The translations under genes were made by a program, and so were the position numbers. The notes under the pieces are model-generated. The model made no database searches. It had not been told where the DNA came from and saw only the letters and a program-made list of their open reading frames with translations. Below are positions 1 to 64,000 of a stretch of DNA of 64,000 bases, in pieces; position 1 is the stretch's first letter; the number at the start of each line of letters is the position of its first letter. Source of the stretch: Syncephalis fuscata (lineage: Eukaryota > Zoopagomycota > Zoopagomycetes > Zoopagales > Piptocephalidaceae); NCBI GenBank assembly GCA_025786725.1, contig JAHLTZ010000010.1:186001-250000 (forward strand), read 5' to 3'.

Positions 1-157
1 TTGGTAATTATGCGCAAGTGTAATGTGCAGTGTGTGAGATGGCAACTCCGCTTCAAATATCCGTTTTTTCCAACTGGATTCTCAAACGATTTGTACGCTT
101 TTTTCTACTCTTTGAATTTGTTGCTTTTAGCTTCTTATCTTTTGCAAAAAGACAGTA

Positions 158-2806
158 GTGCGTTTTCAAACAGAACGCACGAGTGAGCACGAGACACTCC
201 TAGCGACTATGGGACGTCGTCGGCCGGTATTATTGCCTCATCGGTTTCTTGGTCAGAACTACCATTGGATTCATCTTAAACAGAAAAGACGCGGTAGAAA
301 CTGGATAGACCCATTGTTTCCGCCCAATGCTGCTTCATTAGGACCGCGATTTGCTCATCTGCCCGGTATTGTATGGTATCGACCATGGGTAAGTTGGATA
401 GAACGTAGCAATTGAGGATAAAGCTAATGCTGTTAGTGTGTTAGGAAATTACTCCGCATGCACGATTTGCCAGCCGATCTCATCGATATAAAATATCAGG
501 TGTTATACAAGGGTAAGTATTTATTATAAATTATTTAAATATTAATAACAATGATAACAATAACAACAACAATAACTAATTAATAACTAATTAAATTTAA
601 CACCATAAAATATAGATCGATTGGTAATTGTTGGCTAGTGGCAACTATTGGCTTAGTGGCGCAACGGCCGAATTTGATGCGTCGTCTCGTGCCTTATATG
701 CATCGACAGAACTGGTCGCCTGCACATGTAGTTCGTAATCCGAGTAAGTAAAAGCGATAGCAACTAGATCATTTATTTATACTGGTTAGGCGTTTATCGA
801 TTTCAGTTCTATCGACTTGGTCGTTGGGTAGAAGTCGTTGTTGATGACTTGCTACCTTATGATACCATTAATGGCCGATTATTATTTGCACGCAGTACAG
901 ATCCTAATGAGTTTTGGGTATCATTGGTTGAGAAAGCTTATGCAAAACTACTTGGTTCCTATGATGTACTCGATGCAGGTTCTGCAGCAGATGCCATTCT
1001 TGACTTTACATCAGCTGTCGTTGAAAGCTGGCCGATTCGACATCCATTGCCGTTACCAACGGGTACAGATGGACGGTCACCTGAGGCAAAGAAGCGGAGG
1101 AAGGCTATGAAAGAAGAGATGGACAGTCGTGGAAACAGATGCGAGGCTATGTACAAAGCAGTGCATTGACCAGCTGTGCTATTCTACCGCGTGATGATAG
1201 CTATCTTGATGGTGTTACAGGGCCTACTTTACCATTCCCTTCAGCTGGCAGTGTGCCTAGTATACTACCTGATGGTCTTATGAGTGGTGTAAGTCATAAA
1301 TCCAAGTCTATTTTGTTTAGATTAATAGTGTTTTATTTAGCATTCATACGGTATATTAGACGTCGTTGAAGTAATACAATTCCGCTTCATTTAAAGCTAT
1401 TTCCAAGTAGTGCACGTCGTCGTCCTATACATCGACTAGTACTATTGCTAGATCCATGGGGAGAGGCAAACTGGCGTGGACGATGGAGTGCATGGGCACA
1501 TAATGATTGGGATCAACTTCCTTGGTGGCATAGTATTCCACTACGCAATCGTGCCAATAGACTTGAAGGTATCTTCTGGATGTCATTTGATGATTTTCAG
1601 GCTCGATTTGATGTCATTCAAGTTGGCCGTTGTGTTAATACACAGCTTTTATCATTTCAACAACGCTGGACTCAGCGGCGATTCCACGATCGTTGGTGTG
1701 GACTCGATGGTACTGCCGGTGGCTGTACCAACTTTGATGGTAGTATTGCCGGCAATCCACAGTATTTGATGATGATAAAGGAGAAAAATACTGAAGTATT
1801 AATATCGCTGCAACAAGGAAAGCGACTAAATAAGAATGGCCGACCTACTGATCGTCCTGCGCAAGCTGGCATGGAAGAAAGACAGCTAGTGACTGCAACG
1901 GCAGTTAGTATGCCAACACAGGCGGTAGGGGCGGCCAATCGAGAAGGCAATTATGTTATCGGGTTTTTAGTAATGCGCGTTGAAGAAAATAGAAAAACAC
2001 GACTTACTGAGCCACATAATGTTGTGGCAGCTGCGCCTTATCAAAACTCGCGTGAGGTTGTATTGCGCATTCGCTTGCCAATAGGACGTTACGTGATATT
2101 GCCAACGACATTTGCACCGGGCGAAGAGGCTGATTTTCTATTACGTATTTATTCTAAACCAGCAGTGCAAACTGCACGTCTTTTAGAATCGGGTATTGAG
2201 CCGCCATGGTGGAAACGGCTCTGGTCGAGTGTTTGTCAGTGTGTCTGGTATATTAGTCCAGCCAAGTCGCCAACATCTCAACGTGATCTTTCTTTCGTAA
2301 TGAAGCCAACTGGTCGATGGACTGTACGTATTATTCGAGCAGTATTTCCTCGAGAAATAGAAGCTACAGAGGATGCACCCGGCTGCATGCCAATCATACA
2401 AAACCGGCCGCCTTTCCGTGATGTCTATTTTCTTTTAAACTACAATGAACGTAGGACACCAGTTGAGACACGTCGTGGCCGTGTGGCGTGGCAAGAAGGC
2501 GGTGTGGCCATTTGGGATCATGACTATGTATTTTCAGTTAATGATCCGTTGCAGGCTCAAATTCATCTGTATGCTTATGCAGCGCGAATTGGGCGCGACG
2601 AAGAGCTAGGCGTTGTGTCTGTATCGGTGAATCGATTCGCTATGGAAGAACGGGTCGGTGGCACATGGGAGATTGTATTACCACTACTGCCAAGTATAGA
2701 AGAAAGTATGGCCAAGGACACAGGTGTTAATCTAGAACCTGTGCGCGAGGATCTAAGTAAAGTATGGCATGTTGTACTTCGTGTGTGTTATCAATCAGAT
2801 GAATAG
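158..2806 (+). CDS. Calpain-like cysteine protease with C-terminal C2-like domain (frame broken twice)
   Basis: Calcium-type papain-fold protease. Proposed exons are 209(or 158)-388, 445-512, 616-743, 790-1288 and 1341-2806, about 780 aa from the ATG at 209. The N-terminal region resembles the calpain 'DPLFP...SLG...W.RP.EI' segment. The catalytic Cys lies in QGSIGNCWLVA (Cys codon 629-631) and the catalytic His in GHSYGILDV (His codon 1341-1343). The third active-site motif, normally NPWG, reads DPWG (Asp codon 1451-1453). Downstream are the W..RW and FWMSF.DF motifs, a domain III-like region and a C2-like tail, as in calpain-5-type proteins. The frame shifts by one missing base near 1115 and again near 1372. 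A 56-nt intron could explain the first only with poor splice signals. Either sequence errors or a decaying gene would fit. The family assignment is firm; activity is uncertain because of the Asn-to-Asp change. Confidence 0.8.
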
Positions 2807-3145
2807 GCTGTTTATTTTGATGTAATATAAATTTTTGCTCAGTAACTATGAAATAAAAAACAGCTGTTTGCAAACGTATTCTATCGTTCTAAATTTATGA
2901 TAATAAATAGGTATTAGTAATATTTATTTATTATTTTGTCTTCCAGAATATGCTTATAATAGCATTTTTAATAATAATTTGTAGCAACTAATATAGTTTT
3001 CTATTAAATTCATTCTTTTAACTGATAATAATTATAATGCAACTTGTTAATTAATTGATGGTGTGACAATTAAACTACTAATAAAAAGCAGCCAATTTAG
3101 TATGCTGTCACTGAATAACCAACTAAAACTAGTTTTTCCTTCCTA

Positions 3146-4332
3146 ATGACGCTATTTGCTTTTGGTTCAAATGGCAATGGACAACTGGGTCTGGGCCATC
3201 AAGAAGACTGCTATAAGCCAACAGCCTGCCCATTGTCAGTTGGCGCTATCGTTTCAGTAAAGGGAGGCGGTAATCATTCGCTACTTGTTACTGCAGACCA
3301 ACAGTATGGGCCACAGGTGCTCACCAGGCAGGCCAATTAGGTAATAAAGAGTCGAAAGTAACAACTATATTTGCTCCACTTGCTGGCCATAATTCGCTAC
3401 CTGTCTCTGTAAAACGTGTTGCGTGTGGCTGGGAGCATTCACTAGTGGTATCCGACGAGCAAGTTGTATGGGCTTGTGGTTCCAATAGTCATGGTCAGTG
3501 TGGTCTATCAATAGATCGAGTATCCTCCACTACTTTGCCTCATAGCATCGACTATGTAGTGCGCGAAAAAGAAAATGGCAATAAAGATGAAAGCAAAGAA
3601 GAAAGTAATCGGGCTATTTGCATATCGGCCGGCCTACGTAGCTCCTGTGCTGTGACAGATCAAGGGCAGCTATACGTATGGGGATGTAATCGATCTGGAC
3701 AACTTGGCTATCCTAAATCGATAAAGCAAATAGTTAAAGCATCGCGTTTATTATCATTAGCGCAGCAAGAGCTTCAAGATGTGCAATATGTGTCGTGTGG
3801 CCAACGGCATACAGCAATCGTTGCGGCGGCCGGTCGATCAATTGGGTGTATTGGCGATAACCGCTGGTGCCAACTTGGATTGATGACGACGACGGCAGAT
3901 GATAACAGTGTTGGTCAACTGATGCTACTAGAAGATATATTACCATCATTTGAACCAACGGTTATTATTAGAGAAATTGGTACGGGTTGGAGCCATACTG
4001 TAGTGCGATTAAGCGATGGCCGTGTATTGGCATGGGGACGTGGTGACCGAGGACAACTAGGAGTACGTTTGCCAGAGGGTATACGTGGTTCTGCAACACC
4101 AATAATCGTTGATTTACCAGCAACCGCCGTTTCTATTGCTGTAGGATCTGAACATACACTAGCACTATTGGAGGACGGGCAGTGCTATACTTGGGGCTGG
4201 AATGAGCATGGTAATTGCGGTTTAGGTCATACAAACGATGTCTACACACCAACGGCTATTCCTTGGCCAATATCACTTGGTGCTATTCAAGGTATTGGAG
4301 CTGGCTATGGCACATCATTTATATGGACTTGA
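3146..4332 (+). CDS. RCC1-repeat protein, Ats1/Kti13-like
   Basis: Single-exon gene of about 395 aa made of RCC1 beta-propeller repeats: repeated 'GSN..GQLG' turns, GGGNHSLL, ACGWEHSLVV, GSEHTLALL and WGWNEHGNCGLGH. The overall size, the start (AFGSN.NGQLGLGH) and the WGW.EHGNCG motif near the C terminus fit yeast Ats1/Kti13 and animal SERGEF. In yeast, Ats1/Kti13 partners Kti11 in diphthamide synthesis and Elongator-dependent wobble-uridine modification. The frame changes by one missing base at about 3303, inside an otherwise perfect propeller repeat (…TADQQ / VWATGAHQAGQLG…), so I read this as one gene with a one-base sequence error rather than two genes. The Ats1 assignment is family inference; a different RCC1 family member is possible. 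Confidence 0.7.
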
Positions 4333-5726
4333 TCAGCAATATTGCCACCAATTGATGCTTGAAATATGTGTATGTTACTATCTGCAAAAAATCACCTTTA
4401 TTTAATTAATAAAAGATACACATATGATTATATTGTAATACAGACTAAGTAATTAAAATATAAAGTATCATAAGCTTATCGAATAGTTGTATAGTGATTT
4501 ATAGTAAATTAAGTAAGCAACAATGAAGCTATATACCCCAGTATACTTGCCATTATATTTGATTTAATTTTAGCTGTTTGTTATTTAAAGCATTTTGAAT
4601 GGTGTATTATAAATAAATAGCTATATAACATTAGTATTTTACAAGTAAATAAACATCACGGCGCAGCTGCAGCAATTGAATCATAGCGTGCCAATACTCT
4701 ATTTAAACAAATGTTGATTAATGGTAAAGCTCGTTATTTCCTATATTTATTTAAAAAACAAGCTGTCAAGTGCCTCTAGAAAACTACCATAGTTTTAGAA
4801 TACACTAACTCTCTGAGCGGATCATCTCTGAGCTTTATCCAACCGTATTTCCGTTGCGTTCTTTTAGTGCTGTAAAACCAAGTTATAATTTCGAATTGTA
4901 ATCTTTTATCAAATCTATTGAAAATTCCAAAACTTAACGATTGATAAAATTAATTTTCGTAGAAGCTCTTTTTTTGGCATAATATAATCGAAGCTAAAAA
5001 GTATGGTTTGTAGTTATTTTTTTAATAAAGCAAATTTCTAACATTATAATTAACACAAATATCAATAAATAGTAATAGGCTTTGCTTACTTCCAAGATTC
5101 GTACAAGCGTACCATCCATTTTCTTTTAGAAAATCTAGTCCTAATCATAGTTTAGTTTATAATATATAAACAATCCAAACTTGTACCTGTTCCAATTCTT
5201 TTCCATAAACGAGTTATACGATCTAGGTCCTAAAGCCACGCACTAATCAAATAGTTAAAGTAGTCCCTATTATGTGAAAGCCATAGCCATTAAATTTGTC
5301 GTACCTTCCAAAGTTTTTAGAAACAATACTATATGTCTCTTCATATTTTACTTGTGGCAAAACATAGTACTTTTTTTCAAGATTATGCGTAAGTTTTTAA
5401 GTACCACAATGTAAAAATCATGGTGGATTTATCGTAAATATAACTGTGTCAAGGTTTAGTCGTTGAATAAATGTTGTACTTTCTATGGAGCTATTAAGTG
5501 AGAAAGGTATGCTGTGATGATTAGACAAATAAATCTGCTGAAAATGCAGATATTTATAGTAAAGTATATTATGCGATGGTTTATGTATTTGCTATGTGAT
5601 TGGACAAATACGATGTACATGTTTTTGTATAAAAACGTGAAACGGGCCCATAGAAATAAACCATAAGCAACAAATTCTCGTTATTTTAATATGAGATCTG
5701 AAAATGTAAGATAGTTTTAAAATAGC
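4333..5726. other. Intergenic AT-rich stretch without recognisable genes
   Basis: About 1.4 kb between the RCC1-like gene and the 1.15-kb repeat. Only short ORFs without family resemblance or codon bias occur. An (AT)n microsatellite lies at about 5741-5755, just inside the left edge of the repeat. Confidence 0.6.
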
Positions 5727-6880
5727 ATTCTCATTTCTATATATATATATATATATTGAACGACGTGATAAAAGCGTAGCCATTATAATGATACCATTTT
5801 TGTGTGGCTCCTATTTTTCAAGTGTTGATATTCAAAAAAACCATAGACTGCTTGTAAACTCTGTATATTGAAATTGCTTTTTGTCAATACTGATTAAGGC
5901 TCAGAAATGCCATGATTTAAACACAGAAAGACTGGTTTTAACAATAGTTATTATGATAAAATAGATTGTTGTAGATACAGCAATCAATAGCTTTTGTTTA
6001 CATTATGCATAATTACTACTGCATTATTTAATACAGACTGCAGGATAGGCACAAATCGTATACAAACATGTTTAATGTTGTGCCGCTAAAACAACAAAAA
6101 ATAGGAATCCAGGTTATTCAATTAGGATTCAATTAATCAAAATATATAATACGCCATACCAAAAAGATAATCTCTGAAACTAGCGTGGTAAGCAAAGTAA
6201 TTACTACTTCTTGTTATAATGTCTTAGAAGTAACTAATACAGTGTTACGTATTGATCATTTCGATCATCGGTAATGTAAACAGGATTTACGATTATTTGT
6301 AAATGCTACACTTTATATAAACAGCAATATGCTATAACAATAAAAACGATTTTTATTTACAATTCCCTTGTCTACGGCTGTTACAGCTAGAAAGTTTAGA
6401 GTGGCAATGGCTATGTTCAATTAAATGGCACATTGTGGCATTGCTTTATATTTCCGACCTTACATTCTATTCTTACTTTTACTTTTGGAATAGTTATTTT
6501 GTTTTCGTGTTCTGTGGTCATCACAAGAGATGTGGTTGCAAAATAATTATTTTCCATTCTAAAAATCATAAATGCACTAAATATCAAAGTAGCACATAAC
6601 TGAACATACTAATAAAGTTGAAGTCTGTTTTACTGCATATTAAATTTTGGTGCAATCAATTACTAATTTTAGTATCAATGTAATTATCTGTTTTGCTATT
6701 GTAAATAAATGAACTATTAGATTAGACGGCCTACGTGAGATTATTCTTTATTTTTAATCAGTAATTTTGATTAGATTATTGCTTACTAGTTATTGGTTGG
6801 ATAATACAGATAAGTCGATTTACATATGTCTAAATAATAAAAGCACTGGCTTACCCACTGCACATAATATTTGAATATGC
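5727..6880 (+). repeat. 1.15-kb dispersed repeat, copy 1
   Basis: This segment matches the reverse complement of 23521-24668 along its whole length, with only a few differences per 100 bases in the parts compared. The left edge holds an (AT)n run and the right edge ends near GAATATGC. I see no long ORF, terminal inverted repeat or poly(A) tail, so the class is unknown. It could be a non-autonomous transposable element or a duplicated non-coding segment. Confidence 0.75.
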
Positions 6881-7520
6881 AATATCTAATATCAATAAAT
6901 ATATAGTTTAATAATTGATTATGCTGATACTTGCTTCTGTGGCATTTTAGCATTTTCTTAAAATACTAATTTACTATGCAACACCTTGCAAATGCAATTA
7001 TTCACAAAAGTCATATTTTTTATTATTTACAATTAAATAACATAATGTTATTTATATATGTATAGGATCACGTAATCAATATTACATTTTTTATGTAAAG
7101 TTGCTTATTTGCAGGCTCAAGGACAATACATATATATTAAAGCAATAATAAAGATAACTAATTAATTACATTATTGTATTGCTAATTACATATAAATTAA
7201 TTAATGTTGAATGTAATATTATACACGTTATAGTGATGGATGAGTGTAATTGTATCTAAAAGTATTAAGAAAAACACTCCCATTCCACAAACTGAGACTA
7301 TCAGCGTGGTCAGTGGTATGTTGTGTACTTCACAAAGTGATCACTTGTTGTCATTAAACAAATATTGCTAACATTCGTTCAGTCTATTTCCCTGCTCTTA
7401 TTTTACTCGTATTTCATCGTGCTATTCACCGTACCGTCGACACTTACCAGACTGTTATACACTGTACATCTAGTTTACAATCTATCCAGCCTTTGTTGGC
7501 CTAGTCATTTTATGCATGTC
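6881..7520. other. AT-rich upstream region of the TIP homologue
   Basis: 640 bases of AT-rich sequence with no coding evidence. It probably contains the promoter and 5' UTR of the gene starting at 7521; no clear motif was seen. Confidence 0.4.
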
Positions 7521-10388
7521 ATGAAGCAATTCCTTCGCAGCTCAATAATCTACGGGCTACTGTTACAGGTGCCGTGGGCGAGGGCCGCAAAGCAGTATAC
7601 CGGAGACGCACTCTACAAAGATGATATCGGCCTCGATGGCGTCAAGGGACTACCAGCGGCATTTGCCGACTTTAATTCAGACAAATAGTAGGTGATAGTA
7701 GAACTAGTACGATGTTATACTTAATTATTGTTTAGTGCCGATATATTCGTACTGAGTGGAGATCAACGTACATTGACCGTTTACCTATGGCAGCCAGGTA
7801 AATGGAAATAATATTGGCTATAGCGCTGAATTGACCGTCTGTCTACCAATCAATTTAGAAACGGCACGATTTGAGCCATCCACGGCGATTATCACTCTAC
7901 CAGCTAGTGATGTAAATGGATTTGTTATAGAAAATGTGATACCCGGTGATTTCAACTATGACGGTACACTGGATGTACTTGTAATGGGCCGCAAAGAGGT
8001 GCCCAAGGAAGACAATGGACAAGGCGAGCTATTAATGCGTGTCTATTTGGGCAATGGACGGGATCATTTTGGTAAGCTTGTATAGCGTATTGGCAGCTAC
8101 AATAACAACTAATATACATATACATATGCATATATATATATATATATTAATGGATACTATCTATAGATTCAAATTACATTACTGTTCCATCATCTACTGC
8201 TATTCAGCCTATACCTTTTGATTTCGTCGGTGATATGCGTATCCACTTACTTGGATATCCATCGACAAACGCCGACACACTATCAGTATGGAAGAATCGA
8301 CCTATTCCCGTTGGACAGAATACTACAGAGCTATTTGATATGTAAGTATAAAACAGTGACATTTAACTTGGCTTAATCCAATTATTTTATTAGTGTAAAA
8401 ATGCCACAATCTGATAAATTCTGTAAATTGGCTCATCCACATTCTGGAGCATTTATCGATTTAAATGGCGACTGTTTAGCAGGTAATTATATATATATAT
8501 ATATATCATAATTATATATTAATGTGTATTTAGATCTATTTGTTACTTGTGAAGATAAATCAACAGACTCGCCAACATATCAAATATGGATTAATCACAA
8601 ATCGGATGGATTTCAACTAGCTCGTAATGGCACATTACCCAAAGGAGCAGGCCCGGTTTCATTCGCTGATATTGGTAATATCCAGTATATAAAACAACAC
8701 TCAATACTAATCGTAAAATTAGATGGAGATGGCAGTATGGATATGGTTGTGCCCAGCTGTAATGATAAACAAGAAAATTGTTATATACACATTTTATATA
8801 ACCAACAGGAAAGGCTATGTGGATATGATGACCAAACTGTATCATGTCGACCTTTAGATGCACTATGTCGAGCTGATAACAAATTTCAATTTATTGATCC
8901 AACTAAAGCTACAAATACTACAGTAGGGACAAAAATGATATTTGTAATATTTAGTATTTATAGCAATTTGTTAGGCATATACTAAAATATCAGTTCCTCG
9001 TCTATTAAACGGTGCACAGTTATTACTAAAAGATACAGAGTTTCAGGGCAGTTTTCCTATTCCTATTCGTACAGGTGAGTTAATTAGTATTAATAATTAC
9101 CGACTCTGTTTGTCGTAACACTATTTATCTACTTATTAAACAATAGGGGATATTAATCAGGATGGCTATCCGGATCTATTGTTGCTTATTCGTCAAGGCG
9201 ACGGCCATACTCGGGCCCGTATTCTTACATCTATGCCTTGTACAGACGATACATGTACTGCAGAACAGGTTCAAGCAAGTAGACGCTCTTTTCAACTACT
9301 TGAACATGGTGCTGATGCGCTGGATCAACTTGAAAATGTCAGATCCGCTGCCTTTTTTGACTTCAGTGACGATGTAAATAGTTTTTTATAATATTTGTTA
9401 TTACATTGTACTGATCAATGTTTATTAGGGCACACTTGATATTCTTGCTCTTTCCAAGTCTGATACATCAAATAATCGTAACAATATGGCCAATCGTCAA
9501 ATAACAACTTTACAAAACAATTTTTTCAATGATGCTTTCTTTTTAAAGACATTGGGTAAATACACATCTATCTATATTGTGTATATTATCAATACTAATC
9601 GTAGTTTAATAGTATTAAATGGCGTATGTGCAGGTCATTGTCCCACTGATCAAGGCTATCCCCGAGAAAGAGTAAGTAGCTAATAACTGGCCTATCCATA
9701 TACTTATTCATTAACAGCCCTATGGTGTCAACTATCACGGAGCATCGTTCAAATACACGGTTATTGATAGAAAGGGGCATAAACACGCCAAAGAAGGTAA
9801 GATTAGCAGTTATAAATGAACTAGATGGCTGATGCAAAGTGCAATAGTGGTTCAATTACCTCAATCGGCCTATCTGTCTTTACAATTGCCTTATAGTCTA
9901 TTTGGCCTGGGTAGAACAAACAATTATGTTGAAGAGCTGTTTGTAGGCATTACTAGACATCAGGTAATAGTAGATATTAGGCTAGTAGATGTGCAATAAC
10001 TAATTTGAGCTATAGACGGAACACTATCATGTATGGGCCGGTGTTATTCCCAATTCCCAATTGATTGTTGTACCTCATCAAGAAGCCAATGATCATTCTT
10101 CTGCAGGGTAAGTAGTTGTTATGGGTACATCTTTATACTAATAGGCTATGCATAGATGGACACGTGAGCTATTTGTTAATCCGAGTGCTTATATTCCCAA
10201 TGTTCTAATGGCACTGATTGGTACCAGTGTAGTTCTAGCACTTATTGTATTATTCTTGGATCGACGTGAAAAGGTACGTCTATTTGTACTATTTATCATT
10301 ACTTATATATATATATATGTCGTAATAGCGTGAGGATCAACGCGAGAAACTCTCCACTTCGCATGTATTCAACTTTGATGCATTATAA
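7521..10388 (+). CDS. T-cell immunomodulatory protein (TIP/ITFG1) homologue, FG-GAP membrane protein
   Basis: Sixteen exons: 7521-7687, 7736-7797, 7859-8071, 8167-8341, 8394-8482, 8534-8674, 8723-8922, 8975-9074, 9147-9373, 9429-9555, 9613-9671, 9718-9796, 9848-9963, 10016-10107, 10156-10273, 10329-10388. They sum to 675 codons in one open frame (674 aa). The ATG at 7521 starts a signal peptide; an upstream in-frame extension is possible but less likely. FG-GAP/integrin-like calcium loops are visible: [41 protein letters not shown]. The C-terminal half has [15 protein letters not shown] and [13 protein letters not shown], then a single transmembrane helix and a short tail ending FNFDAL, all typical of TIP proteins. 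TIP homologues are type I membrane proteins of poorly known function; any role here is inference. Confidence 0.88.
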
Positions 10389-10670
10389 TAACATATGGCT
10401 ATGTTTGTACGCATCATTGTAGTGAAAATGGATGAATTAAATAAATAGTCATTGGTCATTTAATGCAATATTGTTTTAGTTAATTATACAGTTTTGGTAA
10501 TAGATAGCGATAGTAATAGTTGATATAAATGATTTAATTTTAATGTATTAATAAATAAATTATAATGTTGTAAAAATATAGCAAATGTGTTAATAGATGG
10601 AATATGAATAATAGAAAACATAATTTGACTAAAATGCTATGCTCTGCACTGTGTTGAATGTCACTTACAC

Positions 10671-11627
10671 TCAAATGGATCCCATCTGGCTATTCATTAG
10701 ATCAAGTGTGCTCATATCTGGCACAACTCCGGCCGATACTAATTTGTTGACAATACGCCATTGATATTTCTCGAGTGCACTATGAAGTGCCTCTACACAA
10801 GGGCGTACGCCATAGCCTAGTAGTAGATCAAGCAGTGCTTCCTCGCCTACACGAGCACAATGGACAAGCGCAAGTTCAGCCGGAGTAGTTGGTGTCTTGC
10901 TACTCTCGCGAATACGCATGCGTTTTGGATTCGACCGTGCAGACGATGTTCTATTTGTCATACCGTCAATACTATCAGCATCAACGGGTCCGCCACGACT
11001 ACGAATAAGCACGTCATTTTGGTCGTATTCAAAAAGCAGCCGAATGACGCGGGGCCAGTTGCGTTTGGCGGCCAACGCTACGGCAAATGCAGCCCGATCA
11101 ACTGATCCACCTCGTGTCAAATAGATATGTAAGCGTGTCCAGCATCTAGCTTCTGCTTGCGTACCGCCTCGATGAAACATACCGTGTGGTAAAGTGGCCG
11201 CTACTAATGATATTTTCGGCGCTGTCAACTCATATTCTGGCTCTTCTAATTCGGCCATATGAGCTGTTCGCTTTGTGCGTATAGTTGGTGGTGCTATAGC
11301 CATATCATAATCCGGTTCCATTTCATCCAACGGCAATACGACTCGTCGTCGCTGTCGTATGGACCGTGCCCAATACATGTCCAAAATAGCTATAACGTCA
11401 TCGTCAAAAAATCTATATCGAAGGCCGTAAGCAGCAGCTTTCTGTGGACAACCCTCGCTCAGTTCTAATAGATAACGGGCTTTTACGTATGAGCTATGAG
11501 CAATGTGATAGAAACGACGACAAACGCGGCTAAATGAGGCAGGTTCATGCAATCGATAAATAATGGCTTCTATTAATTCTGTTGTTAGCTGTGCTAGTCG
11601 ACTTGTACTCATAGATTGGCTGTTCAT
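10671..11627 (-). CDS. F-box protein with degenerate ankyrin-like C terminus
   Basis: Intronless gene of 318 aa. Residues ~10-45 form an F-box-like helix pair (LTTELIEAIIYRLHEPASFSRVCRRFYHIA). The rest resembles the ankyrin-like repeats of fungal F-box/ankyrin families, for example FAVALAAKRNWPRVIRLLFEYD and LALVHCARVGEEALLDLLLGYG. A likely role is substrate adaptor for an SCF ubiquitin ligase, inferred from the F-box alone. It is convergent with the TIP gene; their ends are 282 bp apart. Two in-frame Met codons near the start leave the exact start open. Confidence 0.65.
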   Translation of the reverse strand: MNSQSMSTSRLAQLTTELIEAIIYRLHEPASFSRVCRRFYHIAHSSYVKARYLLELSEGCPQKAAAYGLRYRFFDDDVIAILDMYWARSIRQRRRVVLPLDEMEPDYDMAIAPPTIRTKRTAHMAELEEPEYELTAPKISLVAATLPHGMFHRGGTQAEARCWTRLHIYLTRGGSVDRAAFAVALAAKRNWPRVIRLLFEYDQNDVLIRSRGGPVDADSIDGMTNRTSSARSNPKRMRIRESSKTPTTPAELALVHCARVGEEALLDLLLGYGVRPCVEALHSALEKYQWRIVNKLVSAGVVPDMSTLDLMNSQMGSI

Positions 11628-11956
11628 AGTATATAGACACCAAGTAAATAAGAATAGACCACAGTAGTAACGGAAATGAAAAGTGAAAATAAGATTGTCT
11701 AAAGGGAAAAAATTAATACGGCGTTGAAATTATCTAGTATTTTATAACCTTATTACATCGATTATTAATAATGAATAATAAGTCACTTTTGTAATATAGT
11801 TGACAACAATCGTTTATTTACTTATCCATCAATAATAGTTGACAATAGCAAGTACAATATATTTGAGCTTAATATGATGATTAAGTAGCAATTAAATTTA
11901 TTTAAGCAATGAATGGTGCTAAAATCACTTGCTGCTTAGCAAGTACCTTTTTATGT

Positions 11957-13182
11957 TTACGATGTCGTTGCAGTTGTTGTGTCAGCAGTTTCAGCTGGAA
12001 TAACTTCTTGCAAAAACTTCAACATATCCCGTAACTCTTCCGGTGAACTGCTATGCCCCATACCTCGGTAAGCTTTAAAAGTAACTGGATAGCCCAATTT
12101 CTTTAAGGTTTGCTCGGATAGAGTGCCAAATTTATACTGTACAACCTATGGATAGAGTTAACTAACAAGCTATATAAGCATCACTATTATATTACCTCGT
12201 CTGAATCACCGTGTCCCATAAATATCGGCGTTTTCCTATTCGCATCTGACATCATCTACGTATAAATGTAAGTATACATTCCTTCATATTGTTGCTATGC
12301 TTACTGTTGATATTTTGGTACGTAAGGGCAAATAACCACTTAGACTAACAATACCGGCCAGTTTAAAGTCGAATGTCATTCCGGTCAATAGAGCCATAGC
12401 ACTGCCTAATATCCATCCAGCGTTAATATTGGTTTATAGAATAGCAAATCAGCTATGTAATTAGTTTACCTTGTGAAAAGCCACCAATAACAATTCTATT
12501 CGATGGAATGCCTTTATAGATCTCATCGCGAATCAGCTTAGTAACTGTATGCTTGTTAATATAATCTATTTACATTCTATTCTACTTACGCTTGGCCAAT
12601 GAGTCCGACAAACCTTTATCATCTTCATCTTGATCCATTTCTGCCAATGATTGAATGTCATACCTAATCCATGGTCAGTAACAGTAGATGCGTACAATTC
12701 AGTACTAACCAAGCCGGCATAGACATGCCAAAATTGAGTGTCACAGGGCGTGTAGGACTAAATGGTGAATTAAATCAAAAGTGCCTTCAAAATACAGCGT
12801 CTACTTACGCGTTAGGCAAAACAAACTTGACATGCGGCATAAGCTCAGCCAGTTCTTCAGTTACCGGCGCCCTAGCATCCATTCTAGATTAATAGACTCC
12901 ATAAACATACTTTACTGCTTACCAGCCAGCGCCACTATCGCCTAGACCATGAATAAAAAATACAGTTGCTGTATGCTTTTTACGCGGTGCTTGTTCGATG
13001 GCCGTCAATGGCTTATCCGGATTGGACATGGTTCGAGTTAGTAGACTAGTGGTTGCAGTAGTAGTTGCAGTGGTAGTGGTAGTAAAATGGTTAACAGCCC
13101 GTGGTTGCCACACTAATAACGAGCCAAGACAAGTTAAAAACAATGGCCGGTGAATACCGCGCCTAACCCAGTACTGCAGCAC
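11957..13182 (-). CDS. Acyl-protein thioesterase / carboxylesterase (alpha/beta hydrolase)
   Basis: Eight exons on the minus strand: 13182-12923, 12871-12809, 12757-12710, 12663-12590, 12544-12470, 12405-12305, 12255-12196, 12145-11957. They total 289 codons in frame. The family signature is complete: FIHGLGDSG oxyanion region, LPNAPTRPVTLN, catalytic Ser in GGFSQGG, Asp in HGDSDEVV and His in GMGHSS. Family members depalmitoylate or deacylate proteins and lysolipids. The ATG at 13029 gives a normal 238-aa enzyme. Starting at 13182 adds 51 residues with a hydrophobic stretch and a Thr-rich linker, perhaps a targeting extension. Several introns use weak donors (for example GTTAGT). Confidence 0.88.
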
Positions 13183-13954
13183 TATTAATGCTTGTAAACG
13201 ACCGGGTCGTTAAGCAATAGAAAAAGGAGATTTAAGTAAAAGCTCAAGTATTACTTGTACACTAGTGTTATCAATAGTCTCGAGCGTCTATACACTCAGG
13301 TGAAACTGGCCGCAATAATAGTGCCAATAGACTGGAGTGTTAGACAGAAGTAACGACGAAAAGAGATAGTTTGATGGCAGCTGCAATGTGGCCATGGATC
13401 GGGGATACGAGGCATCCACATGTGCCAATGTAGAACAGCCATGAAATGATCAACACTGCCACCGCCATAAATATCAACAACAACAACATATTATTGACCG
13501 TATATTATTAACCGTACAGTATTAGAGTCTTAATGACAGCAACTATAGCTAACTATCTAATTATTGCTCAGTGTCTATTCTATCCCCTTGTTTTAATCAA
13601 CCACGAGTGACTATATCCCCATGTTAAAAACTGTTTAATAGTTTCTCAGTTTTCACTTTTTTTTTCTCCAATGAGCATTCATTGATGGTGCGTGTGTGCC
13701 ATACTCTGTATTGTAGCTATCCACGCCTAATACATTCAATTACTATGATGGGCTCACAATAAGTGAGTTTTGTGTGCGTGTACGTGGTCTACGTCTATGC
13801 GCGCATTCATCGTTTTGTTAGCGTTCTCCACTTGCCGGGCCGCTTTTGTCCTCCCTTCTCTTTGGTCGCTTGCTCTTTATCCATAGCACATTCCCTTCTA
13901 CCGTCGCATCCGCGTCTGTCATTTCCTTGTCGTTTGTAGTCTTCCACAAACACC
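13183..13954. other. Divergent intergenic region between thioesterase and NAC-beta genes
   Basis: About 770 bp with short C/T-rich tracts just upstream of the NAC-beta start (13830-13950). The region presumably holds the promoters of both divergent genes. No clear TATA box was recognised. Confidence 0.4.
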
Positions 13955-14853
13955 ATGAATTCCGATTTACTCGCCAAACAACGCGCCGCTGTGCGTATCG
14001 GTGGCAAGGGCACACCACGTCGTAAGGTCAAGAAGATCGTCAAGAGCGGCAATGCCGACGACACCAAATTGAACTCGGCTCTTAAGAAGATGAATGTCCA
14101 GCCCGTCCCTGGTATCGAGGAGGTGAACATGTTCCGTGAAGACGGCAATGTTATCCACTTTGTTGCTCCACGCGGTAAGTACGGTAGAGAGAAAGAGCGA
14201 TGTGTTTGGTGGCTATCCAACGACGGATCTATGTTGGATCTATGCATTTCATCGTTCTATGACGTGATCTGTAATCTACTTTTATGTTTAGCATACACTT
14301 GCCATGTGGACACGTGTTATTTGCTCGAGCAGATAGATAAACACGGCTATATGGCTCAATCTTTATTTAAAGTGCTTGCACCTATCGGCTAATATTAACA
14401 TTGTTTATGATATCTAGTCAGCACTGCCGTCGGTAACAACACCTTCGTCATCAACGGTAAAGGCGATGTCAAGGGTAAGTCACAATGGCATAACATAGCC
14501 ACGCTAAAGTAATAACTATTCAATGCATACTAATACACTACTCCAACCATGTTACTTCTGGTCGCCATCGTATATTGTATCTAGAATTGACCGAGCTTGT
14601 ACCAGGTATCCTTAACCAATTGGGCCCAGACTCATTGGAGAGCCTTCGTAAGTTGGCCGAATCCTACCAGGCCATTCACCCAGGAGCTTTGGCTGCTGCT
14701 GCCAAGGCTGCTGCCTCCAAGGACGACGACAACGACGTGCCAGACCTTGTTGATAACTTGTAAGTTATTTATACAACATCTGTTAATCAATTAAACTGTA
14801 CTGATGCATTTTATTATACTAGTGACGAGGCTACCGAAGAGGCTACTGCTTAA
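13955..14853 (+). CDS. EGD1: Nascent polypeptide-associated complex subunit beta (BTF3/Egd1)
   Basis: Exons 13955-14174, 14418-14474, 14585-14759 and 14823-14853 encode 160 aa. The NAC domain is recognisable: [14 protein letters not shown] (ribosome-binding basic motif), then [14 protein letters not shown], the split [16 protein letters not shown] strand, and [21 protein letters not shown]. The C terminus is acidic/Ala-rich. NAC beta pairs with NAC alpha at the ribosomal exit tunnel. The coding part uses many C-ending codons (GCC, GTC, AAG, AAC), unlike its neighbours, as expected for a highly expressed gene. The first intron (14175-14417) is unusually long for this genome. Confidence 0.93.
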
Positions 14854-15030
14854 AATGGATTATTTTTCCTTTCTATTGAAGTTGCTATTAAAACACGTTT
14901 ATTCGCTTGAGTTTTTGTTTTCCCCTCATTTATTAAGTTGTTTTTGTTGCTTGAGATATAGAACTAAGTTATAGTGTGTATGTGTATGTATGTGTATTAG
15001 TGTATATAATTAATATAAATCGGCTATAAA

Positions 15031-17379
15031 TTACCTAAATTCTACGGTACGGCTAGCTGGCCAATAAACATACCATGAATGAGCATTGCCTGGAAATGAG
15101 CCTGGATTAAAACATTGACAGCCATTTTGAACTACGGAAAATGGAGATGCTTGATCTCCTAACACTAGCTAATAGTTCAATCATACAATAAATGACCATT
15201 GATACTTATTACAAGCTATTCAGTAGACAGTATTAACACCACTTACTACATCAGGTGTTTGATAAAGCCGTAAAGCATGATCAACCTCCCAGAAGATTGG
15301 TTGACGATAAATAGGTATAGGCGTTAAGTGTCCCTGAGATAATATTGTTTGTACCAACTGTAATTATAAAGCTATTAGACTATAACTTGTATTAAATACA
15401 TCAATACTGACCTGTTTAGATAAAGCACCTTTTCTATCATCTGCAGGTACAACACAATAACGGCGCATTTTAGCCAATAAATTGGAACGAAATATTACAA
15501 TATTCTGAGAACCATAATGAATTCTATTATAATAATATTAGAATTAGAATTGTTATTATTAATAATATGCATATATATATATATAGCTACTTACCGACAA
15601 GGATTGGATGTAAATGTAACATGTTTGAGTCTTGTGCGTAACTTTTCAGTAAATGTATCGGGAATAGGTCGTTGTGGTAGTGTATCGCCAGACCATGGAT
15701 CATTGGGGCCAGGTACAAATATAAATCGACATTGATCACGTAAAACTCGATATTGACTAATAAGATCGGCTAATTGATTAAAATTATCTATTACAATGCC
15801 AATAATTATATATTATTATATTATATATGTGTATTTAATACAATAATGGTCATTACAATGTACCTTTATACTGATCAGTACAATGTTGACGACTAATATG
15901 AAGTGGATAGGAAGAAAAGCTACCCATAAATACAAAGGCTATAGGTAAGAGTGCCGGATCAGAAGTAGAGGCATAACCTTCAAAAATAGTCTGTAAATGA
16001 TCAAATATCTATTGTATATTATAAGCAATATACTCTATTTAAATAATATTCACTTACACCTGGTCTATCCAAATGTAGATCTGATAGAAATACAATGGAA
16101 GCATTTTGGTAATGTTGTTCAAATTGAATAAGTGAATATTCCAATGGCTATGATATATATATAGATTAGTATATCTATATTATAATGTTACAATATACTT
16201 GTCATTACCTTTGTTGATAAACCATAGAAATCTATTGAATTAAGCGATGAACTATTCTTTACTTAATAAATATACTATAATCAGCTATAAAGGACTACTT
16301 ACGGCAAATAACTTTCAATAATAGGTGGCATTGATAATTGTTGCACCTTAAATACTTGATCTTCCATAAGCATGCCTTTTACCAAAACAAATGAATTCTC
16401 TGTAAATAATCCAGACGAATGAATCTATTGTCAATTAATCAATAGCCATCACTAGCAATAATACACAGCTTAAACACTTACACTGGTCGATAAATCAAGG
16501 GCAACTTGACCATCACGTTCTTCCAAATGAATACGGCCTTCTTCAAGCTGTGACAGCATACCAAATAATAAAAACTCCTCGCCGACTCGACCCCTTAATG
16601 AATTAATATTGGTAATCTATTAATAATAGAATACAGCAATACACTACTATAAATATCTATCAACTCTTGTATAAACCACTTACCCTTAATGAAGATGTAG
16701 AGAATAGATGATTGGTGTTTAGATAGTCACTTTGTTGTAATCGCTGTTTAATAATGGTGGAACGGTCATTATACATTTGAATCTTGGCTTCAGCATTGGC
16801 TAATAGACTATACTCTCCATTTACATCTCTAAAATACTAATTAATAGTTTATAAAATTGTTTCACTATTCGTACCTAATATATTTGCCTTGTTCATGGCT
16901 ATAACGCCATCTAGGCAATTCAAATGCATTACTGATATGTAAATGTTCATCTATCAATCCTATAACTAAAGATTGATCAATATCCATTTCTGTACCATCC
17001 AATGCTTTTATATCATTTGAATCTGCTGTATTATTATCGCTATTATTGCTGTTATTGGTGGTGGTATTGGCTGTATTGGTGGTAGATGGACCAGTATTTA
17101 ACAACATGCGGAATAGCTCTTCCATACCAGCTTGATTTAATATACCTTCATTATCTAGTTATTATAACATTAAAATGTACACGGATATTGTATTTATACC
17201 ATGAACTTACCCGTCCGTTGTATATACTGAAGGGCCAATTGCTCAAGTAGTTGAGTTTGGTTAGCCTCAGGTAAGTTATGACGGGCCATAAAATCGATAA
17301 CATAGTCGGTGGCCTCCGGATGTAGTACTATACCGTATTTACGAGTAAACGCACGGTAAACCTTTTGCTTCGTGCTCAT
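15031..17379 (-). CDS. DPB2: DNA polymerase epsilon subunit B (Dpb2/POLE2)
   Basis: Twelve exons on the minus strand: 17379-17211, 17155-16875, 16828-16684, 16616-16492, 16424-16303, 16251-16209, 16147-16058, 15990-15864, 15787-15595, 15523-15412, 15357-15247, 15168-15031. They total 552 codons in frame (551 aa; human POLE2 is about the same size). An N-terminal helical domain ([17 protein letters not shown]) is followed by an Asn/Thr-rich linker, the OB fold ([34 protein letters not shown]) and the inactivated phosphoesterase domain ([19 protein letters not shown]). The protein anchors the catalytic subunit to the CMG replicative helicase. I chose the ATG at 17379. An in-frame ATG at 17478 would add a hydrophobic leader unlikely in a nuclear protein. 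It is divergent from RAD21. Confidence 0.9.
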
Positions 17380-17587
17380 ATCGCCTAAAGACCTGCGTGC
17401 CACACAAGAAGAATAAGAAGAGAAAAAGAAAAAGATCAAAAGCAAGAGACGAACAAATGAGAATGAACGGAATTTCAATATGACGTCGCGTTTAAAACGC
17501 GTTTCTTTCTTTTTTGATCTTCTTTCTAGTCGCGTACACTTTTTTGATTGCTTTGTTGACAGATTATTTACACGGCTAGTGTTCAGT

Positions 17588-19980
17588 ATGGTCTATTACG
17601 ATGCAACTATTGTTCGTAAGGGCCCATTGGCCCGTGTCTGGTTGGCTGCTCATTGGGAGCGTAAAATGAGTAAAACCCAGTATATTCAAGTGGATATTCG
17701 TAACTCAGTTGGTAAATAGTCTTACAATATTTGTTACAAAAATAAATAATAGAGTGTATTGTGAATATCTACTAGGTGCTATCATTGGAGAAGACCAGCC
17801 ACCGCTTGCTTTACGCTTCTCGGGTCAATTACTATTAGGCGTGGTTAAGATTTATTCACGTAAAGCGCGGTATTTACTTGAAGACTGTGGCGATGCTTTA
17901 GTAAAACTTAAAATGGTAATTTTAAATAGACTAATATTTACTAATTATTTATAGTAACACTATCAATCAAACATTAATAATATCGTATGTAGGCATTTCA
18001 AACAGGTCTCGTAGATATGCCCACTGAAATGACACGAGCATCATTACAAACCATCACTGTGGGCGATGCAGTTACTGAATCCGATATTTTATTACCAGTG
18101 GCTGATTTCACTCTTGAGTACGTAATAGGATATAGAGTATATAATACATAGAGTATACTAATATGCTAACATTAATCTATTTATTTAGATGGGATGCCGC
18201 TGGTCTACTTCAACCACAACATGAACATGCCAATCGTATGCTGGCCCGTCGGCAGGATATTACACTGCGTCAATCCTATTTTGCATCGGCTTCCATGTTG
18301 GAAGGATCAACTCAGTATACCATGGAGGATCCTTTACAAATGGGATTGGAAGATGATTATGAATTGGATATTGGAGATCTTCTTAACAATATCGAGCCTA
18401 GTTTGGAGATTGAAATGGCCCGAGATGCTCAAGCTGAAATGCTCAGTTCAAATCGATTACTAAGTGATAATGGAGCATTGGACGATATGAGTAAAGATAT
18501 GTCACTTATTCAAAATATGATGGATCTTGAACTATCAACGGATAAATTGGCGCAGCAACAGCAAATGCATTCAATGGAAGTCAATGGTCGAGACCCATTG
18601 TTACAAGAGTCTATCAATCTAGAGGATAACCAACATCCTTTGGATTTTGATGTTTTAGGCGATTTACCATGTAAGCATATATAGTAATTATTAAACTACC
18701 TAACATAATGATAACAGCCATTGCTGAGTTATCTGCCCAGACTATTGGCGGTGATTTATTTAACAGATCTCTATTACCAGAGATGATGAATGAACAACGG
18801 CAGCAATCGTTGTCATCGGGACTAGTCTCTTCATTGCAATCTACGCAGCAACAACAACAAAAACAGCGTCGTCGTCGTCGTCGTCGTGTATTGATCGATG
18901 AGGTAACCGAGTTGACTCGCCAAGAAATGATGTTGGATTCATCTAATCTAGATTCTGATGAGGTAATTACTAGTCTGTATATAACGAGTGCATTATTAAT
19001 ATACAATATATGTAATATAATATAACATGCCTAGGAATCTATGAATCGGTCATCAAGTAATCACGATTGGCAAACAATTCAATCTGATCCAGCCAACTAT
19101 TATCTTGGGCCACCATCTGATCTACCACCAGAATTAACAGCACTATTCCAACAGGCTCAGAAGAGAGCTATTCCTGATGCAATTGAAACGCCACGTCTAG
19201 CAAAACATAAGCGGCTTAGTTCTTCGTTATTAGCGCCGACACCACTGGATGCATTCCTGGGTAATACTCCAGGTAGCATACTAAGTGATCGATCTGCCGT
19301 TAATCTATTGGGCAATAATGTAGATATTTCAGCTAATGAGCCTATGCCGCCCATGGAAGACTGGGACGATATTGCACCGACACCTGGACTGCCTGGACTA
19401 TCGCCTATGCCGCTATCTTCATTTTCGCCATTGAATATGGCCTCGCCTTTAATGGATAACAGTATTCATAATGTAGCGGGGATGGCGACACCACATCATC
19501 CAGACATGTTGGCCATTAATAGTAAGTTTATTAATTATTGTTATTAAGTCCATATTAATATCGCTGATTAGATAATCAATTATTTGATGAGATTGAATCA
19601 CAAACCAGTCAACTATCCACAGCTCAATCACGACACACGTTAAGAGCTGCTCAATTAATTAAACAGCAATTAAATACAGATACGCAAACCATTGGTTTCA
19701 ACCAATTGGCTCAGGGTGTACGTAACTATTAGTACGATTTAAGTGGCTATATGATTAATAGTGACTATTTGTAGGCAAAACGATCAGATGCGGCACGTCT
19801 ATTCTTTGAAGTACTTGTGCTCAATACAAAACAAGCTATCCGAGCTGAACAGTCAACTCCATTTGGTGATATTCATATTCATGCTACGGTAAGTAGACGG
19901 TGTGCATTACAAGCTAATTAAATATTAAGCATGTTGATTAGGATCGCTTGATACAGGAACACATTGCACTGGGTGTTTAA
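17588..19980 (+). CDS. RAD21: Cohesin kleisin subunit Rad21/Scc1
   Basis: Nine exons: 17588-17711, 17776-17915, 17993-18117, 18189-18670, 18718-18962, 19035-19521, 19572-19717, 19775-19888, 19942-19980; 633 aa in one frame. The N-terminal SMC3-binding domain is classical ([46 protein letters not shown]). The acidic middle region holds a Gln run followed by an Arg run at ~18849-18885. The C terminus is the SMC1-binding winged helix ([28 protein letters not shown]). Rad21 closes the cohesin ring and is cleaved by separase; I did not identify a cleavage site. The start lies about 210 bp from the divergent DPB2 start, so the promoters are likely shared. Confidence 0.92.
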
Positions 19981-20093
19981 TCACATGATACGTAGAGTGG
20001 TCCAATTGAAATAAACATTTATTTTTGGTATTTACCAGCTTATAACTGTATTATATTATATTTGTTATTGTTTGTTATTATTGCCTATCTACT

Positions 20094-21168
20094 ATGCCGC
20101 CATTTAACGCACCACGTACTAAAGTACAGCTGAAGTTGGCGGTGAATCGAATAAAGCTGCTTTATACTAAAAAGAAAGCGGTTAATGAGCAATTACGACG
20201 AGACATTGCACAGTTGCTGGAACAGGACAAGGAAGCAAGTGCGCGTATTCGGGTAGATAGCTTGTTAATAACCAAGGAATCTAAGTAATAAAGTTGCGTG
20301 TATACGTGATGTTATAGGTTGAGCACATCATTCGTGAAGACTATTTACTCGAAGGTTTAGAGCAAGTTGAGCTTTATTGTGAACTGTTATTGGCCCGGTT
20401 TGGTCTATTGGAAGGAATTCAGTAAGTATGGCCACAATAGTGTATAGGCACTAACAAGCATACTGCCACTTAGACCGTATCTTGGCTGTGACCCAGGTAT
20501 TGAAGAGGCGATACATGCCATTCTCTATGCGGCAGGTCGAATTGAAGGCGTTAAAGAGCTATTGATTGTACGGGATTTATTGGCCCCACGATTTGGTCGT
20601 GATTTTATATTGGCGGCGGTAGAAGATCGGGATAATATTGTCAATGAACGAGTAAGTAATATTGTTTAAATTACATCATACTAATGAGATGGATATACGA
20701 TTAGTTAGTGGCACGTTTAAATATCGGTACACCCGAAACCTTGCTCGTTGACCGTTACTTGGAAGAAATTGCTCGTAGCTTTAAAATAAAATGGAAATCA
20801 CCCGATACCATTACCGATGAAGAGGATCTGGAGGAGGCATCAGCATTAAACGAGCCTAAAGTAAGCAAATAGTTTAACGTTGTATAAGTAGCTATTAAAT
20901 TGTATGTATGTACATGAATTATTAGAAGAATGTGGCAGGTTGTGCGAAATGCGATGCGCATATACAGGCAAGTCATTGAAATGACCATCTCGTATTTATT
21001 AACAATATGTGTGTATATGTGTATGTCATTGAATATTGGTTGTTTTAGAATGTATCGGATACAAGTAGCAATAACAGTGCTGTTAAACCATCTATCGTGA
21101 CCTCTGCGTCAGAAATGCCTACGCTTGATGATCTTGCAGCACGATTGGAAGCACTTAAACGACAGTAA
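20094..21168 (+). CDS. IST1: IST1 homologue, ESCRT-III regulator
   Basis: Exons 20094-20252, 20318-20421, 20474-20651, 20705-20860, 20926-20967 and 21049-21168 give 252 aa. The N terminus (LKLAVNRIKLLYTKKKA) and the block SARIRVEHIIREDYLLEGLEQVELYCELLLARFGL match the IST1 helical core. The first intron must start at GTAGAT (20253) to keep that block in frame. The C-terminal part is acidic and ends in a short helix. IST1 modulates Vps4 and ESCRT-III in membrane scission. The intron beginning at 20968 has a GC donor (GCAAGT). Confidence 0.88.
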
Positions 21169-21261
21169 ATAAATAAAATGATATTAACATCTTTGTAAAA
21201 AACGATTATATTTATTTATATCAATTTATTCTATATTTATACTAAAACATATACTTAGTAT

Positions 21262-21524
21262 ATGTATATTGAATCGATGCATTGTCATATATGTGGCACT
21301 ACTTCCAACCCATTGTATCAAGAACACGGGCCACATTATTTATTTGCAAAAGGTGACTTTTGCTATTTATGCTTAATAAGCTGTTTCTTATGTATCAGTA
21401 TAATAAATGTAAGTGATTTTGTTGTCATTTGCGTATGATTCTCTTGTAACAGCCAATTTTATTTGCTCGGAAATTAAACAAAAATAATTGGTCAGTACAG
21501 CCACTGGCTAGATACTTTGATTGA
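21262..21524 (+). CDS. Small hypothetical CxxC protein
   Basis: Two exons, 21262-21408 and 21453-21524, joined at a good GTAAGT...AACAG intron, would encode 72 aa. Three CxxC-type pairs are visible (CHIC near residue 8, CYLC near 34 and a third pair ending near 44), suggestive of a small zinc-binding or membrane-proximal protein with a hydrophobic middle. The gene follows IST1 by 93 bp on the same strand. No family is recognised, and the ORF is short enough to be chance. Confidence 0.35.
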
Positions 21525-22233
21525 TAAGCATGAATGACCAATTAGGCATTATAATATTAGTTATCTGGTGACCTGTAGCCATTGGTGCAAACAATAGCAC
21601 CCACATGTATAACGTGATTCACGTTGTGTAGAATAAGCCCTTGTCTGAGCCTAGAACCTAAATATAACCAGTACGTTGATATTTGTATTATAGACAATTA
21701 AGGCCTAGTAAATGGATATTATTATTTACAAAATAATTTGTAATTTAATGAAATGAACAACTGAAAGCATAATATTAGCTGGTTTATTATCAATACTGGC
21801 AAAATAATAAATTTAATCCAAGTGTTTTATTAATTCGGTCTAAAGCTAGCTCTTCGCCGAACAAGTGAGCGTGCCACTCACTAACATGCATGCTTTTTCT
21901 GTAAATAGATATTGGCGTAAATCTATACCATACCTGTGGTTTGGTTGATTTTATATCTCCACTTTTGACCTGGATGGTGTAATATTCTTAACCGGCTAGT
22001 GTTTGGGATTTGTGCCACCTATACTATGCATAAGCTGGTCTAGAATACTCATAACAGGCCGTATTAACTTAATAACAGGATTTATGAAACTTGGTTTGGC
22101 AGTATGTTATTTAAAAGTTCAATCAATTAAAATCAACTGCATAGCTGCAATTGCCGTTTTCATGCTCATCTTATAGTTTGGTTTTTATTTTTATTATTTA
22201 TGATATCAAGCATAGTAGTTAGGTTATAATACC
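21525..22233. other. Intergenic, no gene seen
   Basis: About 700 bp of AT-rich DNA upstream of the 7TM gene. Nothing recognisable beyond short ORFs. Confidence 0.4.
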
Positions 22234-23152
22234 ATGCCTAGTATTGAACACAGCAAGATTATCCAGCCGGGATGGGAGAAAAGCGCCAGACATCTCTGGG
22301 GAATTCCACTTTATCCATCGGGCGAAATGGATGCAATTGAATACATAATGGAAGATCCAAGCAATATGAGCGAGATGCAAAAGCGCTTATATGGATTTTA
22401 TTTTCAACTAGTCCCAAACATATTTATTTTGTATATGTTTTGTTCAAATCATGTTGAGGCCTTAAAGCTAATTAAACATCGTCCCAAGACCATGTCTAGC
22501 TGTCTCTGTACAATACCTGCTTTTTTGGGCGTAATGTTTGGTCTATGTGTAGTGCTAAGCATGCTTTCGGTGGGTATCAACTGCCGAATCTATGCATGGT
22601 ACGCCAACGTTTGTTTATTAGTTTCCGCCGTTTGCAACAGCTCTATTGTACTCCAAAAAGCGTATATTGTCCAAAATCGCAACTTTTGGATCTTAGCCGT
22701 TGGATCGGTTTCATGCTACCGCAACTGGGGTATGTGTACTACGCCTGGGTATATTCCATTATGACGCTTGATCCATCTCTCGGCTGTGTATTTAACTATC
22801 CAACATTTCTGCCATACTACTGGTTTGGTGCAGAAATGCCACTTAACTTTTTCTTTTCCCTCCTTTTTGCCCGTGTTGCCTATAAACAGTATCACATGTT
22901 TGGATCAAAGGCATGGAAGCGCCTGGCGCGCGACGGTATACAAATTATGATTCTGGCTGTGCTTTGCAACATTATATGCGTTATCATGATTGTGCTCGAA
23001 GTAGGTGGTGATTTTTCTCAAATGTTTTTCCTTGCTAATTGGTAAGTATTGGCAGTCCACTAGCTTCATAAACTTACTCGTTTGCCTTTAGGCTTATTAC
23101 CTCAAAACTTTTAATATCGCATTGCCATAAAATGCGCTTGGTTAAAAAATAA
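22234..23152 (+). CDS. Orphan seven-transmembrane protein 1 (frame broken once)
   Basis: Exons 22234-23041 and 23092-23152 (stop 23150-23152), 289 aa if one missing base near 22706 is allowed for. Seven hydrophobic segments follow an N-terminal motif WGIPLYPSGE. A homologue lies at 45363-46384 on the other strand; the two share the N-terminal W.GIPIY.SGE motif, CR(I/A).AW in TM3, GVEMP/GAEMP before TM5 and GDFS..FF...W at the last intron, whose position is conserved. No known receptor family is recognised with certainty; a G-protein-coupled-receptor-like topology is inference. Because the shift falls inside a region aligned with the paralogue, it is a one-base error or an early inactivating mutation. 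Confidence 0.65.
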
Positions 23153-23520
23153 TCCATGCCACTCAAACAACCGGAATCACCTATTACTAATCCATAAGGT
23201 GCAAGCAGAGATTGATGTTTCAAAATAGTTTTATTTGATAATTATCGGCTGTATCAGCGTACTATTGCCAATCTTCTTTATGTCACTAAATGTTTATACA
23301 AATAAACATTATTTATATTAATTGCAATTTATAAAATGCTACATGCTTATTAAGTAAATGTGTAATAAGTTACAATAAAGTTAAATAAAAATACATGTCC
23401 AGTATAAGTATGAAATAAAACGATATATCACAAGTCAAGCGCATAGTCCATATAAAGCCATATCTCCAGCAACAAACATATCGGAATATAATAGCTTTAT
23501 TTTTAAAAGATCATATTATA
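23153..23520. other. Intergenic, no gene seen
   Basis: Downstream of the 7TM gene and up to the dispersed repeat; AT-rich, no coding signal. Confidence 0.4.
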
Positions 23521-24668
23521 GCATATTCAAATATTATGTGCAGTGAGTAAGCCAGTACTTTTATTATTTAGACATATGTAAATCGACTTATCTGTATTAT
23601 CCAACCAATAACTAGTAAGCAATAATCTAATCAAAATTACTGATTAAAAATAAAGAATAATCTCACGTAGGCCGTCTAATCTAATAGTTCATTTATTTAC
23701 AATAGCAAAACAGATAATTACATTGATACTAAAATTAGTAATTGATTGCACCAAAATTTAATATGCAGTAAAACAGACTTCAACTTTATTAGTATGTTCA
23801 GTTATGTGCTACTTTGATATTTGGTGCATTTATGATTTTAGAATGGAAAATAATTATTTTGCAACCACGTCTCTTGTGGTGACCACAGAACACAAAACAA
23901 AATAACTATTCCAAAAGTAAAAGTAAGAATAGAATGTAAGGCCGGAAATATAAAGCAATGCCACAATGTGCCATTTAATTGAACATAGCCATTGCCACTC
24001 TAAACTTTCTAGCTGTAACAGCCGTAGACAAGGGAATTGTAAATAAAAATCGTTTTTATTGTTATAGCATATTGCTGTTTATATAAAGTGTAGCATTTAC
24101 AAATAATCGTAAATCCTGTTTACATTACCGATGATCGAAATGATCAATACGTAACACTGTATTAGTTACTTCTAAGACATTATAACAAGAAGTAGTAATT
24201 ACTTTGCTTACCACGCTAGTTTCAGAGATTATCTTTTTGGTATGGCGTATTATATATTTTGATTAATTGAATCCTAATTGAATAACCTGGATTCCTATTT
24301 TTTGTTGTTTTAGCGGCACAACATTAAACATGTTTGTATACGATTTGTGCCTATCCTGCAGTCTGTATTAAATAATGCAGTAGTAATTATGCATAATGTA
24401 AACAAAAGCTATTGATTGCTGTATCTACAACAATCTATTTTAGCATAATAACTATTGTTTAAACCAGTCTTTCTGTGTTTAAATCATGGCATTTCTGAGC
24501 CTTAATCAGTATTGACAAAAAGCAATTTCAATATACAGAGTTTACAAGCAGTCTATGGTTTTTTTGAATATCAACACTTGAAAAATAGGAGCCACACAAA
24601 AATGGTATCATTATAATGGCTACGCTTTTATCACGTCGCTCAATATATATATATATAGAAATGAGAAT
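23521..24668 (-). repeat. 1.15-kb dispersed repeat, copy 2 (inverted)
   Basis: Reverse-complement copy of 5727-6880. Alignment runs from GCATATTCAAATATTATGTG at the left to the (AT)n run and ATGAGAAT at the right. Flanking sequences of the two copies do not match, so the ends are sharp, as expected for an inserted element. No coding capacity was recognised. Confidence 0.75.
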
Positions 24669-24869
24669 AACATAATAAGCAAATATGCATTTAATATATT
24701 CTAAACTTTTAGCCACGGGTTGTTTTGATGTAATTTAATAAAATAATTGGATTTTATAACAAAAACACCAATATTGCAATGCTTATTCCCAATTTAACTA
24801 GAATCTATACTACAAGATAATAGTGATCATATTTGGTTGCGCACAATGCTATTTGTTGACCTATCTGAT

Positions 24870-27398
24870 TTACTCAAGCTCTTGTTGCGTGAAAACAGTA
24901 TATTGCTTCAAAACTTGATCCCATGAGATCTTTTCCTCGACCAATTGTTTCAGCACATCCACAATAGTTTCAATCTAAAAATAAAGTTAGTAATAATTAA
25001 AAATAATTATGACCGTATTTTCTACCTTTTCACGAATCTGCAGTGTACTATCTCGTTCACGTAACGTAATCGTGTTATCTTGGACAGTTTGGAAATCAAT
25101 AGTAATGCCAAATGGCGTACCAAGTTCGTCATTACGAGCGTAGGTACGTCCAACTGAAACGGACGAGTTATCAACGGTGTTGCTAATACCTTGTCGACGA
25201 AGACGAGCCGCTATTATCAAATGTTAATAATTACATTCAAGTATTGCTATCTACACTTGCCAATATCGCCCAAAAATGGAGTAAATGCCTTATTGTTGGA
25301 CAGTGGCTGTACAAGACATTTGGTAGGGGCTACCACAGTTGGGAATGAAAGTACCTAATCGATGATGATTATACATAAGAAATAAACAATTTAAATTAGA
25401 CTAATATTATCAATAATCAATTGTAAACCTTACACCACGTTGCTCATCGCCTTCACGTGTCCAGTAAACATGCTCCATAAGCGAATACAAAATACGACCA
25501 ATACCGAACGATGGTTCAATCACATTAGGTGTATACTCGCGTACTAGTAATAATAACATTAATACACAATACAACAATTAGTATAGAAGATAGCCTACCA
25601 TGTTCAGTGATGGTTGCATGTTCAATGGTTATCATAGCCTGGGTAACCTCATATTGTTCACCGTTAGCGGTAGTAATGGATGTTTTTCTATTCAAATTCA
25701 GTTAACTATGCAAATATAAATGAGTATCCATTACACTTACCCATCGTTCTCATCCATACGCTTCTTAAGTGCTTCCAATTCACACTCGGTTAGACTGGTC
25801 AATGCATCCTCGACAATCTTGGCCGATTTCTTTAATGCTGGACCAAACACCTTCTTGTTAATCTCAATTTGCCAGCGCTGGAAGACACGTGGTTCTGGTA
25901 GTGACTCGCGTACAATAAGCTTCTCTTTGGTACGTGCCGTATGCACCGTAAGATCATAGGCTGATCGGTCTGCACAGCCAACACACTCAATCCATCCCTA
26001 TTTCATATCAATATTAGCCATTTTGTTCCATTTATGTTTGTTTATGTATTTGTAGTAGCTTACATAGCTTGTATGGATTTCAGCATCCCAACAATCGCAA
26101 GCATAATGAGCCATTTCATTAGACAAATGCTGACGGAATCGTAGACGGTCCGACTTGATACCAATGCGTGTGAGGAATAAATAGACACGAGCCAAAAAGT
26201 AGCCAAGTGTTTGGTTATCGATTATTTTCTAAATAAAAAACATTGAATTAAAATCTATTTAATATAGTAAATAGCCCGTCAACTTACTTTGTCAACTGCC
26301 TCGCCAACTGTTATATCGATTAAATCGGTCTTACCCTGCAATTGAACACTGGCTGGAAGTAGGCGGATTGTTTGGTTACGCATATCATCGAATCGTGGAT
26401 GGTCTTGTTAGCTGGATCAACATAATGCTCAATCTCGGCCATGGTAAATTCACTACAAGTATATTATTATAATTAGTTGGCTACTTGCTATTATTAAATA
26501 TATATATATATATATATAGGTGCTTAATTACCGAACACGAAGTAAGCCCGAACGCGGACTAATTTCATTACGGAAAGAGCGACCAATTTGTGCTGATGCA
26601 AACGGCATGCGATCGTTATTGAATTCCAATAAACGTTTAAAGTTTAAAAATTGGCCCTGAGCCGTTTCGGGGCGTAGATAGCTACAATGGCCATTAGGCA
26701 TTAGCTTGTCATATATAGTTGTAATAATACCATTCTACTGACCCTTTCAAATGGCCCGTGGGACCAATGCTGCTCTCAAACATTAAATTAAATTCAGTTG
26801 GCTTTGTTAACTCATTGTTAGTTTCTGGGGATTTGATGCCAAATTGCTCAATCAATTGGGCAAGACCTTCACCGTCGTAGTTATCAATCTGTGCCAACAC
26901 TGATCGGTAGCTTTCCTTGACACTATCCTCTAGCTTTACTGCGGTCACCTTGGCCGGCTTCTTCTTCTTCTTTTTATCATCCTTATCATCTTTAACAACA
27001 TCGGCAGTGATGTTTAGTGCGCTGGCACCTTGTTCTGCTTGCCGGGCAATGGCGTCACCTTCCAAACGTGCCTCAAGCACACCCTCTACCAAGTGATCGG
27101 CGCGGAAGATCTCGCCTGTCTTGACGTCCTTGCACATCCAGTCGGTAAACTTATCGACATGTCCACTCGTTTTAAGCACTTCGGCCGGTGTCATGATACT
27201 GCAATCGAGTTCAAGCATATCTTCTTCTAAAACGAAATGCTGTCGCCACAATTGTAAGATATTGGCCTGAAGTGCACAGCCTGGTGGCCCATAATCGTAT
27301 AAGCCTGCCACACCACCATAAATGCTGAAAGATGGAGCAAAGAAGAAGCGCTTTAACAGCAGTTGCTCGAAAGCAGCTCGATCAAACTTGGCAGCCAT
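24870..27398 (-). CDS. GRS1: Glycyl-tRNA synthetase (alpha2 eukaryotic type)
   Basis: Ten exons on the minus strand: 27398-26743, 26681-26532, 26452-26288, 26228-26064, 25997-25741, 25687-25599, 25543-25434, 25354-25261, 25210-25026, 24974-24870; 658 aa with one base added. Class II features include the N-terminal [25 protein letters not shown], motif 2 ([36 protein letters not shown]) and the C-terminal anticodon-binding domain ([20 protein letters not shown]). A Lys-rich insertion occurs at ~26960. One base is missing near 26404, inside the conserved [12 protein letters not shown] block, most likely a sequence error in an essential gene. The intron at 25260 starts with GC. It is divergent from PSMA4. 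Confidence 0.93.
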
Positions 27399-28073
27399 GT
27401 TGAACTATAAGCAACAAATAACGATTGAGTTGAAGAAAAACAACGTATTATTCTCAACTGAGCTATTGTATTTTGACTCCTACATTTTTTATTTACTCAT
27501 TTCATTTCATTTTCTTAATATTTTTAAATACAATTAAACATTTACTCATTACTATTCCATGTATAATATTACATCCAACATTAATTGATTCATGTGTAAT
27601 TATCAATGCAATAATGTAATTGATTAGTTATATTTACTATTAATTTAATATATATATATTGCCATTATAATATTAATTGTTCAAAATGTCATTTATTTAG
27701 TCAGATTGGCTATAGGGGAAATGGCTGTTCAATAAACGACATTTATAATAATTATATTAATCTTGATCTTACATCACAAATATGCCCAAAATACAATAGT
27801 AGAATATTAGAAAATAGAAGCCAAACTATCTATCCAGATATCCAGATATATATATATATATAGCTGATATGTCAGTATCTATCTTCTGATTTCTTGTAAT
27901 TACAAAGTAAATATGTTGATTGGTAAAGTATCGAGTGTTATTTGCTGTAGTTGCTATTGTTGTCGTCACTTACCATCTGAGCAGTGCTGACGTATCCGTC
28001 TTTTACCTTTACCACCTTTCTCTCGTTCATCTATCGACTATTTACACACTAAATCTTTCTTTTGATCGATAAC
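27399..28073. other. Divergent promoter region GRS1/PSMA4
   Basis: AT-rich spacer of about 675 bp with an (AT)n run at 27846-27861. No additional gene was seen. Confidence 0.4.
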
Positions 28074-29087
28074 ATGGCAAGACGATATGATTCGCGCACT
28101 ACTACCTTTTCTCCAGAAGGTAAGCTTTTATAAATACCGACCAAATGTATTGGGCTGATTCGTTGTAAACCAATCAATCTCCAACTATACTAGGACGGCT
28201 CTACCAAGTAGAGTATGCCATGGAGGCCATCTCCCATGCAGGCTCAGTATTGGGAATCTTGGCTACTGATGGCGTTGTCATTGCTGCCGAAAAGCGAATT
28301 GTATCCAAGCTATTGGAGCAAGGCACAACAAACGAGAAGATCTATGCAGTCAACGAGTAGGTAGTTAGAAGTGTTGAGTTATAATAATGCTAATAGCATA
28401 TGAATCTGCACCGATAGCAATATGATCTGTGGTGTCGCTGGTATTACATCAGATGCCAATATTCTTGTAAATAGTGTTCGACAAGCAGCGCACAATATCT
28501 ATTTACCTATAATGAGGCCATTCCCTGTGAACAACTCGTACAGCGACTATGCAATGTCAAACAAGGCTATACACAATACGGAGGCAAGTAATAAATACAT
28601 TGTATAGTATACAGCTAACATTGTACTCTGTGTATCGTTTAGGTATGCGTCCATTTGGTGTCAGTTTTGTATTTGCCGGCTGGGACCATCACTACGGCTT
28701 CCAGCTCTATCATAGCGATCCTTCGGGCAATTACAGCGGCTGGAAGGCCACTTGCATTGGCGCTAACAATGCTGCTGCACAGTCAATGCTAAAACAAGAG
28801 TACAAGGAAGATATTAGCCTTAACGAAGCCATTGGCTTGACAGTCAAAGTGCTTAGCAAAACGATGGATACTGCATCATTGACAAGCGAGAAATGTAAGT
28901 AATACACCATAGTTGCTCTATTCTATTATTCTAGCATTTTATTTATCTAATATGCTATTACATTCTAGTGGAATTTGCCACGTTAAAACTTGACGCTGAG
29001 GGTCGTTCCATCTATCAGATTCTACTACCAGATCAAATCGATGCTTTATTGGAACAGCATAAAGTGGCTCCCACCGAGTCGGAATAG
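28074..29087 (+). CDS. PRE9: 20S proteasome subunit alpha 3 (PSMA4/Pre9)
   Basis: Exons 28074-28119, 28194-28356, 28418-28583, 28643-28894 and 28969-29087 give 248 aa when one missing base near 28512 is allowed for. The start is diagnostic: [20 protein letters not shown] and [12 protein letters not shown] (alpha-subunit N-terminal helix). RPFGVSF..AGWD and [18 protein letters not shown] follow, as in Pre9/PSMA4. The frame break falls in the well-conserved [13 protein letters not shown] segment of an essential gene, so a sequence error is the best explanation. The third intron uses a GC donor (GCAAGT at 28584). Confidence 0.93.
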
Positions 29088-29926
29088 CGATTTGATTCAA
29101 CCAGCCGTTGATGTTAATATGACGTCATGAACCAAAGATAAACACTATTCAGATGAAAAAGAGGATTTTATCGTATTTAAATAGATAGAATTGGTCATTT
29201 ATTATGTGAATGTATGATATGGCTATTTTAATCAATATTTATGATGTTTATAATTAATGATCACCTATCGGGATGAGTGTGTATTTTGAGACAAATGATT
29301 AAGTAAATAGTTGTGTGTGCGCTGTGTGAGTTTTCGTGACCTTGTATGAATTCCACATGTGGGCCAATTTACTTGTCACTCCTTTTCTTTTTCCACGAAT
29401 TGCTTGCTGTCTCGTCGCAACACATTCTTATTTTACAACTACCGCCACCGCCACCTGCTATTTCAGTTGCCATTGATTGGCCTAATCGGCATATATTGTT
29501 GCTAATAGGGCATTGATTGACGGGTGGGTCGCTGCTGTGCTGCTGTTGTTGTTGTTGTTGCTGTTCCTACTACTTTTATCTGGTTCTTTGTCTACAAAAA
29601 AGAACTGCACTGTGCACAAGGTAAGCAAAGATGGGCCAGGCGGCGCTACACTGCTTATTTGCTTTTGGGATACACTTGTCTTGTCAATTGACATGCGGCG
29701 TAAATGACATGTAATATATCGAGTGCGGTGACAGTATGAATTCTCGTAATAAACGAACAGTCACTTTCCAAAGCGACATATGCGCAATGTTAATTATTGG
29801 GAGATTGTTTCTTGGATGTATGCATACTATGTGTATAAGCACTCCTGTTGCTAGTCACTCACTTATGACGGCCTTTGTATAGACATACTTATTATTTGCA
29901 CTGGTTGGACGTTACATGCTAGTAGA
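29088..29926. other. Intergenic with CTG/TTG simple repeat
   Basis: About 840 bp. A CTG/TTG-rich tract at ~29530-29565 makes a Leu-rich ORF (29513-29707) that I do not accept as a gene. A good donor (AAG/GTAAGC near 29620) might belong to a 5' UTR intron of the myotubularin gene; this is not proven. Confidence 0.35.
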
Positions 29927-32900
29927 ATGGAAGACATTGGCAGTGCAAGTGTGCTGATTAACGCACCAATGGGGACACATAGTCCAACGGCGACAACGTT
30001 CGGTGCAGCCTCTGAATGTATTGGCACAGTGCCCAACTCTTTATTGCGCGATCCGTTCCTTCCACCGCCCTCCTCGTTGCTGCCCAAGGGACTGCGATTG
30101 TTGAAGGGAGAAACGGTGTTATGCGTCGTGCCTTCAGGCTGTGCGCTCCTGTCCCAAAGCATTGGGGAAGGGTCGCCCGTGGAACCAAAATCTGATCAGG
30201 TGAGCACCAATAGAAACGAGTGGGTCGATTAGTTAATCTAGAATTAACAAATGAATATGTTTGTGTTCGATTTGTTGTACAGTCAGAGATTGCTGAATCG
30301 GATACAGCCGAGATTACTTGTCTACTTACCAATTATCGTCTATACTTTCAAGCATCCGCTTGTTTGCCGGCCATTCATATTCCCCATACAGCCGTAGCTC
30401 GTGTTGAAGTCGGCGCGATTCATTGTGCAGTTTCACTTCGGTTTGATGTACGACGATATGCCATTTTTTTCCAAAATTACGTATCGGCTACAGGCATTTG
30501 TACAACGGCACGCGAATGTTGCCGTATTTTCTGTTCTGCATTATTACGCTGTGTGGATCCAATTGAAGGAACACCAGGTATATTTGCATTCCAGCATGGC
30601 GAATCAATTCGATCAACTGTCAACAGCGATAATCAACAAGGCTTTGATATACAAACGGAAATATTTGATATTTGGCAGAAAGAAACCTTTCTAACCAACG
30701 AAAAAAATAACGATTTTACGTTAAATAATGTGCATTATGAAGAGGAGACACCCATTGCTACTACTACCGAAGAAGATGATAGCGATGACTCGGCCGATCA
30801 ATTGCCGTTTCTTTTATCGGCCCAAGAACAACGAGAACGGCTATTAGGATGGCATGGTGGCTATAATATCTATGAAGAAATGAGCCGTACAAAATTAGAT
30901 GCACCAGATTCATGTTGGTAGGTAGTAATATTAATGCTGATCTTATTGATGGCAATATAATGGCATTTATTACATAATACTAATGGCTATTAAATACACT
31001 AATAGGCAAGTAGAATCGGCCAATAATACCTTTGCTACTTCACCTAGCTATCCGCCACTTATTATTTTACCAACCAACGGCATGGACGAGCCTGCGCGTA
31101 ATGCAATTCATGCAAAACTAGCAGCATATCGTACACGTGGCCGATTCCCCGCTGTAACCTGGAAGAACCCACGCGGCCATCACGTTATGCTACGATCAGC
31201 GCAGCCGCTAGTTGGATTCTTAGGAGCCCGTGGTCCTGAAGATGAATGGGTGGTGCGTGAATGTGTTCGTGCAGCCCAACAAGAATCAGGTACCAAATAT
31301 CCATTCTGTATTTTAGATGCCAGAAGCTATGCCGCAGCATTATCCAACGGATATGCGGGTGGTGGCTATGAAAAAACAGGTAAGCAATAGTGTAGTCTAT
31401 AGATTACAATGGTTTAATAATAGCTACTGGTTAGATAATTATCCACCTGGCACAACAATCAACTTTCTTTCGTTGCCAAATGTCCACGCTGTCGCATCAG
31501 CTCATAATGCTCTATTACGTTCTGCTGTCACTGTAGCATCACCGCGTAACTGGTGCCATGCACCTGATGCTGTCTCTTGGCTACAACAAAGTTCAGATCT
31601 ATTAGAAGCAGCAGGCGGCAATGAAAGTGTTGTATCAAAAATTGTTACCGAGGATGCTTGTGTTTTAGTAGTAAGTTTATTATGTTATATTGACATATTA
31701 CAAATGAATTAACTGGTTAATATTGCAGCATTGTACCGATGGATGGGACAGAACAACACAGCTGGCTGCCTTGGCCCAAATTATGATAGATCCTTATTTT
31801 CGAACATTAAAGGTAATCCTGTGTATTTACTAGATAAATATTAGCTAACTTTATCTTTTATATTCTAGGGACTGCGTGTGTTAATTGAAAAAGATTGGCT
31901 ACAATTTGGTCATCCATTTCATGCACGGTCACAACATGCCTTTTCAGCCCGTTATGCCACTGCACCACCTGCTGTAGCCTCACCCGTGTTCCTTTTGTTT
32001 CTTACTAGTTTACGCCAATTAATACTACAACATCCAGCAACATTTGAATACAACGATAAACTACTTTGGTGTTTAGCCAAGGTATCGGCTGGCTATGGTC
32101 CATTTACCGATTTTGTATGTGATTCTGAAGCACAGCGAAAACGTTTACGTATTCGTCAGCGAACTAAAAGTGTCTGGCAATGGATATATCATCATCGGGG
32201 CTGGTTTCTCAACCCATCTTATAATCTGCCTCGTTTATCGGATAAGTAAGTACTGTTTATTTAGTATAATAAACAGCATCTAACATCTCATACTACTTAG
32301 CTGGAAAGATGATGTTATCCGCCCGGATTTTAGTAACCATGGCGCTTCTCTATGGCTTGATTACTATTTCCCGTCAGCAATGTATTGCCATATGCTAGAG
32401 GCACTGGTATCAGATATACCTATCGGCAATGCAGTATTGGTAGGCGACCCAGCTCTACAGAATGGAAGCGCACAGTTTCATCAAACCTGGCTATTTATTA
32501 AACGGCGTCGAAGACGGTTAGCAGTCAATGCTTTCAATCGATGGCGTTCTAAGTGTGGCTGGAAGGCATCTCCATGGACCAGTCTACTCTTTATGAATAG
32601 TCTTTCCTCTGATGACTATTGTACATTACCACTTGGTGAAAGTCAAGTAAATAATCACCATGAAGACGATGATGATGATGATGAAGATGAAGATATTAGT
32701 CATAACAATAGAATACCTGGTATAGGTCCGCGTCCGATTGATAGATCAAACCATGGAAATACCACTAATCAACATGATATTGCTTCAAGCTGGGTTGAAA
32801 TACCACACACAAACTATCAAACATCGATATCATCTCGATTATCAATGGATGATGTATTTTGTCACTGGAAACGTGCATCAGGTGCATCTGTATTATGGGA

Positions 32901-33012
32901 AGAAGATGTATTTGCTCCTAACAAACTACCTAAGAATGGACGAGTTGAATGGGATGAGAATGTATTTGGGCCAGATGCTGATGTTGATGATGACGATGCT
33001 ACATCTGAATAG
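29927..33012 (+). CDS. Myotubularin-family phosphoinositide 3-phosphatase
   Basis: Seven exons, 29927-30199, 30283-30917, 31006-31379, 31435-31670, 31729-31812, 31869-32245, 32301-33012; 896 aa in one frame. A PH-GRAM domain (EITCLLTNYRLYFQA, VARVEVG) precedes the phosphatase domain: RFPAVTWKNPRGHHVMLRSAQP, the N(Y/V)HA region and the catalytic loop HCTDGWDRTTQ with intact Cys and Arg (exon 5). This indicates an active PI3P/PI(3,5)P2 phosphatase of the MTMR6-8/Ymr1 type. The C terminus is a long acidic extension with an Asp/Glu run at ~32668-32695. The catalytic exon is only 84 nt long. Confidence 0.92.
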
Positions 33013-33754
33013 CATTTGTATCAAAGAACACCATTATTAACATTAGCATCGCCATTGTCATTATAGTAGTAATAGTAATGACAGTAGTAGCAGTAGCATT
33101 ATTATTAAGCATGACTAGACACTTCCCCATCATTACAATGTTTATAAAACCTTTTCTTTAATTTAATACGGTTGACATTTACTTTGCACCCCCCCCTATT
33201 TTGAGTCTTCAAAGCAAAATTCATTCCAATTGAAGTCGTGCGGTTATATACAACACAATTATATTACTTTCTATTAAAATGTTAATAAATTGATTTAAAT
33301 AATGCAACATACCATTTGATTTTTTGAAACGTTCGAGGTTGATCATTGTTGTTGTTAGTCATGTGTAGAAAGATTGATCGAATATTGTTACATTAATATA
33401 TACATGCTATGTACCATTTCATTTTAACTTTAATTTTAATACTTGTTAACTAAGTTAAATAAACTGCATTGTTATACAATTAATTGAATCTATTAGCCAT
33501 TTAATGTGATTTGTGGTTAAAATGACTATTTTAATAATATTCGCTCTATTGAACACGATGATGGATGGTGCGGACCGGCTCATCTCCACTTAATTCAATC
33601 GGAGTCGGCATAGCGTCGCTTTAACAGCCAACAATTCTCAGTATCAAAACTGATTGATGCTTTATACGAAAAATGAGTCATGGATCACTATTTTTGTTTT
33701 CAGCTTAAGCTAGGGACTCGGATTAAAATAGCTTCTAATAACTTGCTTAATAGC

Positions 33755-34577
33755 TCAAGAGCACATATCCCAAATACGATTGGCATAAGTAAACTGAGAT
33801 TCAGGAGACAATTCAAACGGTAGCTTGTATACATCGGTGCCATTGGATGATTCTATAGTGAATTAAGAACTTGTAACTAGTATGATTAATAAATAAAGAT
33901 TGAATAATTAAAGGATACTAGTCTGAATATGAGATATTTGTCCAGTTGTATCAATAATGGGTTCCACGCCAATCTCACGATACATTTTCAATATTAAGCT
34001 GAATACTGTGATTAGCAATAATTAATAAAATACTAAATACCTACGTTACGCCATCTGTATCGGGTGTAATAATATTCATTTGACTTTCTGTCTGTTTTAA
34101 TTCTTCTTTAATTTGCTGCAGTTGCACTTCTAAATCTGTAATCGATATCAAGTTAAATATATACGAGACTATGATATATTTTGGCTATTATCTATAAAGG
34201 ATATCTTCCTTCTTTCTCATAATCTTGGATTTCTTTAGCAAGTAGAAACTTTTGTCGATCAAGCTTGACCATTTGATTTGCGTGTTCTTCTTCACTTGGT
34301 GCGGCTGCTGGCCGAATTGCTTTTGCTTTGGCCAGCTCTAATTCACGCGATAAGGCTTTAATGTATATTAAGTAGTAAACCAGTTTGTTAATAAGTAATG
34401 CCTATACTTACATTTTAACTGTCCATGTACATTATCTTGTTCGTGAGCACGAATAGTCTCGGTCGCCTGGCGCTGACGGGTAATATCATTGAGAATGGCT
34501 AGATCTGCATCAGGCTGAAATGTCTCAACCATGCTGTCAAGCAGCTCGCACGGATCTTTAAGCGTATGGCTGGCCAT
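33755..34577 (-). CDS. SPC24: Kinetochore protein Spc24 (copy A) with two U12-type introns
   Basis: Five exons on the minus strand: 34577-34412, 34355-34205, 34137-34045, 33998-33919, 33852-33755; 195 aa. An N-terminal acidic/helical part and a coiled coil (LSRELELAKAKA... to EVQLQQIKEELKQTESQM) are followed by the small globular domain LILKMYREIGVEP...VYKLPFELSPESQFTYANRIWDM, typical of Spc24. Spc24 pairs with Spc25 at the centromere-proximal end of the Ndc80 complex. Introns 2 and 4 carry perfect U12 donors (ATATCCTTT and GTATCCTTT). Intron 2 must end in AC to keep the frame. It is divergent from the HAD gene. Confidence 0.85.
33853..33918 (-). other. U12-type GT-AG intron in Spc24 (copy A)
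   Basis: The donor is GTATCCTTT, an exact U12 5' site. The branch-like TTCTTAATT lies about 10 nt before the terminal TATAG, the short spacing typical of U12 introns. Splicing keeps the frame between …SHIQT and KSSNGTDVYK. Confidence 0.82.
34138..34204 (-). other. U12-type AT-AC intron in Spc24 (copy A)
   Basis: The minus strand reads exon GGAAG, then ATATCCTTT at the donor, and GATTAC before the next exon AGATTTAG. Ending at the nearby AG two bases further would put stop codons in frame. Ending at AC restores the coiled-coil reading (…R-D-L-E-V-Q-L). The branch region (ATATTTAACTT) is a partial match to the U12 consensus. Confidence 0.85.
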
Positions 34578-35528
34578 AATAACAAGAATGAGTTGAATAA
34601 TAAACTACCGGTTGTAGGAAAACGAACAATGAGGCGCGTAAAAAATAATAATGTTAAAAATAAAGGCGAAATAGCGTGAATCAATCGATTGTTTACTTCA
34701 TTAAACTATTACTAAATAAAGATAATCGCCAATGGCACTTGTTATAAATACTACCATTGAACTAACGCAAATATCTGACTGATTGGTTAGAACAATATGA
34801 AATATACTTACTAAGGCAGCATATAATATTTAAACTGTTAGTTTGTTAGTTAAGCTGCATAAAGTGTTCTGGGACTCTATTTAACGTCGGCTGTTTCAAT
34901 GATGCGCGCAAGCTAATTAGGTATTTAACGGTCTTGCTCATCATGAGCCCATTCAACGGCAGCCTTAAGCACTTGAGTAAGACGCGCAAACATATTGTCA
35001 GTTAGAATGTTGACATGGATGGACAAGTTGTAGCAAAGTAACTGTGGGACAGCCACTAGCTACTGCTCTGCTTTGCCTAATGATAGTCAAACTATTACTG
35101 CTAAGCATGGTGTTTATCACTTACAGTACAACCCAATTACTAATAGCAATTTAAATCTTTATTTTGCTATCGTTTTTGTTTCTTTTGTTTCTTTTATTCG
35201 ATGTTTGCGTTTATATGATAATATTGAATATAACATTATGCATATCTACATATTCTAACCACCAATAAAGAATATTAAACTATAGTAATGGGTTGTTGCT
35301 AAAGATCAGATTCGAAAGATCTAATCTTTATGACTGTTTGAAAAACAATAAACACTAAATTGTAGCAATGCGTCATTATTTATCACCAGATTAGAAACAT
35401 CTAATGAATGGTGTTTATGAAATAGGGATTGGCATCGTGAGTATTCTCGGTTTAGCAACTCTCCGTCTTATTCTCTTACTATTCATTATTAACTTAATAG
35501 TTGGCCACAAACACTGTGTAAAGCATCA
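34578..35528. other. Divergent intergenic region Spc24 / HAD gene (copy A)
   Basis: About 950 bp, AT-rich, duplicated almost unchanged in copy B. Short ORFs only; presumed promoters. Confidence 0.4.
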
Positions 35529-36982
35529 ATGAGCATTATCGACGAATTGCCATTAGACAGCAGTCCATTTTTATTCAAAAAGGATTTGCGAGCATTTTCA
35601 GCTAATGGCGCTAAAGCTTCGTCGTCGAACGATGGACTGGCGGCCGAAGGTTGTGGTAAGGTAGTATCGTCGATTAAATACATAAAAGTATTTGATTTCG
35701 ATAACACACTTTTTCGGTCACCTTTGCCAAGTCCCCATCTCTGGCACAACAACTTGATAGGCAAGCTTATGTCCCCAGAGGTTGGATGGTTCAAAAATAT
35801 AAAAACGCTTTCAGAGCCATATGTTGTGTGCAAAGAGCGCACAGATGAATCATCTGCGACTGCTAGCAATCAAACGTCGTGGTTTTCTTCCAAAATAGTA
35901 AGCTGTGTTCATTGATTAAATAATATGATGGGTATTAAATACAGCTTCAATTTTTTAATTAGCTTCAAGAGGCGCGCGATGCAATTGCTGCTCCCGATAC
36001 ATGTGCCATACTACTTACCGGAAGATCTCGTGACATTTATTATTTTCGGATTAAGGAGCTGTTAATAGGACAAGATCTACATTTTGATGCAATAATTCTT
36101 CGTGAATATCACTCTTTATTGCCATCGACGATGCAGTTTAAGCAATATGTAATACGGTATTTATTAGAATTATTAAAATGTGCGCGCGAAGTAACGATAT
36201 GGGAGGATCGTAATCAGCATGTTCGACAATTCCAAAACTACATGGCTACTTTAGAGAAAAGTGGCCGTTTGGATAAAACGCTAGTAGTCCAGGTTAAGCC
36301 ATTTTTCTGCTACATGAAAGCGCATTTAGAACTACAACTGGTACACGAGCTCATTGTCATTTATAATACCCAAATACCAAAAGAGAAGATAGAACTGGTA
36401 AACCGAATTAAATCTGGCAAATTAAAATTGGGCCGTGTAGCATTACAACACCTACGCAAATACTGTAATATTCAAACTGAACACCAACTCAATGACTATG
36501 GTGTGTGGATTCCAAGTTCAATAGTTTTAAACATAGATGTAGAGCAAGCCAACGGCTATTACTCACAACAAGTACAATTATTTCTTGTTAATTTTAAATG
36601 TATAAATAATACAATAGTTGCCATATTAGCTACAGAGAATATTAGCGGTAATATTGAGTATCCACTTGGGAAACATAAATCACCAATGCGTTTAACCGAG
36701 ACGTGTCATAAAGCCAGTTTAGATACTTTTCCAATGGCATTCTTTGGTTCACTAGAGCTAACTTGCGTGAAAGATATTAAGAAGTGTGAGCCCTTCAAAT
36801 CGTACTCTACTTCGATATACGCCAATATGTCACGTATTATTCAACAATATCATCCTGACCTCCAAGACACAGAATTAACGCAAATGTGCTGTCGAGTAAA
36901 GCAAGTAATAGTTAAAAACAATATTCAAGAAATAGAAGAATTAAAGCATATTGTAAAATCCATGAAGTTTAATCAAGGGTGA
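35529..36982 (+). CDS. HAD-like 'Swiss Army Knife RNA repair' domain protein (copy A)
   Basis: Two exons, 35529-35897 and 35963-36982; 462 aa. The HAD motif I is clear: IKVFDFDNTLFRSPLPSPHLW, followed by the conserved GWF segment. Motif II/III equivalents are ILLTGRSRDIYYFRIKELL and VTIWEDRNQHVRQF. This fits the fungal HAD domain associated with Swiss Army Knife RNA repair proteins (HAD_SAK_1). The catalytic DxD nucleophile pair is present, so phosphatase-type chemistry is plausible; the substrate is unknown. The C-terminal ~250 residues show no recognised domain. It is divergent from Spc24 and duplicated at 54684-56134. Confidence 0.75.
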
Positions 36983-39180
36983 TAGTATACACAATAGAAA
37001 TGGCACAGCTAGGCTATTGTGGCAATGCTTTACTGTTGTGACGACTAGCAACTTAATGGCTACCGTCTTGTTTACGCTTACTTCTATCACCCAAGCATTA
37101 GTGGCTACTAATTAATTGCTTAATATAACATGAACCGATGTTATTATAAAATAAACAATAAATGATTTTCCTTTTAATTATTGATTACCATAGTTAAGCT
37201 TTTAATAACTAAATAACATTTGTAACTAAAGCAGAAAAAAGAATACAGCACCAAAGATATAGATGTGTATTATAATTCCAATAAAGCTAGTGTTTTATAG
37301 TATATACTGTTGTTAATAGAATTGAACTTTGTCCATAAGGTTGCTCATATGTCAGTAGATAACAAGTATTTACTGGTTATGTCCTTGTATAAATGTTTGT
37401 TTATGATTGTTAGTACTAGTATTTAGTATATTGTTGCTGTGGCTATTTATATGTTATCATTGGCATATTGTTTAATTACATAGTGGACTTTATGGATCAA
37501 TTTCATGGTAGATAATTACGCGACCATAATACTGTAATTCTGTGCCGTAATAACATTTTACCATTTTTGTTGTCAAGTGAATTAAATAGATGACCGACAT
37601 TATAACAATAAAACTGATATCTGATTAGTACAATATCTGATACTGAATTGCTACGCATTTACACATAATATAAACTGTATTTTATAGTTGGAAATAATGT
37701 CAATACTACTTCACTATTTACTTTAGTTGTGTATGCTTTTATGAAACAAATAGCTGACATAAATGATTCTGAGTGCGCACTTCAATCTAGTAGATGGGTA
37801 TTTTCTTTTCTCCTGTTTGATGACTCAAAACAATATGAAATCATTGCTTATAATACGTAGCTATATTAATCCTCATTTTAACTGACCAATGCCCTTATGA
37901 ATAGACATTTGTTGACAATATCCTCCACTATTGTCTAATTCCCCCTCATTCATTTACCCTCTCCTCAAATACTCTCCTTATACAATCCAAAGCATAACAG
38001 CATGTGTGTATTTGCAGGTTTATTAAACGCTATGTACAATGTTTTGTTTTCGTGCACTACTTTCGTTTAGCGTTATTGTTCTAGCTGCATCATCAATAGT
38101 TAGATCATTGATAAACTCAATCTAACATGGTATGACAATAATAATTTGCTATAAGCTAAACCAGTAAGCCTTTGGGCTGCTAATTGTTTTTCCATTGGCT
38201 TCTGCTTTGGCTTGTTCTTCTACATTCTATCTTGCTTAACTTGGCAGGATTGGTTTCAGAAATGTAAGCAGCACTTAGGCCTTGGATGATCATCAATTGA
38301 TATGCAATCCGCCGTCATTATGCACCTAAAATTGCTGGTACTTGGTTAGTACTTTTTTTGTGTCTATTCTAGTGTCTGCATATTGTATTGCGTGTGGTTT
38401 AGCCGATCCAATCTAGTTTACAACTGAAAAGTGATGACGAAAATGACATGTTGAAACGTTTCATTGCTCAAAATGCTGTGATGCATTATGGTACAAACAA
38501 TACTTATTGTATAGTTGCTTTCAGTTGATTTAGATTAACCGCCATTTGAATGATGGTGGTTGCACAGCATGTAGCATGATATGCCTGGATGTAATATATT
38601 TGTGAATTCAAAGCAATGATTACCCCATAATAGTGAGCATAGTGTCAAATGAAATGCACGCATGTACCAATCAACACACTTTATAATCTAGAAATTACGG
38701 CTGACCTATGTATAGCAGTAAAAACCTGTATAGAATACCAGTTTGATACATTAAACTTGTTTTTGCATCAGTGTTGTGTGCTATTCTGTATGCATGTAGA
38801 TATTGAAGACCGAGTCGATAGAAATGACAGCAAATACATCGTTATCGTTTTTATAAAGCAAGCAATATACTTGTTTTTACCAAATAGTTAGACCGTATAA
38901 CAAATAATACAGACTAATGTATCTATTTGTGTCGCATATGTATTGGATTATTACCATTACCGTTACTTATGCAAATGACTGGCAGATTGAAATAAAGACC
39001 GTGCAAGTTAAAATCAAGACTGGTCAGGTTGAAATCAAGGCGAGAAGCATCCTATTACACCATGAAACTATTGGTACATGCACGCCGCAAACCATTAGTT
39101 CGATTGATTTATTGGTTCATATTACACATCAATGGTGTACCTCATACTACAGTATACTAGCATCCCAGTATAGTCATAAA
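36983..39180. other. Long upstream region of microexon gene A
   Basis: About 2.2 kb without a confident gene. It contains the first ~515-bp direct repeat (37036-37550), a 28-codon ORF with a signal-peptide-like sequence at 38039-38125, and an 80-codon ORF at 38649-38891. Both ORFs are also present in copy B, but the blocks are so alike that conservation proves little. Confidence 0.4.
37036..37550. repeat. ~515-bp direct repeat R1
   Basis: Begins TTGTGACGAC and ends GTGCCGTAA. Repeated directly at 43202-43715 (R2), 56188-56702 (R3) and 62696-63210 (R4). R1 and R2 flank the microexon gene A with its upstream region. Confidence 0.85.
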
Positions 39181-39188
39181 TATAAATA
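39181..39188 (+). promoter_or_regulatory. TATA box of microexon gene A
   Basis: TATAAATA 145 bp upstream of the ATG at 39326, followed by a C/T-rich stretch. The same box at the same distance occurs in copy B (58573-58580). Confidence 0.55.
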
Positions 39189-39325
39189 GCCCACAAAATA
39201 TGCACAATCAATTGCAATATCATTATCACACTCTACTTCTTGCTATAAACGCACTACTCTCCACTTTATACCAACCGCACTCTACTATTCCTTTTATTTG
39301 TTTGTCTTAACAAATCGATATCACC

Positions 39326-42300
39326 ATGAAGCTTTCCATTGCTGTCGTTTGCACCATTGTCGTGGCTATCATGGCCAGTACAGCCATGGTGGATGCTAAT
39401 CCAGCCATAGTTCGTCGTGATGGTATGTTGCAATAATAGACATGTCACAGAATCATGCTTATTAACAGTATTTTTAAATAATAATTATAATAGCCAGTAG
39501 GTTGTGCTGCGTATTAACTGACTATTCGCTAACTATATCACGTATTGTGTATCGATAACTTAACATTAATAGTTGGTGGGTTGTATTACATATCAATAGA
39601 GCATCTACTAATTATGTACCATGTACTGTGCCCATTAATAACTTAATATTAGAGGATTGTAAGTTATATGTATATTAACTGATCACTTACTAATTGCATG
39701 TTATACACCATGTTTATCAATGACTTCATATCAATAGGTCGTAGGTTGTATTGTATATCAATTGACTACTTACCAATTACATGCTATGCACCCTTTGCAT
39801 CAACAACTTAATACTAATAGGTCGTAAGTAATATTGTATATTGCTAACTTATAAATTAATTTCCATTTATTATTTGTATTAAAAACCTTATTAATAGGAG
39901 GTAGGTGGTACTCTATATTAACTGATCACTCACTAATCACATGTTATACACCATGTTTATCAATGGCTTCATATCAATAGGCCGTAAGTTATATTGTATA
40001 TCAATTGATTACTCACTAATTATACGTTATGCACCATGTGTATTAACAACTTAATATTAATAGGCGGTAAGTGGTATTGTATATTGACTGGCTTATAAAT
40101 TAATTGTATAACATATATTATGTATATCAACAACCTAATACCATAGCGGGTAAGTTGTATTGTGTATTACTTGACTATGTGCTAATTCTATGCCATGCGC
40201 TACGTATATCAACAACTTGATACTAATAGCATGTAAGTTATTGTATATTAATTAAACATTGGCTAATTATATATTATGTGCTGCGTATATCAACAACTAA
40301 TGCTAATAGGTTGTAAGTTGTATTGTATGTTGATGGCGTATAAACTAATTATATATCATGTATTGCGCACATTGATAACTTAATTCCATAGTTAGTAAGT
40401 TGTATTATATATTAATTGAGTATTAACTAATTATATATCATGTACTATGTGTATCAATAACTTAATATAATAGAAAGTAAGTGGCATTTTATATAAGCTA
40501 ATTACTCACTGATTATATTCATGTACTGTGTGTATCAATTAATATTAATAGAATGTAAGTTATATTATATATTAACTGATTATACATTAACTATGTTATT
40601 TACTGATTATACTAATTATAATTTTAATAGGTCGTAAGTGATAGTATATATTAACTGGCTATAAAATAACTATACTATTTACTAATGGTATTAATTATTT
40701 AATATTAATAGAATGTAAGTAGTATTGTATATTAACTGACACGCATTAACTATAATATTTACTGGTGGTATTAATTATTTAATATCAATAGCTAGTAAGT
40801 AGTATTGTATATTAATTGACATGCATTATGTTATTTACTGATTGTACCAATTATTCAATATTAATAGCCTGTAAGTTTTATTTTATATTAACTATGTTAT
40901 TTACTGCTTATATTAATTATTTAATATTAATAGGGCGTAAGTTGTATTGTATATTGATTGACTATATATTAACTATGTTATTTACTGATTATACCAATTA
41001 TTTAATATTAATAGGGGGTAAGTAACATTTTATATTAATTGACTATTAACTATGTTATTTACTAATTATATTAATTATTTAATATCAATAGATTGTAAGT
41101 AGTATTGTATATTAACTGACATACATTATGTTATTTACTGATTGTACCAATTATTTAATATTAATAGCGGGTAAGTAGTATTGTATATTAACTGACATAC
41201 ATTAATTATGTTATTTACTGGTGGTATTAATTATTTAATATTAATAGCCTGTAAGTTGTATTGTATATTAACTATGTTATTTACTAATTATACTAATTAC
41301 TCAATTTTAATAGCCCGTAAGTAATATTTTATATTAACTAACTATGCATTAACTATGCTATTTACTGCTTATATTAATTATTAATTATTTAATATTAATA
41401 GTGGGTAAGTTGTATTGTATATTAACTGTTAATTACTGATTATACTAATTGTTTAATATTAATAGAATGTAAGTTGTATTGTATATTAACTGATTATACA
41501 TTAACTATGTTATTTACTGGTGATATTAATTACTTAATATTGATAGATCGTAAGTTGTATTATATAGCAACTAACTATGCATTAACTATGTTATTTACCG
41601 ACTATACTAATTATTTAATATTAATAGGATGTAAGTTGTATTGTATATTAACTATTTTATTTACTGATTATATTAATTATTAATTATTTAATATTAATAG
41701 CTTGTAAGTTTTATTGTATATTAACTATGTTATTTACTGATTGTACCAATTATTTAATATTAATAGGCAGTAAGTAGTATTGTATATTAATTGACATACA
41801 TTAACTATGTTATTTACTGGTTATACCAATTATTTAATATTAATAGGCAGTAAGTTTTATTGTATATTAACTATGTTATTTACTGATTGTACAATTATTT
41901 AATATTAATAGTGGGTAAGTGTGTTGTATATTAATGACATACATGACTATGTTATTTACTGATTGTACCAATTATTTAATTTAATAGATTGTAAGTAGTA
42001 TTATATAATGACCATTACTATTTACTGATTATACCAATTATTTAATGCTAATAGGCGGTAAGTTTATTATATATTAATTAATTACTAATTGTATTAATTA
42101 TTTAATATTAATAGCTTGTAAGTTGTATTGTATATCAACTATGTTATTTACTGCTTATACTAATTATTTAATATTAATAGCTTGTAAGTTGTATTGTATA
42201 TTAATTATGTTATTTAATAATTATACTAATTATTTAATATTAATAGATTGTAAGCAGTATTGTATATCAACTAACTATACATTAACTATGTTATTTACTG

Positions 42301-42702
42301 GTTATACTAATTATTTAATATTAATAGGGCGTAAGTTGTATTGTGTATTAACTGACTATACATTAACCATGCTATTTACTGGTGATATTAATTATTTAAT
42401 ACTAATAGGCAGTAAGTAGTATTTTATATTAACTGACATACATTAACTATGTTATTTACCACTATACCAATATTCAATATTAATAGTATGTAAGTAGTAT
42501 TGTATATTAACTGACTGCATTAATTATACTATTTACTGATTATACTAATTATTTAATACTAATAGGCTGTAAGTAGCACTGTATATTGATGGCTTATATA
42601 TTAACCATGTGTAATATCTTTATTTGTAAATACAGCTCCATTTCCACTTTGAAAAAATTAACATTAATAGTGCAATCAAATCACTATTCCAATACACTTT
42701 AG
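39326..42702 (+). CDS. Secreted Cys-rich peptide encoded by 41 consecutive single-codon microexons (copy A)
   Basis: Exon 1 (39326-39422) has a good start context and encodes a ~24-residue signal peptide, then a short propeptide ending in Arg-Arg. It ends one base into a codon at G/GTATGT. Then come 41 microexons, each between ...TAATAG (or similar) and GTAAGT (rarely GTAGGT or GTGGGT). Forty are 3 nt and one is 6 nt (39653-39658). Examples: 39494-39496, 39573-39575, 40064-40066, 40868-40870, 41402-41404, 42115-42117, 42566-42568. The last exon is 42671-42702 (TAG 42700-42702). All 42 introns are phase 1. The spliced frame has no stop and gives 84 aa with six Cys spaced C-x6-C-x3-C-x14-C-x3-C-x6-C. 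Coding is 255 of 3377 bp. No family is recognised; a secreted effector-like or structural peptide is inference. An alternative last acceptor at 42702 also keeps phase. Confidence 0.82.
39423..42670 (+). repeat. Tandem intron/codon array A
   Basis: 42 introns of 57-102 nt. From about the 14th onward they share a consensus: GTAAGTNGTATTGTATATTA at the start, ATGTTATTTACTG in the middle, TACTAAT or TACCAAT 15-20 nt before the end, and TTTAATATTAATAG at the end. Two length classes (about 63 and 77 nt) differ by loss of a segment between two ATTAACT motifs. The 3-nt pieces between them vary freely: 64 of 126 microexon bases are G or C, against very AT-rich introns. Confidence 0.9.
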
Positions 42703-43201
42703 GTATATATTCGGTGAAAAGCAAGACCATTTGACAACTACGCCGTCCTGTCTATCATATATCAAGTTTTGGCCAATGCTCCGGTTTATCCAGTTTTAAT
42801 CAATGGAATCATTATTTTATCAACAAGCTTGCATTTAGCTGTTTTTATTCAACTGTGCAGCATATAGTAATAAACTATGGTTTCATCTTAACTGTATACA
42901 ATCAAATTGCTATATCAATAATCATGTTTTATTTGCATCCAATAATGGCAATTATTGATCAAATAGTTAAATTAACAAAAGACATGCACAATTATATTTA
43001 TTAGCCATAAGCATAGGATGGTATGAATATGGTAATGTTAAATATGGATATTGTAATGATAAATGTTGGCAATAAAGTTGGCTGTGCTTATTTTTAAATA
43101 TACCATGGATAGTAACAAATCTATCACTATCATATAAGAAAATGATATTGTACCAATATTGATATAGAATAAGCATCGATTGCTAACAACTTGGCACTAC
43201 A
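42703..43201. other. 3' flank of microexon gene A
   Basis: About 500 bp conserved in copy B; probable 3' UTR and spacer up to repeat R2. No other gene seen. Confidence 0.4.
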
Positions 43202-43715
43202 TTGTGACGACAGCAACTTAATGGCTACCGTCTTGTTTACGCTTACTTCTATCATCCAAGCATTAGTGGCTACTAATTAATTGCTTAATATAACATGAAC
43301 CGATGTTATTATAAAATAAACAATAAATGATTTTCCTTTTAATTATTGATTACCATAGTTAAACTTTTAATAACTAAATAACATTTGTAACTAAAGCAGA
43401 AAAAAGAATACAGCACCAAAGATATAGATGTGTATTATAATTCCAATAAAGCTAGTGTTTTATAGTATATACTGTTGTTAATAGAATTGAACTTTGTCCA
43501 TAAGGTTGCTTATATGTCAGTAGATAACAAGTATTTACTGGTTATGTCCTTGTATAAATGTTTGTTTATGATTGTTAGTACTAGTATTTAGTATATTGTT
43601 GCTGTGGCTATTTATATGTTATCATTGGCATATTGTTTAATTACATAGTGGACTTTATGGATCAATTTCATGGTAGATAATTACGCGACCATAATACTGT
43701 AATTCGGTGCCGTAA
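43202..43715. repeat. ~515-bp direct repeat R2
   Basis: Direct copy of R1 located downstream of the microexon gene, with a handful of differences. It abuts the fold-back element. Confidence 0.85.
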
Positions 43716-43797
43716 AAATGTAATATTTATATATTTTTAATAACTATGGCCATTATAAAGATGTAATGTGTTTGTTTCTAACAATCAAGCTATTCCA

Positions 43798-44685
43798 AAA
43801 AATGATTTCAACATAACTAGGTAGTAAATGTTAATATGGCATTACAAATCATGTATAACTTTACATATAATAAAGCAAATCACTTAATATTGTGCACAAG
43901 TATACACGCGACATATAGATAGCTACTGGCAAATTACACTGCGGCTGTATTGCGTGATGATGTAATAGTTGTGATAATAGGCTAGTAAATGTGTAAAATG
44001 GCCATTTTTTACCAACCATGAACTATATAACTAAACGATATCAAAATAATTGCCAAATTCGTGTTCTCCATGCTTAGTTATACAGATTGGTATGATTTAT
44101 AGAACGCCGATTTTTGCAAAAAAAGTTCGCCAAAAATGCAACTTGCATGTTATTAATTAACGAAAAGTGCTTAAACTTTGTGACTTTAATACTTTTAATG
44201 TTAAGAATTAAATTTGGGCTAGAGTAAATCTAAAGCGCTCTATAATACTAGACAATTATAATAGCAAGCTAGTATGCAGAAATACCAATGTAAAGTGGCA
44301 ATATATGTTTTATATACATACATGTATCTAATTATACGTAAATTGCATTTTTGGCAAACTTTTTTTGCAAAAACCGGCGTTCTATAAATCATACCAATCT
44401 GTATAACTAAGCATGAAAACACGAATCCGGCAATTATTTTGATATCGTTTAGTTATATAGTTCATGGTTGGTAAAAAATGGCCATTTTACACATTTACTA
44501 GCCTATTATCACAACTATTACATCATCACGCAATACAGCCGCAGTGTAATTTGCTAGTGGCTATCTATATGTCGCGTGTATACTTGTGCACAATATCAAG
44601 TGATTTGCTTTATTATATGTAAAGTTATACATGATTTGTAACGCCATATTAACATTTACTACCTAGTTATGTTGAAATCATTTTT
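43798..44685. mobile_element. Fold-back (MITE-like) element with ~344-bp inverted arms
   Basis: The left arm 43798-44141 is the near-perfect reverse complement of the right arm 44343-44685, around a ~200-bp unique centre. The ends read AAAAATGATTTCAAC and its complement. There is no coding capacity. Such structures are typical of non-autonomous fold-back DNA transposons, or arise by inverted duplication. A second copy starts at 63293 and is cut by the window end. Confidence 0.75.
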
Positions 44686-44690
44686 AATAC

Positions 44691-45362
44691 TACTTTATAC
44701 TGTCACGGCATTGAAGCAATAGTTTCACATTTTAAATCTATAAACTAGCATTTTATTGGTATTTAAGGCATAAATAAAATAATGTATTTTTACTACATTC
44801 ATATCTATAGAAATAAAATACTTACGCTTTTACGATGGACATATGTTAAAATACCATATAATGGCTGTATTGCTATGTTAGTGTGACTGATAGATATCAA
44901 AGGAATTTAGGTTCTGCTATTAGCTATGTTTAATACAAATGATAGCATTATCAATGACAATAAATACAATATAGCCATAGTTGTATTTTGTTTCTATTTA
45001 GTATCATACAAGTTATTCGGCATATTATAGTTTAGATGTAATAATCAATGCTAACTGTGAAGTAGTTTATTATTTGTTTGCTATTAACCAAGCAAGACGC
45101 TGTATTTTAACGTTAGCATAAGTGTTAGTAAACATCAGAAGCTAACGCTATGGAATGACATTAAGATAAGTTGTCGTTAATGATTTATTTTAAAATTCCT
45201 AATTTAAAAAGTGTAACAGTAAATTACTAAATATTTATATTTTAAGTTAGAATCAATAAATATAAAACTAATTAAACTCTGATCTTAAATAAATTAAACT
45301 TGCTAATAGAAAAATAAATAACAAACAGTGGCTAATCTATATTGGGATAGTTATCATTGAGG
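44691..45362. other. Intergenic, no gene seen
   Basis: AT-rich spacer between the duplicated block and the second 7TM gene; convergent side of that gene. No signal recognised. Confidence 0.4.
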
Positions 45363-46384
45363 CTACACTGGTAGCGTTTCATGATGAGTATCATATATTG
45401 TTAGCATGGGCTTATAAGCCCATTGAGTGCTCTCAATGTTGTAGTTTTCAGGATTAGATGGCCGTAATTTTAGTCTGCTAGATTGACATGTCATGTCCTG
45501 TGTAGATTTTAATTGACGAACGAGCAACAAAGAAGTGATGGCCCCTAATAATTTGTTATTACATTGTTTGTTAAATACTATTATGACTTACAATCGCCAA
45601 TAAAAAATATGTCACTAAAATCACCAAATATTTTTAAAGCAGCAACAAGAGCGCAAAAGAAATTTGAGAAAATAACTCCAAACATGTATATAAATCCCTC
45701 CTTGGACAGTCGAGCCCATACTACGGAGCCAACAGCACGGTATTGGCGAACAATTACAATAAGAAATGCTCCGGATAAGAAAATATTAATAGGCATTTCA
45801 ACGCCAAGTTTCAACCATGGATAGTAGTGTGGATAGATAAATACGCAGCCAGCATGCTCGAGTATAAGAGTAGGACTAAGTGCCCAAACTACGTATATAC
45901 AAGCTGGCTGTGGGATTAAAAGAAGTACGCTGAAATATATCAAACGGTTGTCTTGCTTGTGTACGAGCCAAGCTTTGTGCAATAGTACAGCGCTTACACA
46001 AACGTTTGAAACGCATATCAGCGCAATATGCAACCAAGCGATTGCTCGACATGAAACTGGACTAGGCATCGAGAATGTTACTGCAATTGCTGAAAAAAAA
46101 CATCCTGCGCCAGCTTGGATAAGGCAGCACCAGCATGAAAGATTACGTGGCGCCTTTTTCACCAAGACTAACGCCCAGAAAGTATTGCGTGTAAATACTG
46201 CTAACAATACGGTATTTAAAAAAAGTTGAGTAATAGTACCTTGGAAACGAGTGCGAATTTCTTGAATACTGCCACCACTCGTAGCAAGAACCTCAAAGCC
46301 GTTTTCCTCTCCAGAACGATAGATAGGAATGCCGCTCCAGTAGAATGCAACATTTTTATCGTTTATAGCGGTTAGGTCGTCCAT
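45363..46384 (-). CDS. Orphan seven-transmembrane protein 2
   Basis: Exons 46384-45592 and 45544-45363; 324 aa, frame intact. Seven hydrophobic segments with an extracellular-type N terminus (WSGIPIYRSGEENG) and a ~60-residue hydrophilic tail encoded by exon 2. It is homologous to the gene at 22234-23152, including the phase and place of the last intron (…GDW/GNW-like joint before TM7). The Cys-rich TM1-TM2 loop and the conserved GVEMP motif are shared. No known GPCR class is recognised with certainty. It is intact where its homologue is frame-broken. Confidence 0.7.
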
Positions 46385-47526
46385 GATTATAGTTGATAAA
46401 AATTAAAATAAGTAGATAAATATATTAGTAATGTAAACAATGAAAAATCAATAAGCAATGGTATATATTAGGTGCAACATATAAGCTATAGTTATAACAA
46501 AAATGGTAAAAGATTATAGATGGAGTTGACAAAGCAAACCGGATCTAAACTTGTGCAGTATTGGCGCTGCACCTGGACAGCCTTGGACGCAGTATGACAC
46601 AATAGTATAAACCGAAGCAGAGCTATTATAGCGTGCGCTCACACTAAGACAAAAACACGCATTGAGAACTTGTGATCATAGAAATGCACATAAACTGGTT
46701 AATACAGGAAACTTTATGCAAAACTTGAAATCCGCGCTCTATACAATCACGCTTTAATTGGTGCATTTTGTATGTAAAAGGATGAACTTGTTTTTATATC
46801 AATGACAATTTTTGTTTAAAGCCATAACATTGCACAATATTAATGTATAATGCTCTTTTCTTCCTCTTTAGCAAATCAGCCTGTGCATTGATAGTTCAAT
46901 GGCTATTGCGTGCGAATTTTGAATGGCATTAGTGCAGTATAGTCCATTGCAAGTACAGTTGACCTTTTGGTTTGATATTTATAATTGTAATAGATTAGAC
47001 TGTAATATATACATGGCATAGGATACAATAAAATATACTTATTATTGCGGTATATTAAAAAGTCATTTATATACTATAGAAAAGTGCAAAATTAATAAAT
47101 ATACAAAGCTTTTTTGAACTCTATGCTGTTATAGCTGCCAAGCTATATAAGATAAATGTGGCAACAAGTCAAATACAAATGACGATTTATCAATTTCAAA
47201 TCAAATACACACTATAAAATCATGATCAGAGAACAAATCGATAAATAGAGTGAACGTAAAAAGTTCCACTAGCCATTAATTTAAAACACCGCCAAATGGT
47301 TAAAAATGATTAATGATGAGTTGAAATTAGCAAATGAAAAGCAGAACTGTATTTTCGCATCAACTCAAAAGTACACACTGTCAACAACGACAACAAGATA
47401 TAATTGCTACTTGTTCACTCGTTCGTACACAAACTTTGTTCTGTTACGTTCTGCTTGGTAATAGTGGTAGTGATTTGTGTCTGCGCTAGCATCCAGTGAT
47501 TTATTGTGTATCTATTTACTGCTAAA
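46385..47526. other. Divergent intergenic region 7TM-2 / ALA1
   Basis: About 1.1 kb, AT-rich, with no recognised gene or repeat. Confidence 0.4.
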
Positions 47527-51113
<3,587 letters not shown>

Positions 51114-51266
51114 TTTAATAAACATGCTTAATTAGTTTGATTTAAATATGCTGTCATTTTAACAAATTAAATGTTATGCATTGATAATAAAGCGTACTGT
51201 TTAGTAACTATTTAAAATGTAGCAGTAGTTAAATTTACTTATTTATTCACTGTTGAATTCTTACAA

Positions 51267-52312
51267 ATGCAAAGTAATTAGAGAAAACAGCAGTTACATT
51301 TGACAGGCCCTAATAGCAAATCTTGTGCTTACCATAGGTACAGAAGAAGCAGAACAAGCAACGGCTATACGACCAACCTATCGCGCAGGTCGTCGCGCAA
51401 GAGCTGTTAAAGTATACACGATTAACCAGGAATCTCGGTAAGATTCAGCAATAGACTAATGACGCGGTAATAAACATAAGGCTATACATAGCTATTTAGT
51501 GGTGGAAAATATACCTGCACTAGGACTTACCCAAGAGCTTATTCATTTATTTGAAGGCTATGGTGTTATCGACGAGTAGGTATTGATAATGGTAGCAATA
51601 CAAAAATATTAACCGAGGTTTTATCTATAAAATAGATACCAGCTGCTGGATGATTACCCCACAAAGGATCACATAGATGTCTATTGGATTCGATACACAG
51701 AGTTGAACGAAGCCAGGTAACTACACGATGAACTTGCAGCCATTTAGATATTTAAGCAAGCTGGCAAAATATAGATCAGCCAAAAAGCATTTGGATGATT
51801 ATTTATTTTTTCATCGTCCATTACGAATTCGCTATGGGCCAGAGTACGAGTCGGTAGAAGAGGTGCGCGTCAAGCTTGCTGAACGAAAACAAGAAGTGGC
51901 CGCGAGTTTGATCACTACAGAAGATGATCAAATAGATAATTTGTACGCGAACAGATAACGATACAAAACATATATGCTTACAATTTAATAGTAAAACGCA
52001 TAGTATTTTACGCGATCCATTAGATCCATCACCAGCCAGCAAACCATCGCATGCCACACCAAATGACAATCCAACTGCAGAGGTCATGTATCCAGCCATG
52101 CCTTCTAAACAACTGCCAGATGTACGTATACCGCAGCTTTTATTTATTTATATCATTTTATAACAAGTTACTAATCTTTCATTCACTAGCCAATTGCATC
52201 AGCTACAGCCATGGTTCGTCGTCGTATGGACCAAACCAGCGTTTTGCCGCCAAAGAACACTGATGATAAAACACAAGCCAATCGCTTAAAAAAACCGCGC
52301 CGACGCATTTAA
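51267..52312 (+). CDS. RBM48: RBM48 homologue (minor-spliceosome RNA-binding protein)
   Basis: Seven exons: 51267-51273 (only 7 nt), 51338-51437, 51492-51575, 51636-51716, 51775-51942, 51992-52121, 52190-52312; 230 aa. The diagnostic block RRARAVKVYTINQESRYLVVENIPALGLTQELIHLFEGYGVIDEY, followed by DHIDVYWIRYTELNEARSAKKHLDD and IRYGPEYESVEEVRVKLAERK, matches RBM48 closely. RBM48 with ARMC7 is needed for U12-type intron splicing in plants and animals (established). Its presence agrees with the U12 introns in Spc24. The tiny first exon is inferred from frame and splice sites. Copy B begins 24 bp downstream of the stop. Confidence 0.85.
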
Positions 52313-52910
52313 ATAATAATAAAAACAATTAAATTGTACTTTGCACTCCCCTATTTTGAGTCTTCAAAGCAAAATTCATTCCAATTGAAGTCGTGCGGTT
52401 ATATACAACACAATTATATTACTTTCTATTAAAATGTTAATAAATTGATTTAAATAATGCAACATACCATTTGATTTTTTGAAACGTTCGAGGTTGATCA
52501 TTGTTGTTGTTAGTCATGTGTAGAAAGATTGATCGAATATTGTTACATTAATATATACATGCTATGTACCATTTCATTTTAACTTTAATTTTAATACTTG
52601 TTAACTAAGTTAAATAAACTGCATTGTTATACAATTGAGTTGAATCTATTAGCCATTTAATGTGATTTGTGGTTAAAATGACTATTTTAATAATATTCGC
52701 TCTATTGAACACGATGATGGATGGTGCGGACCGGCTCATCTCCACTTAATTCAATCGGAGTCGGCATAGCGTCGCTTTAACAGCCAACAATTCTCAGTAT
52801 CAAAACTGATTGATGCTTTATACGAAAAATGAGCCATGGATCACTATTTTTGTTTTCAGCTTAAGCTAGGGACTCGGATTAAAATAGCTTCTAATAACTT
52901 GCTTAATAGC

Positions 52911-53733
52911 TCAAGAGCACATATCCCAAATACGATTGGCATAAGTAAACTGAGATTCAGGAGACAATTCAAACGGTAGCTTGTATACATCGGTGCCATT
53001 GGATGATTCTATAGTGAATTAAGAACTTGTAACTAGTATGATTAATAAATAAAGATTGAATAATTAAAGGATACTAGTCTGAATATGAGATATTTGTCCA
53101 GTTGTATCAATAATGGGTTCCACGCCAATCTCACGATACATTTTCAATATTAAGCTGAATACTGTGATTAGCAATAATTAATAAAATACTAAATACCTAC
53201 GTTACGCCATCTGTATCGGGTGTAATAATATTCATTTGACTTTCTGTCTGTTTTAATTCTTCTTTAATTTGCTGCAGTTGCACTTCTAAATCTGTAATCG
53301 ATATCAAGTTAAATATATACGAGACTATGATATATTTTGGCTATTATCTATAAAGGATATCTTCCTTCTTTCTCATAATCTTGGATTTCTTTAGCAAGTA
53401 GAAACTTTTGTCGATCAAGCTTGACCATTTGATTTGCGTGTTCTTCTTCACTTGGTGCGACTGCTGGCCGAATTGCTTTTGCTTTGGCCAGCTCTAATTC
53501 ACGCGATAAGGCTTTAATGTATATTAAGTAGTAAACCAGTCTGTTAATAAATAATGCCTATACTTACATTTTAACTGTCCATGTACATTATCTTGTTCGT
53601 GAGCACGAATAGTCTCGGTCGCCTGGCGCTGACGGGTAATATCATTGAGAATGGCTAGATCTGCATCAGGCTGAAATGTCTCAACCATGCTGTCAAGCAG
53701 CTCGCACGGATCTTTAAGCGTATGGCTGGCCAT
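52911..53733 (-). CDS. SPC24: Kinetochore protein Spc24 (copy B) with two U12-type introns
   Basis: Exons 53733-53568, 53511-53361, 53293-53201, 53154-53075 and 53008-52911, at a constant 19156-bp offset from copy A and fully open (195 aa). At least one amino-acid change (Ala to Val in the coiled coil) separates it from A. The AT-AC intron (53360-53294) and the GTATCCTTT intron (53074-53009) are both preserved. Two functional-looking copies of a stoichiometric kinetochore subunit in one region suggest a recent duplication. Confidence 0.83.
53294..53360 (-). other. U12-type AT-AC intron in Spc24 (copy B)
   Basis: Same donor ATATCCTTT and AC acceptor as in copy A; frame preserved only with the AC end. 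Confidence 0.83.
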
Positions 53734-54683
53734 AATAACGGGAAAGAGTTGAATAATAAACTACCGGTTGTAGGAAAACGAACAATGAGGCGCGTAAAAA
53801 ATAATAATGTTAAAAATAAAGGCGAAACAGCGTGAATCAATCGATTGTTTACTTCATTAAACTATTACTAAATAAAGATAATCGCCAATGGCACTTGTTA
53901 TAAATACTACCATTGAATTAACGCAAATATCTGACTGATTGGTTAGAACAATATGAAATATACTTACTAAGGCAGCATATAATATTTAAACTGTTAGTTT
54001 GTTAGTTAAGCTGCATAAAGTGTTCTGGGACTCTATTTAACGTCGGCTGTTTCAATGATGCGCGCAAGCTAATTAGGTATTTAACGGTCTTGCTCATCAT
54101 GAGCCCATTCAACGGCAGCCTTAAGCACTTGAGTAAGACGCGCAAACATATTGTCAGTTAGAATGTTGACATGGATGGACAAGTTGTAGCAAAGTAACTG
54201 TGGGACAGCCACTAGCTACTGCTCTGCTTTGCCTAATGATAGTCAAACTATTACTGCTAAGCATGGTGTTTAGCACTTACAGTACAACCCAATTACTAAT
54301 AGCAATTTAAATCTTTATTTTGCTATCGTTTTTGTTTCTTTTGTTTCTTTTATTCGATGTTTGCGTTTATATGATAATATTGAATATAACATTATGCATA
54401 TCTACATATTCTAACCACCAATAAAGAATATTAAACTATAGTAATGGGTTGTTGCTAAAGATCAGATTCGAAAGATCTAATCTTTATGACTGTTTGAAAA
54501 ACAATAAACACTAAATTGTAGCAATGCGTCATTATTTATCACCAGATTAGAAACATCTAATGAATGGTGTTTATGAAATAGGGATTGGCATCGTGAGTAT
54601 TCTCGGTTTAGCAACTCTCCGTCTTATTCTCTTACTATTCATTATTAACTTAATAGTTGCCACAAACACTGTGTAAAGCATCA
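53734..54683. other. Divergent intergenic region Spc24 / HAD gene (copy B)
   Basis: Nearly identical to 34578-35528; no gene seen. Confidence 0.4.
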
Positions 54684-56134
54684 ATGAGCATTATCACGAA
54701 TTGCCATTAGACAGCAGTCCATTTTTATTCAAAAAGGATTTGCGAGCATTTTCAGCTAATGGCGCTAAAGCTTCGTCGTCGAACGATGGACTGCGGCCGA
54801 AGGTTGTGGTAAGGTAGTATCGTCGATTAAATACATAAAAGTATTTGATTTCGATAACACACTTTTTCGGTCACCTTTGCCAAGTCCCCATCTCTGGCAC
54901 AACAACTTGATAGGCAAGCTTATGTCCCCAGAGGTTGGATGGTTCAAAAATATAAAAACGCTTTCAGAGCCATATGTTGTGTGCAAAGAGCGCACAGATG
55001 AATCATCTGCGACTGCTAGCAATCAAACGTCGTGGTTTTCTTCCAAAATAGTAAGCTGTGTTCATTGATTAAATAATATGATGGGTATTAAATACAGCTT
55101 CAATTTTTTAATTAGCTTCAAGAGGCGCGCGATGCAATTGCTGCTCCCGATACATGTGCCATACTACTTACCGGAAGATCTCGTGACATTTATTATTTTC
55201 GGATTAAGGAGCTGTTAATAGGACAAGATCTACATTTTGATGCAATAATTCTTCGTGAATATCACTCTTTATTGCCATCGACGATGCAGTTTAAGCAATA
55301 TGTAATACGGTATTTATTAGAATTATTAAAATGTGCGCGCGAAGTAACGATATGGGAGGATCGTAATCAGCATGTTCGACAATTCCAAAACTACATGGCT
55401 ACTTTAGAGAAAAGTGGCCGTTTGGATAAAACGCTAGTAGTCCAGGTTAAGCCATTTTTCTGCTACATGAAAGCGCATTTAGAACTACAACTGGTACACG
55501 AGCTCATTGTCATTTATAATACCCAAATACCAAAAGAGAAGATAGAACTGGTAAACCGAATTAAATCTGGCAAATTAAAATTGGGCCGTTTAGCATTACA
55601 ATGCCTACGCGAATACTGTAATATTCAAACTGAACACCAACTCAATGACTATGGTGTGTGGATTCCAAGTTCAATAGTTTTAAACATAGATGTAGAGCAA
55701 GCCAACGGCTATTACTCACAACAAGTACAATTATTTCTTGTTAATTTTAAATGTATAAATAATACAATAGTTGCCATATTAGCTACAAGAATATTAGCGG
55801 TAATATTGAGTATCCACTTGGGAAACATAAATCACCAATGCGTTTAACCGAGACGTGTCATAAAGCCAGTTTAGATACTTTTCCAATGGCATTCTTTGGT
55901 TCACTAGAGCTAACTTGCGTGAAAGATATTAAGAAGTGTGAGCCCTTCAAATCGTACTCTACTTCGATATACGCCAATATGTCACGTATTATTCAACAAT
56001 ATCATCCTGACCTCCAAGACACAGAATTAACGCAAATGTGCTGTCGAGTAAATCAAGTAATAGTTAAAAACAATATTCAAGAAATAGAAGAATTAAAGCA
56101 TATTGTAAAATCCATGAAGTTTAATCAAGGGTGA
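54684..56134 (+). pseudogene. HAD-like 'Swiss Army Knife' domain gene, copy B, three single-base losses
   Basis: Collinear with 35529-36982 but one base is missing at ~54695, ~54793 and ~55787, each breaking the frame. The remaining sequence is nearly identical, including the HAD nucleophile motif and the intron. It is either a fresh pseudogene or an intact gene with base-level sequence errors; the second is favoured because the same kind of loss hits essential genes elsewhere in the window. Confidence 0.6.
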
Positions 56135-58572
56135 TAGTATACACAATAGAAATGGCACAGCTAGGCTATTGTGGCAATGCTTTACTGTTGTGACGACTAG
56201 CAACTTAATGGCTACCGTCTTGTTTACGCTTACTTCTATCACCCAAGCATTAGTGGCTACTAATTAATTGCTTAATATAACATGAACCGATGTTATTATA
56301 AAATAAACAATAAATGATTTTCCTTTTAATTATTGATTACCATAGTTAAGCTTTTAATAACTAAATAAAATTTGTAACTAAAGCAGAAAAAAGAATACAG
56401 CACCAAAGATATAGATGTGTATTATAATTCCAATAAAGCTAGTGTTTTATAGTATATACTGTTGTTAATAGAATTGAACTTTGTCCATAAGGTTGCTTAT
56501 ATGTCAGTAGATAACAAGTATTTACTGGTTATGTCCTTGTATAAATGTTTGTTTATGATTGTTAGTACTAGTATTTAGTATATTGTTGATGTGACTATTT
56601 ATATGTTATCATTGGCATATTGTTTAATTACATAGTGGACTTTATGGATCAATTTCATGGTAGATAATTACGCGACCATAATACTGTAATTCTGTGCCGT
56701 AATAACATTTTACCATTTTTGTTGTCAAGTGAATTAAATAGATGACCGACATTATAACAATAAAACTGATATCTGATTAGTACAATATCTGATACTGAAT
56801 TGCTACGCATTTACACATAATATAAACTGTATTTTATAGTTGGAAATAATGTCAATACTACTTCACTATTTACTTTAGTTGTATATGCTTTTATGAAACA
56901 AATAGCTGACATAAATGATTCTGAGTGCGCACTTCAATCTAGTAGATGGGTATTTTCTTTTCTCCTGTTTGATGACTCAAAACAATATGAAATCATTGCT
57001 TATAATACGTAGCTATATTAATCCTCATTTTAACTGACCAATGCCCTTATGAATAGACATTTGTTGACAATATCCTCCACTATTGTCTAATTCCCCCTCA
57101 TTCATTTACCCTCTCCTCAAATACTCCCCTTATACAATCCAAAGCATAGCAGCATGTGTGTATTTGCAGGTTTATTAAACGCTATGTACAATGTTTTGTT
57201 TTCGTGCACTACTTTCGTTTAGCGTTATTGTTCTAGCTGCATCATCAATAGTTAGATCATTGATAAACTCAATCTAACATGGTATGACAATAATAATTTG
57301 CTATAAGCTAAACCAGTAAGCCTTTGGGCTGCTAATTGTTTTTCCATTGGCTTCTGCTTTGGCTTGTTCTTCTACATTCTATCTTGCTTAACTTGGCAGG
57401 ATTGGTTTCAGAAATGTAAGCAGCACTTAGGCCTTGGATGATCATCAATTGATATGCAATCCGCCGTCATTATGCACCTAAAATTGCTGGTACTTGGTTA
57501 GTACTTTTTTTGTGTCTATTCTAGTGTCTGCATATTGTATTGCGTGTGGTTTAGCCGATCCAATCTAGTTTACAACTGAAAAGTGATGACGAAAATGACA
57601 TGTCGAAACGTTTCATTGCTCAAAATGCTGTGATGCATTATGGTACAAACAATACTTATTGTATAGTTGCTTTCAGTTGATTTAGATTAACCGCCATTTG
57701 AATGATGGTGGTTGCACAGCATGTAGCATGATATGCCTGGATGTAATATATTTGTGAATTCAAAGCAATGATTACCCCATAATAGTGAGCATAGTGTCAA
57801 ATGAAATGCACGCATGTACCAATCAACACACTTTATAATCTAGAAATTACGGCTGACCTATGTATAGCAGTAAAAACCTGTATAGAATACCAGTTTGATA
57901 CATTAAACTTGTTTTTGCATCAGTGTTGTGTGCTATTCTGTATGCATGTAGATATTGAAGACCGAGTCGATAGAAATGACAGCAAATACATCGTTATCGT
58001 TTTTATAAAGCAAGCAATATACTTGTTTTTACCAAATAGTTAGACCGTATAACAAATAATACAGACTAATGTATCTATTTGTGTCGCATATGTATTGGAT
58101 TATTACCATTACCGTTACTTATGCAAATGACTGGCAGATTGAAATAAAGACTGGACAGTTTATGCACTATTTCGTATGCATGTAAATATTGAGAACTGGA
58201 TCGGTAGAAATAGCAGCAAATACATCATTATTGTTTTCACAAAGCCAAACAATATACTTGTTTTTACCAAATAGTTAGACTGTATAACAAAGAATACAAA
58301 CTAATATGCCTATTTCTATCACATATGTACTGGATTATTACCATTACTATGCTGCTATTTGTGCAAATGACTGGCAGATTGGAGTAAAGACCGTGCAAGT
58401 TAAAATCAAGACTGGTCAGGTTTAAATCAAGACGAGAAGCATCCTATTACACCATGAAACTATTGGTACATGCACGCCGCAAACCATTAGTTCGATTGAT
58501 TTATTGGTTCATATTACACATCAATGGTGTACCTCATACTACAGTATACTAGCATCCCAGTATAGCCATAAG
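56135..58572. other. Long upstream region of microexon gene B
   Basis: Matches 36983-39180. It contains direct repeat R3 (56188-56702) and a diverged tandem duplication: about 57940-58150 is repeated at ~58170-58389, where copy A has only one unit. No confident gene. Confidence 0.45.
56188..56702. repeat. ~515-bp direct repeat R3
   Basis: Equivalent of R1 in copy B; same ends. Confidence 0.85.
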
Positions 58573-58580
58573 TATAAATA
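58573..58580 (+). promoter_or_regulatory. TATA box of microexon gene B
   Basis: TATAAATA, 145 bp upstream of the ATG at 58718, as in copy A. Confidence 0.55.
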
Positions 58581-58717
58581 GCTCACAAAATATACATAAT
58601 CAATTGCAATATCATTATCACACTCTACTTCTTGCTATAAACGCACTACTCTCCACTTTATACCAACCGCACTCTACTATTCCTTTTATTTGTTTGTCTT
58701 AACAAATCGATATCACC

Positions 58718-61700
58718 ATGAAGCTTTCCATTGCTGTCGTTTGCAACATTGTCGTGGCTATCATGGCCAGTACAGCCATGGTGGATGCTAATCCAGCCAT
58801 AGTTCGTCGTGATGGTATGTTGCAATAATAGACATGTCACAGAATCATGCTTATTAACAGTATTTTTAAATAATAATTATAATAGCCAGTAGGTTGTGCT
58901 GCGTATTAACTGACTATTCGCTAACTATATCACGTATTGTGTATCGATAACTTAACATTAATAGTTGGTGGGTTGTATTACATATCAATAGAGCATCTAC
59001 TAATTATGTACCATGTACTGTGCCCATTAATAACTTAATATTAGAGGATTGTAAGTTATATGTATATTAACTGATCACTTACTAATTGCATGTTATACAC
59101 CATGTTTATCAATGACTTCATATCAATAGGTCGTAGGTTGTATTGTATATCAATTGACTACTTACCAATTACATGCTATGCACCCTTTGCATCAACAACT
59201 TAATACTAATAGGTCGTAAGTAATATTGTATATTGCTAACTTATAAATTAATTTCCATTTATTATTTGTATTAAAAACCTTATTAATAGGAGGTAGGTGG
59301 TACTCTATATTAACTGATCACTCACTAATCACATGTTATACACCATGTTTATCAATGGCTTCATATCAATAGGCCGTAAGTTATATTGTATATCAATTGA
59401 TTACTCACTAATTATACGTTATGCACCATGTGTATTAACAACTTAATATTAATAGGCGGTAAGTGGTATTGTATATTGACTGGCTTATAAATTAATTGTA
59501 TAACATATATTATGTATATCAACAACCTAATACCATAGCGGGTAAGTTGTATTGTGTATTACTTGACTATGTGCTAATTCTATGCCATGCGCTACGTATA
59601 TCAACAACTTGATACTAATAGCATGTAAGTTATTGTATATTAATTAAACATTGGCTAATTATATATTATGTGCTGCGTATATCAACAACTAATGCTAATA
59701 GGTTGTAAGTTGTATTGTATGTTGATGGCGTATAAACTAATTATATATCATGTATTGCGCACATTGATAACTTAATTCCATAGTTAGTAAGTTGTATTAT
59801 ATATTAATTGAGTATTAACTAATTATATATCATGTACTATGTGTATCAATAACTTAATATAATAGAAAGTAAGTGGCATTTTATATAAGCTAATTACTTA
59901 TTGATTATATTCATGTACTGTATGTATCAATTTAATATTAATAGAATGTAAGTTGTATTGTATATTAACTGATTATACATTAACTATGTTATTTACTGAT
60001 TATACTAATTATAATTTTAATAGGTCGTAAGTGATAGTATATATTAACTGGCTATAAAATAACTATACTATTTACTAATGGTATTAATTATTTAATATTA
60101 ATAGAATGTAAGTAGTATTGTATAGTAACTGACACGCATTAACTATACTCTTTACTGGTGGTATTAATTATTTAATATCAATAGCTAGTAAGTAGTATTG
60201 TATATTAATTGACATGCATTATGTTATTTACTAATTGTACCAATTATTCAATATTAATAGCCTGTAAGTTTTATTTTATATTAACTATGTTATTTACTGC
60301 TTATATTAATTATTTAATATTAATAGGGCGTAAGTTGTATTGTATATTGATTGACTATATATTAACTATGTTATTTACTAATTATACCAATTATTTAATA
60401 TTAATAGGGGGTAAGTAACGTTTTATATTAATTGACTATTAACTATGTTATTTACTAATTATATTAATTATTTAATATCAATAGATTGTAAGTAGTATTG
60501 TATATTAACTGACATACATTATGTTATTTACTGATTGTACCAATTATTTAATATTAATAGCGGGTAAGTAGTATTGTATATTAACTAACTATACATTAAC
60601 CATACTATTTACTGGTGGTATTAATTATTTAATATTAATAGCCTGTAAGTTGTATTGTATATTAACTATGTTATTTACTAATTATACTAATTACTCAATT
60701 TTAATAGCCCGTAAGTAATATTTTATATTAACTAACTATGCATTAACTATGCTATTTACTGCTTATATTAATTATTAATTATTTAATATTAATAGTGGGT
60801 AAGTTGTATTGTATATTAACTGTTATTTACTGATTATACTAATTGTTTAATATTAATAGAATGTAAGTTGTATTGTATATTAACTAACTATACATTAACC
60901 ATGCTATTTACTGGTGATATTAATTACTTAATATTGATAGATCGTAAGTTGTATTATATAGCAACTAACTATGCATTAACTATGTTATTTACCGACTATA
61001 CTAATTATTTAATATTAATAGGATGTAAGTTGTATTGTATATTAACTATTTTATTTACTAATTATATTAATTATTAATTATTTAATATTAATAGCTTGTA
61101 AGTTTTATTGTATATTAACTATGTTATTTACTGATTGTACCAATTATTTAATATTAATAGGCAGTAAGTAGTATTGTATATTAATTGACATACATTAACT
61201 ATGTTATTTACTGGTTATACCAATTATTTAATATTAATAGGCAGTAAGTTGTATTTTATATTAACTATGTTATTTACTGATTATATTAATTATTAATTAT
61301 TTAATATTAATAGCGGGTAGGTGTTATTGTATATTATTTAAATATACATTAACTATGTTATTTACTAATTATACCAATTATTTAATGTTAATAGAGTGTA
61401 AGTTGTATTATATATTGACCATGCTATTTACTGATTATACCAATTATTTAATGCTAATAGGCGGTAAGTTTATTATATATTAATTAATTGCTAATTGTAT
61501 TAATTATTTAATATTAATAGCTTGTAAGTTGTATTGTATATCAACTATGTTATTTACTGCTTATACTAATTATTTAATATTAATAGCTTGTAAGTTGTAT
61601 TGTATATTAATTATGTTATTTACTGATTATACTAATTATTTAATATTAATAGATTGTAAGCAGTATTGTATATCAACTAACTATACATTAACTATGTTAT

Positions 61701-62191
61701 TTACTGGTTATACTAATTATTTAATATTAATAGGGCGTAAGTTGTATTGTGTATTAACTGACTATACATTAACCATGCTATTTACTGGTGATATTAATTA
61801 TTTAATACTAATAGGCAGTAAGTAGTATTTTATATTAACTGACATACATTAACTATGTTATTTACCGACTATACCAATATTCAATATTAATAGTATGTAA
61901 GTAGTATTATATATTAACTGACTGCATTAATTATACTATTTACTGATTATACTAATTATTTAATGCTAATAGGCCGTAAGTAGTATTGTATATTAACTGA
62001 CTGCATTAATTATACTATTTACTGATTATACTAATTATTTAATGCTAATAGGCCGTAAGTAGCACTGTATATTGATGTCTTATATGTTAATTATATGACA
62101 TATAATATCTATTTGTAAATACAGCATAATCAATGGTTGCAAGACATTAGCATTAATAGTGCAATCAAATCACTATTCCAATACACTTTAG
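58718..62191 (+). CDS. Secreted Cys-rich peptide encoded by 42 consecutive microexons (copy B)
   Basis: Exon 1 is 58718-58814, followed by 42 microexons (41 of 3 nt, one of 6 nt) and last exon 62160-62191 (TAG 62189-62191); 85 aa. Same phase-1 logic, signal peptide, Arg-Arg site and six Cys in identical spacing. Differences from A: Thr to Asn at residue 10 of the signal peptide; the 32nd and 33rd microexons (61314-61316, 61395-61397) differ and change the two residues Met-Asp to Thr-Glu inside the second C-x3-C; the 41st (61973-61975) is a GC-rich triplet duplicated with its intron as the 42nd (62052-62054), adding one Arg just after the sixth Cys. No stop arises. This pattern is what a maintained coding sequence would show. 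Confidence 0.82.
58815..62159 (+). repeat. Tandem intron/codon array B
   Basis: 43 introns, collinear with array A for the first 31 units and again from the 34th. The introns before the last two microexons are near-identical to each other (one difference in about 76 nt), showing a very recent unit duplication. Unit 32 uses donor GTAGGT. Confidence 0.9.
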
Positions 62192-62695
62192 GTATATATT
62201 CGGTGAAAAGCAAGACCATTTGACAACTACGCCGTCCTGTCTATCCATATATCAAGTTTTGGCCAATGCTCCGGTTTATCCAGTTTTTAATTAATGGAAT
62301 CATTATTTTATCAACAAGCTTGCATTTAGCTGTTTTTATTCAACTGTGCAGGCATATAGTAATAGACTTGTGGTTTCATCTTAACTGTATACAATCAAAT
62401 TGCTATATCAATAACCATGTTTTATTTGCATCCAATAATGGCAATTATTGATCAAATAGTTAAATTAACAAAAGACATGCACAATTATATTTTATTAGCC
62501 ATAGGCATAGGATGGTATGAATATGGTAATGTTAAATATGGATATTGTAATGATAAATGTTGGCAATAAAGTTGGCTGTGCTTATTTTTAAATATACCAT
62601 GGATAGTAACAAATCTATCACTATCATATAAGAAAATGATATTGTACCAATATTGATATAGAATAAGCATCGATTGCTAACAACTTGGCACTACA
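62192..62695. other. 3' flank of microexon gene B
   Basis: Equivalent of 42703-43201 with several single-base insertions and deletions; no gene. Confidence 0.4.
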
Positions 62696-63210
62696 TTGTG
62701 ACGACTAGCAACTTAATGGCTACCGTCTTGTTTACGCTTACTTCTATCATCCAAGCATTAGTGGCTACTAATTAATTGCTTAATATAACATGAACCGATG
62801 TTATTATAAAATAAACAATAAATGATTTTCCTTTTAATTATTGATTACCATAGTTAAGCTTTTAATAACTAAATAACATTTGTAACTAAAGCAGAAAAAA
62901 GAATACAGCACCAAAGATATAGATGTGTATTATAATTCCAATAAAGCTAGTGTTTTATAGTATATACTGTTGTTAATAGAATTGAACTTTGTCCATAAGG
63001 TTGCTCATATGTCAGTAGATAACAAGTATTTACTGGTTATGTCCTTGTATAAATGTTTGTTTATGATTGTTAGTACTAGTATTTAGTATATTGTTGATGT
63101 GACTATTTATATGTTATCATTGGCATATTGTTTAATTACATAGTGGACTTTATGGATCAATTTCATGGTAGATAATTACGCGGCCATAATACTGTAATTC
63201 GGTGCCGTAA
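62696..63210. repeat. ~515-bp direct repeat R4
   Basis: Equivalent of R2 in copy B, downstream of the microexon gene. Confidence 0.85.
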
Positions 63211-63292
63211 AAATGTAATATTTATATATTTTTAATAGCTATGGCCATTATAAAGATGTAATGTGTTTGTTTCTAACAATCAAGCTATTTCA

Positions 63293-64000
63293 AAAAATGA
63301 TTTCAACATAACTAGGTAGTAAATGTTAATATGGCGTTACAAATCATGTATAACTTTACATATAATAAAGCAAATCACTTGATATTGTGCACAAGTATAC
63401 ACGCGACATATAGATAGCCACTAGCAAATTACACTGCGGCTGTATTGCGTGATGATGTAATAGTTGTGATAATAGGCTAGTAAATGTGTAAAATGGCCAT
63501 TTTTTACCAACCATAAACTATATAACTAAAGGATATCAAAATAATTGCCGGATTCGTGTTTTTCATGCTTAGTTATACAGATTGGTATGATTTATAGAAC
63601 GCCGATTTTTGCAAAAAAAGTTCGCCAAAAATGCAACTTGCATGTTATTAATTAACGAAAAGTGCTTAAACTTTGTGACTTTAATACTTTTAATGTTAAG
63701 AATTAAATTTGGGCTAGAGTAAATCTAAAGCGCTCTATAATACTAGACAATTATAATAGCAAGCTAGTATGCAGAGATACCAATGTAAAGTGGCAATATA
63801 TATTATATACATACATGTATCTAATTATACGTAAATTGCATTTTTGGCAAACTTTTTTTGCAAAAATCGGCGTTCTATAAATCATACCAATCTGTATAAC
63901 TAAGCATGAAAAACACGAATCCGGCAATTATTTTGATATCCTTTAGTTATATAGTTTATGGTTGGTAAAAAATGGCCATTTTACACATTTACTAGCCTAT
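63293..64000. mobile_element. Fold-back element, copy B (cut by window end)
   Basis: Left arm, centre and most of the right arm of the element seen at 43798-44685; the terminal part of the right arm lies beyond the window. Confidence 0.7.

Follow-up and report, generated by a model that had tools for sequence, protein, structure and literature searches.

Predicted splicing of secreted, cysteine-rich peptides from runs of one-codon exons in a gene family of Syncephalis fuscata

The gene w1, located in the analysed window (the whole 64,000-nt stretch of Syncephalis fuscata DNA), has the pattern of a gene built from one-codon exons, and our analysis confirms this observation. We consider it very probable that w1 belongs to a large family of secreted, Cys-rich prepropeptides, in which the mature part would be encoded by consecutive phase-1 exons with a length of 3 nt or, now and then, 6 nt. 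In the best explanation, one normal exon supplies the conserved signal peptide together with an RR at which the precursor would be processed; we take the RR to be a Kex2-type site. The parts of the gene and the region 5' of it are as follows.

39100-39325, plus strand: region 5' of w1, holding TATAAATAG; aligned between array genes and intronless paralogues
39326-39422, plus strand: exon 1 of w1, 97 nt, signal peptide and short pro-region ending RR (MKLSIAVVCTIVVAIMASTAMVDANPAIVRRD)
39494-42568, plus strand: array of 41 microexons with introns of 57-85 nt; the first microexon is 39494-39496 and the last 42566-42568
42636-42652, plus strand: probable terminal exon, CTCCATTTCCACTTTGA, with the stop TGA at 42650-42652
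42671-42702, plus strand: alternative terminal exon of the first-pass annotation, TGCAATCAAATCACT...TTTAG; more likely 3' UTR

Exon 1 closes one base into the next codon (phase 1) at the donor GTATGT, and each codon that spans a junction has its first base in one exon and its other two in the next. The first-pass annotation had described 41 single-codon exons whose phase-1 joining gives a stop-free frame. The frame is reproduced in our reparse, where w1 runs through 41 microexons to a terminal stop; 40 have 3 nt and one has 6 nt (AGGATT, 39653-39658). Introns occupy 92.8% of the gene, in agreement with the earlier figure of more than 92%. A splice-site motif said to occur 40 times does recur, with a lower count. 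TAATAG-N3-GTAAGT has 29 exact matches in 39326-42702, and the relaxed form ATAG-N3-GTAAG has 36, compared with a mean of 0.015 and a maximum of 1 in 200 mononucleotide shuffles; the remaining units have variant sites, for example CCATAG, CAATAG, GTAGGT and GTGGGT. The predicted product has 79 residues and ends with ...YWRICSPFPL-stop.

Introns of 57-102 nt had also been reported, with the frame ending at TAG 42702 after a 102-nt intron. The range of 57-85 nt holds before and between the microexons, but the last intron is most likely 67 nt long, ending at AAATACAG, and TGA 42650-42652 is the more probable stop. Of the 13 array genes compared, 11 share AAATACAG as the end of the final intron (L076 and L082 differ). 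After the acceptor, several arrays have AATAATCGATGG; intronless genes such as L034 have their stop and the next bases at the corresponding place. From this acceptor and this correspondence, w1 probably ends at 42652 and not at 42702; the latter is disfavoured because the sequence past its acceptor aligns after the stop codon of the intronless paralogues. When nine genes were re-read to the end, a stop was found within a few codons in all except L083, which has an earlier stop.

The window holds a near-identical second copy of the gene, w2, which spans 58718-62129 and lies 19.4 kb from w1.

58718-58814, plus strand: exon 1 of w2
58886-62054, plus strand: array of 42 microexons
62125-62129, plus strand: probable terminal exon, CATAA, which finishes the last codon and supplies the stop

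An extra GCC unit in w2 gives it one codon more than w1, and it probably ends with ...YWRICRP-stop at 62129. The two copies differ at 1/294 acceptor, 1/252 donor and 69/2549 intron-interior positions. The array gene is carried by a duplication covering about 35963-43000 and 55116-62500, with an offset of about 19.2-19.4 kb, which also carries an upstream ORF starting LQEARDAIAAPDTC (35963-36982, and a shorter copy at 55116-55847).

In the 28.95-Mb assembly, the motif TAATAG-N3-GTAAGT was counted 2,716 times (1,235 + 1,481) against 5 (1 + 4) for its reversed control, and paired motifs 692 + 772 times against 0. The counts for TATTAG-N6-GTAAGT and for the start of intron 1 (GTATGTTRCAATA) are 84 (control 12) and 76 (control 2), respectively, while a variant with 4-nt spacing is not above its control (14 versus 20). 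Since the exact 3-nt motif fits 222 of 358 microexons in 14 parsed arrays, the genome may, by rough extrapolation, hold about 4,380-4,400 microexon units. At least 150 relatives of w1 exon 1 are present (the best 150 of 317 candidates), and those among L009-L038 and L069-L086 were examined closely. With a parser that admitted lengths of 3, 6 and 9 nt only, 350 of the 371 parsed microexons have 3 nt and 21 have 6 nt. Array introns are near 78 nt, and arrays parsed to the end have 13-42 consecutive microexons. By sequence, these genes therefore have the long runs of short exons, each a multiple of 3 in length, that mark micro-exon genes; they also have a first exon encoding a signal peptide, as judged from sequence, within a secreted family of many paralogues.

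The 6-nt exons (39653-39658; units 3, 6, 9 and 10 of L069) are often preceded by TATTAG and not by TAATAG, as if the acceptor had been shifted 3 nt upstream. In assembly coordinates, where the window is G000:C2:186001-250000, mirror-image motif arrays are located at G000:C2:519736-522461 (minus strand) and 537395-540127 (plus strand) with no exon 1 match among the 150 relatives listed, and a second leader family is possible. The motif scan of viral contigs gave 0 matches. An array-like pattern was found in 24 prokaryotic stretches, many of them cyanobacterial; the three cyanobacterial stretches inspected (L089, L100 and L105) are apparent CRISPR repeats with CCCTAATAGGGAGTAAGTG, where a constant GGG replaces NNN, and their likeness to the arrays is coincidental.

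Evidence for the proposed joining comes from the order of the microexons. A phase-1 exon of 3 nt contributes two bases to one codon and a single base to the next, so a codon needs two neighbours to be joined. Among the 392 phase-1 codons of 15 arrays there is 1 stop, compared with 23.4 +/- 3.5 when the exon order is shuffled within genes, and there are 67 Cys codons compared with 34 +/- 4; neither the observed stop value nor the Cys value was reached in any of 5,000 shuffles. In phase 2 the same arrays have 40 stops and 21 Cys, and phase 0, although it too has few stops (2/392), is not Cys-rich (3). Stop avoidance and Cys enrichment were found together only with adjacent microexons in genomic order and in phase 1.

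The 15 arrays were chosen as distinct; some are partial, some share blocks (L019/L020 and L028/L069), and L077 and L082 were read only to the parser's stopping point. Near-copies and shorter reads (w2, L012, L014-L017, L032, L035 and L038) were omitted, as were arrays with fewer than 10 units parsed (L021, L022, L023, L027, L030, L031, L033, L070, L075, L078 and L086) and L081, where the parser started at the wrong donor. In this list L022, L023 and L030 are shorter reads of the L070, L075 and L078 loci, and L031 is a near-copy of L030. Eight of the arrays omitted for incomplete parsing were read separately as an outside set. Their adjacent junctions give 1/147 stops and 28 Cys, compared with 11/133 stops and 12 Cys when one exon is skipped. 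L021, L033 and L075 of these eight resemble the set members L018, L083 and L013, and the other five have 0/100 stops. The lone stop belongs to L033 and lies in phase after 'CDPFHPCTS', the same position as in its relative L083.

These counts bear on a reading in which the whole array is a single large intron, the outcome that the first-pass annotation had named as refuting its own, or else a satellite that codes for nothing, with the microexon pattern as a by-product of tandem repetition. Skipping the whole array does keep the frame, and the units can be recognised as a tandem repeat, their introns being on average 70.6% identical across arrays compared with 59.1% when shuffled. A discarded repeat, however, needs no avoidance of stops, and only 1 of 371 adjacent junction codons (0.3%) is a stop compared with 28 of 356 one step out; it also has no reason for Cys at the adjacent joins or for the Cys signature of the paralogues considered below. 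Because stop avoidance depends on the order and the Cys signature is that of the paralogues, we give this reading almost no credence. The microexons might instead be included or skipped freely, producing many peptide variants per gene, and skipping would be frame-neutral, since every microexon parsed has a length divisible by 3 within the lengths allowed to the parser. Against this, stops rise from 0.3% at adjacent junctions to 4.5-7.9% with skipping (28/356, 21/341, 21/326, 14/311 and 21/296 for one to five skipped exons), which indicates that in-order joining is maintained and makes free combination quite unlikely. Low-level skipping may still occur alongside in-order joining. Retention would introduce an in-frame stop for 317 of 386 introns. 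The phase-1 joining of the microexons that the first-pass annotation had put forward is thus favoured by the stops, by the Cys codons and by the paralogue signature.

Five genes in the same genome (L024, L026, L029, L034 and L036) are intronless: they have the same leader, and its frame stays open through a peptide with six Cys, for example ...RRDYDSCMFECRMGCSYPDYGMICKTVCDRECRRANP. By eye, the 300 nt upstream of L024, L026, L029 and L034 aligns with the array genes, TATAAATAG included, and the upstream region of L036 aligns well only close to the gene. On the other side, the query was 42600-43800, which starts inside the final w1 intron; parts of it (246-1,126 nt) match 22 of 24 array and leader-sharing sequences, the intronless ones included. 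L069 (array) and L036 (intronless) have an identical ANP-stop ending.

From the five intronless genes alone, though after the array peptides had been seen, we derived the signature C-x2/3-C-x3-C. It lies within eight residues of the RR in 11 of the 15 spliced arrays, compared with 0.08 +/- 0.29 for shuffled order and a maximum of 3 in 10,000 shuffles; the arrays that do not carry it are w1, L069, L083 and L085. The strict six-Cys spacing of the intronless genes fits 1 of the 15 arrays, several being partial and others off by at least one residue, and the spacing in w1 is 6-3-14-3-6. A profile HMM of the intronless peptides separated real from shuffled order poorly for several of 14 arrays. The real score was equalled by 208 of 300 shuffles for L085, 178 for L076, 152 for L080, 90 for L084, 61 for w1, 39 for L079 and at most 24 for each of the other eight. 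The profile came from a poor alignment of five short peptides and its outcome was mixed; the Cys signature test was used in its place. A tblastn search of the genome with two spliced mature peptides returned no contiguous copy, an empty result that is itself uninformative. In a tree of 28 rows, the intronless and array labels need 3 changes, 1 of which is forced by well-supported branches.

As to how such exons could be recognised, GTAAGT is found at 314 of the 371 microexon donors. Microexons ending in AG number 5/314 with GTAAGT and 4/57 with other donors (p = 0.035), and the higher share before the other donors is a weak sign of compensation. As few AG-ending microexons precede GTAAGT, recognition would have to rest on the intron. 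The introns of the AlaRS gene in the window, read by eye with one junction computed, have mixed donors (GTGAGG, GTAGGC, GTAATT and others), often with AG before them. Within the array introns, cryptic YAG was counted at 42/371 compared with 80.7 after dinucleotide shuffling (minimum 67 in 200 shuffles), and internal GTA[AG]G at 0 compared with 3.3 expected (shuffled minimum 0). YTRAY lies 8-40 nt upstream of the acceptor in 326 of 371 introns, a count that has no control set. One U1 snRNA match was found in the genome, with the canonical 5' end ATACTTACCTG. The arrays have an acceptor-N3-donor anatomy; recursive splicing would need each donor to act once the intron before it has gone.

We propose that the units would be spliced together by intron definition, in which the near-perfect GTAAGT donors of short introns can pair with U1 without the help of an exon. 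Splice sites 3 nt apart could hardly be bound simultaneously, and the introns would probably be removed one by one. Most simply this would proceed co-transcriptionally from 5' to 3', with the upstream exon growing by one codon at a time; we guess at this order for its simplicity, since it would keep the upstream exon at a normal length throughout. For a 1-nt exon in Arabidopsis, the available part of the report likewise argues for intron definition and for one intron at a time (PMC4674806). An exon of 3 nt leaves no room for exon definition and puts the acceptor and the donor within one spliceosome footprint. While a single such exon is a curiosity, runs of dozens throughout a large gene family would be a natural experiment. 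If the reading is true, it makes testable the smallest exon that intron definition can handle in series, the order in which adjacent introns leave, and a role for introns as recombination spacers through which a peptide could evolve one codon at a time.

The comparison of related arrays gives some indication of such turnover. Between the members of four divergent pairs, only 0-3 of the 97 positions in exon 1 are different, compared with about 10-20% of intron positions and 31-61% of microexon positions. The microexon and intron differences are 23/48 versus 136/1318 for L019-L020, 15/48 versus 117/1232 for L028-L016, 24/54 versus 263/1298 for L012-L013, and 31/51 versus 236/1219 for L018-L020. 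Exon 1 differences in other pairs reach 7/97 and 10/97. Accelerated point mutation of the kind known from conotoxins was considered for the microexons and rejected. Among units flanked on both sides by introns of at least 90% identity, little or no excess is left: the differences there are 2/18, 1/21, 0/111, 1/51 and 1/54 in the five of seven pairs that had qualifying units, with p = 0.017 for 2/18 alone. We do not claim diversifying selection at the point level, since the excess vanishes or shrinks beside such introns, and it probably reflects mostly unit replacement, shifting and breakpoints. For example, unit 12 is AGA in one and TGG in the other of L019-L020 after an identical intron, and the identity of the next intron drops to 0.78, a pattern that suggests a recombination breakpoint. 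The extra w2 unit is the sole case seen of a unit gain that fits tandem duplication. Recent duplication of neighbours was rejected as the main signal, as intron identity in w1 only passes from 0.751 between neighbours to 0.697 at distances of 10 or more. From these few cases we infer that intron recombination may edit the peptide by whole codons: homologous introns flank each codon, and recombination within them would add, remove or swap codons in frame.

Arrays L075, L077, L078, L027, L033, L081 and L086 carry inserts or damaged sites. Similar inserts of about 400 nt lie in an array intron of L075 (about 2.2-2.6 kb after the ATG) and in the second intron of L033, with a stretch that looks tRNA-like by eye and suggests a SINE. 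Longer inserts are found in L078 and L027, which are alike and lie in the intron after the first microexon, and in L077 after the last parsed microexon. Such inserts, together with the mutated first donor of L081 and the in-phase stop of L083 and L033, are what decaying pseudogenes would show if formerly spliced coding genes had lost their function. Decay does not account for splice sites that differ less than the intron interiors between w1 and w2, for stops as few as 1 in 392 codons in the 15 arrays and 1 in 147 junctions in the eight others, or for upstream regions that align across the paralogues, and we regard it as very improbable.

Aphid bicycle genes have microexon character, and we know of no runs of one-codon exons among them. 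They are described, in the accessible part of the source, as rapidly evolving families of putative effectors recognised by gene structure (PMC9168663), and the S. fuscata arrays resemble them as putative effector families defined in this way. The schistosome MEGs are, from the available sections of a report on them, secreted families of a parasite with a conserved signal peptide and mostly microexons divisible by 3; their exons are vastly of 15 bp (with the range given as 3-81 or 6-81), their introns reach about 5 kb, and they are hard for automatic annotation (PMC10526429). As far as that source goes, the arrays are like MEGs in their microexons, signal peptide and secretion, a likeness of architecture, and unlike them in that nearly all array exons are one codon, the introns are near 78 nt and the organism is a fungus. 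Ultra-small exons are known from the accessible parts of two other reports, namely 1-nt exons in Arabidopsis APC11 and Fusarium CYP621A and two 3-nt exons in Dactylellina lipS (PMC12940212, PMC5639578). According to these parts, such isolated exons are too small for exon definition, like the S. fuscata microexons, and CYP621A has an intronless relative that serves as a length marker, much like the intronless paralogues here. In these accounts of APC11, CYP621A and lipS, however, a gene has one or at most two such exons, compared with 13-42 in a row in the S. fuscata arrays parsed to the end. Introners or introner-like elements, in the portions of the literature available, are many similar introns in one genome (PMC9860276, PMC4457414). 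The array introns differ from what is described there, being known only as tandem arrays within one gene family.

None of 8 family proteins scored above the curated cut-off in Pfam, and the best match in a PDB sequence search had an E value of 0.64. AlphaFold2 predicted helices at residues 25-47 and 52-66 in an intronless member, with a mean pLDDT of 66.6 and a pTM of 0.32. Conotoxin-type precursors and alpha-hairpinin peptides have a conserved signal and pro-region and a variable Cys-rich mature peptide. The S. fuscata peptides are like them in the Cx3C pairs and in the weakly predicted helical hairpin of the intronless member; they are unlike the known ones in having no support from Pfam or PDB, and membership is not claimed. 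S. fuscata belongs to the Zoopagales, and Syncephalis species parasitise Mucorales. The signal peptide, the RR, the small Cys-rich mature part, the many paralogues and the parasitic habit together suggest that the products are secreted host-interaction or antimicrobial peptides, with the host fungus or competitors as possible targets.

With two spliced products as queries, the public proteins found share the leader and none has the spliced mature part; the matches came from Syncephalis fuscata only, as they did for the intronless member L026, which is 100% identical to a public protein under that species name. The absence of the microexon-encoded part suggests that standard annotation apparently misses such genes. 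We recognised no run of one-codon exons in the open-licence literature on microexons, small exons, intron gain and Syncephalis. On balance we lean slightly towards a new gene architecture of codon-resolution splicing, in which a peptide would be assembled codon by codon and intron recombination would shuffle the codons against a fungal host. The same leader precedes very different mature parts in P0008, P0009 and L071, and judging from these it may serve several types of secreted peptide.
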